DNA of 64,000 nt, taken from Sphingobacterium sp. ML3W (GTDB lineage Bacteria; Bacteroidota; Bacteroidia; Sphingobacteriales; Sphingobacteriaceae). The notes under the pieces are model-generated. The model ran no database searches, had not been told where the DNA came from, and saw only the letters and a program-made list of their open reading frames with translations. The position numbers and the translations under genes were made by a program. Of the stretch, positions 1 through 64,000 are shown one piece after another (the first letter of the stretch is position 1; every line of letters begins with the position of its first letter). Where the stretch lies: the NCBI RefSeq assembly GCF_029542085.1, contig NZ_CP107036.1:1736001-1800000 (forward strand), read 5' to 3'.

Positions 1-135
1 CTTCAGGTTGGCATCATTGGGCTGATACATAAAACTGACCGTAGGGCGATCAGATTCGTTAAGCACAGCATGGCTATTACCGCTCCTAATCAATAGGAAC
101 CCTATAAAACATAGAATTGTAATAACCACTTTCAT
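1..135 (-). CDS. N-terminal fragment of a secreted protein
   Basis: An open frame of 45 codons starts at an ATG on the minus strand at 135 and runs off the left edge. The first 22 or so residues (MKVVITILCFIGFLLIRSG...) form a positively charged, hydrophobic segment that looks like a Sec signal peptide or an N-terminal anchor; no lipobox cysteine follows. The remainder is too short to name a family. The upstream region towards 220 is AT-rich and free of coding sequence. The fragment is probably real because the frame stays open to the edge and has a signal-like start, but its function cannot be stated. Confidence 0.5.
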   Translation of the reverse strand, partial: MKVVITILCFIGFLLIRSGNSHAVLNESDRPTVSFMYQPNDANLK

Positions 136-219
136 TTGAGGGCAAATATACTAGCGTATAAATAATTTCAATAAGGTTTAACACAATTTAACAAAATGAT
201 TACAATCCAACAATAATGT

Positions 220-1434
220 TTAGAAAAGTGACAACTGTTGCCCTATGTCACCATCCTTTGGAGCTTCTGCCTGACCAAATACGGTTCGACCATTGTACTT
301 CCAAGAGTCTCTACGTTCTTCTGCTATGACCTGTTGAATATCAAACTGGGGTGTGAAATTATGCTCAACGTCCAATATGATCTGATGGAGTTTATGCATG
401 GATTTTAATTTATCGCTATTCCCCAGTTTTGACCTTTCGATACCCTTTTGTAAGATTTGAATACTTTGGTCGTAAATATTCAAAGGGACAGGAAAAGGAT
501 GCCCATCCTTTCCACCATGGGCAAAAGAAAAGCGCGCGGGGTCTTTAAATCGTGCCGGAGCACCATGGATTACCTCACTGACTAGTGCCAAAGATTGTAA
601 TGTACGCGGCCCCATCCCCTTTAACAGCAAAAGCTCCTCAAAATCCTGAGGCTGATTTTCCCGTGCCACATATAACATCGCTCCTAACCTTTTGAGATCA
701 ACATCTGCAGCACGTACATCGTGATGGGAAAGCATGACCAATTTTTTAAAGTCCAATAATGCACGGGAAGAATCTTCGTTAACGATAGCCATAATACCTG
801 TTCTGTTAGGGGCTGCAGCAGAAGCTGTCAAGTTCAAAATAAGACCCTGCGAACGTCCTTCAATACCAGCATGAGGTTCGTCAATGAAAGAGCGAACTTT
901 CTCTGAATGCCAATGATAGCGGCGGGCAGTTCCATCATGATTATGCATACCCTGTTGTACCACAGCCCAATGACCGTCTTTGCTGACAATAAAATTGTGG
1001 AGGTATAACTGATAACCATCTTGTATAGCCGTATTATCCACCTTGGCCACTAACTTACTTGTTCGAACCAATTTATTCCCGTCCAAACCGGTTTTATCTG
1101 CCAAATAAAGTAGCTCCTGTGGTGTGTCTTTAGAAAATTTACCCTTACCGCCACATATATAAAGGCCGAATGCATCCGCGCAGGGATTGATCGCGCGTTT
1201 TAAAGCGCCCATGACCGATGTTGTAATACCTGATGAGTGCCAGTCCATGCCGAGTACAGCGCCAAAGCTTTGAAACCAAAATGGATCTGCCAATCTCCGG
1301 AGCACCTCATCTTGTCCATAATTCATCAGGATGACCTCCACAATGGATTTGCCCAGTGAACTCATCCGTTCATACAGCCAAGCTGGTACTTTTCCATAGT
1401 GTAGCGGCAAATCCGCCGTTCCTGAATGCCTCAT
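220..1434 (-). CDS. DUF763 domain-containing protein
   Basis: This encodes about 404 residues resembling the DUF763 family, whose function I do not know. The family-typical opening MRHSGTADLPLHYGKVP is present, which is why I start at 1434; an in-frame ATG eight codons upstream adds residues that do not fit. Conserved-looking stretches include the H/G-rich segment around residues 170-200 (MHNHDGTARRYHWHS), a possible helix-hairpin-helix at about 270-285 (LLLLKGMGPRTLQSLA), and FSFAHGGKDGHPFPVP near 310. The HhH-like GMGPRT motif hints at nucleic-acid binding, but that is inference. It stands alone between the truncated gene and an unrelated lipoprotein gene. Confidence 0.8.
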   Translation of the reverse strand: MRHSGTADLPLHYGKVPAWLYERMSSLGKSIVEVILMNYGQDEVLRRLADPFWFQSFGAVLGMDWHSSGITTSVMGALKRAINPCADAFGLYICGGKGKFSKDTPQELLYLADKTGLDGNKLVRTSKLVAKVDNTAIQDGYQLYLHNFIVSKDGHWAVVQQGMHNHDGTARRYHWHSEKVRSFIDEPHAGIEGRSQGLILNLTASAAAPNRTGIMAIVNEDSSRALLDFKKLVMLSHHDVRAADVDLKRLGAMLYVARENQPQDFEELLLLKGMGPRTLQSLALVSEVIHGAPARFKDPARFSFAHGGKDGHPFPVPLNIYDQSIQILQKGIERSKLGNSDKLKSMHKLHQIILDVEHNFTPQFDIQQVIAEERRDSWKYNGRTVFGQAEAPKDGDIGQQLSLF

Positions 1435-1595
1435 AAATAAAACTAAATATATTAGCACAAATATAACTCTTCTTATTTGCTAAACGAGATTTTCAGAGAA
1501 TTGGGATTTATCATTTACAACACCAAGATCCTATACATGCCTAAGGAAATCAGCAGCATGTAAAACCAGAAAATCAGACTAATAAAAGAATCAAT

Positions 1596-1632
1596 ATTAA
1601 AAAAGGCTGTATAATCGTGTGATTATACAGCC
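1596..1632 (-). terminator. Rho-independent terminator
   Basis: A perfect 12-bp stem (GGCTGTATAATC with its complement, 1605-1616 and 1621-1632) with a 4-nt loop is followed, on the minus strand, by a run of T. It ends the lipoprotein gene that stops at 1698. Confidence 0.85.
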
Positions 1633-1697
1633 TTCTCGCTATTTCAATATATTACCGGCCAACGCCGGCTGCTTACTATCTATCCATAGTTAAAGAT

Positions 1698-2348
1698 TTA
1701 CTTTCCAGTCAAAGCCGATATAAATCCAGCACGGAATGATGGATCTTTTTCGGAAAATTCAATCGAGTGTTTATAGGTATCCACATTAAAAAACAATTCC
1801 GCAGGTTCCGCCTTTTTATTCTCTAAAAACAGTTTGAAACTATAGGCAGTTTTCTTTGATAGATCTACATTCACTTTATTGGATGAAAATACATTTGGCA
1901 GAACAACCTCTTTCGTAAACCCATCAGTACTTGGCATTTGAAATAATTCACCTAAAGCTTTAACTAAGTTGTCAGATTGCGTTCCTAGGGTAGTAATTTT
2001 AATTTTTCCTTTCGTAAAGCCTACATCATCACTTGGCTGACCATCGATAATACCTGCTGGGATAAAATCAACGACTTCAATTTTAGCACCTACTGTATCC
2101 TTATTGTAAATTGATTTCGTTGTATAAATGCGACTTGAATCGGTTTTAACTTCGTCGGTAATACGCAGAAAAAAGTTCTTTTTTTCAGGTCCTGGCGTAC
2201 CATTCGTCAGTTGTTCGATGCGTACCCGCTCAATGGTATTCGCTGTCGCAGTATCACTTCCATCAGTTTTCTTCTGATTAGAATTTCCACAAGCAGCCAT
2301 CATCATCGTAGCTGTTGTAAGAAGGGCTATAGATTGAATTTTGTACAT
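1698..2348 (-). CDS. Putative lipoprotein, unknown function
   Basis: About 216 residues. The start at 2348 gives MYKIQSIALLTTATMMMAAC, a signal peptide ending in a lipobox with the acylated Cys at about residue 20; the longer frame from 2375 would put nine extra polar residues before it. A low-complexity Ser/Thr/Asn/Lys linker follows, then a beta-rich globular region with no motif I recognise. The protein should sit in the periplasm or outer membrane. It is monocistronic, with a strong terminator downstream. The family is unknown to me. Confidence 0.7.
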   Translation of the reverse strand: MYKIQSIALLTTATMMMAACGNSNQKKTDGSDTATANTIERVRIEQLTNGTPGPEKKNFFLRITDEVKTDSSRIYTTKSIYNKDTVGAKIEVVDFIPAGIIDGQPSDDVGFTKGKIKITTLGTQSDNLVKALGELFQMPSTDGFTKEVVLPNVFSSNKVNVDLSKKTAYSFKLFLENKKAEPAELFFNVDTYKHSIEFSEKDPSFRAGFISALTGK

Positions 2349-2442
2349 GGTGAATTGTTTATTATCAGTAATCATTGAAATATTGTTCCTATAATATTAC
2401 TACTATTACTGATAACAAACAACTATTCGCAATGTTTTTATT

Positions 2443-5364
2443 TTATTTCAATAAAGCGTCGTATAAAATTTCAACGGGGTGAAAAGATTTTCTTCCGGTA
2501 CCATCTTTGATCTGATGACGGCACGAAGTACCCGCAGCAGCAATTAGAGTCGCCGTATCTGTGCTACGTACAGCTGGCAATAAAACCAGTTCGGCTACTT
2601 TCATTGAGACATCATAGTGTTCGGCTTCGTAACCAAACGAACCTGCCATGCCACAGCAGCCCGACGGAATCACTTCAACGGAATAATTGGACGGGAACGC
2701 TAAGACTTGCTGGGTAATGCCTACCAGATGAAAGGCTTTCTGATAGCAATGTCCATGCAGCTTGATCTTCTTTTCCACAGCTGTAAACTGCTCCTGATGA
2801 ATACGGCCCGCCTCGATTTCCGCCAATAGAAATTCGTCAATCATAAGTGCATTTTTAGCCACCAACTGTGCATCAGTACGAAGATTTTCATCAACCAGAC
2901 TTAAATATTCATCTCTAAATGTAATGATGCCAGATGGTTCAATACCCAACAACGGTGTTTCGTCGGTAATCAGACCTTTTAGGAAATTAATGTTTTGATT
3001 GGCAATCTTTTTTGCTTCTTTGACAAATCCTTTGGAGAGATATGTCCGTCCGCTTTGTACATGTTTTGGAATAATCACTTCATAGCCCAATGCCGTTAGT
3101 AGCTTGTAAGTTGTAATACCAATCTCAGCATCGTTATATTCTGTAAACTCGTCGGAGAATAGATAGACCCTGCGTTTAGTTTGCGGTACTATCGTTTGCT
3201 TCCTGGCCCATTGGCTCAACGTCGTTCCATTCACCGTAGGAAGAGAGCGTTTTGGTGCAAAGCCTACAGTTTTCTTTACCAAACCGGATAAAAAGTCATT
3301 CTTCACAACAAAATTATAGATTGGGGCAACGAGTGATCCCAGTTTCTGGGAATCAGTAAAATTCGCGATCAATTTGGTCCTAAAGCCGGCCCCATGTTCA
3401 TCGTAATAATGCTGTAAAAACTCTGCTTTCATCTTGGCAACATCCACACTCGACGGACATTCCGTTTTACAGCCTTTGCAACTTAAACACAGATCCATCA
3501 CTTCCTTGATTTCCTCATGGTCAAAGCGATTTTTTTTCGTGGAGTTGGTTAAAAATTGACGCAACATATTCGCTCGTGCACGCGTTGTATCCTTCTCATC
3601 CCGTGTCGCCATAAAAGATGGACACATCGTCCCACCGGTAATTTCTGTTTTCCGGCAATCACCCGAGCCCGAACATTTTTCAGCCAAACGGAGAATGGAT
3701 TCATCTTTGGAAAAATCAAAATAAGTTTTTATATCCGTCCTATTTTTGTCATTGTCATAACGCAAATGGGCATCCATTGGTGGAGTGTTGACAATCTTAT
3801 TTGCATTAAATACTCCTATTGGGTCGAAGATTACCTTTACTTCCTCCAGAAGTTTATAAACCTTTTCTCCGAGTACTTTACCAATAAATTCTCCCCTCAA
3901 ACGCCCGTCGCCATGCTCTCCACTCAACGATCCATTATACTTTAACACAAGGTCACTTGTTTTTTCCAATATGGAGCGGAAAGTGCGCTTACCTTCTTCT
4001 GTTTTCAGATTGACAAAAGGCTCGATATGTAGTTCACCCGCTCCAGCATGTGCATAGTAAGATGCATGCACCCCTTCTTCAACCAAAAGTTTCTGGATGT
4101 CACTGACATAGGCCGGAAGATCCTCTGGAGAAACCGCACAGTCTTCGATTAAATTGACCGGTTGGCTGTCCCCAGGAAGATTACGGATAAGCCCTAATCC
4201 AGCTTTTCGGACATCCCAGACAAGATTAGTCTGCTCGACTCCAATAATATAAGGATAGGCATATCCTAACCCTTTCTCAATCAGTTCTGCCTTTAAAGCC
4301 ATCGCCTTGGCCTCGGTCTCCGCAGCAGTATGACCTCTAAATTCTACGATCAACAGTGCCTGAGGATCACCCTCAATAAAAAAGCGATTGTATTTATAAG
4401 TCGGATGCCCGACCGTAAAATCCATGATATATTTATCGACCAGCTCAGATGCCTCAGGCTGATGATTCAACGCGATGACATTTCCATGCATACATTCAAC
4501 CATATCAGCAAAATGAACACATAATAGTCCAAGTTCCTGCGGTGGTAAATCCATCAAGTGAAGCTTTGCCTCCGTTACAATCGCCAAAGTTCCCTCCGAA
4601 CCCGCCAAAAGGTTACACATATTAAAGGGTTGCGTACGGTCACTCAAAATATCTAAGGCATATCCAGTATTTCGTCGGGTAATCGAACGCTTGGGGTAGC
4701 CTGTTTCAATCGCCGCCAAATTTTGAGGATCTGTCAACAAATCATTCATGTGACGGTAGATATCCCCTTCACGATCTGCCTGTAAAAGTTTTTTAAAATA
4801 ACTTGCCTCATCCAGCGAAGCAAAGCTCACCTCTGATTTATCATCTAAAAGTACATTTGCTGCAATTAGATTATGACGGGTATCGCCCCAGACAATGGAA
4901 TGGAGACCCGAGGAATTATTACCAATCATACCACCAACCATAGCCCGACTTGCCGTGGATGTCTCCGGACCAAACATGAGCCCAAAAGGCTTCAGGTAAC
5001 TATTCAGATCATCACGAATCACGCCGGGTTGTACCCGCACCCATTTCTCCTCCACATTCAATTCCAGGATGCGGTTAAAATGACGGGATATATCCATAAT
5101 GATACCATTTCCGACAACCTGTCCTGCCAACGATGTTCCAGCGGTACGGGGAATTAAGGTTGTTTGGTTTGCTCGGGCAAAATCAATCAAATTCTTTATA
5201 TCGTTTATATCAGATGGAATGGCCACCGCCAACGGTTTTTCCTGGTACACCGAAGCATCTGTTGAGTAGGCAAGTAACATGGTTTGATGCGATGCCTCAT
5301 CTGAATAATACAACTCCCCTTTAAGTTGAGTTGCCAATACGGCTAACTGATTCTGATCTTTCAC
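2443..5364 (-). CDS. FAD-binding and Fe-S dehydrogenase (D-2-hydroxyacid type)
   Basis: A 973-residue fusion of a GlcD-like flavoprotein and a GlpC-like iron-sulfur subunit. The N-terminal FAD-binding PCMH domain contains the TSLAGQVVGNG and GGMIGNNSSG stretches (about residues 75-160). An FAD-oxidase C-terminal domain follows, with a conserved YYAHAGAGELHIEP and SGEHGDGRLRGEF region. Two cysteine clusters come next, CSGSGDC near 563 and CLSCKGCKTECP near 625. The C-terminal cysteine-rich CCG domain shows PSGCCGMAGSFGYE near 905. This architecture fits large membrane-associated oxidases of D-lactate, D-2-hydroxyglutarate or related acids (E. coli YdiJ is similar in layout). The substrate cannot be read from sequence. 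It is divergent from the FUSC-like gene. Confidence 0.88.
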   Translation of the reverse strand: MKDQNQLAVLATQLKGELYYSDEASHQTMLLAYSTDASVYQEKPLAVAIPSDINDIKNLIDFARANQTTLIPRTAGTSLAGQVVGNGIIMDISRHFNRILELNVEEKWVRVQPGVIRDDLNSYLKPFGLMFGPETSTASRAMVGGMIGNNSSGLHSIVWGDTRHNLIAANVLLDDKSEVSFASLDEASYFKKLLQADREGDIYRHMNDLLTDPQNLAAIETGYPKRSITRRNTGYALDILSDRTQPFNMCNLLAGSEGTLAIVTEAKLHLMDLPPQELGLLCVHFADMVECMHGNVIALNHQPEASELVDKYIMDFTVGHPTYKYNRFFIEGDPQALLIVEFRGHTAAETEAKAMALKAELIEKGLGYAYPYIIGVEQTNLVWDVRKAGLGLIRNLPGDSQPVNLIEDCAVSPEDLPAYVSDIQKLLVEEGVHASYYAHAGAGELHIEPFVNLKTEEGKRTFRSILEKTSDLVLKYNGSLSGEHGDGRLRGEFIGKVLGEKVYKLLEEVKVIFDPIGVFNANKIVNTPPMDAHLRYDNDKNRTDIKTYFDFSKDESILRLAEKCSGSGDCRKTEITGGTMCPSFMATRDEKDTTRARANMLRQFLTNSTKKNRFDHEEIKEVMDLCLSCKGCKTECPSSVDVAKMKAEFLQHYYDEHGAGFRTKLIANFTDSQKLGSLVAPIYNFVVKNDFLSGLVKKTVGFAPKRSLPTVNGTTLSQWARKQTIVPQTKRRVYLFSDEFTEYNDAEIGITTYKLLTALGYEVIIPKHVQSGRTYLSKGFVKEAKKIANQNINFLKGLITDETPLLGIEPSGIITFRDEYLSLVDENLRTDAQLVAKNALMIDEFLLAEIEAGRIHQEQFTAVEKKIKLHGHCYQKAFHLVGITQQVLAFPSNYSVEVIPSGCCGMAGSFGYEAEHYDVSMKVAELVLLPAVRSTDTATLIAAAGTSCRHQIKDGTGRKSFHPVEILYDALLK

Positions 5365-5576
5365 TGAATTTGCTTTTTTATATAGAAAACAAATTTAGTC
5401 AAATTTCTCCTTTGGAAAAAGGAAGAATTGCAAGAAATACACAATTTCTTTTAACAAAACGCATAAAAACGCAATCACAAAATGCAACAAACCGGAATTT
5501 TATTTCGCATCTTCATGAATTGCTTGTATTTTTGCAGCAGCAACACGGTTTAATGAATTAACATCCGCTCTGTTAT

Positions 5577-6080
5577 ATGCGTAATCTTATCCTTCGATAC
5601 ACATTACATTCAGATTTTATTATATATTCGATACGAGTGCTAGTAGGATTTTTACTAGGCTACATTCTATTTGTGTCCTTTCCGGAATACTCTGTTTCCT
5701 GGACACTTATTTCAATTATCCTAGTGATATCCCCGCAGGAAAATGAGTCCAAAAAAATTGCCATTGACCGTGCCAAATCCAATTTCATTGGCTCTGCCAT
5801 CGGTCTCAGTTTATACTTCGTACCGATTCCACAGCTATATGCAATGATTATCGGGATGCTTGCCTCCCTCATCATCTGCAAGGCACTGAATATTATGGCT
5901 GTGGCCCGCACATCTATGGTGGCTTTAATTATTGTCTACCTACATGAGCAGGAAAGTCGTTCATATTTTGCAGCCCTCGACCGTTTCGGTTGTGTTTGCG
6001 TGGGATGTTTGATCGGCTTAGGTGTCATCCTATCCACCCGGAATATTATTATTAAATTGAGAAATCGGTATAATTGTTGA
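5577..6080 (+). CDS. FUSC-like inner-membrane protein
   Basis: A 167-residue, strongly hydrophobic protein with about four to five predicted membrane segments. It resembles the short membrane half of FUSC/aromatic-acid exporter proteins: a RVLVGFLLGYILFVSFPE start, a W-T-L-I-S-I-I-L-V-I-S-P block, then R(A)KSNFIGSAIGL. In the family, such segments form the membrane part of efflux or fusaric-acid-type transporters. Only the membrane module is present, so it may work as an oligomer or be a reduced relative. A TATTTTTG element at 5527-5534 fits a Bacteroidota -7 box. The gene is monocistronic. Confidence 0.7.
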   Translation: MRNLILRYTLHSDFIIYSIRVLVGFLLGYILFVSFPEYSVSWTLISIILVISPQENESKKIAIDRAKSNFIGSAIGLSLYFVPIPQLYAMIIGMLASLIICKALNIMAVARTSMVALIIVYLHEQESRSYFAALDRFGCVCVGCLIGLGVILSTRNIIIKLRNRYNC

Positions 6081-6223
6081 CCATCACAAACTGTAGACCA
6101 CCTGCAACTCCTTTTCAACCAACAAATTAAAGCAAACAAAGAAAATCAGCAGAAAGGCAAATCGAATAAAATTCACAACAACAACTATTCTTTCAGAATA
6201 ATATTCATAATTAATACTAATAT

Positions 6224-6254
6224 TTTGAATATTCTACTTTTTTCTTTACCTTTG
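6224..6254 (+). promoter_or_regulatory. Bacteroidota-type promoter of the Lrp gene
   Basis: TTTG at 6224-6227 and TACCTTTG at 6247-6254 are separated by exactly 19 nt, matching the TTTG-N19-TAnnTTTG consensus. The -7 box ends only 8 nt before the ATG at 6263, which leaves room for almost no untranslated leader. Confidence 0.75.
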
Positions 6255-6262
6255 CAGTCGAA

Positions 6263-6736
6263 ATGACAAAAGTAGAATATAATTTAGATCAGGTAGATTA
6301 CAAAATTCTTCGTTTAATGCAGGATAACGGGCGTATCAACAATGCTGATATCGCTAGAGAATTAGGTATGGCTCCTTCAGCAATACTGGAGCGGGTTAAG
6401 AAGCTTGAACAGAAAGACGTGATCCTAAAATACAGCGCCAAGATCAATCCAGCGGCTGTTGATCAGAAACTTTTATCATTTATTTTCATCAAATCCAATG
6501 ATATCATTGGCGAACAACGTGTAGGTCTCGCCCTCGCGGAAATCCCGGAGGTACAAGAAGTACACGACATTGCTGGAGATGACGGTTATCTTATCAAAGT
6601 AAGAACGGCAGATTCAACAGGTTTGGTTGATTTAATGCGCAATACACTGGGTAAAGTAGAAGGAATAATTTCTACTCGTACCACAATTGTACTTCAAACG
6701 GTAAAAGAAGATCAACAGGTTGTTATACCTGAATAA
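6263..6736 (+). CDS. Lrp/AsnC family transcriptional regulator
   Basis: 157 residues. The N-terminal winged helix (LDQVDYKILRLMQDNGRINNADIARELGMAPSAILERVKKL, residues 8-48, described in pieces) is typical of AsnC/Lrp. A C-terminal RAM/ligand-binding domain follows, with the GDDGYLIKV core around residues 108-116. Such proteins bind amino acids or related metabolites and control transport genes. The adjoining downstream EamA exporter, 19 nt away and co-directional, is the likely target and operon partner. The promoter lies immediately upstream and the mRNA may be nearly leaderless. Confidence 0.92.
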   Translation: MTKVEYNLDQVDYKILRLMQDNGRINNADIARELGMAPSAILERVKKLEQKDVILKYSAKINPAAVDQKLLSFIFIKSNDIIGEQRVGLALAEIPEVQEVHDIAGDDGYLIKVRTADSTGLVDLMRNTLGKVEGIISTRTTIVLQTVKEDQQVVIPE

Positions 6737-6755
6737 CAGAAAGGAGGTTTTAATT

Positions 6756-7823
6756 ATGTTGCAAGGACACAAAAAAGCTGCAAGCCCTTTAATGGTTGTG
6801 GTTGCTTATTTTATTATTTATGTGGTATGGGGCTCTACCTTTTTCTTTATAGAAAAAGCATTGCATAGTTTTCCACCATTTATATTAGGCTCGTTTCGGT
6901 TTGTTACCGCAAGCGCCATCCTGATGAGTTATTGTGCCATAAAAGGTTATAAACTGTTTAACAAACGCTCCATATTGGAAGCTGCCTTTGTAGGCTTCTT
7001 ACTTCTGTTTGTGGATATGGCCGGAGTCATCTGGGCCGAACAATATGTTTCTGGTGGGGTAGCCGCGATTATCGCCGCTGCAGCTGCAATCTGGTTTATT
7101 TTACTTGACAAACCCAAATGGAAAGAGAATTTTAGCAGCGTTACCACAGTAGCCGGTGTTGTGCTTGGGTTCATTGGGGTTGTTATGTTATTTGCAGAAC
7201 AGATCATGGCTTCCAACGACAATGCCAATGGAAATTTGAAAATCATCGCGCTATGTATTTTGGTATTGGGCTCCATCTCCTGGACAGTAGGTTCATTAGC
7301 GTCTAAATACTTCAAAAAATCAGAAGCACAAGAAAAAGAAGATCTGCACGTTATGGTCAAAACAGCCTGGCAGATGGTCACTGCAGGTGTTCTTTTTAAT
7401 ATCACCGCGCTGTTTACAGGCGAGTACGCATCATTTGAATTAAGTAGTGTCGCTCCTGTCGATTGGTTTAATTTAGCATATTTGATCACATTTGGTTCTA
7501 TCCTTGCATTTAGCTCCTATATTTGGCTTTTACAGGTGCGCCCAGCGATGGAAGTAAGTACATACGCTTATGTAAATCCGATCATTGCGTTAATATTAAG
7601 TCATTTTTTCACTTCACATGCCGTGACTTCCTTACAGATTGTAGGTTTGGCAGTTATTTTGTTCTCTGTTTTACTGATGAACTGGAAGGCTTACCGCACC
7701 AAATTGTCAACTAAAAATAAAAACAAAAAGATCCTGCAAGGAGGTACATTGGATACTTTGCCAAAGCATGATGATCGTCAATCAACTATAGATGATCTTC
7801 CCGAAGCAGAATTAGTACACTAG
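6756..7823 (+). CDS. EamA/DMT-family exporter
   Basis: About 355 residues with ten predicted membrane helices and the duplicated EamA fold; the first repeat starts with the family-typical YFIIYVVWGSTFFFIEKAL. I chose the ATG at 6756 because a strong AAGGAGG (6741-6747) lies 8 nt upstream. The earlier frame start at 6720 lies inside the regulator gene. The family exports amino acids, nucleosides or drugs. Pairing with an Lrp-type regulator suggests an amino-acid-like substrate, which is inference. A 50-residue charged cytosolic tail follows the last helix. Confidence 0.88.
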   Translation: MLQGHKKAASPLMVVVAYFIIYVVWGSTFFFIEKALHSFPPFILGSFRFVTASAILMSYCAIKGYKLFNKRSILEAAFVGFLLLFVDMAGVIWAEQYVSGGVAAIIAAAAAIWFILLDKPKWKENFSSVTTVAGVVLGFIGVVMLFAEQIMASNDNANGNLKIIALCILVLGSISWTVGSLASKYFKKSEAQEKEDLHVMVKTAWQMVTAGVLFNITALFTGEYASFELSSVAPVDWFNLAYLITFGSILAFSSYIWLLQVRPAMEVSTYAYVNPIIALILSHFFTSHAVTSLQIVGLAVILFSVLLMNWKAYRTKLSTKNKNKKILQGGTLDTLPKHDDRQSTIDDLPEAELVH

Positions 7824-7848
7824 GTTGTTATTTTTCTAATTATATGAT

Positions 7849-7886
7849 AAAGCTTAACGTAGATCTATGTTAAGCTTTTATTGTTT
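7849..7886 (+). terminator. Rho-independent terminator
   Basis: AAAGCTTAAC (7849-7858) pairs with GTTAAGCTTT (7869-7878) and is followed by TATTGTTTTT. It ends the Lrp-EamA operon. Confidence 0.8.
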
Positions 7887-7978
7887 TTATCTTTTTAGCA
7901 AAATTAGACGAGCAGGAATAAGATTTCTTCATATTTAATTGGCTAACTTTGCCCCAGTATTTGGCTAAACTAACTATA

Positions 7979-8740
7979 ATGAATATATCAAAGCAAATTG
8001 CCTTTATTGGTAGTTTTGGAGTCGCTTCGCTTTTGATGGTCACAGGTTGTTCAAAGCAACTCCACCCTACACAAAAGGACTTCAAACAATACCATATCAA
8101 CAAGGATGTACAAGCAGATCCTACCGTCGTTTCCATCTATGAGCCATTCAAGCAAAAAATGGAAACCGAAATGAACCGCGTTATCGGACATGCCAATAAG
8201 GCGTTGACAAAAGAGAAGACGCCTGAAACATTAATGGGTAATTTCTTTTGCGAAGCCTTGTTGTGGATGAGTGACCATTACGCCCACAATCCCGCAGACC
8301 TGGCCTTTGCAACAAAAGGAGGAATTCGCAATGATCTCAAAGCTGGAAATATCACAGTAGGACATATCTTTGAAGTAATGCCCTTTGAAAATACATTGAC
8401 GATTATTGAGCTAAAAGGCAGCCAAATACGCCAGCTTGCTGACTATATCGCGACAACCCATGGCCAGCCTATTGCGGGCATGACCTTAACGATAACAGGC
8501 AATAAGGTACAGGATATCAAAATCAAAGGACAGGCAATAGATGACAATAAAGCATACAAACTCGTCACCTATGATTATCTGGCCAATGGTGGCGATAATC
8601 TCGTCCTATTGACACAATCGATCGCTAGAACCAACTATCCCCAACGGATGCGTGAAGGTTTGATAGAATATGTAAGTGAATTAACAAAAGCAGGTAAACA
8701 AGTAAATGCGGAATTAGATGGAAGAATTAAAATCAATTAA
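7979..8740 (+). CDS. Lipoprotein with 5'-nucleotidase C-terminal domain
   Basis: 253 residues. The ATG at 7979 gives a lipoprotein signal peptide with lipobox LMVTGC; a TTG ten codons earlier would add non-signal residues. The rest matches the C-terminal domain of UshA-type 5'-nucleotidases, which binds the nucleoside: ATKGGIRNDLKAGNITVG, then the PFENTL motif and TYDYLANGGDN near the end. The catalytic metallophosphatase domain is absent here and is encoded by the next gene, which starts inside this one (23-nt overlap). A TAACTTTG box at 7944-7951 may be the -7 element. Together the two genes likely make a split periplasmic nucleotidase. Confidence 0.88.
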   Translation: MNISKQIAFIGSFGVASLLMVTGCSKQLHPTQKDFKQYHINKDVQADPTVVSIYEPFKQKMETEMNRVIGHANKALTKEKTPETLMGNFFCEALLWMSDHYAHNPADLAFATKGGIRNDLKAGNITVGHIFEVMPFENTLTIIELKGSQIRQLADYIATTHGQPIAGMTLTITGNKVQDIKIKGQAIDDNKAYKLVTYDYLANGGDNLVLLTQSIARTNYPQRMREGLIEYVSELTKAGKQVNAELDGRIKIN

Positions 8741-9677
8741 TCGGAGAACCTTTATCAAGCAAGCCGGTGGATTTTCTGCAGCACTTGCTTTGGGTTCATT
8801 ACCTTTTCAGGCGGCAGCAAAAAGTAAAAAGATCAAATTGACCATTTTACATACCAATGATGTGCATAGTCGCATTGAGCCTTTTCCAATGGACGGTGGT
8901 AAGTATCAGGGACTGGGTGGTGTAGCTCGTCGTAGCACACTGATCAATAAGATCCGTAGCGAGGAAAATAATCTACTATTATTGGATGCAGGAGACATGT
9001 TTCAAGGAACACCGTATTTCAACCTCTTTGGCGGTAAATTAGAGCTCGACCTGATGACCAAATTGCGATATGATGCCGGGACATTTGGTAACCATGAGTT
9101 CGATAATGGCCTGGATGGACTCGTGAAATACCTAGATCACGCCAAATTTCCATTTCTGACGGCCAACTATGATTTTAAAGGTACCGTACTTGAAGGGAAA
9201 ACCCAGGATTATACGATATTTCATAAAGGCGGTATCAAGGTAGGTGTATTTGGACTGGGGGTTGATATCGAAGGTTTGGTAGATCCCAATAATTACAAAG
9301 GGATGAAATATCTGGATCCGATTGAAATATCCAACAAAGTTGTTAAAATCCTGAAAGAAAAACATAAGTGTGACCTTATTATCTGTCTTTCACACCTTGG
9401 GTATCAATATGAGAATGATAAAGTTTCAGATCTGGTTCTGGCAGCCAAAACATCAGATATCGATTTGATCATTGGCGGACACACCCATACTTTTTTAAAT
9501 GAACCGACCTTGGTCACAAATTTAAAAGGAACACAGACAGTGGTCAACCAAGTTGGTTTTGCAGGCATCAATCTTGGTCGCATTGATTTTATTATGGAAC
9601 CGGGATCAGACAAAAAGCAGATGATAGCAAGTACCTATCAGGTCAACCCCTCAATAGCAGAATCGCAACTGGCATAA
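8718..9677 (+). CDS. Tat-exported 5'-nucleotidase metallophosphatase domain
   Basis: 319 residues. The N-terminus carries a twin-arginine signal (NRRTFIKQAGG then a hydrophobic stretch ending in AAA). The metallophosphoesterase domain shows the UshA-type metal ligands in order: HTNDVHSRIEP, LLDAGDMFQGTP, GNHEFDNG, LSHLGYQ and GGHTHT. It lacks the C-terminal nucleoside-binding domain, which the preceding overlapping gene supplies. In UshA both domains lie on one chain with the catalytic domain first, so the order is inverted here. The predicted role is hydrolysis of nucleotides or UDP-sugars outside the cytoplasm. Confidence 0.9.
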   Translation: MEELKSINRRTFIKQAGGFSAALALGSLPFQAAAKSKKIKLTILHTNDVHSRIEPFPMDGGKYQGLGGVARRSTLINKIRSEENNLLLLDAGDMFQGTPYFNLFGGKLELDLMTKLRYDAGTFGNHEFDNGLDGLVKYLDHAKFPFLTANYDFKGTVLEGKTQDYTIFHKGGIKVGVFGLGVDIEGLVDPNNYKGMKYLDPIEISNKVVKILKEKHKCDLIICLSHLGYQYENDKVSDLVLAAKTSDIDLIIGGHTHTFLNEPTLVTNLKGTQTVVNQVGFAGINLGRIDFIMEPGSDKKQMIASTYQVNPSIAESQLA

Positions 9678-9696
9678 TATTATCCATTTATAATAG

Positions 9697-9732
9697 ATGC
9701 CAAATTGACCAAATCAATTTGGCATTTTTTTG
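9697..9732 (+). terminator. Rho-independent terminator
   Basis: ATGCCAAATTGA (9697-9708) pairs with TCAATTTGGCAT (9714-9725), followed by seven T. It ends the nucleotidase pair. Confidence 0.88.
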
Positions 9733-9832
9733 ACAGAATCCGTTAAAGTTTTTGTGAGCCAAAACCAGCCCATACCGGAAAGATGGAAACGCTCATAATA
9801 AATGACAAGCTTTTAAAAAGCAAATTATTTGC

Positions 9833-11050
9833 ATGAAAAAAATCATATCCATATACTTGGATTCCTTCAAAGGCCTTTCACAGGCCGCATGGCTCTTGGC
9901 AGTTGTTATGTTGATCAACAGAATGGGAAGTATGGTTATCCCCTTCCTAGGGCTCTATATGACACAGGTCCTTCATTTTGATATCAAACAAGTTGGTATT
10001 GTGCTTATGAGCTATGGCATAGGCTCAGTTTGCGGCTCCTACATCGGTGGATGGTTGACAGATCGGATTGGTAGCTTTAAGGTGCAATTCGGTAGTTTAG
10101 TATTGGCTTCGCCACTATTTTTATTGATTCCTTTATTTAAAGAGGTTCAATCACTGTCTATCATGATCTTTACACTAAGTCTAATTTTTGATGCATTTAG
10201 ACCTGCAAATTCTGTTTCTGTTGCGAGTTACGCTAAACCCGAGAATATTACCCGAGCGTTTTCGCTCAACCGTTTAGCAATTAATCTAGGATTTTCAATC
10301 GGTCCTGCCGCCGCAGGCTTTCTGGCTACAATCTCGTTTAACTGGATATTCTATGGAAATTCCTTTGCAGTGATGTGTGCTGCAGTAATTTTCTTTATCT
10401 TCTTTAATAAAAGACAAAAAAGAACAGATGTAAAAGCAAAAAAAGAAGCATTGGCAAACAGCAATATAATCGTAAAACAAAGTCGCAATCCTTATACCGA
10501 TATTCCCTTTGTATTATTTAATATATTTTGCTGCATTTTCTCGTTCTGCTTTTTCCAGCTAATTACGACATTACCGATATTTTATCGTGAAGTACACCAC
10601 CTGGATGATCATCAGATCGGATTTCTCCTAGGTTGGAGTGGTTTTGTGATTGTGCTATTGGAGATGTTTGTCGTCCATGTCGCCGAAAAGAGGTTCTCAC
10701 TGATTAGTACATTGGTGTTTGGTACAGTTTTATGCGCCCTCTCCTACGCCATGTTAAATTACATGGGTGGACTAGGCTGGTTATATTTCACATTTTTTAT
10801 CTTCGGTCTTGGCGAAATGCTGACACTTCCCTTTATGGCGACCGTATCTGTCAATCGTTCTACACCCAAAACTCAGGGAGCATATATGGGATTCAACTCC
10901 CTAGCTTTCTCTGCCGCAAATATCTTTTCACCATTGCTAGGAACTTCTATTGTTGACTCCTTTGGTTTTACAACATTGTGGTGGGCCACAGCACTGACCC
11001 TGTCCTTTACAGGACTCGGCTTTTACCTTGTGCTGAAATGGATGCGCTAA
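9833..11050 (+). CDS. MFS transporter
   Basis: 405 residues with twelve predicted membrane helices. The first half carries the MFS motif between helices 2 and 3 (GGWLTDRIGSFKV) and the interdomain loop is basic (KRQKRTDVKAKK). It resembles multidrug/MdtH-like efflux carriers of the DHA1 type, but the substrate is not readable. It begins with a short amphipathic segment and is a single-gene unit between two strong terminators. Confidence 0.88.
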   Translation: MKKIISIYLDSFKGLSQAAWLLAVVMLINRMGSMVIPFLGLYMTQVLHFDIKQVGIVLMSYGIGSVCGSYIGGWLTDRIGSFKVQFGSLVLASPLFLLIPLFKEVQSLSIMIFTLSLIFDAFRPANSVSVASYAKPENITRAFSLNRLAINLGFSIGPAAAGFLATISFNWIFYGNSFAVMCAAVIFFIFFNKRQKRTDVKAKKEALANSNIIVKQSRNPYTDIPFVLFNIFCCIFSFCFFQLITTLPIFYREVHHLDDHQIGFLLGWSGFVIVLLEMFVVHVAEKRFSLISTLVFGTVLCALSYAMLNYMGGLGWLYFTFFIFGLGEMLTLPFMATVSVNRSTPKTQGAYMGFNSLAFSAANIFSPLLGTSIVDSFGFTTLWWATALTLSFTGLGFYLVLKWMR

Positions 11051-11052
11051 AT

Positions 11053-11090
11053 AATAAAAGGGACATTTCATTTGAAATGTCCCTTTTATT
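11053..11090. terminator. Bidirectional terminator
   Basis: An 18-bp perfect palindrome (AATAAAAGGGACATTTCA and its complement) with a TT centre and A/T tracts on both sides lies between the convergent MFS and M13 peptidase genes. Confidence 0.9.
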
Positions 11091-11115
11091 ATTTAAATAA
11101 GATCGATGGATTTTC

Positions 11116-13119
11116 TTACCAGATCTTAATACGCTTATCTGTAGGGATAAACATTTTATCGCCATCTTTCGTTTCCCAGGCAGCATGGAATGCATCCAAA
11201 TTGATGATCGGAGCGAATGCCCTATATTGTGCAGGAGAATGTGGGTCCGTCTTCACCTGATTCACAACAAATTCATCCGTTGTCTTCGTTCTCCAAATGG
11301 TAGCCCAAGAAAGGAAGAAACGTTGATTCTGTGTAAAACCATCGATTAAACCAGGATTTCCTTTGTCTTTTAAATACAACTGTAGTGCATCAAAAGCGAC
11401 CGAAGAACCACCCAAATCACCAATATTCTCACCTAAAGTGAAACGGCCATTTACAAAAACTCCCGGAACGGGCTCATAAGCTTCAAATTGTTTGACCAAC
11501 GCATTCGCTGCGGCTTCAAATTTAGCCTTATCACCATCAGTCCACCAGTTGTTCAAATTGCCATTACCATCGTATTTTGCACCCTGATCATCAAAACCAT
11601 GAGACAACTCATGTCCTATGACTGCACCGATGCCACCAAAATTAACCGCTGCATCGGCTTTGTAATCATAAAACGGAGGCTGAAGAATTGCTGCCGGAAA
11701 TACGATTTCGTTAAACAATGGACTATAATAAGCATTGACAGTCTGTGGTGTCATTCCCCATTCAGATTTATCAACTGGCTTACCTTGTTTTGCAAGGTTC
11801 TCATAAAAAGCCCACTTGCTGGATGATAAAACATTCGCGTAAAGCGATGTTCCAATATCAAGCTTGCTATAATCCTTCCATTTGTCCGGATAACCGATCT
11901 TCACTTTAAACTTCGACAACTTTTCGAGCGCCTTCACTTTTGTATCTGCGGACATCCATGTTAGACCATTGATATGTTGCCCGAATGCTTTTACAAGATA
12001 ACTTACCAGCTCCTCCGCATCCGCTTTGGCTTTTGGTGGAAAATTCTCCTTCACATATAACTTACCCAAAAGCTCCCCAGCGATAGAATTAACAAACTCT
12101 ACCCCTCGTTTGTCCAGTGCACGTTGTTCTTTCTGCCCTTTTAACTTACGACCCCAAAAATCAAAAGAAAGATCATTTAATTCCTGAGTTGTATACGAAG
12201 CAGCGGTGTTTAATAAGTGAAATGTCAAGATATCTTTAATAATCGGAAGGTTCGCCGGATTGAAGATTTTATCTAAATTTTCATAGTATTTTAGTTCTGG
12301 CACAATAACGGTATCAGCTTTGAATCCAACGTCGCTCAGATATTTAGCAATGTCAACGTTTTTTACCATCTTTTTCAAATCAGCAACCGCCACCGGATTA
12401 TAGCGGCCATTTGCATCACGCGACTGTTCGACAGTTTTTAGATTAGCAGCCAATTCTTTTTCAAATGCAACAATTTTTGGACCTTTTAGATCTCTTGTGC
12501 GTTGCCCCGATTTGGCGTAAAGCGCAGAGATATATTCCGAATAATCCTTTAACGTCTCTTCATTCTTTTGATCCTTAACTTGGTAATAAGAACGGCCTAA
12601 GCCTAGACTTCCACCACCCAAATAAACCGTATTGACATTAGAATTTTTGAGATGCGCATAAACATATCCGCCAAAGAAAGGGTTTCCTCCTATAGGAGCC
12701 ACTTCTACCAGATATTTATACAGATCATCAAAATTCTTTATCGCATTAATTTTTGTCAAGTAGGGCTGAACAGGTTCTAATCCCAATTTGTCACGCGTCT
12801 TCGTATCTACAAAAGACCGGTACAGATCACCTATTTTCTGATTATCTGTTCCTTTTGTAAACTGGCCCGATAACGATTCCTGTAACACTTTCAGTGTAGC
12901 GATGTCTGTATTTTCACGCAACTCATCAAAAGAGCCCCAACGTGCCTTATCCGACGGAATTTTAACCGTTTTCATCCATTGACCATTCACAAAATTATAG
13001 AAATCATCCTGCGGACGAACACTTTTATCCATGTAATTTACATTGATTGCATTATTTTGCGCATGGCCGGCCAAAGAACCACATGCCAACAAAGCAGCCA
13101 AAAGTATATTTCTCTTCAT
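11116..13119 (-). CDS. M13 family zinc metallopeptidase (PepO/neprilysin-like)
   Basis: 667 residues with a signal peptide (MKRNILLAALLACGSLAGHAQ). The M13 N-terminal domain runs from about residue 35. The catalytic domain has the zinc motif HELSH near residue 501 in a GHELSHGFDDQGA context, and the third ligand in ENIGDLGG near residue 565. All zinc and catalytic residues are intact. Such enzymes cut short peptides in the periplasm or outside the cell. The gene is monocistronic and ends at the palindromic terminator shared with the MFS gene. Confidence 0.94.
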   Translation of the reverse strand: MKRNILLAALLACGSLAGHAQNNAINVNYMDKSVRPQDDFYNFVNGQWMKTVKIPSDKARWGSFDELRENTDIATLKVLQESLSGQFTKGTDNQKIGDLYRSFVDTKTRDKLGLEPVQPYLTKINAIKNFDDLYKYLVEVAPIGGNPFFGGYVYAHLKNSNVNTVYLGGGSLGLGRSYYQVKDQKNEETLKDYSEYISALYAKSGQRTRDLKGPKIVAFEKELAANLKTVEQSRDANGRYNPVAVADLKKMVKNVDIAKYLSDVGFKADTVIVPELKYYENLDKIFNPANLPIIKDILTFHLLNTAASYTTQELNDLSFDFWGRKLKGQKEQRALDKRGVEFVNSIAGELLGKLYVKENFPPKAKADAEELVSYLVKAFGQHINGLTWMSADTKVKALEKLSKFKVKIGYPDKWKDYSKLDIGTSLYANVLSSSKWAFYENLAKQGKPVDKSEWGMTPQTVNAYYSPLFNEIVFPAAILQPPFYDYKADAAVNFGGIGAVIGHELSHGFDDQGAKYDGNGNLNNWWTDGDKAKFEAAANALVKQFEAYEPVPGVFVNGRFTLGENIGDLGGSSVAFDALQLYLKDKGNPGLIDGFTQNQRFFLSWATIWRTKTTDEFVVNQVKTDPHSPAQYRAFAPIINLDAFHAAWETKDGDKMFIPTDKRIKIW

Positions 13120-13224
13120 ATAAATTTTAGTTTGTTATGTATCTACACAAACTTAAGAAAAGTTTCGCTATTGTTCCTAACACAAAACATAGTTTTGCAG
13201 ACAACTGAAATAGTAGATATTACA

Positions 13225-13434
13225 CTATGTCTGTCTTTTGTTTTGAGTCGATTTACGGAGCAGGAGAAAGAAAATCACCAGGAAGAGTGCCACTCCACCC
13301 AACCAAATCCAGGGGTTGGCATACCACAACGTGCCGTTTGCCTCCTTGAGCTTTTGATTTTCCTCAATCGGCACCTCCGCATGAAGTATAATAATTGAAA
13401 ACAGCAAACAAAACAGTAAAGACATTCTTTTCAT
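13225..13434 (-). CDS. Small membrane protein with signal peptide
   Basis: 69 residues. It has a hydrophobic N-terminal signal (MKRMSLLFCLLFSIIILHA), a short charged loop (PIEENQKLKEANGT) and one membrane segment (WIWLGGVALFLVIFFLLL), ending in a basic tail. This is the expected topology of a small single-span protein with a periplasmic N-terminus. No family is recognised. An overlapping plus-strand frame lacks such organisation and is judged a shadow. Confidence 0.6.
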   Translation of the reverse strand: MKRMSLLFCLLFSIIILHAEVPIEENQKLKEANGTLWYANPWIWLGGVALFLVIFFLLLRKSTQNKRQT

Positions 13435-13501
13435 ATGATCTACTTTATATAGATAGAATGCTCCGCAAGCCTATTTTGTTTGCTTAGGATAAAATTTGTG
13501 T

Positions 13502-14446
13502 TCAGTCTTTTTGTCTGATCTCCCCCAGATGAACGACATCTTTTAAATCAAAAGGCGTTTCTTGGTACACAAAATAGTTGAGCCAATTGTTAAATAACAA
13601 GTTAGCATGGCTCGTCCAACGCACCAAAGGTTGATTTTCTGGATTGTCATCTCTATAGTAGTTTGCAGGCATGCGAATGGCCTGGCCTTTTTCTAAATCC
13701 CTTTTATACTCTTCATCCAAAGTAAATGGTGCGTATTCAGAATGGCCGGTCAGATAAAATTCCCGACCACCGCGGGAAGATGCGATGGCAATACCTGCCT
13801 CAGGAGATTCGGAAAGAATTTCTACCCCGCTTTTAGCAAGTAAATCGTCTTTCTCCATAGTTGTATGCCGGCTATGAGGAATAAAAAACTCATCATCAAA
13901 TCCACGAAATAACGGATGTCTTTTGTCGAGAGCAGTATGTTTGAATACACCAAAAAGCTTTTCGTCCAACGGTTTTTTCTCCACATCATAAAAATGATAC
14001 AAGGCTGCCTGTGAAGCCCAACAGATATACAAGCTTGACGTTACATGTGTTCTTGCCCAGTCAAAGATCGTCTGAATTTCATTCCAATAGGTCACCTCCT
14101 CAAATCTGACCATCTCAACCGGAGCGCCTGTGATGATCATACCATCGTAGAAGTTTTCCTTCACTTCACTTAGGCTTTTATAAAACATCTCCAAGTGTTC
14201 CTCAGGAGTGTTTTTTGAAACGTGGGTTTCCAATCGAAGAAACTCCATCTCAACTTGCAAAGGATTATTGGAAAGTAAGCGGATAAAATCGGTCTCCGTT
14301 GTAATCTTAAGAGGCATCAGATTGAGGACCAAAACACGTAATGGTCTAATATCCTGCTCGTTTGCTCTTAGATCACTCATAACAAAGATATTTTCCTTTT
14401 TTAAAAGCTCTATCGCAGGAAGGTTATTAGGAAGTTTGACTGGCAT
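13502..14446 (-). CDS. metA: Homoserine O-acetyltransferase, MetA type
   Basis: 314 residues, full length for MetA. The enzyme acylates homoserine in the first committed step of methionine synthesis. Start chosen at MPVKLPNN because AAGGAG lies 9 nt upstream. Numbered from there, the catalytic Cys is C142 (ICWASQ) and the His/Glu pair is H235 and E237 (TGHSEY). Residue 111 in GAPVE is glutamate; in studied MetA proteins Glu here goes with acetyl-CoA and Gly with succinyl-CoA use. I therefore predict acetyl specificity despite the usual 'succinyltransferase' label. No methionine riboswitch is visible in the short leader. Confidence 0.94.
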   Translation of the reverse strand: MPVKLPNNLPAIELLKKENIFVMSDLRANEQDIRPLRVLVLNLMPLKITTETDFIRLLSNNPLQVEMEFLRLETHVSKNTPEEHLEMFYKSLSEVKENFYDGMIITGAPVEMVRFEEVTYWNEIQTIFDWARTHVTSSLYICWASQAALYHFYDVEKKPLDEKLFGVFKHTALDKRHPLFRGFDDEFFIPHSRHTTMEKDDLLAKSGVEILSESPEAGIAIASSRGGREFYLTGHSEYAPFTLDEEYKRDLEKGQAIRMPANYYRDDNPENQPLVRWTSHANLLFNNWLNYFVYQETPFDLKDVVHLGEIRQKD

Positions 14447-14560
14447 ATATAAATTTCTCCTTATACAATTAGCATGCAAAATTAACAAGAAAATGGCAGA
14501 ATACTAAATGAAACCGCAAATTTAAGTTTGCACCAAAACATAGCTTTTTTCCCTTTCAGA

Positions 14561-15094
14561 TCACTCTTCGGTTAATTGCCTTAGGGCTTTTTGAAACTTC
14601 GCCGAGCCAAAATTCATCCCGCCAACGTGCTTATTGACCAGTTTGCCCGCTTTATCTATGATAATGGTCGTGGGAATACTTGTCGTACTAAGATCTTTTG
14701 GTAAGGCGGAGTTCAGCTGATAGACCGGAAGACTATATTTTCTTTTCTTAAAAAACTTCTCTGAGTACTTCAGGTTACCGTCTACGTCCACCGATAAAAA
14801 CACAATTCGGCTATTCCCTTGAAAGTCTTTATAGAGTTTGTCCAAAGAGGGCATTTCTGCTAAACAAGGTGAACACCATATCGCCCAAAAATTGATCAAA
14901 ACAACTTTACCTTTGAGCTGATTCAACGAAATCACCTTGCCTTTACTATCTTTAAAACTAACTTCGTCATTTTTGAGTCGCAAGCCAGCAGACGTTGTCG
15001 GATCATTTCCATACGCATAACCCGATGTGTATGCAAATAGTAATAGCAGTAAGATGCTGATCGTAATGGATCCAACGCTGTTTTTTCTTCTCAT
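14561..15094 (-). CDS. TlpA-like thioredoxin-fold protein
   Basis: About 177 residues. An N-terminal signal or anchor (ITISILLLLLFAYTSGYAYG) is followed by a thioredoxin fold with the redox motif WCSPC in FWAIWCSPCLAEMP, and the cis-Pro loop as TSIPTTIIID. It is a periplasmic thiol-disulfide reductase-like protein of the TlpA/ResA group. The ATG at 15094 starts the basic part of the signal; a start at 15121 would add nine residues. The partner substrate is unknown. Downstream lies metA in the same direction, 114 nt away. Confidence 0.85.
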   Translation of the reverse strand: MRRKNSVGSITISILLLLLFAYTSGYAYGNDPTTSAGLRLKNDEVSFKDSKGKVISLNQLKGKVVLINFWAIWCSPCLAEMPSLDKLYKDFQGNSRIVFLSVDVDGNLKYSEKFFKKRKYSLPVYQLNSALPKDLSTTSIPTTIIIDKAGKLVNKHVGGMNFGSAKFQKALRQLTEE

Positions 15095-15121
15095 ATTGTT
15101 TCTTTCATGAAGCACACACAA

Positions 15122-15468
15122 TCAACGTTTATTGTATAAATTGATTGTGTTCATCACTACACAAACTACAATAAAATTACATTTAATCTAGCATTTTAAT
15201 TCAATATCCATGTCAGCAAATTGACCAAACTTGATGGTTTAAATACATCCTACTGATCCAATGCAGTCTATGAACACAAGAAAAAACTGCAAAATCAGAA
15301 CATAATAAACTAAGCAGCTGGGAATTAAAGCTAACAAAAACAAATTGCTAATTAGTCACCATCCCATTTTTTGGAAAACGATCAATTGAATGCAATGATT
15401 TGTCTAAAAGTTATTACAAACAAATTGGCGGCTATGATTATTATATAGTATATAATAAGTAAATCAAT
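15122..15468. other. Divergent intergenic region, no gene seen
   Basis: This 347-bp AT-rich region separates the thioredoxin gene and acnA. It should hold both promoters, but I could not find a convincing TTTG-N19-TAnnTTTG pair and saw no open frame or strong hairpin. Confidence 0.6.
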
Positions 15469-18237
15469 ATGAGCAAGGAAAAATCAATCCAGAAAATTGA
15501 GATCTATGGAAAAGTTTATCAGTATAGTTCCCTAAGAAATCTACCGGAGGGTGATATCGAACATCTGCCCTTCAGTATTCGGATTCTCCTGGAAAATGTC
15601 TTACGTAACCATGATGGATTTAGTATCACGGATGAGCATATCGGCACATTAATCAATTGGTCTCCTCAGCCGGTCGACAAAGATATTCCATTCAAACCGG
15701 CACGCATTCTCATGCAGGACTTTACCGGTGTCCCTGCAGTGGTAGATATGGCTTCTTTACGAGCAGAATTTGTTCGACATGGCAAAGATGGTCAAAAAAT
15801 TAACCCAGCGATCCCCGTTGATCTGGTTATTGACCACTCCGTACAGGTAGATTATTTTGGCACCGAATATTCTTACGACAAAAATGTAGCATTGGAATAT
15901 GAACGTAACCGTGAACGGTACGAGCTTCTGAAATGGGCTCAAAAAGGCTTAAAAAATTTCACTGTTGTCCCTCCGGGAATGGGAATCTGCCATCAGGTAA
16001 ATTTAGAATATCTTGCCAAAGGTGTTATTCCCCGTGATAATTGGTTATTTCCCGACACCTTAGTTGGCACTGACTCCCACACCCCTATGGTCAATGGTAT
16101 CGGTGTCCTGGGCTGGGGTGTTGGCGGTATCGAAGCCGAAGCAGCGATGTTAGGACAACCTATCTTCTTTACCTGTCCGGAGGTGATCGGACTTAAGCTC
16201 ACAGGTCGTATTCCCGATATCTGTACAGCGACTGATATGGTTCTTTCCATCACGAAAATTCTACGGGATAAAGGTGTTGTCGGAAAATTTGTTGAAGTCT
16301 TTGGAGACGGATTAGATACACTGTCCGTCACAGACCGGGCCACCATCTCCAATATGTCACCTGAATTTGGCTGTACGGTCACCTATTTCCCGATAGACGA
16401 CCGCACACTGGAATACATGCACAGCACCAATAGAACCGAGCAGGAAATCAAGATTGTAGAAGAGTACTGTAAACAAAATCTACTCTGGCGCACAGGAAAA
16501 GAACAGATCTTATACTCCTCCGTTGTCGAATTTAATCTAAGCACGCTCGAGCCCACAGTTTCAGGCCCCAAACGTCCACAGGACAAAATTTTGGTCAAGG
16601 ATTTAAACAATAAGTTTTCACAACTACTCGATAGTGAGCACCATCGACAATACATCCCGATGCCACAACGTTCGGAATCAGCCTGGTTAGCAGATGGCGG
16701 ATCGGGTACCGAATTTACTTTTGGGAAAGTACCTGTTGAACATGATTCACCACATCAAGTCATTTCAGAGTCTATACATGCGGTAAGAATAAAACACAAT
16801 CATAAGGAATATATTGTTAGTGACGGTAGTATCGCTATTGCTGCAATTACAAGCTGTACAAATACCTCTAATCCAACAGTCATGATCGGTGCTGGCCTAT
16901 TGGCCAGAAATGCTATTGAACGTGGGTTACGGACAAAATCCTGGGTAAAGACCTCCTTGGCGCCAGGTTCAAAAGTGGTCACACAGTACCTTGAACGATC
17001 GGGGCTCAATGCAGATCTTGACGCGCTCAGATTCCACACTGTAGGCTACGGATGTACCTCCTGTATCGGAAATTCAGGCCCACTCCCACCACAAATTGCC
17101 GAAGCAGTTGAGAAAGGTGAGTTGATTGTCGCCTCAGTATTGTCAGGGAATAGAAACTTTGAAGCACGGGTCCATCCACAGGTAAAAATGAATTTTCTGA
17201 TGTCTCCCATGCTGGTTGTTGCCTATGCCCTTGTTGGTCGCGTGGACATCAATTTGATGGAAGACCCTCTTGATTATGACCCGAATGGACAACCCGTTTA
17301 TTTGAAAGATATCTGGCCAAGTCGCGAAGAAATTACCAAAACAGTCAACGAATGCGTCAAACAATCTGATTTCCAGGAGGTCTACGACGTTATCTTTGAC
17401 GGTTCCACGGATTGGCAGGATCTAGCAGTCAATCTTGATCAGAACTATCAGTGGGATGACACATCGACATATATCAAAGAATCCCCATTTTTTGAGAACT
17501 TACAGGCTGCTCCGGCACCTATTCAGGACATTCAGAATGCAAGAGTCTTACTTTATTTGGGAGACTCAGTCACAACGGACCATATTTCTCCTGCCGGATC
17601 TTTTAAAGAAGAGACCGCCGCTGGAAAATACCTCAAGTCTCACCAGGTCAATAAAGAAGACTTCAACTCCTATGGCTCCAGACGCGGTAATCATGAAGTC
17701 ATGATGCGTGGCACCTTCGCCAATGTGCGGATTAAAAATAAAATTACCGACCAGGAAGGCGGTTTTAGTAGGTATTTCCCGACGAATGAAGTAAAAACAG
17801 TATACGATACTGCAATGGAATATCGCAAAACAGATACGCCTTTGATTGTCTTAGCGGGAAAAGAATATGGATCGGGCTCATCCCGTGACTGGGCAGCCAA
17901 AGGCACTTTTCTCCTTGGTGTACGGGCTGTGATTGCCGAAAGTTTTGAACGCATACATCGCAGTAATCTTGTCGGTATGGGCGTAGCTCCACTCGTTTTT
18001 ATCAATGGAGAAAATGCTGAAACACTCGGACTTGATGGCACTGAAATCTATACCATCACTGGCTTAGCAAATGAGCTAACACCACATAAACTGTTAGATG
18101 TAAAAGCTGTCCACGACAATGGGAAGACAACAACATTTCAAGTCAAAGCGAGACTGGATTCAGCCATAGAAATAGAATACTTCAAGAATGATGGTATCTT
18201 ACAATATGTACTAAGACAATATTTAAAAAACAATTAG
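15469..18237 (+). CDS. acnA: Aconitate hydratase AcnA
   Basis: 922 residues, the length of the AcnA/IRP1 class. It interconverts citrate and isocitrate in the TCA cycle. The [4Fe-4S] cluster cysteines are in AITSCTNTSNP and in GYGCTSCIGNSG. The swivel domain carries YGSGSSRDWAAKG. The opening (about residue 80: LMQDFTGVPAVVDMA) is typical of AcnA rather than AcnB. The protein is cytoplasmic. The gene is monocistronic with a GC-rich terminator. Confidence 0.97.
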   Translation: MSKEKSIQKIEIYGKVYQYSSLRNLPEGDIEHLPFSIRILLENVLRNHDGFSITDEHIGTLINWSPQPVDKDIPFKPARILMQDFTGVPAVVDMASLRAEFVRHGKDGQKINPAIPVDLVIDHSVQVDYFGTEYSYDKNVALEYERNRERYELLKWAQKGLKNFTVVPPGMGICHQVNLEYLAKGVIPRDNWLFPDTLVGTDSHTPMVNGIGVLGWGVGGIEAEAAMLGQPIFFTCPEVIGLKLTGRIPDICTATDMVLSITKILRDKGVVGKFVEVFGDGLDTLSVTDRATISNMSPEFGCTVTYFPIDDRTLEYMHSTNRTEQEIKIVEEYCKQNLLWRTGKEQILYSSVVEFNLSTLEPTVSGPKRPQDKILVKDLNNKFSQLLDSEHHRQYIPMPQRSESAWLADGGSGTEFTFGKVPVEHDSPHQVISESIHAVRIKHNHKEYIVSDGSIAIAAITSCTNTSNPTVMIGAGLLARNAIERGLRTKSWVKTSLAPGSKVVTQYLERSGLNADLDALRFHTVGYGCTSCIGNSGPLPPQIAEAVEKGELIVASVLSGNRNFEARVHPQVKMNFLMSPMLVVAYALVGRVDINLMEDPLDYDPNGQPVYLKDIWPSREEITKTVNECVKQSDFQEVYDVIFDGSTDWQDLAVNLDQNYQWDDTSTYIKESPFFENLQAAPAPIQDIQNARVLLYLGDSVTTDHISPAGSFKEETAAGKYLKSHQVNKEDFNSYGSRRGNHEVMMRGTFANVRIKNKITDQEGGFSRYFPTNEVKTVYDTAMEYRKTDTPLIVLAGKEYGSGSSRDWAAKGTFLLGVRAVIAESFERIHRSNLVGMGVAPLVFINGENAETLGLDGTEIYTITGLANELTPHKLLDVKAVHDNGKTTTFQVKARLDSAIEIEYFKNDGILQYVLRQYLKNN

Positions 18238-18275
18238 TGTTGACCTTGCTGAAGAAGCATGAATGAACAAATAGA

Positions 18276-18304
18276 AAAAGGGCGCCATTAGACGGCGCCC
18301 CTTT
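18276..18304 (+). terminator. Rho-independent terminator
   Basis: AAAGGGCGCC pairs with GGCGCCCCTTT around a 7-nt loop (stem arms at about 18280-18286 and 18294-18300), just after acnA. Confidence 0.8.
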
Positions 18305-18515
18305 CACAACCTATATAAAAACCTACCAGAGTTCTATTAGACGATATTTCCAGCCACCGCATATACAACGATGCAACTACGCCAAAGTTACACCCTTTAA
18401 CACCTGTTTTTCCTCCCTGAAGTCAGCCATTTTTTATCAACTCCCCTTTCATTATCCATGATAAAAATGTATTTTCGCAGGTAATCAATCCCAATATTTA
18501 CGCAGCAGAAAAATC

Positions 18516-19082
18516 ATGGATGAACTGGTAGAACAGACGATTTCTAAAGTAAGCTTCAATAGCGAATTGCAGCAAATTAAAGAATTTTATAAATGCACGT
18601 TTGAATATTGCGATTTCCAAAATGCCGCATTGGTAGATCTGATCTTTACAGATTGTGAATTTAAATCCTGCAATTTATCCAACATTAAGCTCAAGGGTAC
18701 TCAATTGGATCACATCCTTTTTCAGGACTGTAAGATGTTGGGGATACAATTCAACGAATGCAGTTCATTCTCTTTCCATATAGAAGTGAAAAATAGCATG
18801 CTCGACTATGCTTCTTTTTTTGAACGAAATATGAAGAAATTCAAATTTGAACAGTGTTCATTACAGCATGTCGATTTTGAAAAAGCGAACCTTCAACAGG
18901 TAATCTTTAAAGATTGCGACTTTCTGCGTGCCCGATTTGAACAATGCAACCTGGAAGGTTGTGATTTTCGTACCTCCATGAATATCCAGCTGGATCCAGA
19001 AACAAATCGTATGAAAAAGAGCAAATTTGAATCAGAGCAATTACCCGGTTTGCTCGCCAAATATCAATTGCTGATCGACTGA
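18516..19082 (+). CDS. Pentapeptide-repeat protein, Qnr-like
   Basis: 188 residues made mostly of A(D/N)LxX-type pentapeptides with central F, L or I (for example CDFQN, CEFKS, CNLSN, CDFLR, CNLEG). These should form a right-handed quadrilateral beta-helix. The tail NIQLDPETNRMKKSKFE followed by LPGLLAKYQLLI resembles the ending of Qnr proteins, which act as DNA mimics protecting gyrase from quinolones. Its length is a little short of typical Qnr (about 215). An intact quinolone-protection function is possible but unproved. The gene is alone, after a promoter region at 18305-18515. Confidence 0.82.
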   Translation: MDELVEQTISKVSFNSELQQIKEFYKCTFEYCDFQNAALVDLIFTDCEFKSCNLSNIKLKGTQLDHILFQDCKMLGIQFNECSSFSFHIEVKNSMLDYASFFERNMKKFKFEQCSLQHVDFEKANLQQVIFKDCDFLRARFEQCNLEGCDFRTSMNIQLDPETNRMKKSKFESEQLPGLLAKYQLLID

Positions 19083-19291
19083 TAAGATTTTATATCATCA
19101 GGCTCCAGAAGAAATCTTTAGCAGGAAATTACGAAATAACGGATTTCAGGGATAAAAGAGCCTATTCTAAATCATCATATTTGCCTATCAATTTTAGGTA
19201 GATGAAAATATCATGCCCCTACAATAGCGAATATACCTTGCGCATATGAGCTCATGATAATTTCCTCACCAAAAAAAGCAAATTTATACAG

Positions 19292-20677
19292 ATGAAAAAA
19301 ACATTCTTATCATTCGCCGTATTAATGGCTGCCAGTACGGTATCTTTCGCGCAGGTCAATAAGGCATTTAAAATTAGTTATGCTATTGTATTCGCAAACA
19401 ACAGTGGCGGCACGGAGCAAGAAGGCCCTGTTTCCCTTTATGAAGCATATGTCAGCAACGACAAGATAAAAGTTATATCTTCGGCGGAGGGACAAGAGTC
19501 CATTTTTCTTGCGAAAAAGAATGAAGATAAATCAACGATCCTTTATCCCTCCCTATCGAAATACACCGTACACGAAGAGGACGCAACCTCCTTCTCCATA
19601 AAATTAGTTCCCGGTCAAACTAAAACCATTGCGGGTTATCCTTGCAAATTGGCACAGATTGAGCTCCCCAATATGGAAGATATCGAAGGTAATACCAACT
19701 TGTCCATCTGGTATAGCGAGAAGCTACCTGTTATCTATTGGGAAGGTTTTGATATCTTCAAAAAAATTCCAGGCGCTGTACTTCAGGTAACCACACCTCT
19801 TGGTGTAGATATTGTCGCACAAAGTGTCGCAAACAGTCAGTTAAATGACAATGACTTTATTGTTCCCGAAGACTATGATCAAGTGGAATCTATCTACGAA
19901 GAAAGCCAAGAAGGTGAGGAAAGCAATCAAATGGCCGAAAACCTTTACCTATTTGAAGACAGTACCTCAGGTCTTATGGGATTGCAAGATAATACGCAAC
20001 AAATCATCGTGCCTGCCCAATATCATTACATTACACCATTTGTAGGTGAAATCAGTGTGGTCCAGTTTAAAAATGAGAAATATGGTGCAATCAACCTTGC
20101 AGGAAAAGCAGTTATCCCCTTTCAATACGAATATTTAAGCTATGATGATAATTCGGGACAATTTCTATTCGGTCTAAAAGAAAAATATGGGATACTTGAC
20201 AAGGCAGGTAAAGTCCTTATTCCGGCAAATTACGATATGATCTCCTTTATCAATGGTGGTTACGCTGTTTTTCAACAAAATGAAAAATATGGCATTTTAA
20301 ATCAAGCAGGGAAAATCATTGTACCGGCTAGCTATAGTTTCATTTCCGAGAATAATGGCACACATTTTATTAGTGTCGAAAATGACAAATACAGTCTCGT
20401 TGATATTAAAACAAACAAAACATTGGCTCCAGCTTACGATTTTATTTCAATAACCGAAGAACCGAATCTTTTCCTTGCGAGTAAAGACGGCAAATACGGC
20501 TATTTAAATGGTCAGGGAAAAATTGCCATTCCTTTTATCTACAGCGGTGCAACAGCATTTAGCGATGGTGTAGCATCCGTCTCGAAAGAAGGCTCAGATG
20601 ACGTCATTCTAATCAATACAAAAGGTGAACAGGTCGAATTGGATGCAGCTGCTGAAGCGGTAGCCGAAGAAATCTAA
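19292..20677 (+). CDS. GLPGLI-like and WG-repeat secreted protein
   Basis: 461 residues with a signal peptide (MKKTFLSFAVLMAASTVSFAQ). Residues about 25-200 resemble the GLPGLI/DUF4412 type of Bacteroidota secreted proteins (KTIAGYPCKLAQIEL, WYSEKLPVIYWEGF). From about 215 to 440 there are roughly six WG-type repeats with a KYGxxNxxGKxxIPxxY pattern (KYGAINLAGKAVIPFQY, KYGILDKAGKVLIPANY, KYGILNQAGKIIVPASY); one is degenerate. The repeats likely form a beta-propeller or solenoid used for binding. The fusion of the two domains is the notable point. The role is unknown. Confidence 0.78.
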   Translation: MKKTFLSFAVLMAASTVSFAQVNKAFKISYAIVFANNSGGTEQEGPVSLYEAYVSNDKIKVISSAEGQESIFLAKKNEDKSTILYPSLSKYTVHEEDATSFSIKLVPGQTKTIAGYPCKLAQIELPNMEDIEGNTNLSIWYSEKLPVIYWEGFDIFKKIPGAVLQVTTPLGVDIVAQSVANSQLNDNDFIVPEDYDQVESIYEESQEGEESNQMAENLYLFEDSTSGLMGLQDNTQQIIVPAQYHYITPFVGEISVVQFKNEKYGAINLAGKAVIPFQYEYLSYDDNSGQFLFGLKEKYGILDKAGKVLIPANYDMISFINGGYAVFQQNEKYGILNQAGKIIVPASYSFISENNGTHFISVENDKYSLVDIKTNKTLAPAYDFISITEEPNLFLASKDGKYGYLNGQGKIAIPFIYSGATAFSDGVASVSKEGSDDVILINTKGEQVELDAAAEAVAEEI

Positions 20678-20704
20678 AGCATAACAGGCTATTCAAAAAA
20701 TAAT

Positions 20705-20734
20705 GGCTGGTAAAGATTACCAGCCCTATTTTTT
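20705..20734 (+). terminator. Rho-independent terminator
   Basis: GGCTGGTAA (20705-20713) pairs with TTACCAGCC (20717-20725), followed by CTATTTTTTTT. Confidence 0.9.
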
Positions 20735-20750
20735 TTATCTATTTACGCTA

Positions 20751-21635
20751 TTAATTCGCGCTTACCGTCTTCTTTTTGCCGAAAATTTTCTTACCTACTG
20801 TAAAAAGTAGCACCGCGATAATACCACCGCCCAAGCCGAACAAAAATTCCTTAGCCATAACTGGAAAATTAGGTAATGCATGGTGTAGAAAATCTATATA
20901 ATGCGAAAAGATACCACCCGAAACCAAAATCAAGGCAATCGTACCTACCACAGCCAATAATTTGATAATAAAAGGCAAAGCGCGAACCAGCAATCTGCCT
21001 AAACTGGCCAATGGTCCTTTTTCCTTCGCACTTTTAATCAACTTATATCCAGCATCATCCATCCTGACAATCAATGCTACAATGCCATAAACACCAACTG
21101 TAGCAAGTAAAGCAACCACACAAACAGTAATGATTTGCAAGGTCAGACTTTTATCAAGTACCGTTCCCAATGCAATAATCACGATTTCCACAGAAAGAAT
21201 AAAATCAGTCGTAATAGCTGCCTTGATTTTTGACTTTTCGGCCTCCGTATTATTCTCTTCGATAACCTCCTCAACATTGGGTTCACCAGTCTGATGTTTA
21301 CGGTGGAACAAATACTCAATAATCTTTTCAACCCCTTCAAAGGCCAGATAAAATCCACCCAAGATCAAGATATATTTGATGGCTATTGGAAAAAAGACAT
21401 TCAGTAGTAAAGCTATGGGAACGATAATCAGTTTATTCACTAAAGATCCCTTTGTAATGGCCCACAGAACGGGCAATTCCCTAGATGCTAAGAATCCGGT
21501 AGCTTTCTCCGCATTCACGGCCAAATCATCACCCAAAATTCCAGCTGTTTTTTTTGTTGCTATCTTACTAGCAACTGCAACATCATCCATTAAAGCCGCA
21601 ATATCATCTAATATTGCAAATATTCCTGAAGCCAT
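20751..21635 (-). CDS. DUF808 membrane protein (YedI-like)
   Basis: 294 residues. It opens with the family-typical ASGIFAILDDIAALMDDVA, followed by KTAGILGDDLAVNAEKATG. Several hydrophobic helices follow (about 75-100, 150-200, 220-245, 265-285). E. coli YedI belongs to this family; the function is not known. A charged loop at about 113-138 separates the membrane parts. The gene is convergent with the WG-repeat gene. Confidence 0.88.
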   Translation of the reverse strand: MASGIFAILDDIAALMDDVAVASKIATKKTAGILGDDLAVNAEKATGFLASRELPVLWAITKGSLVNKLIIVPIALLLNVFFPIAIKYILILGGFYLAFEGVEKIIEYLFHRKHQTGEPNVEEVIEENNTEAEKSKIKAAITTDFILSVEIVIIALGTVLDKSLTLQIITVCVVALLATVGVYGIVALIVRMDDAGYKLIKSAKEKGPLASLGRLLVRALPFIIKLLAVVGTIALILVSGGIFSHYIDFLHHALPNFPVMAKEFLFGLGGGIIAVLLFTVGKKIFGKKKTVSAN

Positions 21636-21767
21636 ATTTATTAAAAATTTGAACGTAAAAATATAAATTTAATTCAATTCCCAAATAAGTAATTTAATTG
21701 GATTACAATAATCGACTATAAACAGATTTATTTTAATTGTGTATTTTAGATTCAAATTATACCAAAT

Positions 21768-22325
21768 ATGAAAAAGTCACTTTCAGCTACGGATCAGGCA
21801 GCATTATACAAAGTGCTGAAGCAGCGGTTTGATACGAATATGAACAGACATCAGGATCTTGTATGGGAGCAGATACAACATAAACTGGAAGAAAACCCGA
21901 CCAAGATCTGGAGCCTACATCAAATGGAGCAGAGTGGTGGCGAACCTGATGTTATCGGAATAGATCCCGTTAATGCTGCTTATTTGTTTGTTGACTGTGC
22001 CGAGGAAACCCCAAAAGGAAGAAGGAGTTTGTGTTTCGACCAGTCCGCATTGGATTCCAGAAAGGAAAATAAACCGGTAGGCAGTGCCATGGAAACAGCT
22101 AAACAGATGGGAGTCGAATTGCTAACGGAAGAACAATATCGACAGTTACAAACGCTGGGGCAATTTGACCTGAAAACATCAAGCTGGATACAGACACCGT
22201 CCGATATCCGTAAACTCGGAGGCGCCCTATTCTGTGACCGCCGTTATGATCATGTTTTCACCTACCACAATGGCGCTATCTCCTACTATGCCGCGCGTGG
22301 CTTTCGAGCAGTATTATACGTTTAA
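21768..22325 (+). CDS. DUF4256 domain-containing protein
   Basis: 185 residues, full length for DUF4256, a small cytoplasmic family of unknown function. Features I rely on are the KQRFDTNMNRHQDLVW opening (residues 18-33), the MEQSGGEPDVIG segment and the end HNGAISYYAARGFRAVL. No signal peptide or membrane segment is present. A short gap of 44 nt leads to the next gene, so the two may be co-transcribed. Confidence 0.85.
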   Translation: MKKSLSATDQAALYKVLKQRFDTNMNRHQDLVWEQIQHKLEENPTKIWSLHQMEQSGGEPDVIGIDPVNAAYLFVDCAEETPKGRRSLCFDQSALDSRKENKPVGSAMETAKQMGVELLTEEQYRQLQTLGQFDLKTSSWIQTPSDIRKLGGALFCDRRYDHVFTYHNGAISYYAARGFRAVLYV

Positions 22326-22369
22326 CCAAAAAGGAATAACAAGCTAACTTAAAATAGATTACATCAAAA

Positions 22370-23230
22370 ATGAAACAGTCTATCATCTTATGGCTTAGCC
22401 TCATCTGCATCTTGTTTTCGCGATCAGTATTCGCGCAAGCCCCCTTTCCCGCGTTTCTCCAGGGCACCTGGAAAGTAGCCGATAAAGAACGCTATGAACA
22501 CTGGGATCGCATGAGCGACGGTGAATTAAAGGGTGTTTCTTACAGCATTAAAAATGACCAAAAAATCGTCAGTGAGTATCTGAAAATCAAAAAACTCGGC
22601 GACAAAGTTATTTACACCGCTTTGGTAATCGGTCAAAATAATGGAAGAGAAATAGACTTTGAATTGACTTTTAAGGATAGCACCTATTCGTTTATCAATG
22701 AGCACCACGATTTTCCCAACCGAATACGTTATAAACAGCTTGCCGGAGACCGTATTCATATTTCAGTTGAAGGGAAATCCGGAAAAGCACATGCTTTTTA
22801 TGTCCACAATATAAAAAATGACAGTCTGAGTGAAAACCCCAATTATGATCGCGACTTAGCTGCCAAGTTGGGCGCTGACGACTATGGTATGAAAAGTTAT
22901 ATTTTCGTGCTGTTAAAAACTGGCCAAAATAAAACCACAGATAAACAACTGATCAGCGAAAGCTTTAAAGGACATATGGAAAATATTGGCCGTTTGGTCA
23001 AGAATGGGCAGTTGATTGTAGCTGGCCCATTTGGAAAAAATGACAGTGGATTTCGAGGTCTTTTTATCCTCAATAAGGTTGCAACAATTGAACAGGCCAA
23101 AGAAATACTTCAAACAGATCCAGCAATTAAAAATGGTCTTTTGGAACCCTTATACTATTCTTGGTACGGCTCAGCAGCATTATCCGAATACCTACCTTTT
23201 TCTGAAAAAATATGGAAAAAAGAACATTGA
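22370..23230 (+). CDS. Secreted DUF6265-YCII fusion protein
   Basis: 286 residues with a signal peptide (ILWLSLICILFSRSVFAQ). Residues about 25-145 resemble the lipocalin-like DUF6265 domain (FLQGTWKV, WDRMSDGELKG, FELTFKDSTYSF, NEHHDFPNRIRY). Residues about 180-280 resemble a YCII-related dimeric alpha-beta barrel (GHMENIGRLVKNGQLIVAGPF, EQAKEILQTDPAIKNGLLE). YCII domains are usually cytoplasmic, so its export here is unusual. Its function is unknown; the catalytic His/Asp pair of YCII may be represented by H205 and D257 or so (positions approximate). Confidence 0.78.
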   Translation: MKQSIILWLSLICILFSRSVFAQAPFPAFLQGTWKVADKERYEHWDRMSDGELKGVSYSIKNDQKIVSEYLKIKKLGDKVIYTALVIGQNNGREIDFELTFKDSTYSFINEHHDFPNRIRYKQLAGDRIHISVEGKSGKAHAFYVHNIKNDSLSENPNYDRDLAAKLGADDYGMKSYIFVLLKTGQNKTTDKQLISESFKGHMENIGRLVKNGQLIVAGPFGKNDSGFRGLFILNKVATIEQAKEILQTDPAIKNGLLEPLYYSWYGSAALSEYLPFSEKIWKKEH

Positions 23231-23351
23231 TTTACTACCATTCATAAGATTTGGGATCCATTGGGAAGAATCTATTTTTTTCACTCCAGCATTCCCTAAT
23301 GACAAGCTGTTGTCAGCTGTCAAATCTATTTTTGAGAAAAATATAAAACGC

Positions 23352-23810
23352 ATGGAAAATAGATCTATACCTTCTTTCAATATTATTGGAATTGCTATAC
23401 GTACAAGCAATCAGAACAATCAAGCCGCCAAAGATATTCGTGAACTATGGGCCCGGTTTTTCGAAAATGATATCATGAACCGGATTCCAAATAAAGTATC
23501 CAATGAGCTCTATTGTGTTTACACAGAATACGAAAGGGATCACACCTTGCCCTACACAACTTTATTAGGTTGTAAGGTTGCTCATCTTGATGATCTCCCG
23601 GAAGATATGGATGGCATACGCATCGAAGAAAGTCTGTATCACCATGTTGAGGCTGAAGGAAACCTGGCGGCAGGTATTGTTTACGATGCCTGGTTAAACA
23701 TCTGGGAAGCCGATCTTCCAAGAGCATTTTCAGCAGATTTTGAAATATACGGTGAGAAAGCACAAAACCCAGAGCAGGCAAAGGTTGATATTTTCATTGC
23801 ACTCCAATAG
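23352..23810 (+). CDS. GyrI-like effector-binding domain protein
   Basis: About 152 residues resembling a stand-alone GyrI/AraC effector-binding domain: RSIPSFNIIGIAIRT opening, LWARFFENDIMNRIP, CVYTEYERDHTLPYTTLLGC and the ending with YGEKAQNPEQAKVDIFIAL. Such domains bind hydrophobic small molecules. I start at 23352 because the longer frame (from 23031) overlaps the preceding gene and its extra residues do not belong to the family. A TATTTTTG element at 23327-23334 could be its -7 box. Confidence 0.82.
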   Translation: MENRSIPSFNIIGIAIRTSNQNNQAAKDIRELWARFFENDIMNRIPNKVSNELYCVYTEYERDHTLPYTTLLGCKVAHLDDLPEDMDGIRIEESLYHHVEAEGNLAAGIVYDAWLNIWEADLPRAFSADFEIYGEKAQNPEQAKVDIFIALQ

Positions 23811-23832
23811 CCAAAGATTTCGTTACATCATT

Positions 23833-23866
23833 CAGGGCAAAAACAGTCAAGCCTGTTAAAGCCCTG
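23833..23866 (+). terminator. Likely terminator hairpin
   Basis: CAGGGC (23833-23838) pairs with GCCCTG (23861-23866), with an inner AACAG/CTGTT stem, followed by ACAACTTTTATTT. The T-tract is weak. Confidence 0.55.
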
Positions 23867-23976
23867 ACAACTTTTATTTACTTTCTAGTGAATGTAACAA
23901 AACGTATGTCAGACCTCTCTTGCATTTATTTTAGCCAAAATATCTTTTACCTTTGTGCCGATTTAATTAAACTAAA

Positions 23977-25263
23977 ATGCAGGACACCACAGCCCACCGT
24001 AAGAAAATCGTACGATACAGCTACATAAAATTAATCGGAAGTTCAGTTTTCGTAAGCCTGCTATGTTGCCTGCTCGCTTACAGCCTGAAACATATTACCG
24101 GATATGTACAGGAAAAAATAGCTGAAGGCGTTTTAAACTGGGATCCTAGACTATTTATCCTATTACCAAGTGTAGGAATTACAGCGATATATTTTCTACG
24201 AAAGTATGCTTTTCAAAACCGGAAAAACAAAGGAATCAAGGAGATTTACACAACGCTGGAAACACGAAAGGATCATTTGCCTTTTTTCAAAATACCATCC
24301 CACTATATCAACGGCTTTTTGACCGTTATTTTTGGCGGATCAACTGGTATTGAAGTTTCTACTGTAGTAGCCACAGCCACTGTAGGAAACCAGGCCTATA
24401 AGCGTCTTCACCCTGCTTGGGCCTATAAAACAGAACTGATCTGCGCGGGCGTTATTGCCGGTGTAACACTATTGTTTGGCAGTGCGCTTGGTGGCTTGTT
24501 ATTTGCCTTTGAAGTCATCGCCAGAAAATACAACAAAACACTATTGATCAGTGGCATCAGTTCCATGTTGGTCGCCTCGCTATTCGTACACTATATGGAT
24601 GACAGTCCTTTGTTCAACTTTGCAGCGAAGCAATGGCAATGGCAGGCCGTCCCTTTTATCGTCTTACTAGGCCTAATCGCTGGTCTATTAGCCTTGTATT
24701 TCACTAAAATTGTGATCTATGCAAAATCTTTCTTTGCCGGAATAAAGAATAATTTTATCCGGGTCAATTTGGGAGCCATTACAGTGGGAATCTTGATCTT
24801 CTTTTTGCCAGCCCTATATGGCGACAGCTATCACGGTCTCGGAGAAATCCTGGAAAGTAGTTTACATGGATCTATCAATTGGCTCTACTTTCTTCCGTTA
24901 CTGCTATTAGTCCTATTAAAACCGCTTGCAGCAGCACTTACCCTAGGGGCTAGTGGTGATGGAGGTGTCTTCGCCCCCAGTATTGTAACAGGCGCACTTT
25001 TAGGTGTATTTTTTGCGCAACTGTGCAATCACTATCTGGGCACCCATCTTATTGTCATTAATTTTGCACTATTTGGAGCCGCAGCGATGCTTTCTGCTGC
25101 CATCCATGCACCATTTACTGCGATTTTCATTATTGCCAGCATCGTCCCTTCAGGTTATCTACTATTTGCACCCTTATTAGTGGTAAGTGTCATCGCCAAA
25201 ATACTTTCCAAAAGGATCTATCCTTATAATGTATATACCTACAAGGAAGTCGCCCATAACTAA
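23977..25263 (+). CDS. Divergent ClC-family chloride channel/transporter
   Basis: 428 residues with about ten to twelve membrane helices and the ClC signature near the C-terminal half, GASGDGGVFAPSIVTGALLG (about residue 325). The other family motifs are changed. Where ClC proteins have GSGIP, this has NKGIKE (about 84). Where they have GREGP with the gating glutamate, this has GGSTGIEVST (about 119). The internal proton-transfer glutamate region reads FAFEVIAR (about 176). It lacks CBS domains. A TACCTTTG box at 23948-23955 is a likely -7 element. Whether it is a channel or exchanger, and for which anion, cannot be said. Confidence 0.85.
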   Translation: MQDTTAHRKKIVRYSYIKLIGSSVFVSLLCCLLAYSLKHITGYVQEKIAEGVLNWDPRLFILLPSVGITAIYFLRKYAFQNRKNKGIKEIYTTLETRKDHLPFFKIPSHYINGFLTVIFGGSTGIEVSTVVATATVGNQAYKRLHPAWAYKTELICAGVIAGVTLLFGSALGGLLFAFEVIARKYNKTLLISGISSMLVASLFVHYMDDSPLFNFAAKQWQWQAVPFIVLLGLIAGLLALYFTKIVIYAKSFFAGIKNNFIRVNLGAITVGILIFFLPALYGDSYHGLGEILESSLHGSINWLYFLPLLLLVLLKPLAAALTLGASGDGGVFAPSIVTGALLGVFFAQLCNHYLGTHLIVINFALFGAAAMLSAAIHAPFTAIFIIASIVPSGYLLFAPLLVVSVIAKILSKRIYPYNVYTYKEVAHN

Positions 25264-25320
25264 CAGCCAGCATTGACTTCAAGGGGTCTGTCTCCAAATT
25301 GAAAATACTAACAGACAAGA

Positions 25321-25362
25321 AAAAGGATCAAAATTCATTAAGAATTTGATCCTTTTATTTAA
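25321..25362. terminator. Bidirectional terminator
   Basis: AAAAGGATCAAA(A)TTC pairs with GAATTTGATCCTTTT (25342-25356) between the convergent ClC and rtcB genes, with A- and T-tracts on both sides. Confidence 0.85.
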
Positions 25363-25385
25363 TTTAATAAAGCTTCAAAATACCC

Positions 25386-26807
25386 CTAATCTTCGCGGCT
25401 ACCATCATCAGCCATACGGACAATTTTTGGTGAGAACTTTGCGACGACGTCCACCAACTCCTCTTGCGAGGCCATGACGGTATGGATGTCTTTGTAGGCC
25501 ATGGGTGCTTCATCCATCCCGGCTCCCAAAAGTGTAATCCCCCGATCAGCAAGCATATCTTTCAACTCAGCAGCGGAAAGCGTCTTGATTGCTTGTGTAC
25601 GGCTCATCAATCGTCCTGCACCATGAGATGCCGATTGGATAGCAGCCATCTCCCCTTTTCCGCGCACCAGAAATCCAGGAGTAGCCATGGAACCCGGGAT
25701 AATTCCCATTACGCCTTTTGCCGCAGGAGTAGCTCCTTTTCGGTGTACCACAACCTCCCGGTCATTCCAGGTCTCTTTCCATGCAAAATTATGATGGTTT
25801 TCAATTTTGGCTAGTAACTCCGCCCCCAAAGCATCTTTGATCTTGTCATGAATAACTTCATGGCAGGCCGAAGCATAATCACCAGCCAGATTCATTGCCA
25901 ACCAATATTCTTGTCCTTCCATTGTATTTAAATCCAGATAAGCCAGATTTTGAGCTTGATAGGGTAACTTACATAAAGTCTTCGCCAATTTGGTGTAATG
26001 AGCAGCCACAGTTGCGCCTAGACCCCGGGATCCCGAATGTGTCAACAAACCCAGGTAAAGTCCTTTCTCAATGTTCAGCACCTCGTCCTTTTCAACAAAC
26101 TCCACAATCCCAAATTCCACAAAGTGATTCCCTCCACCGGAAGAACCTAACTGTGTCCATGCCTTATCTTTTAAGGATTTAAGCAGATCATTTTCTGCAA
26201 ACAATTTATTGTCCAGGACGGCATGATCCACACGTTCATGCTTCAGATAGCCATTTCCGGCACCAAATCGCGTATGTTTCAGAATAGTCTCTTTTAATGT
26301 CGCCGCATCTGTATCCAATAAGGATGCTGGCAGATCAAAGATGGACAAAGCCATTCGGCAACCAATATCAACGCCAACTCCGTAAGGAATTACAGCATTA
26401 TCAGTGGCCAATACACCGCCGATCGGCAGTCCGTACCCTTGATGGGCATCGGGCATCAAAGCGCCAGCAACAGTAACCGGCAGCTTCATGGCTACTTTCA
26501 TCTGTTCTTTAGCTCCTGCTTCTATTCCGGACGCGCCATAAATCGTATACTCCACAGGATCTTCATTCAAAGCAATTAATGTGGCATCAACAACATCCTG
26601 TCCTAATATGGCCTCTGCCAACACACTGAAAATAGTATCTTCAGTATACGCTGTTGGATTTTCCAGCACAGATTTAAATTTGGCTAACATTTCTGCTCGC
26701 GTAAAACCATGTCGCTTGCTGTTGATTTTCAACGCAGCACCCAATGTATGGTTCTCTTTATATCCTAATGCAATCAGATCATTGCCATTAATTCTTTTAT
26801 TTTCCAT
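25386..26807 (-). CDS. rtcB: RtcB-family RNA ligase
   Basis: About 473 residues. RtcB joins RNA ends with 2',3'-cyclic phosphate or 3'-phosphate to 5'-OH ends through a GMP-linked histidine. Family motifs in order: MPDAHQGYGLPIGGV, YGVGVDIGCRM (metal Cys), SSGGGNHFVEF, THSGSRGLG, VHRKGATPA, IPGSMATPGFLVRG, and SASHGAGRLMSR with the guanylylated His. All appear intact. Starts at 26813 or 26807 are both possible; the longer frame from 26846 runs through a hairpin and is rejected. It lies downstream of the slipin gene in the same direction, and the pair is preceded by tRNA-like RNA elements. No RtcA, RtcR or archease gene is adjacent. Confidence 0.93.
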   Translation of the reverse strand: MENKRINGNDLIALGYKENHTLGAALKINSKRHGFTRAEMLAKFKSVLENPTAYTEDTIFSVLAEAILGQDVVDATLIALNEDPVEYTIYGASGIEAGAKEQMKVAMKLPVTVAGALMPDAHQGYGLPIGGVLATDNAVIPYGVGVDIGCRMALSIFDLPASLLDTDAATLKETILKHTRFGAGNGYLKHERVDHAVLDNKLFAENDLLKSLKDKAWTQLGSSGGGNHFVEFGIVEFVEKDEVLNIEKGLYLGLLTHSGSRGLGATVAAHYTKLAKTLCKLPYQAQNLAYLDLNTMEGQEYWLAMNLAGDYASACHEVIHDKIKDALGAELLAKIENHHNFAWKETWNDREVVVHRKGATPAAKGVMGIIPGSMATPGFLVRGKGEMAAIQSASHGAGRLMSRTQAIKTLSAAELKDMLADRGITLLGAGMDEAPMAYKDIHTVMASQEELVDVVAKFSPKIVRMADDGSRED

Positions 26808-26827
26808 TTTCATCTTTTTTAACAAGG

Positions 26828-26881
26828 GGGATCTTTCCAATCCCAAGCAGGTAGCAATACCTCTTTACAATTGCTACCCGC
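26828..26881 (-). other. Two strong hairpins between slipin and rtcB
   Basis: On the minus strand, GCGGGTAGCAAT pairs with ATTGCTACCTGC (26881-26870 with 26858-26847, one G-U) around an 11-nt loop. Next, GGGAT pairs with ATCCC (26844-26828) around a 7-nt loop. No T-run follows, so these are not ordinary terminators. They may be a processing site, a translation control element for rtcB or a further small RNA module. Confidence 0.65.
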
Positions 26882-26920
26882 ACCTCTTTTATCCTCAATT
26901 TTATTAACTTACCTTTGTTG

Positions 26921-28018
26921 TTACTTCACAAACAACTGCTTTAATTGATCTACAATCTGCCCATTTCCCGAAATAGAGATGTTATTGATCCTTTCGGCAA
27001 TTTTCTCCACATACTCCATTTCCTTCAATTTAAACAACATTGCATTCTCCTCCATAAGTTTTGCCGTATTCAGCAAACTTCTAGTCGAAGCAGTTTCTTC
27101 ACGGCGCATAATAATATTTGCCTGAGCGCGCTTTTCAGCGATCAACACCTGGTTCATGATATCACGGACATCCCCTGGCAGAATAATATCTTTGACTCCG
27201 CAACTTAATAGACGTAAGCCTAATCCAGCAATATACTCCATCGTATTTTGCAAAATATAAGTGCTTATCTCTGTCTTCTTGTCCATCAGTTCATCCAGCG
27301 TCATCTGACCGATATATGTCCGGAGATTTAATTGCATCACAGCATACAATTGCTTCTCATATTCCTTATTATCCAACAGCGCTTTGACGATATCAACGAT
27401 TTGATATTGCAACGTGAAATTGATCCGTATTTGCGCTTTGTCCCGCGATAGAATCTCCTGACCTACCACATCCAAAGTTAACACACGCATATCTGCTTTT
27501 GACACCGCAATAGTCTTTGCGTTCTTCCACCAATAATACATTCCTGGATCCAAAATTTCTGTAAACACGCCATCAACAAAAAGTAATCCTTTTTCATTTG
27601 GTTCAACTTTGTATTGACGGATATAATAAGCCAACGTTTGCTTTTCAAACAATTGACGGTTGACAGAAACTGGTATTTCGATCTCCGAAATATCCTCCAG
27701 CTGAAATTTACGCACTTGCAACCCTTTCCAGAACACATGTCTACCTGCTGCCAAGGTCTTTTCAAAATTATTGTTTAAGAAAACCAGCGCAATTGCCGTA
27801 TCCGCCACTTCGACAATATCCACCAGTTCACGAAAGCCCTCCACCTGTAAGAGCACATCAATGTTATGGATAGACGGAAACGAATTTGCCCTATTGTATA
27901 CCTCCAGTTTTTCACCGAAACCCAACCAGTACTTACCGGCTTCCAATACACGGATAACTTGGTTATTTTTAACCACCAATCCAATTTCATTGACATTTAC
28001 TTGTACTCTTTTCATCAT
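26921..28018 (-). CDS. Slipin/SPFH (band 7) family protein
   Basis: 365 residues. An SPFH-like core spans about 125-300 (DGVFTEILDPGMYYWWKN, TLDVVGQEILSRDKAQIRINF, RTYIGQMTLDELMDKK, GLRLLSCGVKDIILPGDVRDIMN), followed by a helical coiled region rich in Glu/Arg (AEKRAQANIIMRREETASTR) that should mediate oligomerisation. Most slipins have an N-terminal membrane hairpin; none is evident here, so it may be peripheral or soluble. The N-terminal 120 residues contain a diverged second copy of the same fold start (NEIGLVVKNNQVIRVLEAGKYW). It precedes rtcB by about 110 nt and is preceded by tRNA-like RNA modules, which suggests a role in the same RNA-repair unit. Confidence 0.87.
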   Translation of the reverse strand: MMKRVQVNVNEIGLVVKNNQVIRVLEAGKYWLGFGEKLEVYNRANSFPSIHNIDVLLQVEGFRELVDIVEVADTAIALVFLNNNFEKTLAAGRHVFWKGLQVRKFQLEDISEIEIPVSVNRQLFEKQTLAYYIRQYKVEPNEKGLLFVDGVFTEILDPGMYYWWKNAKTIAVSKADMRVLTLDVVGQEILSRDKAQIRINFTLQYQIVDIVKALLDNKEYEKQLYAVMQLNLRTYIGQMTLDELMDKKTEISTYILQNTMEYIAGLGLRLLSCGVKDIILPGDVRDIMNQVLIAEKRAQANIIMRREETASTRSLLNTAKLMEENAMLFKLKEMEYVEKIAERINNISISGNGQIVDQLKQLFVK

Positions 28019-28275
28019 ATTTATTGTTTATACTATTTTCCAATGACAAAATTTGCTATGAGCTGCCCATCAATGCCGAGCGGGATCAAAAAGAGCCCAT
28101 ACGGAGCTTTACCGTAGAAGCGTTCGAAATGGTCGCCTTAGCGATCCACGACAACGCTCATCCTGTATCGTCTCTGTATGAGATGTTCCCGATCACGGGC
28201 TCCACACCGACTGCCATGAAGAAAAACGAAGTTCTCCTCAGTGCCGGACAGACTATAGCAAGCTTTATTTAAATA
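28019..28275 (-). other. Untranslated leader or degenerate region before slipin
   Basis: This 257-bp stretch is visibly richer in G and C than its surroundings. On the minus strand it holds several small hairpins: CCCG-TGAT-CGGG; TACGG-N7-CCGTA; GGATCGC pairing with GCGACC. It also holds a distant GAGCCC (28202-28197) and GGGCTC (28098-28093) pair, the latter followed by TTTTT. Short frames on both strands lack a clear start, ribosome site or recognised family. I read it as the continuation of a structured non-coding leader, with a decayed gene as the alternative. Confidence 0.45.
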
Positions 28276-28323
28276 ACCTTTTTAAAGAAGGTATAACTTT
28301 CAAAACCAGAACCTAAATTCTGT

Positions 28324-28375
28324 GCAATACCCTTATGCTATTCCATCCGAAAATGGAAGTGGGATTCGAACCCAC
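28324..28375 (-). repeat. tRNA-like elbow module 3
   Basis: T-arm at 28359-28375 (GTGGG, TTCGAAT loop, CCCAC), acceptor hairpin TTCCAT(T)-TTCG-(G)ATGGAA at 28341-28358, TA, and D-arm GCA...TGC with AAGGGTA-like loop at 28324-28338. A 5-bp hairpin CAGAA-TTTAGG-TTCTG follows at 28307-28322. Confidence 0.78.
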
Positions 28376-28389
28376 ACGATTGAGTTGTT

Positions 28390-28442
28390 GTTCTAACCAA
28401 GCTGAACTATCCTGATTGCTCAGGAGCAGGAGTCGAACCTGC
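28390..28442 (-). repeat. tRNA-like elbow module 2
   Basis: T-arm at 28426-28442 (GCAGG, TTCGACT loop, CCTGC), acceptor hairpin TCCTGA-GCAA-TCAGGA at 28410-28425, TA, and D-arm GTTC, AGCTTGGTTA loop, GAAC at 28390-28407. No clear anticodon-like stem follows before the next T-arm. Confidence 0.8.
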
Positions 28443-28463
28443 GACCTACAACGGAACTGCCGT

Positions 28464-28509
28464 GCTCTACCCTTGAGCTACCTCTTTCGAGGGAAGGATT
28501 CGAACCTTC
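28464..28509 (-). repeat. tRNA-like elbow module 1
   Basis: T-arm at 28493-28509 (GAAGG, TTCGAAT loop, CCTTC), acceptor hairpin CCTC-GAAA-GAGG at 28481-28492, TA, and D-arm GCTC-AAGGGTA-GAGC at 28464-28478. The anticodon-like hairpin ACGG-CAGTT-CCGT follows at 28451-28463. Confidence 0.8.
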
Positions 28510-28688
28510 AACCCTGGTGGCAACATTCTCTCATGCTCTTCTTCTTATCAGTATATTGAGTCCCATCGGGAACAATACTATCCTGCTATACAGAAACAGG
28601 AGACTAGGATGCAAATCAAAGAATGAGAGTTTTTTTATACTTCTCCTAAAAAGAAGTACATATCTTAAAAGCATTTTGCTAGTTTCAT

Positions 28689-28720
28689 CAAAGAACGTTT
28701 ATCATTGCTGACATTACAAA
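28689..28720 (-). promoter_or_regulatory. Possible promoter of the tRNA-like RNA
   Basis: On the minus strand, TTTG (28720-28717) and GTTCTTTG (28696-28689) are 20 nt apart, close to the TTTG-N19-TAnnTTTG consensus but with GT in place of TA. No sigma-54 (GG-N10-GC) promoter was found. Confidence 0.35.
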
Positions 28721-29008
28721 GATCGCTCTGTTAACGTGCAGACCATTTGCGCAATAAAATAAAACACAAATAAAATAACAAAAACTTATACAACACACTG
28801 ATAATGACCTATAAAAATTTAAAAACAAACATTAGCATTAAAAATTAGAGCCCAAATTGCGCATTTATATTGCGTAGATTAACAGTGACTAGACGAGAGA
28901 TTTGCCTAGATGATCATTAGATAACAATAAATATCACTGATTTCCATGAGAAAGCTTTCTGATATAAGTGCTATTTTTACACCGTTATAATTAATTGGAA
29001 TTTACTAA
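28721..29008. other. AT-rich divergent intergenic DNA
   Basis: This lies between the RNA/slipin/rtcB unit and the following lipoprotein gene. It is very AT-rich, without an open frame I can support; it should hold the promoter of the plus-strand gene. Nothing else is seen. Confidence 0.5.
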
Positions 29009-29605
29009 ATGAGAGCAAAAACATTATTGGTTATACTGGCTATCTATTTTGTCGCCACAAGTTGCACGGGTTCAAAGCCTAAAAATAATACTGTAAAGCC
29101 CGCTGGCGACAGCCTAACAACAAAAAGTAGCGCTGATACTGCCAAAGCCATCGATCAGGTAAAGTCAACAACAGATCTTGATCCAGCCAAAGTATGGCTG
29201 GAGCGAATTTTTCACTGCAATGATGATAAATCAGGGAAGTATTGTTATTATCTGGACAAGGAAGAAGCCCTGTGCACGACACGTTTTATGGAGTTCTTAG
29301 CAGATGCCAATGAAATCTATGGCCCCTCCAATCTAACAGACGCAGAATTACCGGAGGCGGAAGCGCGATACAAAGCGAAGTGGGGAAAAATTTACCCGCT
29401 CTACACGCAGGAAATGTGGTTATTCGGCCGAGGTAATGATGATGCCCTGGCCATTAATACCGTCGAAATAAAGAAGCTAAGCACAGACAAGTACAGCGTA
29501 TTTATAGATTATGGTAACAATATAAAAACGCAAAATGAGGTTCAGCTGGTTCTTGAAAACAGCAACTATAAAATAGATTATTGCAAGACAAGCTTTGTAC
29601 AATAA
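29009..29605 (+). CDS. Putative lipoprotein, DUF3828-like
   Basis: 198 residues. The signal peptide ends in a lipobox (FVATSC, Cys at about 19), followed by a Lys/Ser/Thr/Ala linker. From about residue 53 there is a globular domain with four cysteines (FHCNDDKSGKYCYY, LCTTRF, YCKTSF), with an arrangement reminiscent of DUF3828-type periplasmic proteins; this match is tentative. No catalytic motif is visible. It is alone and divergent from the RNA-repair unit. Confidence 0.7.
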   Translation: MRAKTLLVILAIYFVATSCTGSKPKNNTVKPAGDSLTTKSSADTAKAIDQVKSTTDLDPAKVWLERIFHCNDDKSGKYCYYLDKEEALCTTRFMEFLADANEIYGPSNLTDAELPEAEARYKAKWGKIYPLYTQEMWLFGRGNDDALAINTVEIKKLSTDKYSVFIDYGNNIKTQNEVQLVLENSNYKIDYCKTSFVQ

Positions 29606-29689
29606 AATCTTCGTGCTTTCCGCAGCACAGCCAGAATAATCAACGTAAGGTTCTTTCTGACCAGTATACCGAGCTGACAGACAATTCAA

Positions 29690-29727
29690 AAAAAGCCACT
29701 TTTTATCACTAACGGATAAAAAGTGGC
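29690..29727 (-). terminator. Rho-independent terminator
   Basis: A 13-bp perfect stem (GCCACTTTTTATC at 29695-29707, complement at 29715-29727) is followed on the minus strand by TTTTTT. It ends the amidohydrolase gene. Confidence 0.9.
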
Positions 29728-29763
29728 AATATAATAAAACAATAAATGGGGCGTGTAGGCCGA

Positions 29764-31017
29764 TTAAATTTGGGGCGAATTGCTCCACTTGACGATATTC
29801 CCTTTGTGCAGTAGGCCATCGACAGCTGAGATACGTGATACAGCTTCAGCAGAGCAGCTTGCATCCACCAATAGGAAACTCGCTTCATCTCCTACCTTTG
29901 GCCATACTTGTTGACCACTATCGTCCAAAGGTAATTTTCCATTTGTCGCATAGTGTAGGCAACGGGACAGATCAAATTCCGTCTCATAACCATAGAGTTG
30001 CGCAGCAAGGTTTGCTTTTTGCAACATATTTCCACTACCAAAGGTCCCCCAGTGATCCTGTACATTATCATTTCCGGTAAGTACCTCCACTCCTGCTTTC
30101 CGCAGTTGAGGCAGTGGCATCAGCATATTGCGAAACGGGACTGAACTCGCAATACCGACCTTGGCGGAAGCCAAGCGTTCAGCTGTATATTGAAGATCTT
30201 TTTGAGACATATAGCCCAATGCAAAAGCATGACTGATAAATGTCCGTCCCTGCAGTGCGGGATTCTCAAGTACTTTATCTATTAAGTAATGGATCGTTTT
30301 GACACCAGATTCACCCCCCTCATGCAGATGGATATCGATTCCCTTTTTGTTGTCCAAAGCTAACTGAACAGTCAAGTCCAAGGGTTTTTCGATACTTCCA
30401 TCGATACTATAGGGATCTAGACCACCTATAAAATCAACCTTATCCCAAGCGGCAATTTCCTTCATCAGCCCAGCGGAGTCCGTATAATATAAGCCATGTT
30501 GTGGGAAAGCAACCAATTCTGCGCCAAAGGAATCTTTCACATGTTCCAATGCCCGCAATAGATTTGCTAATGATTTGCTGCCAGAGGTTGGATCGACATT
30601 AAAATGTGTTCTTGCAAAATTAGTTCCGTAACCCTGTAGCAACATGATTAGCTTTTCAGCCCTTTCCACCGAGGTTTTAAGCAGTTCCGGAATAATTTCC
30701 TGCTCGCGGGCAATCATATCCTTCACGGTTCTATTTTTAGGAAATACAGCCTTCCAAGGTAGACCATAAAGGGTTTTATCCAAATGGATGTGCATATCCC
30801 TAAAGGCGGGTAATGCCAATTTTCCCTTCGCATCAAATCCACCAGAGCCAACTGTAGTCTGACCCGGCCGAATTTCCTTTATCTTACCGCCCGCTATTGT
30901 TACCGTAAAGAGTGCCGTATCAGTTCCAACAATTTTCCCTTCACGATAGAGAAAACCTGTTTCCAATCGTACATTTTCTAATGTATACTGTTCGCTGTGC
31001 TGATTGAGTTCATTCAT
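29764..31017 (-). CDS. Cytosine deaminase-like amidohydrolase
   Basis: 417 residues. The TIM-barrel metal and catalytic motifs are HIHLDK (about residue 96), DIHLHEGGESG (about 226), SHAFALG (about 262) and TGNDNVQDHW (about 313), the last with the catalytic Asp. These match the CodA-type deaminase branch of the amidohydrolase superfamily, including the RTHFNVDP strand. Likely substrates are cytosine, isocytosine-like or other cyclic amidines; the exact one is not readable. There is no cytosine permease nearby. No signal peptide, so it is cytoplasmic. Confidence 0.87.
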   Translation of the reverse strand: MNELNQHSEQYTLENVRLETGFLYREGKIVGTDTALFTVTIAGGKIKEIRPGQTTVGSGGFDAKGKLALPAFRDMHIHLDKTLYGLPWKAVFPKNRTVKDMIAREQEIIPELLKTSVERAEKLIMLLQGYGTNFARTHFNVDPTSGSKSLANLLRALEHVKDSFGAELVAFPQHGLYYTDSAGLMKEIAAWDKVDFIGGLDPYSIDGSIEKPLDLTVQLALDNKKGIDIHLHEGGESGVKTIHYLIDKVLENPALQGRTFISHAFALGYMSQKDLQYTAERLASAKVGIASSVPFRNMLMPLPQLRKAGVEVLTGNDNVQDHWGTFGSGNMLQKANLAAQLYGYETEFDLSRCLHYATNGKLPLDDSGQQVWPKVGDEASFLLVDASCSAEAVSRISAVDGLLHKGNIVKWSNSPQI

Positions 31018-31204
31018 GAAAATATCATTTTTTTCAAAGCTAAGCTATTTAGCCCCTTTTGCTTTGTAGATATTATCACAACATTTGTAAATATTATGGC
31101 TGTGGTCGAAAATATCAAGTCTGCATGAATTTTCTCTTAATCCTGTGTTTAATATAAAAATATAGTTACTTTGAACTCGTTTTATAAAACACCACTTTCG
31201 TAAT

Positions 31205-31825
31205 ATGCAGATTGAAATTGATCACAATTTTTATGAAATAGTCAGTTGGGACAAAGATTATATCCAAATTCAAGGGACAGATTCCCCCTTTCGTGTGTAT
31301 GCACCGCCTTTTTATGATATTGCCTCCCTCAAGCAATATATCAGACTCCATCCGCCAACACCTTCCGGACATGATCAGTCCTATTCCTACCTGGAAAATC
31401 CCTATCATTTATTTACAAAACCCTATCTGGTTAAGGTTTTTCATACCTCAGCGGCACCTGTTATTGAACTTAAATCAAGCAGTATCTGCGTTCACCAACG
31501 AAAGATTGTAAATACACTCAAGTTGCTCAAGCCCTGGAGTCAGGAATTGTTATACAATGAACTGATCAAAAGGATAACTTATTGGGAAGAACAGCTGGAC
31601 AACTACGCAATTTCAGCAATCCGTATAGGCAAGCTATCTACCAGGAATTATAAAATCAAGGGCAATGAAATCTATTTTTCATCCCGATTGATTGATTTTG
31701 ATAAAGAACAGATTAATCTGGTTGTTTTAGCAGCATTTTGTAAATTCTCCAAAAAAAACAAGAATGAGTCAGAAGCGATCTATAACTTGTACATCCCCAA
31801 CTGGAGAACATTTAATGTATATTAA
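31205..31825 (+). CDS. YgjP-like protein lacking the metalloprotease motif
   Basis: 206 residues. Residues about 115-205 follow the YgjP/UPF0758-like M48-related pattern: LLYNELIKRITYWEEQL, AIRIGKLSTRNYKIKGNEIYFSSRL, then a helix and the ending YNLYIPNWRTF (compare PxWK endings). The helix that should carry HExxH reads VVLAAFCKF (about residue 171), so both zinc histidines and the glutamate are gone. The helix otherwise stays in register, which suggests a pseudo-enzyme rather than chance. The N-terminal 100 residues are unassigned. It begins a three-gene unit with the next two genes. Confidence 0.65.
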   Translation: MQIEIDHNFYEIVSWDKDYIQIQGTDSPFRVYAPPFYDIASLKQYIRLHPPTPSGHDQSYSYLENPYHLFTKPYLVKVFHTSAAPVIELKSSSICVHQRKIVNTLKLLKPWSQELLYNELIKRITYWEEQLDNYAISAIRIGKLSTRNYKIKGNEIYFSSRLIDFDKEQINLVVLAAFCKFSKKNKNESEAIYNLYIPNWRTFNVY

Positions 31826-31828
31826 GAC

Positions 31829-32191
31829 ATGGCAGACATCAGCATACAATTAACAATAACAGAAGACAGCAACTTTGAATCGCTGCGAAACGATCCAATA
31901 CAATTCTCAAAATTATTAGGCACCGAACAGCAGCGACTCATTGATGATCATGTTGTTGGTCAGCTCGATGATCAAGATGGTGCTCCGACACTGACAGATT
32001 TTAGCATCAGCAATATTGTCTTTGATCGCATGACGCTAAAGGGTTCCTTTCGCCTTCATTTCAAAATTTCCCGACAATTCTGCTGTAGCGACACCTCTTC
32101 ATGCCAGACAGATTATATGGATTTTAACTTTACAAAAGAAGATAAAAAAATCTATACAACAGGAAGTTATACACTATGGACAATTCAATAA
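31829..32191 (+). CDS. Conserved-looking small protein, unknown
   Basis: 120 residues, starting 3 nt after the previous stop, so clearly co-transcribed. It has no signal peptide and no membrane segment. A Cys pair motif CCSDTSSC lies at about residues 88-95 and the C-terminus is beta-rich (SFRLHFKISRQF, YMDFNFTK). I do not recognise the family. The tight coupling to the YgjP-like gene suggests they work together. Confidence 0.6.
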   Translation: MADISIQLTITEDSNFESLRNDPIQFSKLLGTEQQRLIDDHVVGQLDDQDGAPTLTDFSISNIVFDRMTLKGSFRLHFKISRQFCCSDTSSCQTDYMDFNFTKEDKKIYTTGSYTLWTIQ

Positions 32192-32252
32192 ATTTCCCCA
32201 TTTAAAATCGATAACAAATCAGTTGATTCCAAGTTAGGTATCCCATTCAAAA

Positions 32253-33428
32253 ATGAAAAAACCCGAGCGCTATAAAATTAACACAACCTCCTTTTCCTAT
32301 TATTGGACCAAGGGTATCGGTGCTAAGTTACTAGATAAGTTGCCCAATAAACCAAATCTGGCTGATGCGGATCAATATATTCCATTGTTATATCAATACG
32401 ATGAGGCCTGCGACCGACTGGTTGAACATTTACATCTAAAAATTGGCTTTACAAAAGGGCAACAATTGATTCGGGATTACCTGCAGGGCAAAGCTATCGA
32501 AAGCGTTTACGATAAACTGATTTCGGATTTTATGAACACCTTGACTATAGAGCCTCAATGGATCGATTGGCAGAAATTACAACAGGGAATTGCGCTCAGT
32601 CAGCGCTCAGGATTGACTGGACTCATTGTACTACGTGATTATTGTCTCATGGGTGGTTATGAATCCAGCGCGATCAACAAACCCTTGATTTTTACTGGAG
32701 CACTTAAAAAAGGTGCTGTCAAACGCTTAACCGAGACGGTAACATTTTGGGTCGACATCACCGCAGACCAGGCATTACGAAAAGGTGGTATTGGCTTTGA
32801 AGCCATTTTATTGACGCGATGTATCCATTCCTTCGCTCGCTTGAATATATTGAAACATGGCGATTGGGACACTGACAAATGGGGTATCCCTTTAAATACG
32901 TGGGATATGCTGGCAACAAACTTAGGTTTTTCATTAGTTTATCTAATAGGGCTTAAACAAATGAAATTCATTTTATTAGAAAGCGAAATAAATGGAATTA
33001 TGCACCTTTGGAAGTATATCGGGAGCTTATTGGGTATTCCATTGGATCTGCTTCCAGACACGGAGGAAGAAGCCATCAAAGCCCTATACTATTGGACCAT
33101 GACCCAAAAAGAAGGCGATCAGGACAGCATTGCATTAGCCCGGGCCCTTATGGAAGAACCCGTACATGCAGCTTACCCGACAAGCAAGTTTGGCAGAAAA
33201 TTAATGCGGGAGGTACATTTGTACTATAACAACTATCTCCTAGGAAATTACTCCTGCAACCTATTGGGACTGGAAAAGACAACGATCGGTAAGATTGCCT
33301 ACTTCAACATTCTTAAAAACAAAAAAGAAAATAGCCAGATCCTAAAGGATGAGGTTAGGCAACAACAAATACGGAAAGGCCGAAAAGTCCATGAGGGAGT
33401 CAAACAGATCTATTTGAAATACAACTAG
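32253..33428 (+). CDS. MpaB/Lcp-like oxygenase (DUF2236)
   Basis: 391 residues. It matches the DUF2236/oxygenase MpaB type. The putative haem-site residues keep the spacing I recall for latex-clearing protein (Arg, Thr four residues on, His thirty-four residues on): R-L-T-E-T near residue 157 and CIHSFAR near residue 191. Other family features are KGGIGFEAILLTRCIH and WGIPLNTWDMLATNL. Such proteins bind b-type haem and oxidise hydrophobic substrates. It lacks a recognisable signal peptide, so it may be cytoplasmic. It overlaps recR at their 3' ends by 4 nt. Confidence 0.82.
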   Translation: MKKPERYKINTTSFSYYWTKGIGAKLLDKLPNKPNLADADQYIPLLYQYDEACDRLVEHLHLKIGFTKGQQLIRDYLQGKAIESVYDKLISDFMNTLTIEPQWIDWQKLQQGIALSQRSGLTGLIVLRDYCLMGGYESSAINKPLIFTGALKKGAVKRLTETVTFWVDITADQALRKGGIGFEAILLTRCIHSFARLNILKHGDWDTDKWGIPLNTWDMLATNLGFSLVYLIGLKQMKFILLESEINGIMHLWKYIGSLLGIPLDLLPDTEEEAIKALYYWTMTQKEGDQDSIALARALMEEPVHAAYPTSKFGRKLMREVHLYYNNYLLGNYSCNLLGLEKTTIGKIAYFNILKNKKENSQILKDEVRQQQIRKGRKVHEGVKQIYLKYN

Positions 33429-34039
33429 CCAACATGACGCTCGTAAGGTACCCTGGTTGCGATTGACCGGCCCAAGGTGAGCTCATCGACATATTCCAAT
33501 TCACCTCCAAATGCGATACCGCGCGCGATTGTTGTAATCTTGATATTGAACTCGCGCAATTTCCGGTACAGATAAAAGATGGTTGTGTCCCCTTCCATCG
33601 TTGCTGAAAGCGCTAAAATAACCTCCTCAACACCACCTCGTTGAATACGGTTGAGTAGTCCTTCAATTTTAAGGTCAGCAGGACCTATTCCGTCCATTGG
33701 CGAAATCAGCCCCCCTAATACATGATAAACACCTTGGTAAGAATTTGTGTTTTCAATGGCCATAACATCACGTGTATCTTCCACCACGCAGATGAGGCTC
33801 TTTTCACGTTTAAACGATCCACATATTTCACAGGTCGCATGATCCGAAATATTAAAACATTCCTGGCAATATTGAATATCTTCTTTCAAACGGTCGATGG
33901 ACGCCGTAAAACGGGCCACCTCGGGATCGGATTGCTTCAATAAATGCAAGACCAGCCTTAGGGCTGTCTTTTGTCCCACACCCGGTAATTTACCAAATTC
34001 CGCAACCGCGTTCTCAAGAAGTTTAGAAGAAAAATTCAT
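33425..34039 (-). CDS. recR: Recombination mediator RecR
   Basis: 204 residues, the standard length. RecR loads RecA at gaps with RecF/RecO. Seen in order: HhH region GKLPGVGQKTALRLVLHLL (residues 17-35), the four-Cys zinc finger CQECFNISDHATCEIC (about 57-72), and the Toprim domain with ICVVEDTRDVMAIE, GLLNRIQ and the end of TIARGIAFGGELEYVDELTLGRS. All appear intact. The gene is convergent with the MpaB-like gene. Confidence 0.97.
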   Translation of the reverse strand: MNFSSKLLENAVAEFGKLPGVGQKTALRLVLHLLKQSDPEVARFTASIDRLKEDIQYCQECFNISDHATCEICGSFKREKSLICVVEDTRDVMAIENTNSYQGVYHVLGGLISPMDGIGPADLKIEGLLNRIQRGGVEEVILALSATMEGDTTIFYLYRKLREFNIKITTIARGIAFGGELEYVDELTLGRSIATRVPYERHVG

Positions 34040-34150
34040 AATGCAAATGTAAGAATAATCGCAAAAAGTAGCTAGTATTAAAAAAATAGCTATATTGTAT
34101 TCCTTTTTGAAAAAAAATGGGTTTTAGAAATTAAATGTATAACGTTATAT

Positions 34151-34861
34151 ATGGACATTACAAAAGAAGATAAAATTATCCGCGCTTTTGAGAACAAAAC
34201 ATGGCAGGAAATTAAGGTTAAAGATTCATGGCAGATTTTTAAAGTCATGTCAGAATTTGTGGACGGGTTTGAAAAATTGGCTAAAATTGGCCCCTGTGTA
34301 TCCATATTTGGTTCGGCACGCACACCACGTGAACACAAATATTACCAAATGGCTGTAGATATCGCCGCGCTACTAACTGAACGTGGATATGGTATTATAT
34401 CTGGAGGTGGCCCGGGGATTATGGAAGCTGCGAATAAAGGTGCTTATGAGTCTGGCGGAAAATCCGTGGGTTTGAATATTGAACTTCCATTTGAACAATT
34501 TCACAACAAATATATTGATCGGGATAAACTACTTGAGTTCAAATACTTTTTTGTACGAAAAGTAATGTTTATGAAATACTCCCAAGGTTATATCGTTATG
34601 CCTGGTGGCTTTGGAACAATGGATGAACTCTTTGAAGCGATTACCTTGATTCAAACAGGTAAGATTGCCCGCTTCCCAATTGTATTGGTTGGTTCGGAGT
34701 ACTGGAAAGGCCTTATGGACTGGGTGCAAAATACCATGTTATCAAACAAATATATCAGTGAAGAAGATCTCAAACTTTATCGCATCGTTGATACAGCTGA
34801 AGAAGCAGCAGATCATATCTTCCGTTTCTATGATAAATATCTGTTGAAACCAAACTTCTAA
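34151..34861 (+). CDS. LOG-family (TIGR00730) nucleotide-binding protein
   Basis: 236 residues. The LOG signature is complete: SIFGSARTP near residue 58, GYGIISGGGPGIMEAANKGA (about 79-98), and VMPGGFGTMDELFEA (about 152-166). Characterised relatives are cytokinin riboside 5'-monophosphate phosphoribohydrolases or AMP nucleosidases, so nucleoside monophosphate hydrolysis is the best guess. Cytoplasmic. It is monocistronic, with a strong terminator after it. Confidence 0.93.
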   Translation: MDITKEDKIIRAFENKTWQEIKVKDSWQIFKVMSEFVDGFEKLAKIGPCVSIFGSARTPREHKYYQMAVDIAALLTERGYGIISGGGPGIMEAANKGAYESGGKSVGLNIELPFEQFHNKYIDRDKLLEFKYFFVRKVMFMKYSQGYIVMPGGFGTMDELFEAITLIQTGKIARFPIVLVGSEYWKGLMDWVQNTMLSNKYISEEDLKLYRIVDTAEEAADHIFRFYDKYLLKPNF

Positions 34862-34883
34862 TCGCTATAACATTAAATAAAAC

Positions 34884-34925
34884 ACAAAAAAGAGTATCTA
34901 AATAATTTGGATACTCTTTTTGTGT
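34884..34925 (+). terminator. Rho-independent terminator
   Basis: ACAAAAAAGAGTATC pairs with GATACTCTTTTTGTG around an AT-rich loop, directly after the LOG gene, followed by TTTT. Confidence 0.88.
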
Positions 34926-35586
34926 TTTCATGCACACGCCATCTATCTGCAGCCTTCCATCCTAATGAAAATCAGGCCTATCCTAGCATTAAAGCTTTTT
35001 TTTCGCATTGACGACTACTTCACTTCGTGTTTGTCAGGCATAAATAAATAGCATTTTAACCTTAAACAAAAAGAAATATTTCAAATACATCAGTTAAAAA
35101 AAAGCACAACCTATCAGTTCGTTCGATGCAGGTATATAGCGGTCTCACTTCCCCAGTACGGATATAGTACCTCTTAAGTACAGATAAAGCACAGATAAAG
35201 TACCATTTTGTTACAAAACGAAATGTACTTTAACAGTGCTTTAAACGAGGTATTAGACTACTGAAAACAGATAAAATACAAAAATTGACGCCTTTATCCA
35301 TTTTAACTACTAGATAACCAAACCTAACACAATAAAGCGCATTCAGCTGTATATAAGAGCAGCGTCCACCGCAACGATTATTCATCCTTTCAGATCTTCT
35401 AACCAAGCTCAACGTCTAGCTTATTTACTGAAAAACGAACTATAGTCCGAGAGGCCAAAACAGACAATACCTTATACAATTGGGCTGGCAATATTAATTT
35501 TAAAAATTGGAATATTCCTAATTTAGTAACTACATTTACAACACAAATTATATAGTCAGATAACATAACCGAAGAAAAACAGATTA
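34926..35586. other. Non-coding region with inverted repeats
   Basis: 661 bp without a supported gene. It contains a nested inverted repeat (separate entry) and the promoter of the sigma-factor gene. Short frames on the minus strand (35230-35743) lack start signals and coding character. Confidence 0.5.
35168..35252. repeat. Nested inverted repeat
   Basis: TACCTC (35168) pairs with GAGGTA (35247-35252), AAAGCAC (35186-35192) with GTGCTTT (35236-35242), and inside these AAAGTAC with GTACTTT plus ATTT/AAAT. The left arm also holds direct copies of AGATAAAG(C/T)AC. The structure could be a small RNA, a leftover of a small mobile element or a regulatory site; no gene is tied to it. Confidence 0.6.
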
Positions 35587-36153
35587 TTGTCTCAGATGAA
35601 AGATAGTGGGAGCCATTCGGATGAAGAGTTGATTCTATTGATTCAACAGGATGATAATATCGCTTTTGAAGCATTGTATGAGCGCTACTGGAAGAAGCTC
35701 TACTATCAGGCTGCCCGAAAAACAGATTCGCTGGAGGATGCACAGGAAATCGTTCAGAATATCTTCACTTCTATTTGGCTCCGAAGACAGCAATTGCATA
35801 TAGAGAGCAACGTCTCCTCCTATCTCGCTGTCGCTGTGAAATACAAGGTCTTTAAATATCTGGCACAGCGTTATAAACGAGAAGCCTTTCAGCAGGATAA
35901 TGATTGGGTGGATTTTGATAACTCCACCGAAGATTGGCTTCAATTTGAGGAATTGCGGGCCCGGTTGGAACAAGTTGTCTCAACCTTACCCGAGAAATGC
36001 CAGCTTGTTTTCAAACTATCCCGTGAACAAGGACTGACTTACAAACAAATTGCGGATGAACTTGATATCTCCGTGAAGACAGTTGAAACCCAATTAAGTC
36101 GTGCCCTAAAAAAAATACGCACTGGTATTCAGCGATTTCTGATTACTTTATAA
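35587..36153 (+). CDS. ECF sigma factor (FecI-like)
   Basis: 188 residues. Sigma region 2 (ALYERYWKKLYYQAARKTDS, then AQEIVQNIFTSIWLRR) and region 4 (STLPEKCQLVFKLSREQGLTYKQIADELDISVKTVETQLSRALKK) are clear. It belongs to the Bacteroidota group typically paired with FecR-like anti-sigma factors and TonB-dependent receptors. The next gene, 66 nt downstream, is that anti-sigma factor, and the following SusC has the STN domain needed for signalling. It likely drives its own locus. Confidence 0.95.
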   Translation: MSQMKDSGSHSDEELILLIQQDDNIAFEALYERYWKKLYYQAARKTDSLEDAQEIVQNIFTSIWLRRQQLHIESNVSSYLAVAVKYKVFKYLAQRYKREAFQQDNDWVDFDNSTEDWLQFEELRARLEQVVSTLPEKCQLVFKLSREQGLTYKQIADELDISVKTVETQLSRALKKIRTGIQRFLITL

Positions 36154-36219
36154 TTTTTTCTACCCGGCTGTCAGGGTACCTCCATATTTCGGGAACTATA
36201 TAGAAAATAACCCCTAAAT

Positions 36220-37359
36220 ATGGTTGATAACAATCAATTTGAAATTAAGCAATTAGCTTATAAATGGCTTCAAGGCACCTGTACGGAAGAAGAAGAGACG
36301 TATTTACTGCAATGGTATAAAGAAAATAGTGAAGAACCCCTCCCTATTCCCGAGCAAATCGCAACAAGTGAGCAAGAGCTTAAGGAACGTTTATTTTCGA
36401 ATATCAAACAGCAAATAGAAAGCTCCAAAATCAAACCGATTTCCAGATGGTACAAATTGGCTGGAATTGCTGCTGCATTGTTACTCCTATTTGGACTTCC
36501 GCTTTATCTCGTACAGCACACGGGCTATGAGCAAGTAACGAAAATAGCTACAGTTCAAAAAGAGGTTCATCCTGGGACAAAAGCTGCTGTATTAACCTTA
36601 GCAGATGGAACCAAAATAGATCTATCCGACAATAAACAGCATATTCTCCATCAAGATGCAAAGGTAAAGATCACGACGACTGCCGAAGGTACGGTTCAAT
36701 ATCAGTTTACAGCCGGTAACAGTAATCCTGGTCATAGAACAAATACCATAGAAACACCGATTGGTACAGAATATAATATCATACTTGCAGATGGCAGTAA
36801 GGTATGGTTAAATGCTGGCTCTAAATTGACCTTTCCCGAGACTTTCGCATCCAACAACAGGGAGGTAACATTGTCCGGTGAAGCTTATTTTGAGATTACA
36901 CCAGACAAGAAAAAACCTTTCTACGTCAATGCAGACCAGCAGATCATCCGGGTTTTCGGAACGCATTTTAATGTACAGTCTTATCCGAATGAGAACAACA
37001 GGACCACCCTTGTCGAAGGTTCAGTACAGGTGACACAATCTGGTCGATCCAAGATGTTAAAACCAGGACAGGCTGCACTCAGCAGGAATAACAATTTACT
37101 TGTCCAGGACGTGAACATTGAAGAAGCGATAGCCTGGAAAAATGGCTTCTTCTATTTCGAATCTACACCGGTCAAGGAAGCCCTGTCCGCTATAAAACGT
37201 TGGTATAATGTGGATATCATCTACAAAGGAACCAATGAAAAACGTGAACTGACCGGAAAAATAAAACGCAACTCCACCGCGCAACAATTGATTGAAACAC
37301 TCAACTTCCTAGATATTAAATGCCAATTAAAAAACAACAAAATTGAAGTAGAACTCTAA
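36220..37359 (+). CDS. FecR-family anti-sigma factor
   Basis: 379 residues. A cytoplasmic N-terminal sigma-binding part (about 1-80) is followed by one membrane segment (LAGIAAALLLLFGLPLYLV, about 84-102). The periplasmic FecR domain has TPIGTEYNIILADGSKVWLNAGS and the C-terminal DUF4974 has YFESTPVKEALSAIKRWYNVDI. It should hold the sigma factor until the outer-membrane SusC/STN signals substrate. Located between the sigma gene and susC, which fits the trans-envelope signalling cascade. Confidence 0.95.
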   Translation: MVDNNQFEIKQLAYKWLQGTCTEEEETYLLQWYKENSEEPLPIPEQIATSEQELKERLFSNIKQQIESSKIKPISRWYKLAGIAAALLLLFGLPLYLVQHTGYEQVTKIATVQKEVHPGTKAAVLTLADGTKIDLSDNKQHILHQDAKVKITTTAEGTVQYQFTAGNSNPGHRTNTIETPIGTEYNIILADGSKVWLNAGSKLTFPETFASNNREVTLSGEAYFEITPDKKKPFYVNADQQIIRVFGTHFNVQSYPNENNRTTLVEGSVQVTQSGRSKMLKPGQAALSRNNNLLVQDVNIEEAIAWKNGFFYFESTPVKEALSAIKRWYNVDIIYKGTNEKRELTGKIKRNSTAQQLIETLNFLDIKCQLKNNKIEVEL

Positions 37360-37395
37360 CGTATAAAAATATAGAACACATTTACCAACTAAATT

Positions 37396-40300
37396 ATGTA
37401 TAAAGTTACAACGAATCATTTTGCGCATAAACGGGCAAAACTATTTGGTGCCCTACTGGCCATCCAGTGCCTAGCGACTGTAAATAACAAGGCTATCGCC
37501 TTGGTGAGTCAATCCAAAATTAAATTACATGACAAAGAATATACATTAGCAAAGTTTGCGCGAGAAATCGAACGGCAAAGTTCCTACGTATTTCTTTACG
37601 ACAATTCTCAGATCAATGACAATCAAAAGATTCTGATCCATCATACGGACGGCTCCATTGAAGAGATTTTGAATGACAACCTAAAAGAACTATCGTATTC
37701 GTACAAAATCGTCAACAACACCATCGTATTAAAGAGGAAAATTGATATAGCCCAGGCAAATAATCAGACTGTCCAACAGCTGATCAAAGGGAAAGTTGTT
37801 GATATGGACGGAAAACCGCTAGCGGGCGTCACCATCCGAAATATAGATAATGGCCGTCAGGCCGAAACCAACAGTAAAGGCGAGTTTAGTATAGAAGGCG
37901 CACCGACACAACAACTAAGCTTTAGTTCTGTAGGTTATGAAACGGTAAATAATACGATCAGCAACAGCAACCCCTTGACGGTTCAACTGAAAACGGCAAA
38001 TAACCAATTGGAACAGATCGTTGTGATAGGTTTTGGAACTCAGAAGAAGAAAGATATTACTGGAGCGATTGCTACCATGAACACAAAGGATATTGAAGAC
38101 AGACCGGTAACCCAGTTAGCTAGTGCCATGGAAGGGAAAATGGCTGGAGTAGAAATCGTCAAATCCTCGGGTCAGCCACAGGCTGGTTTCTCTATCCGTG
38201 TACGCGGAACGTCGACAATCACGGCCGGTAGCAACCCCTTGTATATTCTGGATGGTGTTCCTACAGAAAATATCTCCGAACTCAACCCTTCAGATATACA
38301 GAGCATCTCGGTGTTAAAAGATGCCGCATCCGCAGCTGTCTACGGTTCTTCGGGTGCCAATGGCGTCGTCCTCATTACAACCAAACGGGGGAATAATGGC
38401 AAAACATTAGTAAATTTCGAAACTTATCAGGGTTTTTCAACAATCTGGAAAAGACCAAAGGTATTAAATGCTGCGCAATACAAAGATCTGATGACCGAAG
38501 TTGGAGAAACAGCCGATTGGTCCAAATATTCAGCCGACACCAATTGGCCAGACCAATTGTTCCGCATGGGGCATAGCCAAAAATATCAGGCCTCTGTACG
38601 TGGTGGTGATGAAAAGACCGGGTTTTACATCTCAGGATCGTATCAGAAAGATAATGGTACCGTGATTACAAATACAGTTAACAAAGTCAATTTCAAAGTC
38701 AATCTCGATCATCAGATCAACAAGATATTCAAAGTAGGAACGAGCATGTCTTATAACCGCTGGTATGATGTGGATATTCCCGAAAATACACGGAATGGTG
38801 TTATTATGAATGCTTATTTAGGTTCCCCAGTGATTGGAATCTACGGTGACAAGGGTGCATTTACCGTAGACCCTTTTTATACAGATCTTGATAATCCTGT
38901 TGCATTGGCTACCGGAAATGAACATTCTTATGTCAACAATAGATTTACCGGAAATATCTTTGCTGAGGCGAATATCCTCCCTGAACTAAAATTCAAAACT
39001 TTATTTGGCTACGAGAAATACAACAACCAATACCGTAGTTTTGTCGATCCATTTCGTACTACCGAAGGCCGGAAATATAAGGGAATGGCCCAGCTCGACC
39101 AGCAGGATAATCAGTATTGGATGTCTGAAAACACCCTAAACTATGATAAGACATTCAATGAAAAACATCACTTCACCGGTTTATTGGGGTATATTACCAC
39201 CAAAACACAAACAACAGGTTCAAGTATAAGTACGCAGAACTTCGCCAATCCAGCGATCCATACCGTTAATGGCGGATCGATGATTACAAGGATGCCTACT
39301 GCAAAGGATGCTGTAATTACGACTGTTTCTGGTATCGCCAAAATCGGTTATGATTATAATAGCACCTATTTATTCACGGCCAATTTAAGAGCAGATGCAT
39401 CTTCGGTATTTGGCCCCAACAACCGCTGGGGCTATTTCCCTTCCTTTTCAGCAGGCTGGCGCATATCAAATGAGGGTTTCTTCGAAGCCTGGAAAAATAC
39501 AGTCAACGATTTAAAGATCAGAGCAAGCTGGGGTAAAGTCGGAAACAGCCAGATACCGGCCTTCGCCTATCTTGGCTTAATAGATGTGACAGGATCGTAC
39601 GTCATTGGTGATCAGGTTGTACCGGGCTACACACCAATCACGCTGGACAACCCCAGCTTGAAATGGGAAACAACTAACCAGACAGATATTGGTCTTGATG
39701 CGAGCTTTCTAAACTCCCGATTGACTATTGCGGCAGACTATTACGCAAAGAAAACAGTAGGACTTTTACTTGATTCGCGTGTACCTTATAGTTCGGGATA
39801 TGCCAAAGTCCTCAGGAACCTTGGCGATCTACAGAACAAAGGTTTTGAATTTGAATTAAGTAGCCGGAATTTTGTCCAGGACTTCAAATGGAATACAACC
39901 CTAACCTTTGGTCTCAATCGCAACAAAGTTCTGAATATTGATGGCGGCACCTATTACGATGGTGATATCGACGGTCGTGGAAACAGTACCATCGCCAAAG
40001 AAGGTCTTGCTTTAGGTACCTTCTGGGGTTACGTAGCCAAGGGTGTCAATCCAGAAACCGGCGATATGATCTATCAGATGGCTGATCCCGATGCAGGCCT
40101 TCAGACGAGCGATATGGCTGTTATTGGTAATGCCACACCTAAATTTTCTTACGGGATGACAAACGATTTCAGTTACAAGAACTTTAATTTATCTTTTTTC
40201 TTGCAAGGTGTACAGGGTAACGACATCCTCAATGCAACACGTATTTATACAGAAGGTATGTGGGAGCCTCGAAACCAAAGTGCAGCAGTCCTTAACCGCT

Positions 40301-40665
40301 GGAGTCCAACAAATAAAAACAGCACGATGCCACGTCCCGATTTAAACACCACGGAGGATAATTACAACACCAAAATCTCTTCCCGATTTGTTGAAAAGGG
40401 ATCCTACCTCCGATTAAAATCGCTAACACTCGGCTATACCATACCCAAACAGGTCCTGGAGAAATGGAAAATTAATAAGCTGCGTTTCTATGTGACCGGT
40501 GAAAACCTATTGACTTTTACCAAGTACTCCGGTTTGGATCCCGAGGTCAGTATGTACAGTGCAACCAATCAAGAAGCTGTGAGCTCCAATATGTCTCCGG
40601 GTATTGATTTCGGTACTTCACCACAGGCACGCACCTTTATTGTTGGTTTAAACTTAACCTTTTAA
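37396..40665 (+). CDS. SusC/RagA TonB-linked outer-membrane receptor with STN domain
   Basis: 1089 residues. An N-terminal STN domain (about 40-115: KYTLAKFAREIERQSSY-like, then DNLKELSYSYKIVNNTIV) shows it can signal to FecR. Next come a carboxypeptidase-like regulatory beta domain (IKGKVVDMDGKPLAGVTI, about 132-215), the plug with LYILDGVPTENISELNP and AAVYGSSGANGVVLITTKRG, and the beta-barrel, ending in VGLNLTF with the C-terminal aromatic residue. It would transport a glycan or similar ligand with the SusD lipoprotein downstream (18-nt gap). The substrate is not readable. The leader before the signal-like segment is basic. Confidence 0.97.
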   Translation: MYKVTTNHFAHKRAKLFGALLAIQCLATVNNKAIALVSQSKIKLHDKEYTLAKFAREIERQSSYVFLYDNSQINDNQKILIHHTDGSIEEILNDNLKELSYSYKIVNNTIVLKRKIDIAQANNQTVQQLIKGKVVDMDGKPLAGVTIRNIDNGRQAETNSKGEFSIEGAPTQQLSFSSVGYETVNNTISNSNPLTVQLKTANNQLEQIVVIGFGTQKKKDITGAIATMNTKDIEDRPVTQLASAMEGKMAGVEIVKSSGQPQAGFSIRVRGTSTITAGSNPLYILDGVPTENISELNPSDIQSISVLKDAASAAVYGSSGANGVVLITTKRGNNGKTLVNFETYQGFSTIWKRPKVLNAAQYKDLMTEVGETADWSKYSADTNWPDQLFRMGHSQKYQASVRGGDEKTGFYISGSYQKDNGTVITNTVNKVNFKVNLDHQINKIFKVGTSMSYNRWYDVDIPENTRNGVIMNAYLGSPVIGIYGDKGAFTVDPFYTDLDNPVALATGNEHSYVNNRFTGNIFAEANILPELKFKTLFGYEKYNNQYRSFVDPFRTTEGRKYKGMAQLDQQDNQYWMSENTLNYDKTFNEKHHFTGLLGYITTKTQTTGSSISTQNFANPAIHTVNGGSMITRMPTAKDAVITTVSGIAKIGYDYNSTYLFTANLRADASSVFGPNNRWGYFPSFSAGWRISNEGFFEAWKNTVNDLKIRASWGKVGNSQIPAFAYLGLIDVTGSYVIGDQVVPGYTPITLDNPSLKWETTNQTDIGLDASFLNSRLTIAADYYAKKTVGLLLDSRVPYSSGYAKVLRNLGDLQNKGFEFELSSRNFVQDFKWNTTLTFGLNRNKVLNIDGGTYYDGDIDGRGNSTIAKEGLALGTFWGYVAKGVNPETGDMIYQMADPDAGLQTSDMAVIGNATPKFSYGMTNDFSYKNFNLSFFLQGVQGNDILNATRIYTEGMWEPRNQSAAVLNRWSPTNKNSTMPRPDLNTTEDNYNTKISSRFVEKGSYLRLKSLTLGYTIPKQVLEKWKINKLRFYVTGENLLTFTKYSGLDPEVSMYSATNQEAVSSNMSPGIDFGTSPQARTFIVGLNLTF

Positions 40666-40683
40666 CCATTTAATTTGAATAAC

Positions 40684-42234
40684 ATGAGATCTAATCTATA
40701 TACGTCGCTCACAATAGCCTTAATGGCATCCCTATCCTTCACTTCCTGTAAGAAGTTTTTGGATGTACAACCAACATCTACCGTAACCAGTGAAAATGCT
40801 TACCTGACAGGTGATAATATCGAAAAAGCGATGAATGGCGCTTACAACTCATTCATCGGAAATGGCACAAGACCAGGAAGTAATGCCAATTACTACCAAT
40901 GGGAGATGATTTTACAAACTGATATCCGCTCTGACAATGCACACGCTGCGGGTGGTGGCGAGATTGACTTTGGGCAAATTGATTTCAACACCATCACCAA
41001 TACCAATGATATGGTACGCAGGGACTGGGAAGAATTATATGGAGCCATTTCAAAATGTAATATTGTCATTGACAATGTGGGAAAAGTCACTGACCCCACC
41101 TTTTCAGAAGAGCGGCGTAAACAAATTTTAGGGGAAGCCTCCTTTTTGAGAGCTTTCCATTACTACCAGCTGGTCAAATTATATGGTGGTGTTCCACTGG
41201 AAAAACACTCGAACAGCACAGACCCAGAAGTCATCCGTATCAAAAGATCAACTGTAGAAGAGGTTTATGACTTTATAGATTCGGATTTACAAGTTGCCGT
41301 AAACAATCTACCAAACGGATTTGGCCAACCTTCCATCGACAAAGTTCGCGCAACAAAAGGTGCCGCAAATGCCCTCCTGACCAAGATATGGGCACAGCGC
41401 CCGGATCGGGATTACAACAAGGTTCTCCAATATGCAAATGCAGTAATTAACGGAAAAGGTGGCTATCAGCTGCTTCAAAACTATGCTGACCTCTTTGATG
41501 GCGCACACAACTACAACAATGAGTCAATTATAGAAATCCCATATGTTGCCGGAAGTCCCAATTTAAGTTGTTGGGGAGGTGCCTTCTTTTTCCCCGATCT
41601 GGATGGGAATGGACTGATCAATGAAAATGAATGGCGCAGATATGGCACTCCTTCTAAAGATCTTGTAGATGCTTATGACAAAGCGGGTGACACCAAACGA
41701 AAAAATGCCAATATCTGGTTCTTTTCTGTCCCTTGGGCTGATGAGTTTTGGAACCCTTGTGCTGATAGCAATACCAAAATCCCCTTTAATGTCAAGCAAA
41801 AACACGCCAATAGTTTTCAGAGTGGAGACCATTTCTACCTGCTCCGTCTGGCAGATATTGTTTTGTTAAAGGCTGAAGCTTTAAATGCCTTAGGCAATTC
41901 AAACGAAGCAATGAATACCCTTAACATCATCCGTCACCGTGCTGGGCTGCCCGACATCACAACAGGCAACGCAAGTCAGCTGAAATCTATTATACTCAAT
42001 GAGCGCCGATTGGAACTTGCTTTCGAAGGACAACGTTGGGATGATCTAAATCGCTATGGTGTTACGGTGGACGTTATGAACAAGCTGAACGAGCTCAAGT
42101 TTACCTGTAACGAAGGAAATGTAAGTGCCCCTACTCCAATAAAATATAATTTTAACCAAAATAGCCTCCTACTACCAATACCATTATTGGAAATGCAGGC
42201 AAACCCTAGCCTGACTCAAAATCCAGGCTATTAG
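40684..42234 (+). CDS. SusD/RagB-family surface lipoprotein
   Basis: 516 residues. The ATG at 40684 gives a lipoprotein signal with lipobox SFTSC followed by KKFLDVQPTS, the usual SusD start; a TTG three codons upstream is less likely. Helical repeats of the RagB/SusD fold follow (about 80-200), and the C-terminal region contains LLRLADIVLLKAEALNALG and ERRLELAFEGQRWDDL, typical of the family. It caps the SusC channel on the cell surface and binds the ligand. A strong terminator follows. Confidence 0.96.
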   Translation: MRSNLYTSLTIALMASLSFTSCKKFLDVQPTSTVTSENAYLTGDNIEKAMNGAYNSFIGNGTRPGSNANYYQWEMILQTDIRSDNAHAAGGGEIDFGQIDFNTITNTNDMVRRDWEELYGAISKCNIVIDNVGKVTDPTFSEERRKQILGEASFLRAFHYYQLVKLYGGVPLEKHSNSTDPEVIRIKRSTVEEVYDFIDSDLQVAVNNLPNGFGQPSIDKVRATKGAANALLTKIWAQRPDRDYNKVLQYANAVINGKGGYQLLQNYADLFDGAHNYNNESIIEIPYVAGSPNLSCWGGAFFFPDLDGNGLINENEWRRYGTPSKDLVDAYDKAGDTKRKNANIWFFSVPWADEFWNPCADSNTKIPFNVKQKHANSFQSGDHFYLLRLADIVLLKAEALNALGNSNEAMNTLNIIRHRAGLPDITTGNASQLKSIILNERRLELAFEGQRWDDLNRYGVTVDVMNKLNELKFTCNEGNVSAPTPIKYNFNQNSLLLPIPLLEMQANPSLTQNPGY

Positions 42235-42246
42235 TGACCAACCCGA

Positions 42247-42288
42247 GGCCGCTTTAGTTGAACTGAATTTACTAAAGCGGCCTTTTTT
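42247..42288 (+). terminator. Rho-independent terminator after susD
   Basis: GGCCGCTTTAGT (42247-42258) pairs with ACTAAAGCGGCC (42271-42282), followed by six T. It lies only 10 nt before the next start codon, so the downstream gene may be attenuated or read through. Confidence 0.92.
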
Positions 42289-42298
42289 ACATCAATTT

Positions 42299-43420
42299 AT
42301 GAACCGCTTTAAATCATTAGACATATTTCGTGGATTTACCGTTGCAGCCATGATACTGGTCAATAATCCAGGAAATTACCACCATGTATATCCGCAGCTG
42401 GAACATTCCGCTTGGCATGGCTGTACATTTACAGATCTTATTTTCCCCTTTTTCCTGTTCGCCGTAGGAAATTCAATGGCTTTCTCTTTAAAAAAAATAG
42501 AAGAAATCCCATCTGCGGTATTTCTAAAAAAAATCAGCAAAAGATTTCTATTATTATTTCTGATCGGCTTCTTATTAAATATTTTCCCTTTTGTGGAATG
42601 GAATAGCCAGCATCAGCTGGAGTGGCTGCCCATGGAAAAATACCGCTACTTTGGTGTTTTACAACGTATTGCCTTATGCTATTTTTGCAGTGCACTATTA
42701 ATCTATTACCTCAAAGACAAGGGAGCCGTTATCACGAGTATCTTTCTGCTACTTTTCTATTGGTTAATCTGCTATATAGCCAACCCCAATGATCCCTATA
42801 GCTTGGAAGGATGGTTTGGAACGGCTTTCGACGTCAAGCTTTTCGGTGCATCTCACCTTTATCATGGTGAAGGTAAAGCATTTGATCCCGAAGATATCTG
42901 GAGCGCACCCGCTGCAATCAGTCAAACTGTTTTTGGTTATATTACCGGAAAATATATTATTCAAAGATTAGCGGGAAAGAAAGAGTTGATCAGGCTATTT
43001 GCCTGGGGACTGGCCTTGATTGTAGCCGGATATTTATGGTCTTTTGCCTTCCCCATCAATAAAAAGATCTGGACCAGCAGTTATTGCCTATTCACAACCG
43101 GGATAGCCTTAGCTTTTCTGAGTCTGTTAATTTATCTGATTGAATTTCTAAAGATCAAAGGTCCGCTATACAGTGTGTTTGACGACTTTGGTAAGAACAC
43201 ACTTTTCATCTATTGTCTGAGTGGAATTGTTCCCAGCCTATGTGCCCTTATTTTGATACCAAATACAAAACAAAACCTCTGGGATTTTAGCTATCATGCG
43301 ATATTTGGAAACTGGACAAACCAAGCACTGGGATCAGTATTATTCGCCCTGTTCTTTGTTTTCCTCAATTGTTTAGTAGCCTTATTCCTCCGAAAAAAGA
43401 ATATCTACATCAAAATCTAG
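42299..43420 (+). CDS. HGSNAT-like membrane acyltransferase (DUF5009)
   Basis: 373 residues with about ten membrane helices. It resembles bacterial relatives of heparan-alpha-glucosaminide N-acetyltransferase/YeiB-type proteins: SLDIFRGFTVAAMILVNNPG, then HSAWHGCTFTDLIFPFFLFAVG and RYFGVLQRIALCYF. The conserved His of the HGSNAT-like acetyl transfer is likely within HSAWHG. Members move an acetyl group across the membrane to amino sugars. Placed directly after the SusCD pair, it may modify an imported amino sugar, which is inference. Confidence 0.85.
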   Translation: MNRFKSLDIFRGFTVAAMILVNNPGNYHHVYPQLEHSAWHGCTFTDLIFPFFLFAVGNSMAFSLKKIEEIPSAVFLKKISKRFLLLFLIGFLLNIFPFVEWNSQHQLEWLPMEKYRYFGVLQRIALCYFCSALLIYYLKDKGAVITSIFLLLFYWLICYIANPNDPYSLEGWFGTAFDVKLFGASHLYHGEGKAFDPEDIWSAPAAISQTVFGYITGKYIIQRLAGKKELIRLFAWGLALIVAGYLWSFAFPINKKIWTSSYCLFTTGIALAFLSLLIYLIEFLKIKGPLYSVFDDFGKNTLFIYCLSGIVPSLCALILIPNTKQNLWDFSYHAIFGNWTNQALGSVLFALFFVFLNCLVALFLRKKNIYIKI

Positions 43421-43489
43421 GTTTATTGAAGAAAAAAATTCGGTATTTTCTACTGTCTACAAAGTAGACAGCTCCAGCAGAACGACAAA

Positions 43490-43513
43490 AAAAAAGGGCC
43501 TAGGCCCTTTTTA
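43490..43513 (+). terminator. Rho-independent terminator
   Basis: AAAAAGGGCC-TA-GGCCCTTTTT at about 43491-43512. A second perfect hairpin, CTGTCTAC-AAA-GTAGACAG, lies just before it (43453-43471). Confidence 0.85.
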
Positions 43514-43640
43514 TATATAAAGATATGGATAAGATATACCGTAGCTACTTTTAGAAAACGCCCCATATTTGTTTACTAATTCCGCCATTACAGTATGCAT
43601 GTACTAAAGTAAGTCAAATTAACCCTATAGAGAAAAAAAC

Positions 43641-43664
43641 AAGGGGGGACAAAAGGGGGGACAA
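43641..43664. repeat. Tandem 12-bp repeat
   Basis: AAGGGGGGACAA occurs twice head to tail, in an otherwise AT-rich region. Read in one frame it gives KGGQKGGQ. The G-tract contrast with its surroundings is marked. Cause unknown. Confidence 0.7.
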
Positions 43665-43815
43665 ATCACAATAATTTGATATACAAACCATTACTGTTAC
43701 AAGATAAAATAGCCAAAAGTGCTTTTTTAACAAAAAGAACAAGGTCTAATTTCATCTCGCAAGCACTTTCCATCTATAGGAGCAACGACAGACGCTGTCT
43801 CTGTATATAAAAAAG

Positions 43816-43844
43816 AAGACCTGAGGTTGGGAGCCCCAGGTCTT
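43816..43844 (+). promoter_or_regulatory. Leader hairpin of susC type
   Basis: AAGACCTG (43816-43823) pairs with CAGGTCTT (43837-43844), with a further GG/CC pair inside and TTGGGAG as loop. Next comes AACTAACCAATTATTAACCTAAATTATG, a run I associate with leaders of SusC/TonB-linked genes in Bacteroidota (quoted here only as TTAACCTAAATTATG). Confidence 0.55.
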
Positions 43845-43869
43845 AACTAACCAATTATTAACCTAAATT

Positions 43870-43959
43870 ATGAAAAGTCTTTTTTTATTATTCTACACAA
43901 GGAATATTTCAACTATTAGACCAAAAAGAGTGTCGATTTTATATTTCACATTTTTTTAA
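43870..43959 (+). pseudogene. Truncated remnant after a susC-type leader
   Basis: A 29-codon frame begins MKSLFLLFYTRNISTIRPKR and stops soon after. Its start context is like that of SusC genes (see the leader hairpin), and the basic-then-hydrophobic opening fits an N-terminus of that family. No SusC domain follows, so it appears to be the stump of a deleted gene. A short real peptide or a regulatory leader peptide are alternatives. Confidence 0.4.
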
Positions 43960-44033
43960 CAAATTGCTGAGATTGATATGACGAATCTCCCCTTTCCGGA
44001 TCGCCTGACTATATTATCGAATAATAGATCAAC

Positions 44034-45479
44034 TTATTGGAAGAGCTTGTCTGTGGCAATTTTGTCATAATCAGTGTCAGGTTCAGCAGCTATAAGCCCA
44101 GCCGGATTTTGAGTCAGAAAATGCACCTTATTGGGATAGCGTTCAGCCATTTGCCTGACCAGCTCCATCATATAATGATTGCTTGGATAAACTTTTACCT
44201 GGGTTCTGATATCTGCTAAATCAGCATATTGACCATATAGATCAATATAGCCCATGCCATAAAACCGGCCATTTTCAATGACAATACAGCTCTTTTCTTC
44301 TATACTCCGCCCCTTATCTATAAATACATAAGATGGCCTTTGTTTTAACCATTCATCAATACAACGCTCCACACGTGTATTATGCAGTGCTTTGTCAGGC
44401 AAATCAGCTCGACTGACGGATTTAGCTGCCAAACTAGCAGTGCCAAAATGACAAAACTGAGCGCTAATCTCTCCTTCTTTCATAAAGGACTGTAATAATT
44501 GAATGGCATCATATTCCCGTTGAAATAATTGAATGCAGTCTTGGATCCGATTCATTTTACCTATTGCCAAATGGAGATACCCATTTTGATCCTCATAGCA
44601 AAACAAACCAAATTTTGGTTCATACCGTTTGAGTGCCCGATTATATTTAGGCCAAAGTCGTTTAATCTCCGCACATTCCAGTAGCAGGGACATCAGTTCT
44701 GTGCCACAAGACTCGTAACTAATGTGATAGATCTCTTTTAAAAAATTTTGTCGCTGCGCCTGAATATTGTTACCTGTAAAGTGGGATAACACCCTTTTCT
44801 TGATATTGACCGCCTTCCCCACATAGATCACCTTCCCATTTCTATCATGAAAATAATAAACACCGGCGGTATCTGGCAATTGCTCAAATTCCTTCCGATC
44901 TAAATGCGGCGGAAACCGCTGATCGATCGCCTTATGTTTGATCATTTCCTGAAACACCTGCGTTGTATCGAGCGCACGAAGATAAGCGAAAAGAATCGCT
45001 GTTGCATCGGCATCACCACCTGCCCGATGCCGATTTTCGATGGGTATATCGAGGTAATCACACAAACGTCCCAAACTATAGGATAAAAGCCCCGGTTTGA
45101 TCTTACGGGCATAGCGTACGGTACATAATTTAATGGAAGACCAGTCTATTCCGGCCTCCTGAAGCTGAAAACGAATGAAGGAATAATCAAAATTAACATT
45201 GTGGGCAACAAAAACACGATCTTTCAATAATGCATAAATTTCCGGTGCAACATCCTCAAATAATGGCGCATCCGCAACCATGTCATTGTCGATACCCGTA
45301 AGTGCAAAAATAGAATTCGGAATTTCAACCCCTGGATTTACCAAAGTCTCCCAACGATGCAGCACGCGATTACCGTCGTGTATAACGATTGCAATTTCAG
45401 TAATCCGGCTGGATTTTGCATTACCCCCTGTGGTTTCTATATCCACAATGGCAAACTCTTGTTTTTTGCTCCGATTCAT
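44034..45479 (-). CDS. DnaQ-like exonuclease fused to GIY-YIG nuclease
   Basis: About 481 residues. The N-terminal DEDDh exonuclease has FAIVDIETTGG, VFVAHNVNFDYSFI and HRAGGDADAT, so all acidic ligands and the catalytic His are seen. From about residue 195 a UvrC/Cho-like GIY-YIG domain has AGVYYFHDRNGKVIYVGKAVNIKKRV. I start at MNRSKKQEF (45479), with AGGA 7 nt upstream; an ATG two codons earlier is also possible. The longer frame from 45569 is unlikely. Such fusions occur in bacteria and probably take part in DNA repair. It stands alone. Confidence 0.9.
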   Translation of the reverse strand: MNRSKKQEFAIVDIETTGGNAKSSRITEIAIVIHDGNRVLHRWETLVNPGVEIPNSIFALTGIDNDMVADAPLFEDVAPEIYALLKDRVFVAHNVNFDYSFIRFQLQEAGIDWSSIKLCTVRYARKIKPGLLSYSLGRLCDYLDIPIENRHRAGGDADATAILFAYLRALDTTQVFQEMIKHKAIDQRFPPHLDRKEFEQLPDTAGVYYFHDRNGKVIYVGKAVNIKKRVLSHFTGNNIQAQRQNFLKEIYHISYESCGTELMSLLLECAEIKRLWPKYNRALKRYEPKFGLFCYEDQNGYLHLAIGKMNRIQDCIQLFQREYDAIQLLQSFMKEGEISAQFCHFGTASLAAKSVSRADLPDKALHNTRVERCIDEWLKQRPSYVFIDKGRSIEEKSCIVIENGRFYGMGYIDLYGQYADLADIRTQVKVYPSNHYMMELVRQMAERYPNKVHFLTQNPAGLIAAEPDTDYDKIATDKLFQ

Positions 45480-45710
45480 AGTCATTCCTAAAACAAATAT
45501 ACTAACATATTTAGTATATCTATATATTTTAGCATTTATTTGGCAAAAAGAGCAGACATCCCTTAGCACAACGTTGATTAATCCCGATCAGCCTAACATC
45601 ACTTGGTCAATTTTCAGCAATATTCGATAGGATAAACAATTCAAGGATAATGTTGACCAGATTTTGTTTATTTTGGATATACTTTTATATAACACATCAA
45701 ATTATCATCA

Positions 45711-45992
45711 ATGGAAGTAGTACATAAAAACGACGAAAAACATGGCAGTTTTGAGGTAGTAGATCAAGGAAAATCAGCTGCACAAATGACATATACCTGG
45801 GCTGGACCAACAAAGTTTATCATTGACCATACCGAAGTCAACGAAAACTATACCGGCAAGGGATTAGGCAAACAACTATTGATGGCTGCCGTAGCCTTTG
45901 CCCGAAAAGAACATCTCAAAATCCTCCCCCTGTGTCCCTTTGCAAAGTCAGTCTTTGACAAAGAAGCGGAGTTGGCTGATGTACTTTTCTAG
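45711..45992 (+). CDS. YjdJ-type GNAT acetyltransferase-like protein
   Basis: 93 residues, the short GNAT variant. Seen are the N-terminal beta strand GSFEVVDQGKSAAQMTY, the acetyl-CoA loop NENYTGKGLGKQLL (about 60), and LPLCPFAKSVFDKE with the conserved CPFAK stretch of the group. The substrate is unknown. It shares a strong bidirectional terminator with the hut operon on the other strand. Confidence 0.9.
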   Translation: MEVVHKNDEKHGSFEVVDQGKSAAQMTYTWAGPTKFIIDHTEVNENYTGKGLGKQLLMAAVAFARKEHLKILPLCPFAKSVFDKEAELADVLF

Positions 45993-46008
45993 TGCAACGA
46001 AAAAACAT

Positions 46009-46051
46009 AAAAGCAGGTTAGATCTTTCATAGAAAGATCTAACCTGCTTTT
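46009..46051. terminator. Bidirectional terminator
   Basis: A 20-bp perfect stem (AAAAGCAGGTTAGATCTTTC with its complement) and ATA loop lies between the convergent YjdJ-like gene and hutG, with T-runs on both sides. Confidence 0.93.
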
Positions 46052-46100
46052 ATTATTTAGACAAGTCTTATTTCACCAAGACCTATCCAAATACAATCGA

Positions 46101-47090
46101 TTAAAACCTATTTAGAAATTTAAAGATAAGATCTGCCGCTAGTTTTGCTGTACGGGCATCGATATCAAAATATGGATTTAACTCTGCGATATCCATGGAT
46201 TTCAAATTAGGCAGCCCCATAATAGCGCTGTACAAATCGAAAAATAGATCATCCGGAACAATGCCATTAAAGGCTAGTGCACTTACACCAGGTGCATAAG
46301 GAGCCGCGAAAACATCCAGGTCGACAGTTAAGTATATATAATCAACCTGACTGGCAAATACTTCAATTTGCTCCTTAATAGCATTAAGCTTACCTGGAAC
46401 CAGATCTCTTCGTTCGATAATCTGCGTATGCTTGGACTTTGCATAGTTGATAAGACCATTTGTATTGCTGATCTCCTGTATACCAATCGCCATATAATGA
46501 AACGATTGGCCTATACCTTCACGGTCCGCTTCAATCTGGTAAAATCCTGTTCCTGAATTCCCCTGCCCTCCAGCAAGCGCACGCATATCCAAATGAGCAT
46601 CCAGGTTGATAATACCGACCTTATGTCCACCATCAGCCACAAAATCTTTTATTCCGAGATAATGCCCATAAGTCACCTCGTGTCCACCTCCCAATACGAC
46701 AGGAAATCCACCTGCTTTAAGAATTGAAGACACAGCATAACCTAGCGCCAATTGAGCAGACTCTAAATCGCAATCTTTAAGAAAAATATCACCAGCATCT
46801 TTAAGTGTTAGTTTAGATGAAAAATGAACTGGGAGATTAGCAAGTACGTTTCGTATTGCACCAGGTCCATCCTTCGCACCCACCCGTCCCTGGTTGCGGG
46901 CGACACCTTCGTCACTGCAAAACCCCAGGAACACCACTGACTGATTCAAATTGGGATCGACCAACAGGTCTGTACATTCCATCAATTGATGCCAGCGCAT
47001 CCAATCCCTTTGTTCGCCGTCGATTCGCCCTTTCCAGACGGCCTGGTCTCCCCTTATATATAAGTCCCGCTGGTTAAGTAAAAGATTCAT
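46101..47090 (-). CDS. hutG: Formimidoylglutamase HutG
   Basis: 329 residues of the arginase/ureohydrolase fold. Metal motifs are GGGHEVTYGH (about 124), NLDAHLDMR (about 155) and TVDLDVFAAPYAPG (about 248). It hydrolyses N-formimidoyl-glutamate to glutamate and formamide, the last step of histidine use. It overlaps the hutU stop by 4 nt, so translational coupling is likely. It is the final gene of the hut operon; a bidirectional terminator follows. Confidence 0.95.
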   Translation of the reverse strand: MNLLLNQRDLYIRGDQAVWKGRIDGEQRDWMRWHQLMECTDLLVDPNLNQSVVFLGFCSDEGVARNQGRVGAKDGPGAIRNVLANLPVHFSSKLTLKDAGDIFLKDCDLESAQLALGYAVSSILKAGGFPVVLGGGHEVTYGHYLGIKDFVADGGHKVGIINLDAHLDMRALAGGQGNSGTGFYQIEADREGIGQSFHYMAIGIQEISNTNGLINYAKSKHTQIIERRDLVPGKLNAIKEQIEVFASQVDYIYLTVDLDVFAAPYAPGVSALAFNGIVPDDLFFDLYSAIMGLPNLKSMDIAELNPYFDIDARTAKLAADLIFKFLNRF

Positions 47091-49108
47091 TCGTTGTCAT
47101 TAAACAATTCATCAATAATATGGTCGTCCACCAGTTGTGCGCGGGTAACCTGTAGCGTTGGATTACTTGCCATTGCACTATCCAAGGCTTGATTTGCCTC
47201 TTTATTACGCGCCCAAGCACGCCTAGCGATACCATTATTCACATCAAAGTACAACATTTTCTCCAGTTTACCATCTGCGGCTACCGAACCATCAAGCAAC
47301 ATTCCGAAACCACCATTGATTACTTCGCCCCAGCCAACACCGCCACCATTGTGAATGGAGACCCAGGTCGCACCACGAAAACTATCACCTATCACATTAT
47401 GTATCGCCATATCCGCGGTAAACTGACTTCCGTCGTAGATATTGCTCGTCTCCCGATAAGGGGAATCCGTTCCACTGACATCGTGATGATCTCGTCCCAA
47501 TACAACTGGACCAGCAAGTTCTCCGTTTCGAACGGCTTCGTTAAATGCTTTGGCAATAGCGATACGGCCATTAGAATCTGCATACAGGATACGGGCTTGT
47601 GAACCTACAACCAACTTATTCTTTCCGGCCTCCTTGATCCATTGGATGTTATCCAACATCTGCTGTTGGATCTCCTTTGGCGCTATCGCCTGAAGCGATG
47701 TCAGTACATCCATTGCAAGCTGATCTGTCTTTTCCAGATCTGTAGTCTCTCCGGAGGTACATACCCAACGAAACGGACCAAAACCATAGTCAAAGCACAT
47801 GGGCCCTAAAATATCCTGAACATAAGATGGATATATAAATTTGTCCCCCTCTGAGTCCAATATTGCCGCTCCGGCACGACTACTTTCTAACAGAAATGCA
47901 TTGCCATAGTCGAAGAAATATGTACCCTTGGCAACATGATTATTAATGGCATCTACATGACGAACTAAAGTTGCCTGAACAAGCTGCTTAAATCTATCCG
48001 GATCGGTGGCCATCAACACATTGGACTCATCAAACGATAAGCCCATTGGATAATAACCTCCAGACCAAGGATTATGAAGCGATGTCTGGTCAGATCCAAC
48101 AGTCACATAAATATGCTCGCGGTCAAAGGCCTCCCAGACCTCCACAATATTACCAATATAAGCAAAGGATATCGTCTGCTGTTTATCCATCGCTATGCGA
48201 ACCTGCTCCACCAATTGGTCAATATCTTCCACCAATACATCTACCCAACCCTGCTCGTGTCTTTTTTTCGCGGCTGTAGGATTGACCTCAGCACAGACGG
48301 TAATGCAGCCAGCAATATTGCCTGCTTTCGGCTGTGCACCACTCATCCCCCCGAGGCCGGAGGTCAAAAACACTTTTCCTTGGATAGACTCTCCAACTGG
48401 AAGCTGCCGACGGAAGGCGTTCATGACCGTAATTGTTGTTCCGTGCACAATACCTTGTGGGCCAATGTACATATAGGAACCTGCAGTCATCTGCCCATAT
48501 TGGGTGACACCAAGCGCATTGTACCGCTCCCAATCATCGGGTTTCGAATAATTCGGAATCATCATACCATTGCTGACAACAACCCGGGGAGCATGTTCCG
48601 AAGATGGAAATAAACCCATTGGATGACCACTGTACATATGCAGCGTCTGTTCATCCGTCATCTGGGAAAGATAATGCATTGTCAGGCGATATTGTGCCCA
48701 ATTTTGAAATACAGCACCATTACCACCATAAGTAATCAGCTCATGGGGATGTTGGGCAACAGCAGGATCCAAGTTATTCTGAATCATCAGCATAATGGCC
48801 GCTGCTTGTTTACTTTTTGCCGGGTAGGCTGCTATCGGACGTGCATACATTTCATAACTTGGCCTAAAGCGATACATATAGACCCTTCCGTACGCTTTTA
48901 ATTCGGCCAGAAACTCCCGTGCCAATTCCGCATGCCATGATTTTGGGAAGTAACGCAGGGCATTTCTGAGCGCAAGCTTTTCCTCTTTTTTAGAAAGAAT
49001 ATCTTTGCGTCGTGGTGCATGACTTACAGTCAGATCACGCGCTATCTTCGGGGGTAGCTGCGAAGGGATACCTTCTGCAACTACACGACTAAATACATTG
49101 TCCATCAT
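47087..49108 (-). CDS. hutU: Urocanate hydratase HutU
   Basis: 673 residues, longer than the ~555-residue class but typical of the eukaryote-like type. Family stretches present include LITYGGNGAVFQNWAQYRL (about 119-137), MYSGHPMGLFPS, SGLGGMSGAQPKAG (NAD site), and GRDHHDVSGTDSPYRETSN. It uses NAD+ to hydrate urocanate to imidazolonepropionate. Its start overlaps the end of hutI by 4 nt and its end overlaps hutG by 4 nt. Confidence 0.97.
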   Translation of the reverse strand: MMDNVFSRVVAEGIPSQLPPKIARDLTVSHAPRRKDILSKKEEKLALRNALRYFPKSWHAELAREFLAELKAYGRVYMYRFRPSYEMYARPIAAYPAKSKQAAAIMLMIQNNLDPAVAQHPHELITYGGNGAVFQNWAQYRLTMHYLSQMTDEQTLHMYSGHPMGLFPSSEHAPRVVVSNGMMIPNYSKPDDWERYNALGVTQYGQMTAGSYMYIGPQGIVHGTTITVMNAFRRQLPVGESIQGKVFLTSGLGGMSGAQPKAGNIAGCITVCAEVNPTAAKKRHEQGWVDVLVEDIDQLVEQVRIAMDKQQTISFAYIGNIVEVWEAFDREHIYVTVGSDQTSLHNPWSGGYYPMGLSFDESNVLMATDPDRFKQLVQATLVRHVDAINNHVAKGTYFFDYGNAFLLESSRAGAAILDSEGDKFIYPSYVQDILGPMCFDYGFGPFRWVCTSGETTDLEKTDQLAMDVLTSLQAIAPKEIQQQMLDNIQWIKEAGKNKLVVGSQARILYADSNGRIAIAKAFNEAVRNGELAGPVVLGRDHHDVSGTDSPYRETSNIYDGSQFTADMAIHNVIGDSFRGATWVSIHNGGGVGWGEVINGGFGMLLDGSVAADGKLEKMLYFDVNNGIARRAWARNKEANQALDSAMASNPTLQVTRAQLVDDHIIDELFNDNE

Positions 49109-50358
49109 CGTTCAATTGAAAACACTTCCTTACCATTTTTCCAGACAGCCGAAGGCTGCATACTTCCTTGATAATAAGTGATATTTTGATAATTATTGGT
49201 CTGAAATAAACTAAAATCCGCTCGCATTCCCTTTGCCAGTTTCCCGCGATCATGCAGATTCAAGGCATGTGCTGCCCGGAAGGTCAATGCTGACAAAACC
49301 TCCGCGTTGCTGAGCTTTTCCATTGTTGCCAATATACAGGCACTGGTCAGCAATTGGCCAATCGGTGCGGAACCTGGATTCCAGTCACTTGCGATTGCTA
49401 AACTTGCGCCAGCGTCCAACAGTTTGCGTGCAGGTGTGAAAGCACAACCGATACCAATAGATGCCGCAGGCAATGCCACAGCAACAGTATCAGACTGTGC
49501 CAAAAGCTCAATTTCGATTGCAGTAGACGCTTCAAGGTGATCAGCGGATCGTGCTCCTAATTCCACTGCAACTTGACTTCCGGAGGTGCTGAACTGATCT
49601 GCATGAACCGTCAAATCGAAGCCCATTTCTTTGGCCCGTTGCAAGTACGGTCTGATCGTTTCGGCGTCAAATGCTGTTTTTTCAATAAAAGCATCCACCC
49701 GATTGGCCAACTGCTGTGCTTTCAATTCTGGGAAGAGAGCTGCCTCCATCAAATCAAGGTAATCTTTTGCCGATCCCTTATAGTCCCGTGGTAGCATATG
49801 TGCTGCTAGACAAGTCGGTATTAAATCCGCAGCAGTTTGGTCATTTGCCCTCTTAATAGCGCGCAAAATCTTAAGTTCTTCTTCAACCTGAAGACCATAA
49901 CCACTTTTAACTTCGATAGTTGTAATACCTTGCCGAAATAAAAAACCGGAACGATCGATAGTCAGTTGTACCAGTTCATCTTCAGCACTGGCTCTTGTCT
50001 GGGATACCGTACTCCAAATTCCCCCGCCGGATTCCGCAATTTCCAGATAGGAAGAACCTGCGTTACGAAGCGCAAAATCATTTGCCCGCTGCCCTGCATA
50101 GCTAATGTGGGTATGGCAATCCACGAAGCCTGGTAAAGCAACCTGATCACCGTCAAGATGAATAATGGCAGCTCTTTCCTGCCATTGTTGACATAAAAGG
50201 TTAAAATCAGCTATCTCTTGAATGATTTCTCCTTCAATCAAAATGCCAGCATGATCAATGATCTGTAATTCGTTATCCTTTATAGCACCTTTCAATGAAA
50301 TATGATCCATTGTCAATAATTGCCTGAAAGGACCTATAAGTTTTAAATCTTTTTCCAT
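49105..50358 (-). CDS. hutI: Imidazolonepropionase HutI
   Basis: 417 residues of the amidohydrolase superfamily. Seen are the metal-binding VDCHTHISYAGQR, EVKSGYGLQVEEE, CLAAHMLP, VHADQFST, and ASDWNPGSAP containing the catalytic Asp. It opens the imidazolone ring to N-formimidoylglutamate. It is separated from hutH by 11 nt and overlaps hutU by 4 nt. Confidence 0.96.
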   Translation of the reverse strand: MEKDLKLIGPFRQLLTMDHISLKGAIKDNELQIIDHAGILIEGEIIQEIADFNLLCQQWQERAAIIHLDGDQVALPGFVDCHTHISYAGQRANDFALRNAGSSYLEIAESGGGIWSTVSQTRASAEDELVQLTIDRSGFLFRQGITTIEVKSGYGLQVEEELKILRAIKRANDQTAADLIPTCLAAHMLPRDYKGSAKDYLDLMEAALFPELKAQQLANRVDAFIEKTAFDAETIRPYLQRAKEMGFDLTVHADQFSTSGSQVAVELGARSADHLEASTAIEIELLAQSDTVAVALPAASIGIGCAFTPARKLLDAGASLAIASDWNPGSAPIGQLLTSACILATMEKLSNAEVLSALTFRAAHALNLHDRGKLAKGMRADFSLFQTNNYQNITYYQGSMQPSAVWKNGKEVFSIER

Positions 50359-50369
50359 GATATGCCAAT

Positions 50370-51932
50370 CTAAAATGTATCAAAACGTTCTACCAACGCG
50401 GTCTCAACATCTTGCTGCGGATTAGTCTGCTGACGTAGGGTAATCAGTTCACCCGATTTGACCAATTCCAATGCATTCGTTAACAAAGCTTCCATTGGCT
50501 GATCGGATTCAATATGTGGAATAAACTGCCGTATGCGTTCATGAACCGCTTCCAATGCCGGAGTAGACCGCAGCGGGTGATGATAATCCTTCGCCTGTGC
50601 TGCGCATAACAATTCAATACTTAGTATTTTATCCACATTGTCGATCACCTGTAGTAACTTTCTACCCGAAATGGAACCCATACTCACATGATCTTCTTGT
50701 CCCAGTGATGTTGGGATACTATCCGCACTTGCTGGAAAACACAAACCCTTATTCTCACTTGCAATAGCAGCCGTACTATATTGGAGAATCATAAAACCAG
50801 AATTAAGTCCTGTCGATTTCATCAACAACTTAGGCACCCCATTGGTTTGCCCCTCCAGGGATAAATACACCCTCCGATCTGATATATTACCTATTTCCGA
50901 TACGGCAAGTGTCGCATAATCCAAAGGCAAAGCAATGGACTGTCCATGGAAACTGCCGCCACTGATCGTTAATTCATCGTTTATAATAACAGGATTATCT
51001 GTTACCGAGTTGATTTCAACCTCGATCGTGTCCTTTAAGTGAAGCCATGCATTACGTGAAGCGCCATGCACCTGTGGGATACAACGTAAAGAATACGGAT
51101 CCTGAACACGCGAACAATCTTTATGACTTTCTAAAATAGCTGACCCATAAAGTAAGGAATGGATATTTGAAGCAACATAGCGATTGCCAGCATGTGGACG
51201 CAGTTGATGTAATTCGGAAAAGAAAGGTTTAATGGATCCATTCAGCCCTTCGATCATCAACGCAGCAATAATATCCGCATTTTGAAGTACTCTGTTGAAC
51301 TCGCTAACAGCTTTCACACCATGAGCAGCCATAAACTGTGTCCCATTGATCAAGGCCAATCCCTCCTTAGCACCTAATTGAACAGGCTTAAGACCATGTT
51401 GCGCTAAAATATCCGCCGTTGTATAAATCTCACCCTTGACATTCACTTTGCCAAGCCCAATCAGGGGTAGGAAAAGATGGGACAATGGTGCCAGGTCCCC
51501 CGAAGCACCAACTGAACCTTGTTTGGGTACAACAGGAATAACATCCTGCTCGATATGCCATATTATACGTTCCAATGTACTGTACTGAACACCCGAAAAG
51601 CCCTTGGCCAATGCATGAACTTTCAATATAAGCATCACTTTGGCCAAATCATTTGCAATGGGCTCGCCCATCCCTACAGCATGGCTCTTCAGGATATTCT
51701 CCTGCAGCACCTGCGTCTGATCTGCATCAATCAGTGTCGTACAAAGCGGACCAAAGCCGGTATTGATACCATAAACCACCTGTCCCCGTTCGACAATCTG
51801 GCGTACATAGGCTGCACTCTGATCGATAGCTGCCTTCACTTCTGCTGAGATCTCCCCTTTAACCTCCCCTTTTGCTATTGCCAAGGCAATGGAACTGGTT
51901 AAATGTCCACTACCGTATAAAAATTTTTCCAT
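50370..51932 (-). CDS. hutH: Histidine ammonia-lyase HutH
   Basis: 520 residues, full length. The Ala-Ser-Gly that forms the MIO prosthetic group is at 143-145 in GSVGASGDLAPLSH. Also present are YGINTGFG (catalytic Tyr) and PQVHGASRNAW. It removes ammonia from histidine to give urocanate. It is the first gene of the operon hutH-hutI-hutU-hutG on minus, divergent from the LysR gene. Confidence 0.97.
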   Translation of the reverse strand: MEKFLYGSGHLTSSIALAIAKGEVKGEISAEVKAAIDQSAAYVRQIVERGQVVYGINTGFGPLCTTLIDADQTQVLQENILKSHAVGMGEPIANDLAKVMLILKVHALAKGFSGVQYSTLERIIWHIEQDVIPVVPKQGSVGASGDLAPLSHLFLPLIGLGKVNVKGEIYTTADILAQHGLKPVQLGAKEGLALINGTQFMAAHGVKAVSEFNRVLQNADIIAALMIEGLNGSIKPFFSELHQLRPHAGNRYVASNIHSLLYGSAILESHKDCSRVQDPYSLRCIPQVHGASRNAWLHLKDTIEVEINSVTDNPVIINDELTISGGSFHGQSIALPLDYATLAVSEIGNISDRRVYLSLEGQTNGVPKLLMKSTGLNSGFMILQYSTAAIASENKGLCFPASADSIPTSLGQEDHVSMGSISGRKLLQVIDNVDKILSIELLCAAQAKDYHHPLRSTPALEAVHERIRQFIPHIESDQPMEALLTNALELVKSGELITLRQQTNPQQDVETALVERFDTF

Positions 51933-51989
51933 TGTTATAAAGCTTTTATCAAATTTAGCCGCTATATTTAATAATTAGAAATACCATTT

Positions 51990-52006
51990 TTATCATCAAT
52001 TGATAA
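51990..52006. promoter_or_regulatory. Possible LysR operator
   Basis: A perfect inverted repeat TTATCA-N5-TGATAA lies in the 76-bp gap between hutH and the divergent LysR gene, 2 nt before the LysR start. Its symmetry and place suggest an autoregulatory site; the exact T-N11-A fit is not met. Confidence 0.5.
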
Positions 52007-52008
52007 CC

Positions 52009-52923
52009 ATGAATTATCAAATAGAACTTAGACATCTTCTTTATTTTAAAGTATTAGCCGAAGAGCTCCATTTCAGGAAAGCTGCTGAACGGCTTTTCAT
52101 TGCCCAGCCGGGTCTGAGTCGACAGATCAAGCAACTGGAGGAAAACTATCATGTAACGCTGTTTGAGCGCAATAAAAGAAATGTCTCCTTAACGGAGGCC
52201 GGAGGTTATCTCTTTGACGAGGTGAAAGAACTGTTTAGGCATCTAGATCAGATTGACACGCAGCTCCAGAGTTTGGCCAACGGCAAGATCAGCACCCTAA
52301 AGTTGGGCTTTATCGGATCGGCAGTACAAACAATATTACCTCAGTTGTTACTCACCCTCAAACAAAAGCAACCCGACATCGAACTGTCACTACACGAACT
52401 TGCCAATGAAACACAATTGGATCTTATTCAAAAAAAAGAACTTGATTTCGGTTTTGTCCGTCTTTCCGAAACACCGATAGGATTGCATAGCCTTCCTATC
52501 CATACGGAACATTTCAGTCTGGTACTACCAAACAATCATCCCTTGTTAAAACAGGAGAAACCTGATCTATACCAATTGAAGAACGAATCTTTTATTCTGT
52601 TTTCCAAAAATTACAGTCACTCCTATTATGATTTGGTCATGAGTATTTTTCAGGATCATCAGTTTACACCAAAAGTTACACTCCGGACGGTAAATGCATT
52701 AACTATATTTAATATGGTGGCACAGGGACTAGGTGTTGCCATTGTACCAGCGTCTTTAAAAAATGGTTATCAGGTTGATGTACGTTTTCTTGAACTGGAT
52801 ACCTTAGCACAACGAACTACCTTATCTTTGGTATGGAATGCCGAAAATCGCAACCCAGGGATACCTTTCGTTTTAGATATTATTGCTTCTCAGGGCCCGA
52901 AAGCTATCATTACTGACACTTAG
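52009..52923 (+). CDS. LysR-family regulator, likely of the hut operon
   Basis: 304 residues. The winged helix is typical (LRHLLYFKVLAEELHFRKAAERLFIAQPGLSRQIKQLEE, seen in pieces within residues 7-45), then a linker helix and a periplasmic-binding-fold effector domain with GFIGSAVQTILPQLL. The ATG at 52009 is preferred over a TTG three codons earlier. Being divergent from hutH with a shared 76-bp gap, it is the best candidate activator or repressor of histidine use; urocanate may be the inducer, by analogy. Confidence 0.92.
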   Translation: MNYQIELRHLLYFKVLAEELHFRKAAERLFIAQPGLSRQIKQLEENYHVTLFERNKRNVSLTEAGGYLFDEVKELFRHLDQIDTQLQSLANGKISTLKLGFIGSAVQTILPQLLLTLKQKQPDIELSLHELANETQLDLIQKKELDFGFVRLSETPIGLHSLPIHTEHFSLVLPNNHPLLKQEKPDLYQLKNESFILFSKNYSHSYYDLVMSIFQDHQFTPKVTLRTVNALTIFNMVAQGLGVAIVPASLKNGYQVDVRFLELDTLAQRTTLSLVWNAENRNPGIPFVLDIIASQGPKAIITDT

Positions 52924-52985
52924 ACCTTTTTTATCGTGGAAATATTTGATATATTTACTTGACTATATATTTAAAAAAACAAATT

Positions 52986-53276
52986 ATGATTTTAGAAGTA
53001 GCCGTACTACAAATTATCGAGGGACAACAGTCTAATTTCGAACGTGATTATAAAACTGCTTGCCAGTACATTAGCGCTAGCAAAGGGTATATAACACATT
53101 CACTCCGCAAATGCCTTGAAAAGGATAACCAATACATCCTATTGGTCGAATGGGAAACTTTAGAGGATCATACAGTAGGTTTCAGAGAATCTCAATTATT
53201 TAAGGAATGGGAAAAACTATTACATCACTATTATGACCCCTTCCCGACAGTGGAACATTATGAAGTGTTAAAATAG
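52986..53276 (+). CDS. Antibiotic biosynthesis monooxygenase (ABM) domain protein
   Basis: 96 residues. The compact ferredoxin-like fold of ABM proteins is suggested by MILEVAVLQIIEGQ, ACQYISASKGYITHSLRKCL and YILLVEWETLEDHTVGFRESQLF. These are cofactor-free oxygenases or stress proteins dimerising in the cytoplasm. A non-ATG start nine codons earlier is unlikely. The gene is short and alone, 62 nt after the LysR gene. Confidence 0.88.
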   Translation: MILEVAVLQIIEGQQSNFERDYKTACQYISASKGYITHSLRKCLEKDNQYILLVEWETLEDHTVGFRESQLFKEWEKLLHHYYDPFPTVEHYEVLK

Positions 53277-53308
53277 TTTTTTCATCCATCTTTTTCAATA
53301 ATATCTAC

Positions 53309-53364
53309 TACCTTTGTAGGAATTATAAATTCAACTTTTAACCCCTGTAAAGTCCTGGACTTTA
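53309..53364 (+). promoter_or_regulatory. luxS promoter box and leader hairpin
   Basis: TACCTTTG (53309-53316) is a good -7 box; a matching -33 box is not clear. In the predicted leader, TAAAGTC-CTG-GACTTTA (53348-53364) forms a perfect hairpin ending 20 nt before the luxS start. It is not a known SAH or SAM riboswitch as far as I can see. Confidence 0.5.
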
Positions 53365-53383
53365 TAGCTATGTACAGAATAAG

Positions 53384-53890
53384 ATGTATACAAAAGAAAA
53401 AGCAAAAGTAAATAGTTTCACGGTAGACCATACCAAATTGAAACAAGGGATATATGCTAAAGCTTCCAATACCAATAGTAGCGCTATTGAAAGCTATACG
53501 ACTTACGATATCCGCATGATCAGACCGAATTCACCGGAACGTATGTTGTCTCCGGAGGTGATGCATACATTGGAGCATTGTTTTGCGACAGAAATTAGAA
53601 CAATTTTGGGTGATGAAGTCATCTATGTTGGTCCAATGGGATGCTGCACCGGATTTTATGTGGTCTTAGCGGGTACAGACAGAAGTCCCCAAGCTGTAGC
53701 CGAATTGATGAAAGAAGTGCTGGAAACGATTTTGACTGAAGGATACGAAGTACCTTTTCAAAATCCGATCAGCTGTGGTAACTACACATTCATGGATTTC
53801 ACTACATCGAAACAAGCCTGTGTCAATTTCTTGCATTTAATCAATGCTGGAGAGCTCGCTTTCGAATACCCTTATATTGAAGAAAATTAA
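53384..53890 (+). CDS. luxS: S-ribosylhomocysteine lyase LuxS
   Basis: 168 residues, close to the usual 155-170. It splits S-ribosylhomocysteine to homocysteine and DPD, the AI-2 precursor. The metal ligands are the two His in HTLEHCFA and the Cys of ISCGNY; GPMGCCTGFYVVL is the family GCxTGFY stretch (with Cys in place of the common Arg). It directly precedes a nucleosidase gene with stop and start adjoining, which supplies its substrate. Confidence 0.95.
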   Translation: MYTKEKAKVNSFTVDHTKLKQGIYAKASNTNSSAIESYTTYDIRMIRPNSPERMLSPEVMHTLEHCFATEIRTILGDEVIYVGPMGCCTGFYVVLAGTDRSPQAVAELMKEVLETILTEGYEVPFQNPISCGNYTFMDFTTSKQACVNFLHLINAGELAFEYPYIEEN

Positions 53891-54535
53891 ATGATTCTTA
53901 ACAAAGAGATTGAAACAATCATTCTGGTAGCAAATAAAAATGAATTATCTTTTACTACCGAAAATAAATCAACCTTCATCTATGAAATAGGTGTTGGAAA
54001 AGTAAACGCGCTTTTGTCGTTGGCAACGCTCTATGAAGACATCAAAGCACTGGGCATCAACCCTGTTCTACTGAATGTTGGCACGGTCGGATGCACAAGA
54101 TACCCAATTGGGCATGTATTGTATCCGAGCTACTATGCTCAGGGCGATGCTTATACAGATGGATTCTTTTTAGAAAATACACTTTTCCTAAAAGGACAAG
54201 GAGTAATCGAATCGGTTTCTCTTGACAAATTTGACTACGAAGAGGCACTGCTGACTTCAGATCGTTTTATCAATGTCAATACGGCCTTCTATCAAGATAT
54301 CAAACACCTGAACCCTTTGGCCTTTGATATGGAATCCTATGCGCTGGCAAATTTCTGCTTGCTCAAAAACCTGCCTTTTCACAGTATCAAGATCGTTTCA
54401 GATAACTGCGATGGTACAGTGAAAGATTGGGAAAGTATCCTTGGTGAAATTTCGGGGCGATTGGGGACAATCCTGGATGAGTTTATGAGAGACCGACTGG
54501 TCAAGGAAAAAATAGACATCCCGAGCGTTTCATAA
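53891..54535 (+). CDS. Nucleosidase (Pfs/MTAN-like phosphorylase fold)
   Basis: 214 residues of the purine nucleoside phosphorylase superfamily: the N-terminal YEIGVGKVNALLSLATL, LLNVGTVGC, the FDMESYALANFC stretch with the conserved Glu, and SDNCDG with the catalytic-like Asp. It differs from classic Pfs, and is likely an S-adenosylhomocysteine/methylthioadenosine nucleosidase. Its start adjoins the luxS stop, so together they convert SAH to homocysteine. Confidence 0.87.
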   Translation: MILNKEIETIILVANKNELSFTTENKSTFIYEIGVGKVNALLSLATLYEDIKALGINPVLLNVGTVGCTRYPIGHVLYPSYYAQGDAYTDGFFLENTLFLKGQGVIESVSLDKFDYEEALLTSDRFINVNTAFYQDIKHLNPLAFDMESYALANFCLLKNLPFHSIKIVSDNCDGTVKDWESILGEISGRLGTILDEFMRDRLVKEKIDIPSVS

Positions 54536-54550
54536 GACTGAACACGCCAT

Positions 54551-54586
54551 AAAAAGACCTGTAGCGAATACTACAGGTCTTTTTTT
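54551..54586 (+). terminator. Rho-independent terminator
   Basis: AAAAAGACCTGTAG (54551-54564) pairs with CTACAGGTCTTTTTTT (54571-54586) after the luxS-nucleosidase pair. Confidence 0.93.
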
Positions 54587-54800
54587 GAAATAATTATCGA
54601 CTCTATTTACAGCTAAAAGTAAAGCGGAACTAACTATTACCTAAATTTTCTATTTAAGTCCGATAAAAATCACCAATAGACTTTATTTGAATTAATCAAA
54701 ACGATTTTGAGCTAGGGTTTGTTCAGTTATATGGATACGCACCCATCGTTATATTCATTATAACTCTTCTACACTGCAAATAAATCGATCTAATATTTTT

Positions 54801-56996
54801 ATGAAGAATAAAAAGAAAATAATAATTTCAAATAGACTGCCGATACAAATAGAACGAAAAAAAGACAAGCTTATCATCAAACCTAGTGCTGGTGGTTTGG
54901 CTACTGGCCTAAATTCGGCCTTTGACTCTACTGAAATCTGCTGGGTTGGCTGGCCTGGAATAGTTCCCAAAGATGACAGTGAAAAAGAGAAAATCATCGC
55001 ACTGCTCAAGCCGATGAATCTGCTCCCCGTTTTTTTATCAAAAGAAGAAATCCACAATTTCTATGAAGGTTACTCCAATGAGGTCCTATGGCCGATATGC
55101 CACTATCAACCGAGCTATATCCATTTTGATCGGGAATACTGGTCAACTTATGTTGCTGTAAATAAAAAATTTTGTGATGCTGCGCTTTCGGCACAGCATT
55201 CTCCCGATTTTATCTGGGTACAGGATTATCAGCTCATGCTGCTGCCACAATTATTACGTCAAGAAAATCAGGAACTCAATATTGGCTATTTTCATCATAT
55301 CCCCTTCCCTTCAGAGGAGCTATTTATGAATATTCCCCAACGGAAAGAGCTTATTGAAGGTTTACTCGGCGCGGATCTTATTGGATTTCACACCTTTGCA
55401 GATAGCCAAAATTTTCTTAATGCCTGTAAAAAAGTATTGCATGTACCTTGTGGTCACAATCAGCTCAAATACAGCGATAGACATATATTTGTAGAATCAT
55501 TCCCCATGGGAATAGACTACGACAAGTTTGTCCGCACGAGTTCCCGTCCCGAAGTTAATGCAATCGCCACCCAATTTCGCAGTCATTTTCCAAACCAAAA
55601 AATAATAATATCAGTAGACCGGCTTGACTATAGCAAAGGCATATTGGAAAGACTACGTGCTTTCCTGACCTTCCTGGAAAAATATCCGGAATGGCATTCC
55701 AAAGTCGTACTGTATATGCTTATCGTTCCTTCCAGAGATAAGGTGTCACAATATAAAAAACTGAAAGATGAAATAAACCGAAAAGTAAGCGAGATTAATT
55801 CAATTTATGGCAATCTGAGTTGGACTCCCGTACTCTATTTTTATAAATCCCTTCCTTTTGAAGAACTTATAGGACTCTATATTGCATCTGATATATGTAT
55901 GATTACTTCGACGAGAGATGGCATGAATCTCGTTAGCAAGGAATATATCGCCTGTAAGACCAATTCTGATGGTGTATTGATTCTGAGTGAATTTGCAGGT
56001 GCTTCGAAGGAACTCGTAGATGCGCTTATTGTCAACCCATACAACCGAGTTGAAACTGCGGATAGTATCTATCATGCGATTAGAATGCCACCAGAAGAGA
56101 TTCGCGAACGTACAGAAGCTAATCGCCAGATTATACAGAAGTTCAACGTACATCATTGGGTTCGCCTTTTTCTAGATCGAATGGCAGAAACAAAGGCCAT
56201 ACAACGTGATGAATGGGCAAGGCGAATTTCAGATAAAGTTTTTAACAGTATCGCTGAACGGTACAGACAAAGCCATAACAGGCTCTTTTTTTTGGATTAT
56301 GACGGCACACTGGTCAAATTTCAAAATCATGCCCAGAAAGCCAGCCCAACGGTTCTTTTGTACAATCTCCTGGATAGTATTATCGCCGATCCGCTCAATA
56401 CGTTGGTCATCATCAGCGGGCGTTCGCAGGAGAGCTTATCTACCTGGTTTGATGGGCGCTCCTACTATTTGGTCGCTGAACATGGGATATGGTCTAATTT
56501 TCCCAACTTTAACTGGGCCTACAAAAAGGGCTTGGCACTACACTGGATGCCAGAAGTCAAAAAGCTGATGGAAAAGTTGGCTGATCAGACACCCGGTGCC
56601 TATATAGAAGCCAAACCATACTCCTTGGCCTGGCATTACCGTAAAGTGGAACAAGGACTCGGAGAACTCAAAGCCGCAGAACTGAAGGAAATTTTAAATC
56701 CTATGTTAAATGACTATGGATTACAGCTCCTTGATGGAAATGCCGTAATTGAAGTTAAGAATACCGAAGTCAACAAAGGAAAAGCTGCCCTAGAAATCGC
56801 GGGGCATATTAAAGCCGATTTTCTATTGGCTATCGGTGATGATGTCACCGATGAAGATCTTTTCAAATATCTACCCCGCTCTACTATTAGCATAAAAGTT
56901 GGCAACAATAAATCGGCAGCAAAATATTATTTGGATCAACAGGAAGATGTACTTCAATTTTTAAATCAACTTATTATAAATCATGAAGGAAAATAA
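54801..56996 (+). CDS. Bifunctional trehalose-6-phosphate synthase/phosphatase
   Basis: 731 residues, OtsA fused to OtsB. The GT20 domain (1-470) has ISNRLPI, the SAGGLATGL loop, [26 protein letters not shown] and [11 protein letters not shown]. The HAD-type phosphatase (from about 490) has FLDYDGTLV with the nucleophile Asp near 499, [10 protein letters not shown] and [11 protein letters not shown]. It makes trehalose from UDP-glucose and glucose-6-phosphate in the cytoplasm for osmotic and stress protection. It overlaps the GH15 gene by 14 nt, so they are co-translated. Confidence 0.96.
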
Positions 56997-58797
56997 GACA
57001 GCAAACAGACATATGTATCAAGCGGGTATAATCGGCAACTGTTCCTATATAGCGCATGTAGACATTAACAGTAATATCTCTTGGTTATGTTGGCCATCAT
57101 TTGAAGATAGTTTCGTTTTTGGTGGTCTAATAGATAAAAACCAAGGGGGCTGTTTCGTCGTAAAACCCGAAGAAGAAATTGTAGAAACGAAACAGTATTA
57201 CATCAAAAATTCAAATATACTCTGTACAGAAATCCATACTGAATCTTTTGCCTATCGCATTACAGATTTCGCACCCCGATTCGAACAATTTGGACGATAT
57301 TTTAAACCGCTGATGTTGATCCGTAAAATAGAACCGCTACGCGGTGCACCCAGCGTTAATATCCAATGTCAGCCCACGGGAAATTATGGTCGTAATGCGT
57401 TAAAAGCCACGCGGGGAAGCAACCATATTCTCTATAGTAGCGCTGATATCGGTGAACGCATTCGCCTGACGACAGATGTACCGATATCACATTTTTTTCA
57501 AGAGGACAGCTGGACAATTATCAGCGAGAATAAATATCTTATATTGACCTATGATGCAGCTTTCGAATCTGCGATTGCCAGCACATGTGAAGACTTCTTT
57601 GTCAAAACATTGAGCTACTGGCAGCGCTGGATTAAAAGATGTAGTATTCCCAATATCTACCAAAAAGAAGTGATTCGTTCGGCCCTGGTACTCAAATTGC
57701 ACCAATATGAAGATACAGGAGCTATTATTGCCGCATCGACCACCAGCCTACCCGAATTTCCGGGCTCAGGAAGAAACTGGGATTATCGCTATTGCTGGGT
57801 CCGTGACAGCTATTATGTATTGACCGCATTGACGCATATTGGTCAGTTTGAAGAAATGGAAAGTTTTGCCAACTATATCGCTGGTATTACTCATCACAAC
57901 CCGGGCAGGCTTCAACCCTTATATGGCATATTGGGAACCTCTGAATTGACGGAACATATCCTACCTGATCTAAAAGGATATCAGGACAGTGGTCCCGTGC
58001 GCATCGGCAACCAAGCATTCGAACATATCCAGAATGATGTTTATGGACAGGCAATGATAGCCCTCCTCCCACTGTTTACAGACCAACGTTTCAAAATCCA
58101 CGAGAACAAAAATGTACTGGGCTGGGTAAACTTTATTTTGGAGAAAATCGAAGCAACGATCGATGAGAAAGATGCCGGAATCTGGGAATTTAGAAATTTT
58201 GCCAACCACCATTGTTATTCCAACCTTTTTCAATGGGTCGGCTGCAAGGCTGCTTTGCTTATCGCCCGCCAAAATGGTTATCAAGATATGGAACAGCGCG
58301 CCACTGTTTTGCTCGAAAAGGCAGCCACCTATATTGAAGCTTGCTATGACGAAGAAAGAAAAGTTTACCAAAATGCGTTGAACAGCCGAAATTTAGATGC
58401 CAGCACACTACAACTGATTGTGATGGATTACTTAGATCCCAAATCAGATCGGGCTTGGCAACATCTCGAAATGCTTGAAAAAGAACTGAAAGGTGAAAAT
58501 GGACTCTTTTACCGCTACAAACACCAAGATGATTTTGGCAAACCCAAATCTACCTTTTTAGTTTGTGCATTCTGGTATGTGGAAGCTTTGGCCTGCGTAG
58601 GAAGAGTTGAAGAAGCAAAAGAAATACTGGAAAAGCTGTTGACCTACAGTAACCATTTGGGCTTATTCAGTGAGGATGTTACGGAAGATAATGGTAGCCA
58701 ATGGGGCAATTTCCCACAGGCGTATAGCCACGTAGGACTGATGAACGCTGTATATCGGCTCGCCATTAAATTGGACAAGCCCATCTTTTCATTATAA
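56983..58797 (+). CDS. GH15 glycoside hydrolase (glucoamylase/trehalase-like)
   Basis: 604 residues. The N-terminal beta domain begins YQAGIIGNCSYIAHVD, with WLCWPSFEDSFVFGGL. The (alpha/alpha)6 barrel has the GRNWDYRYCWVRDSYY signature (about 262) and the late acidic stretch EDVTEDNGSQWGNFPQAYSH (about 565) with a likely catalytic base. No signal peptide, so it is cytoplasmic. GH15 members include glucoamylases and trehalases. Coupling to OtsAB suggests it acts on trehalose or on a stored glucan. The ATG at 56983 overlaps otsAB; MYQAGI (57013) is an alternative start. Confidence 0.93.
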   Translation: MKENKTANRHMYQAGIIGNCSYIAHVDINSNISWLCWPSFEDSFVFGGLIDKNQGGCFVVKPEEEIVETKQYYIKNSNILCTEIHTESFAYRITDFAPRFEQFGRYFKPLMLIRKIEPLRGAPSVNIQCQPTGNYGRNALKATRGSNHILYSSADIGERIRLTTDVPISHFFQEDSWTIISENKYLILTYDAAFESAIASTCEDFFVKTLSYWQRWIKRCSIPNIYQKEVIRSALVLKLHQYEDTGAIIAASTTSLPEFPGSGRNWDYRYCWVRDSYYVLTALTHIGQFEEMESFANYIAGITHHNPGRLQPLYGILGTSELTEHILPDLKGYQDSGPVRIGNQAFEHIQNDVYGQAMIALLPLFTDQRFKIHENKNVLGWVNFILEKIEATIDEKDAGIWEFRNFANHHCYSNLFQWVGCKAALLIARQNGYQDMEQRATVLLEKAATYIEACYDEERKVYQNALNSRNLDASTLQLIVMDYLDPKSDRAWQHLEMLEKELKGENGLFYRYKHQDDFGKPKSTFLVCAFWYVEALACVGRVEEAKEILEKLLTYSNHLGLFSEDVTEDNGSQWGNFPQAYSHVGLMNAVYRLAIKLDKPIFSL

Positions 58798-58806
58798 AGC
58801 ACAAAA

Positions 58807-58833
58807 AATGCGGTCAACTAGGTTGACCGCATT
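58807..58833 (+). terminator. Terminator hairpin after GH15
   Basis: AATGCGGTCAAC pairs with GTTGACCGCATT around a 3-nt loop, followed by CTCTTCTT; the T-tract is weak. Confidence 0.7.
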
Positions 58834-58869
58834 CTCTTCTTATATGTAAGTTTACAATTAATCGAATGC

Positions 58870-59055
58870 TTACATTTTATCTAACCAATCTTCCACCTCT
58901 TCTTTTGTCTTACCAGTTTTTTGTTGCAACTTACCCAACAACTCATCTTCTTTACCTTCTGCATATAACAAATCATCATCGGTCAAATCAGCATATTGTT
59001 GCTTTACTTTTCCTTTTAACTCGTTCCAACGTCCTTTCCATGTTAAATTACTCAT
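58870..59055 (-). CDS. CsbD-family stress protein
   Basis: 61 residues: NLTWKGRWNELKGKVKQQY and the acidic C-terminus LGKLQQKTGKTKEEVEDWL. The CsbD family is small, soluble and stress-induced, usually under sigma-B-type control in Firmicutes; the molecular role is unknown. It lies beside other stress-type genes up to the end of the window. Confidence 0.93.
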   Translation of the reverse strand: MSNLTWKGRWNELKGKVKQQYADLTDDDLLYAEGKEDELLGKLQQKTGKTKEEVEDWLDKM

Positions 59056-59111
59056 AATACTTCCTTTTAGTTTAAAAATGAATTGATATACTATATATTA
59101 TATTAAAGTTT

Positions 59112-59381
59112 TTATATCAACGTTTGTTTATATTCATCGAAATGTTCACATATTTCTTCCATTCCGATACTTTTACCCATTAGATCAATGAAGCGGTTTT
59201 TATAAAGTGAAAAAATATACAAACCTGTAGCAATATTCCCGATAACAAATATGCCTTCAAGTTCGTTGCTTCTAACGATCTTATCCTTTAAATGACATTC
59301 CTTTAGCAATGGAATATTGTAGGAAGACCATTTTCCCATTCGATCTCTAAGTATCAATCCGATATCTTTTGCTTTCACCAT
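59112..59381 (-). CDS. Small unknown protein
   Basis: 89 residues from the ATG at 59381 (MVKAKDIGLILRDRMGKW). A TTG 12 codons earlier is less likely. It is mixed alpha/beta without a signal peptide or membrane segment, with a Cys/Glu-rich end (GMEEICEHFDEYKQ). I do not recognise the family. It may share a transcript with the csbD gene downstream, 56 nt away. Confidence 0.55.
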   Translation of the reverse strand: MVKAKDIGLILRDRMGKWSSYNIPLLKECHLKDKIVRSNELEGIFVIGNIATGLYIFSLYKNRFIDLMGKSIGMEEICEHFDEYKQTLI

Positions 59382-59629
59382 TGTTATTGTGTTTTCTAAT
59401 GATAGAACAGTTGTCAAAGGTTAAATGTTTCAAAAATTCAACGACTAAAAACAGAACAAGTGTTTAATTTTAAGTCCACCGTATTTATACGTCCGTTTAT
59501 CGTTCGACTACCTGGCCTGACTATGGGGTCATGGCAGGAGTCATACTATTATTACAAGCCCCTACCTAGCATTTCCGATTCCCTAATTGCATTGGGAATA
59601 CCCTGATTAACATGGTCGATTGAAAAAAA

Positions 59630-59659
59630 AAGTTTCCAAACCTTTCGGAATGGAAACTT
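59630..59659 (-). terminator. Rho-independent terminator
   Basis: On minus, AAGTTTCCA pairs with TGGAAACTT around a 12-nt loop, followed by TTTTTTT. It ends the outer-membrane barrel gene. Confidence 0.85.
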
Positions 59660-59688
59660 GATGTTAAAGGTCTCCCATGGAGTAAGGT

Positions 59689-60267
59689 TTATTTTTTACC
59701 TGGCAAGTAGATCTGGAACCCAACGCCTACACCCAAACCACTCGCTCCAGTACCGGTATTAATGCTGGCCTTGCTATAATTGTAACCGAAAGTTGCTTCC
59801 AAAGCTACAGTTCTGGTAATAAAATGCGCATAACCAACATTTGCTCCTAATGCCAATGCAGCACTTTTTCCAACTGAGCTCCCAGAGATACCGATGTCAC
59901 CCTGACCGAAAAAACGTCCTGTGGAAGAGCCACCTTGAGGAAAATAGTATCGAACAAAAGGTGCTATACCATAGGTCCATTCGTTGTCCGCATCCTTCTG
60001 TGTTCGCAAACCCAGGTTAGCCTGTGCACCGATTGCTAAACCGTCTGACACAAAATAGCCTGCGCGCGGTTGCAATGCGGCATTAAACGACTTTCCTTCG
60101 AAACTATAACCCAGACTACCGATTGATCCACCGACCATCCAGTTGCCTTGACGGATAGGCTCAACACCGACATCGGAGGACATCTGTGGTGTAGTTTCGA
60201 TCTTTTGCGCGTTTGCCTGTAAACAAATACCGCCTGTAACCAATAAAAGTAGTGCAAATTTTCTCAT
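59689..60267 (-). CDS. Outer-membrane beta-barrel protein (porin-like)
   Basis: 192 residues. A signal peptide (MRKFALLLLVTGGICLQANAQ) is followed by alternating hydrophobic strands rich in Gly/aromatic residues: MVGGSIGSLGYSF, RAGYFVSDGLAIGAQANLGL, APFVRYYFP, AALALGANVGYAHFI. It ends in VGVGFQIYLPGKK. It fits the OMP_b-brl family with about eight strands. Ligand or role unknown. A strong terminator follows. Confidence 0.88.
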   Translation of the reverse strand: MRKFALLLLVTGGICLQANAQKIETTPQMSSDVGVEPIRQGNWMVGGSIGSLGYSFEGKSFNAALQPRAGYFVSDGLAIGAQANLGLRTQKDADNEWTYGIAPFVRYYFPQGGSSTGRFFGQGDIGISGSSVGKSAALALGANVGYAHFITRTVALEATFGYNYSKASINTGTGASGLGVGVGFQIYLPGKK

Positions 60268-60443
60268 AGTATCTTTTTTAATAAATTACTTTAGTTTAAT
60301 AACAAGTTACATGGTTGAAAAGTTTTGTATTTATTATTAATTTCATTTTTAGTACAGAAACTATCTTATCCTATCCAATAGCAGCTCCATCGCACAAAAA
60401 GACAACGATTCGATGCTGACAGCTGTTCATTTAGTAAAAAGGA

Positions 60444-60794
60444 ATGATGAGAACAACAATTCAATTTCGTAGTGGTGCGCCGATGACATTTGAAGATGCT
60501 TTTATACTACTAAACGAAATAGACCCTATCGGCAATAGTCCAGGTACGGATAGCGGCACACCCGTACGCAAAGCTCCAAAGGTTCCTGACTTGAAAGAAG
60601 TAACACCGGATAACTATTATCCGGAAAGTGCTACCGGCCCCGACCCTACAGAGGAAGAGCAACGTGACAGAGATGATCTGGACCATATCGATCCAGAACA
60701 TGACAAACATCCGCAGAAACCGGATCATGAAGAAGAGGATATCTATACGCCCGATACTGACCAGGAGGAGGATGTGGAGGAAAAAGGCTTATAA
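60444..60794 (+). CDS. Very acidic low-complexity protein
   Basis: 116 residues. After a short N-terminal part (FEDAFILLNEIDPIG), the protein is rich in Asp, Glu, Pro and His and has little hydrophobic character (EEEQRDRDDLDHIDPEHDK, then HEEEDIYTPDTDQEEDVEE). It is likely intrinsically disordered. No family recognised. Two possible ATGs lie at the start. Promoter and role are unknown. Confidence 0.6.
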   Translation: MMRTTIQFRSGAPMTFEDAFILLNEIDPIGNSPGTDSGTPVRKAPKVPDLKEVTPDNYYPESATGPDPTEEEQRDRDDLDHIDPEHDKHPQKPDHEEEDIYTPDTDQEEDVEEKGL

Positions 60795-60870
60795 TGAAAG
60801 ATTAAAAATAAAACGATATGACTAAAAATCATGAAAAACAGATCAAAGATGATACAAACCCACTAATCAA

Positions 60871-60899
60871 AAAACTCCCTTCGTAAAGGGAGTTTTTTA
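60871..60899 (+). terminator. Rho-independent terminator
   Basis: AAAACTCCCTT (60871-60881) pairs with AAGGGAGTTTT (60886-60896), followed by TT; it serves the acidic-protein gene and perhaps also the convergent lipoprotein gene. Confidence 0.85.
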
Positions 60900-60931
60900 T
60901 TAACGGTTTCCTATTGACGCTGATAACATGT

Positions 60932-61177
60932 CTAATGTTTAACATCCGTTGAACTATCCTTTTGTGTGGAGTCCAGTAAGGTCGTATCCTTCTGCATACT
61001 CATCTTTTGCTGCTCACTCAAGTTGTACCTTGTTTCATCGGCATCACTCGGGGCAATATTATCCGATTGTCCGCTTCCCTCCTGATTATTTTTGGAGGAA
61101 TTTTTACAGGAAAACAAGATTGTGCTACCTAATAGTACAATTGCAATCATAGGTATTAATTTCTTTAATTTTTTCAT
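60932..61177 (-). CDS. Small lipoprotein
   Basis: 81 residues. The signal peptide ends in the lipobox ILFSC (Cys at about 24); the rest is polar, with Ser, Asn, Asp, Gln and Lys. No domain seen. It would be anchored in the inner or outer membrane. It belongs to the stress-gene group by position only. Confidence 0.7.
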   Translation of the reverse strand: MKKLKKLIPMIAIVLLGSTILFSCKNSSKNNQEGSGQSDNIAPSDADETRYNLSEQQKMSMQKDTTLLDSTQKDSSTDVKH

Positions 61178-61579
61178 ATATAATTATTTTTGTTTGCTAA
61201 TCTTTATTAAATAACCCTATTGAAGAATCTTTAGTTCAATAAAAAATGAAAAACTGTTCAAATTGGCTACAAATGCAGACAGTTTACCTGATTAAATTTT
61301 CATTATCAAGCCCCGTAATTAGGACATTTTTTAAGGGAATAAATACCCTATTGACCTGCTAGAAAAAAGTTTGGGCAGGCAGTCATTAAGGCATTATTTT
61401 TCGAATAAACTAGCCTCTATTGTAGCGTTTCAGCTACAAAGTATCAAAATGCGGCTATACGTATTTTCCGCAGTTAGCTGTTTAAACAAACATTAACAGC
61501 TCAATTATAGCAAAACCTAGCACTCTAATTGCACCAATCTTTCAAGAAAATCAATCATTTTAAATAAACGAAAGATATC
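61178..61579. other. Divergent intergenic region before the sigma gene
   Basis: About 400 bp with no supported gene. A hairpin TTGTAGC-N6-GCTACAA is at 61420-61439. Promoters of the lipoprotein and sigma genes should lie here; no clear TTTG/TAnnTTTG pair was identified. Confidence 0.5.
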
Positions 61580-62080
61580 ATGAACAATTCCAATTTAAAC
61601 TTGCTGGTCGAAGAAAAAAGAAGCTTATTAAAACATTTCGCGGGAAAATTCACTACCGATCCTGACGAAAAGGAGGACTTGATTCAGGAAACACTTATTC
61701 GCGCATTGAAGTCGATCGATGACTTTATTAAGCATCCCAAATTAATGTCCTGGTTGTACGTGATCATGAAGAATGTTTACATTAATCAGTATCGCAAAGC
61801 AAAGCGAACGAACGAAATTCATGAAACCTACATTGGCCTCGAGGCTTACAATACAACTGAATCGAATAAAGGTGAAAACAAGTTCGTATCAGACGATATC
61901 GAAAAGGCGATGTGTAACCTTTCGGAGGAAAATTACCAAATCTTCCAGTTATTCTTGGAAGGTTACAAATATCATGAAATTGCCTCATATTTTGGGATGC
62001 CAGAAGGAACAATAAAGACGAGAATACATATGACACGCAAGAAATTACAAAAGCACCTAAAAGTATATCAACTTAAATAA
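61580..62080 (+). CDS. ECF sigma factor
   Basis: 166 residues. Region 2 (FTTDPDEKEDLIQETLIRAL, about 23-42) and region 4 (EENYQIFQLFLEGYKYHEIASYFGMPEGTIKTRIHMTRKKL, in pieces) are clear. It resembles the sigma factors that Bacteroidota pair with envelope or general stress genes. No anti-sigma gene is adjacent, unlike the FecI-like one at 35.6 kb. The next gene is a very short unknown. Confidence 0.93.
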   Translation: MNNSNLNLLVEEKRSLLKHFAGKFTTDPDEKEDLIQETLIRALKSIDDFIKHPKLMSWLYVIMKNVYINQYRKAKRTNEIHETYIGLEAYNTTESNKGENKFVSDDIEKAMCNLSEENYQIFQLFLEGYKYHEIASYFGMPEGTIKTRIHMTRKKLQKHLKVYQLK

Positions 62081-62157
62081 AACCAAATATCATTTTTGCT
62101 GTTAACATAGCATAAGTCCTTTATAGAGATTTGTCAGTACACTAAAAAAATAGCCAT

Positions 62158-62349
62158 ATGAATCCTAAAATCATTAAATTCGATCAGCACTATATGTCGG
62201 TTTTGCTGATTATTTGTGGTGGTCCTATCGGAAAGGGAAATAATAAGACAATCGTTTTGTCAGCTACAACCACTGCAACAAATAAAAAACAAACTAAGGA
62301 GAATATTGAAGAGGAAAAGAAACCTGCTTCTTTAAATAAAACAAAGTAA
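62158..62349 (+). CDS. Small unknown basic protein
   Basis: 63 residues with one short hydrophobic stretch (YMSVLLIICGGPIG) followed by a Thr/Lys-rich tail ending in KPASLNKTK. It could be a tiny membrane peptide or secreted peptide. The coding case rests on position (78 nt after the sigma gene, with a terminator immediately after). No family known. Confidence 0.45.
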   Translation: MNPKIIKFDQHYMSVLLIICGGPIGKGNNKTIVLSATTTATNKKQTKENIEEEKKPASLNKTK

Positions 62350-62362
62350 AATACATACAAAT

Positions 62363-62401
62363 AAAGAGATCACTTTAACTGAATAATTGATCTCTTTTTT
62401 T
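62363..62401 (+). terminator. Rho-independent terminator
   Basis: AAAGAGATCA (62363-62372) pairs with TGATCTCTTT (62388-62397), followed by TTTT. Confidence 0.85.
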
Positions 62402-62560
62402 GTCTGTGCAATACCCCAACCGACTGATAGATCTTAGCTCCGCATTTTACCCATTAATTAACAGGGTAGAAATACGTGTACTTCTTTTTTTCTCAACGGA
62501 ACAGTTCCTGAATCAGTTCTTAGATTGAGAAATAATTTAATCACATAAAAATCATACGAC

Positions 62561-63028
62561 ATGGAAACGATAACAATCAATGATAGTACATTAATCAATG
62601 ACTTGATACAAATCAATAATGATCGTATTGCCGGGTATAAAAAAGCAATTGAAATCGCAACACGACTCCATATTGAAGGCTTAAATGACATCTTTGTCGA
62701 ATATATGAGTCAATCCGAGCTATTTATTGAGGAACTCAAACCTTATCTGGAGCAACAAGCTCAGGCGGCTACCGAGGGTACAATGGTCAGTGGCAAACTC
62801 TTTAGGATATGGATGGATATCAAATCTGTCGTTTCAGGAAACGACGAAAAAAGTTTATTATCAAGTTGTGAACAAGGCGAAGATGCTTTTAAAAAGACCT
62901 ATAAAGATGTTGTTGACAATCAAGATTGGGAAATTACACACGATTTATTACTTCTGATTGAAAAACAGCTCGCAATACAACTTGAAGCACATGAATACAT
63001 CAAAACATTACGGGATAATGCATCTTAA
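62561..63028 (+). CDS. PA2169-family four-helix protein (DUF2383)
   Basis: 155 residues, mostly helical: LINDLIQINNDRIAGYKKAIE, FVEYMSQSELFIEELKPYLEQ, KLFRIWMDIKSVVSGNDEK and LLLIEKQLAIQLEAHEYIKTL. It fits the PA2169/DUF2383 family, a ferritin-like four-helix bundle common in stress islands. Conserved Glu/His residues could bind metal. Cytoplasmic. It is alone, with a hairpin after it. Confidence 0.88.
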   Translation: METITINDSTLINDLIQINNDRIAGYKKAIEIATRLHIEGLNDIFVEYMSQSELFIEELKPYLEQQAQAATEGTMVSGKLFRIWMDIKSVVSGNDEKSLLSSCEQGEDAFKKTYKDVVDNQDWEITHDLLLLIEKQLAIQLEAHEYIKTLRDNAS

Positions 63029-63054
63029 ATAATCCTGCTTTTATCCGAAGACCT

Positions 63055-63088
63055 AAGATCCTTATTATTTCAATAAATGAGGATCTTT
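63055..63088 (+). terminator. Likely terminator
   Basis: AAGATCCT (63055-63062) pairs with AGGATCTT (63080-63087) around a 17-nt AT-rich loop, followed by TGTATT. Confidence 0.6.
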
Positions 63089-63129
63089 GTATTAAAATAC
63101 AGCATAATTAAGCTCCATAAACTACCTGT

Positions 63130-64000
63130 ATGAAGATAATAAATACCAAAGGATACACAAGACGTAAAGTTAAACAAAGCTTTAAATACTTTGATGACTC
63201 AGGTAAGGCGATTACCGATACCAAGGTATTAGACAGAATAAATCATTTGGTTATTCCGCCAAACTGGAAAGCTGTTTGGATTTCAAAAAATGCGGGGAGT
63301 GATCTACAAGCTTATGGTTTTGACCAGAAGGACCGTAAACAATACATCTATCATCGTAAATTTGTGCAGCAAAAACAAACAGAGAAATTTAGGCATATTC
63401 TTTATATGGGACAGTATCTGCAAGATCTCAGAAAAATAACCTCCCGACATTTGAAACATCAGGACTGGGATATGGAAAAACTATGTGCAATTGCCTTTAA
63501 GATAATGGATAGTACACTTGTACGGATTGGAAACAAGCGCTATACGTTAGAAAACAAGTCTTATGGGCTCAGTACACTCGAAAAAAGACATGTAAAAATA
63601 ACCGACAATACAATCATATTAGCCTATAAGGGTAAAAAGGGTGTCTTTCAGGAAAAATCCTGGAAAGACAAGCAGCAAGCGAAATTACTTAGCGAACTAC
63701 TCCAGTTTAATGGGAAAAGGCTTTTTCAGCTTGATAAAACATCTTGTAAAAGTAGATTTTGTGGCCGCATATTCAATGCTTATCTACGGGATCATTGTCC
63801 CGGCCAGATCAGCTGTAAAGATATCCGTATCTGGGGCGCCAGCCGGGAAGCGTTCAACCTTTTATCCCAAACAAAGCAAGGGGAAGATTTAAATACACGA
63901 AAAAAGCAGCTGAATGCGGTGATAAAGACAGTCGCCAAGCAGCTGGGCAATACCAAAACAGTTTCTGAAAATTATTATATCCATCCTGCTATACAGATGA
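63130..64000 (+). CDS. DNA topoisomerase IB, 3'-truncated by the window
   Basis: 290 codons are seen from the ATG at 63130 to the edge. Family motifs in order: LVIPPNWKAVWIS (about 37-50), VRIGNKRYTLENKSYGLSTL (about 130-150), CKDIRIWGAS (about 233) and VSENYYIHPAIQM at the very end, which carries the catalytic Tyr. Topoisomerase IB relaxes supercoils through a 3'-phosphotyrosine link. Poxvirus-like bacterial versions of this kind often sit among stress genes, as here. The extreme C-terminus is outside the window. Confidence 0.93.
   Translation, partial: MKIINTKGYTRRKVKQSFKYFDDSGKAITDTKVLDRINHLVIPPNWKAVWISKNAGSDLQAYGFDQKDRKQYIYHRKFVQQKQTEKFRHILYMGQYLQDLRKITSRHLKHQDWDMEKLCAIAFKIMDSTLVRIGNKRYTLENKSYGLSTLEKRHVKITDNTIILAYKGKKGVFQEKSWKDKQQAKLLSELLQFNGKRLFQLDKTSCKSRFCGRIFNAYLRDHCPGQISCKDIRIWGASREAFNLLSQTKQGEDLNTRKKQLNAVIKTVAKQLGNTKTVSENYYIHPAIQM

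Follow-up and report, generated by a model that had tools for sequence, protein, structure and literature searches.

Ro60 and Y RNA have a long history of joint study, and TEP1, a subunit of the eukaryotic vault, shares the TROVE domain with Ro60. SPFH/Band-7 modules reportedly act in RNA repair as well, together with a cognate novel tRNA-like molecule, as proposed by Burroughs and Aravind in 2016. The RNA described here is encoded beside the Band-7 gene of an RNA-repair system and is probably a case of the same association of Band-7 gene and RNA; going by this proposal, the association as such is therefore probably already known. The tRNA-like module of the bacterial Y RNA YrlA reportedly binds PNPase and serves the modifying enzymes DusA and TruB as a substrate, while its basal stem holds Ro60 (PMC8394870). 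In Pseudomonas aeruginosa the SPFH gene paFlo8 lies inside the rtc locus and is, like the slipin gene described below, an SPFH gene among RNA-repair genes, with no RNA being mentioned in the accessible part of the report (PMC13086221). In Anabaena, TrcR represses slipin, rtcB and an array of 26 tRNA genes, and this repression is relieved in translation stress; these parts also occur among the loci described here but in Anabaena they lie at separate loci, and a tRNA-like leader RNA is not mentioned in the accessible part of that paper (PMC10272220).

The accessible texts of the open-access literature on slipin, SPFH or Band-7 in connection with RtcB, RNA repair, RlaP or tRNA arrays gave no description of the RNA chain that we found in a window of 64,000 nucleotides from Sphingobacterium sp. 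ML3W (contig NZ_CP107036.1, positions 1,736,001 to 1,800,000). Its permuted units, their flanking domains, the exchange with Ro60, the operons with tRNA arrays and a vault-like slipin model look new, although they may partly be contained in the work of Burroughs and Aravind.

Permuted tRNA elbows and their flanking domains

The minus strand from 28720 to 28040 holds a promoter region and a structured RNA some 600 nt long, in which a 5′ domain is followed by a chain of three elbow units (28324-28509), a hairpin resembling an anticodon arm and finally the 3′ domain. It continues with the genes for slipin and RtcB (Table 1). An earlier note, made from the sequence alone, had described three units that each consist of a T-arm, a sealed acceptor hairpin, UA and a D-arm, and all three are present on this strand. 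They score highly with R1, a covariance model of the elbow unit, as is to be expected because near-identical relatives are among the sequences from which R1 was built. The extent given in the note, 28276..28602, does contain the units but the RNA runs well beyond it on both sides. The acceptor hairpins were confirmed as well, with the correction that the third one has 7 bp and that its UUCG loop is closed by U.G and thus differs from the canonical C(UUCG)G loop. In an unguided minimum-energy fold of 28276-28720 all three T-arms appear with their acceptor hairpins and the third D-arm is absent; none of 100 shuffles was as stable (z −2.67). The promoter region is the likely start of the RNA and putatively of the −7 type of Bacteroidota.

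Table 1: Features of the slipin-rtcB locus and its upstream RNA (positions in the window).
Feature	Position	Strand	Basis
Putative operator, TGCGCA-type repeat, imperfect in the window	28735..28754	-	pattern shared with relatives; upstream of promoter
Putative Bacteroidota -7 promoter region (CGATCTTTGTAATGTCAGC), likely RNA start	28707..28725	-	conserved position relative to operator pattern
5′ domain: two hairpins (loop UUUCUGUAUA; stem GUAUUG/CAAUAU) enclosed by the closing helix CTCTCAT/ATGAGAG	28528..28629	-	minimum-energy fold and alignment
Elbow unit 1	28464..28509	-	R1 56.7 bits; minimum-energy fold
Unit 1: T-arm; acceptor hairpin CCTC-GAAA-GAGG, then UA; D-arm	28493-28509; 28481-28492; 28464-28478	-	
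Elbow unit 2	28390..28442	-	R1 64.9 bits; RF02553 YrlA local match 37.9 bits
Unit 2: T-arm; acceptor hairpin TCCTGA-GCAA-TCAGGA, then UA; D-arm	28426-28442; 28410-28425; 28390-28407	-	
Elbow unit 3	28324..28375	-	R1 56.1 bits; T-arm and hairpin in minimum-energy fold
Unit 3: T-arm; acceptor hairpin TTCCATT-TTCG-GATGGAA, then UA; D-arm	28359-28375; 28341-28358; 28324-28338	-	
Anticodon-like hairpin CAGAA-TTTAGG-TTCTG, after last D-arm	28307..28322	-	read in sequence; kept in relatives
3′ domain, about 220 nt, long closing helix (AAAGCTTGCTAT / ATAGCAAATTTT), ends about 30 nt before slipin	28048..28266	-	fold and consensus pairs
slipin (SPFH/Band_7), 365 aa	26921..28018	-	PF01145 7.1e-25
rtcB RNA ligase	25386..26807	-	PF01139 3e-85

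Using slipin as bait in named genomes we compiled 80 Bacteroidota loci, the best 80 of at least 557. From their T-arm hits, 188 in number, 80 distinct units were aligned, showing two-sided changes in 13 of 15 pairs, which include the six pairs of the acceptor and the four of the D-stem without exception. The acceptor hairpins proposed in the note are thus supported by compensatory changes at every acceptor pair, while the overall share of 97.5% paired cells is flattered, as the units had been chosen by pairing score. A fairer check is the number of hairpins compared with shuffles: of the 164 T-arms located within 605 nt of the slipin start in the 80 loci, 149 are directly followed by a hairpin with a net count of at least 4 pairs, compared to 22.7% for base-shuffled flanks and to 5 of 24 T-arms further upstream, most of which belong to tRNA genes. 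Within the pairing-selected units, acceptor pairing in the unit's own hairpin amounts to 5.52 pairs against 2.82 ± 0.17 after shuffling between loci, a value reached by none of 2000 shuffles, whereas linear acceptor pairing as in a tRNA gives 3.28 against 3.22 ± 0.05 (313 of 2000 shuffles as high) and contiguous linear pairs show a slight excess with 2.93 against 2.69 ± 0.10 (27 of 2000). It is the permuted topology that covaries strongly. The statement that linear tRNA pairing fails in each unit therefore holds insofar as such pairing is barely or not at all above shuffles, but 2-3 contiguous linear pairs do exist in the units of the window, and short linear alternatives in relatives reach up to 5.

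ARAGORN detected no tRNA in the window and the Rfam tRNA model RF00005 gave at most 24.5 bits on the chain (cut-off 29), which, together with linear pairing not clearly above shuffles, rules out tRNA genes or simple pseudogenes in the window, as had been held before; among 14 relatives scanned the linear reading passes the cut-off of 29 in three (L065, L072 and L116, 31.9-38.4 bits). No Rfam family was found in the window at its own cut-off, and the relaxed matches other than that to the YrlA module were at chance level. A functionless relic, fused from a tandem tRNA array, would fit the resemblance of the units to tRNA halves, the true tRNA arrays flanking some loci and R1 matches of about 90 nt and about 45 bits that look like neighbouring tRNA genes, but it is very improbable given the compensatory change in every acceptor pair and the presence of units in 77 of the 80 loci.

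The units share with circularly permuted tRNA genes that the 3′ half is located before the 5′ half, and in 59 of 77 loci, compared to 31% of shuffles, the last D-arm is succeeded by a hairpin of 4-5 bp that resembles an anticodon arm. Both would agree with a precursor from which permuted tRNAs are excised and circularised by the ligase. In contrast to such genes, however, the units are chained and show no sign of tRNA maturation, their acceptor loops, which have 4 nt in the window, are too short to accommodate CCA or processing, and many of the linkers between D-arm and T-arm have no anticodon arm by eye; for units 1 and 2 the linkers, read in the sequence, are without a clear 5-bp anticodon stem. 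We thus give this reading hardly any credence.

The 5′ domain is conserved as far as the Saprospiraceae, as seen from an alignment of 75 loci with 72 distinct rows, from which L047 and L094 had been removed by hand. In its second stem the first pair is G.U in all 72 distinct rows, and the last one is paired in all 72 as GC, CG, AU, GU, UA or UG. The closing helix was read by eye and is also part of the minimum-energy fold; RNAalifold did not recover it from this alignment. For the 3′ domain none of 200 shuffles folded as stably (z −4.31), and 35 long-range consensus pairs were obtained in each of two groups. In 26 rows from Sphingobacterium 828 of 909 cells are paired and 26 pairs have changed on both sides, and in 31 rows of Pedobacter type 979 of 1074 cells are paired with 22 such pairs, compared to 37-48% paired after sliding the partners, the consensus structure being derived from the same rows on which the pairs were counted. 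The covariation term of the alignment is favourable.

Upstream of the promoter region, a pattern of TGCGYA/TACGCA, a gap and TGCGYA followed by a TTTG box was found in 66 of the 80 slipin loci, including one match at −1369 that is likely due to chance, against 51 of 800 shuffled controls; the near-identical relative L039 is not matched. The pattern suggests a regulator that would act on the operator-like repeat; none was found.

The RNA follows slipin and not rtcB

In 79 of the 80 loci slipin is preceded by T-arms in its own orientation, and 77 of the loci have units with a score of at least 16. The remaining three are L114, which was excluded by hand, and L056 and L118, which are without a unit, L056 having a single T-arm at this position. 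By the note's own standard, absence of the units next to slipin and rtcB in relatives or a lack of covariation in the acceptor hairpins would have refuted the proposal; units are present in the 77 Bacteroidota loci and their hairpins covary. In L118 the position just before slipin is taken by a tRNA-Tyr gene (3887-3971) instead of the RNA.

We also searched for R1 and slipin in 93 Sphingobacterium genomes, of which 55 encode slipin, 70 rtcB and five Ro60 (PF05731). In fifty of the 55 slipin-bearing genomes an R1 unit of at least 50 bits precedes slipin in the same orientation at a distance of 306-587 nt. The five genomes without such a strong unit are G004, G007, G012, G079 and G087; a rescan gave weaker R1 matches of 20-45 bits in the latter four and one of 45.8 bits in G004. 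Among the 93 R1 matches of at least 50 bits listed for the genus only six are located away from slipin, five of them beside Ro60 and one in G008, which is also the only one of the 38 slipin-less genomes with a unit of this strength. Similarly, 15 of the 16 genomes with rtcB and without slipin have no R1 match of at least 50 bits, the exception again being G008. Its locus (L130) is a remnant that has lost slipin as well as the 5′ and 3′ domains of the RNA and retains two elbows before rtcB. The reciprocal loss is seen in G087 (the assembly that contains L056), where slipin occurs without an rtcB match and the elbows are gone with both flanking domains being kept, as judged by eye; each of the two losses is represented by one genome. 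In a survey of 151 genomes of the order, 42 had an R1 match at E ≤ 1e-8 and 39 had slipin; 37 of these 39 carry the R1 match, always at most 1.1 kb upstream of slipin and on the same strand, and G004 and G012 have slipin without it.

RtcB is missing from the fetched stretch in eight of the 80 loci (L056, L065, L071, L099, L110, L114, L117 and L118), and in five of them (L065, L071, L099, L110 and L117) the RNA is kept. As the RNA is kept where the fetched stretch has no RtcB and 15 of 16 genomes with rtcB but no slipin lack a strong match, the RNA tracks slipin rather than rtcB, and the emphasis that the earlier note had placed on RtcB was not supported. On the same two observations we rejected an RNA specific for RtcB.

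The start of rtcB was set at the conserved MENKRINGN by comparison with L130, as the mechanical list of open reading frames has it starting at 26846. The gap between slipin and rtcB (26846-26920, minus strand) contains an inverted repeat with GAGGTGC ... AAAGAGGT motifs, which by eye is also present in several Sphingobacterium relatives. The defence models of PADLOC gave no match. A phage origin was rejected because no slipin relative could be confirmed in viral contigs (73 candidate stretches); the phage collection held one partial slipin match in a record of 1.4 kb.

The constant position of the RNA raises the question whether it acts in cis, as the 5′ UTR of a slipin-rtcB mRNA in which binding of free RtcB, slipin or tRNA fragments to the elbows would alter how the 3′ domain folds; its closing helix together with the U-rich end would then serve as a terminator. 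This main rival of the trans-acting RNA discussed below draws on the RNA preceding slipin in the same orientation wherever it occurs (in Sphingobacterium at the distance given above), on the end of the 3′ domain near the start codon and on a T-rich stretch near this end in 68 of 79 loci; T-rich stretches are, however, also present in 42% of shuffles. In L101, L103, L113 and L116 the RNA comes after rtcB in the same orientation, occupying in L101 the gap between rtcB and slipin, which argues for a function in trans rather than in cis. Since the operon also has its own conserved operator-like repeat and a pair of Ro60 and Y RNA takes the same place in relatives, we regard the leader as possible but well short of probable.

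Comparison with Y RNAs and variants of the operon

A tRNA mimicry like that of Y RNAs had been suggested for the units, and unit 2 indeed corresponds to positions 23-86 of the YrlA family RF02553 with 37.9 bits, a score that leads all Rfam matches at relaxed thresholds and is below the gathering score of 69. Two Y RNA clusters beside Ro60 in Sphingobacterium, L131 and L132, reached 39.9 and 36.0 bits with the same model (cut-off 69). As these Ro60-linked RNAs also remain below 69 bits and are missed by Rfam, the cut-off alone does not discriminate between the two kinds of RNA. R1, although derived from units of the chain, also picks up the Ro60-adjacent Y RNA in each of the five Ro60-bearing Sphingobacterium genomes. 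With YrlA and its partner Ro60/Rsr the chain RNA has in common the module of sealed acceptor, T-arm, UA and D-arm as well as the occurrence in RNA-repair operons with rtcB; it differs in having several modules, additional 5′ and 3′ domains, slipin as partner and no basal stem. A sequence pattern for the strands of the basal stem, allowing up to 2 and 1 mismatches, occurs twice in each of two Sphingobacterium Y RNA loci, and in none of the 80 slipin leaders (720 nt upstream of slipin) nor in the window. The lack of a Ro60 gene that had been noticed in the sequence extends to the whole genome, which gave no match to PF05731. A Y RNA proper is thereby ruled out, but the chain RNA likely functions in a similar way.

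The remaining five of the 42 R1-positive genomes in the order survey all have Y RNA loci with the stem motif by eye, in four of them next to a complete TROVE gene and in the fifth next to a fragment of it. G172, G173 and G178 share the arrangement Ro60, Y RNAs, RlaP, RlaP and rtcB, the second RlaP being assigned by Pfam in G173 and by resemblance in G172 and G178, and G223 has Ro60, Y RNAs and RlaP. In the slipin loci L061 and L072 the order is chain RNA, slipin, RlaP, RlaP and rtcB; in total 23 of the 80 slipin loci encode RlaP. This exchange of Ro60 and Y RNA for slipin and chain RNA before the same genes is the strongest hint of function. All five Ro60-bearing Sphingobacterium genomes also have slipin, and a TROVE match is present within the fetched stretch of four of the 80 slipin loci (L071, L086, L111 and L117). 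As both occur in the same genomes, the platforms exist side by side and neither simply substitutes for the other.

The operons also vary in their enzymes. In Taibaiella, L065 (5477-9095) encodes an RNase_T protein, two RlaP and a T4 Rnl1-type ligase, and L071 (5495-9095) an Rnl1-type ligase and RlaP among neighbours resembling those of L065; neither has RtcB in the stretch. L110, also with no RtcB in the stretch, contains 19 tRNA genes (2280-6635), seven before and twelve after slipin, which is a nearly full spare set, and nine tRNA genes precede slipin in L114.

The association is also found in other phyla. A plasmid collection gave 821 records with a slipin match, and in all six loci that we opened from the nine best (Bacillota, Gamma- and Betaproteobacteria) an R1 match of 19-35 bits is located at most 600 nt upstream of the slipin match on the same strand. 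The units of Photobacterium pair as linear tRNAs, and for those of Burkholderia both ARAGORN and the sequence point to linear pairing as well. In Citrobacter and Escherichia coli the gene adjoining slipin is annotated as nucleotidyltransferase. The slipin locus of E. coli is present in 1624 of 5426 complete genomes, in 1621 of them over at least 80% of the query including the leader, which itself has a weaker T-arm match of 19.4 bits.

A proposed tRNA-mimicking arm for a slipin particle

On balance we lean towards a permuted-elbow RNA with a function in trans. It would be the arm by which a slipin ribonucleoprotein mimics tRNA, and this particle would serve as a scaffold that delivers RNA-repair enzymes to broken tRNAs, in the manner proposed for the Ro60-Y RNA particle. 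The RNA would be transcribed from the conserved putative promoter and bound by slipin in the place of Ro60, probably via its 5′ and 3′ domains, and slipin might assemble into a ring or cage, as far as a model of the single chain can indicate. Each elbow would look like a tRNA with its acceptor sealed and its anticodon side open, and by resembling a tRNA opened at the anticodon it could dock the ligase, RlaP or other enzymes that modify or handle tRNAs. The slipin particle could in this way replace the Ro60 particle as a platform, equipped with RtcB or with a T4 Rnl1-type ligase, or else encoded in an operon that carries spare tRNA genes. Of the three functions suggested in the earlier note, tethering or recruitment of the ligase is the best, above sensing of tRNA damage and titration of enzymes.

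The closed acceptor and open anticodon side would also suit a decoy, with elbows that draw anticodon nucleases, exonucleases or modifying enzymes away from tRNAs by competition and so shield the tRNAs during stress. Competitive inhibition of the nuclease is raised as a possibility for YrlA by Hughes et al. (PMC7790460), and in some loci tRNA arrays are present in the same operon. We nevertheless find a decoy unlikely, as it leaves the conserved 5′ and 3′ domains and the tracking of slipin unexplained and as the RNA is expected to be of low copy compared to cellular tRNA.

For the trans-acting slipin ribonucleoprotein a further, more speculative step can be formulated. Slipin has no transmembrane stretch (highest 19-residue hydropathy 1.43), and its structure model (pLDDT 78, pTM 0.55) shows three five-strand beta repeats, the last one within the SPFH region, followed by a long C-terminal helix. 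A soluble SPFH protein with vault-like beta repeats and a 600-nt elbow-chain RNA might thus form a bacterial mini-vault, a cage holding RNA ligases or encoded among spare tRNA genes, as a counterpart of both the Ro60-Y RNA particle and the vault. We put this forward tentatively and think it rather improbable. The eukaryotic vault with its major vault protein and vault RNA differs from slipin, which has three repeats instead of many and 10-13% identity; the N-terminal part of slipin alone matches weakly, its N-terminal domain gave no match at E ≤ 0.001 when searched alone, and no vault RNA was among the 11 relaxed Rfam matches in the window.

In summary, a second and unrelated protein, slipin, occupies the position of Ro60 in repair operons of the same type and comes with its own, larger tRNA-mimic RNA, which belongs to no Rfam family at cut-off in the window and yet occurs across the sampled Bacteroidota loci. 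As the E. coli slipin locus is present in so many of the complete genomes, laboratory work is within reach. The operons that combine slipin and the RNA with spare tRNA genes instead of a ligase suggest that replacing and mending tRNAs are two options of one stress response. An RNA built from tRNA elbows would be the shared logic of such repair platforms, which can be tested by swapping their parts.
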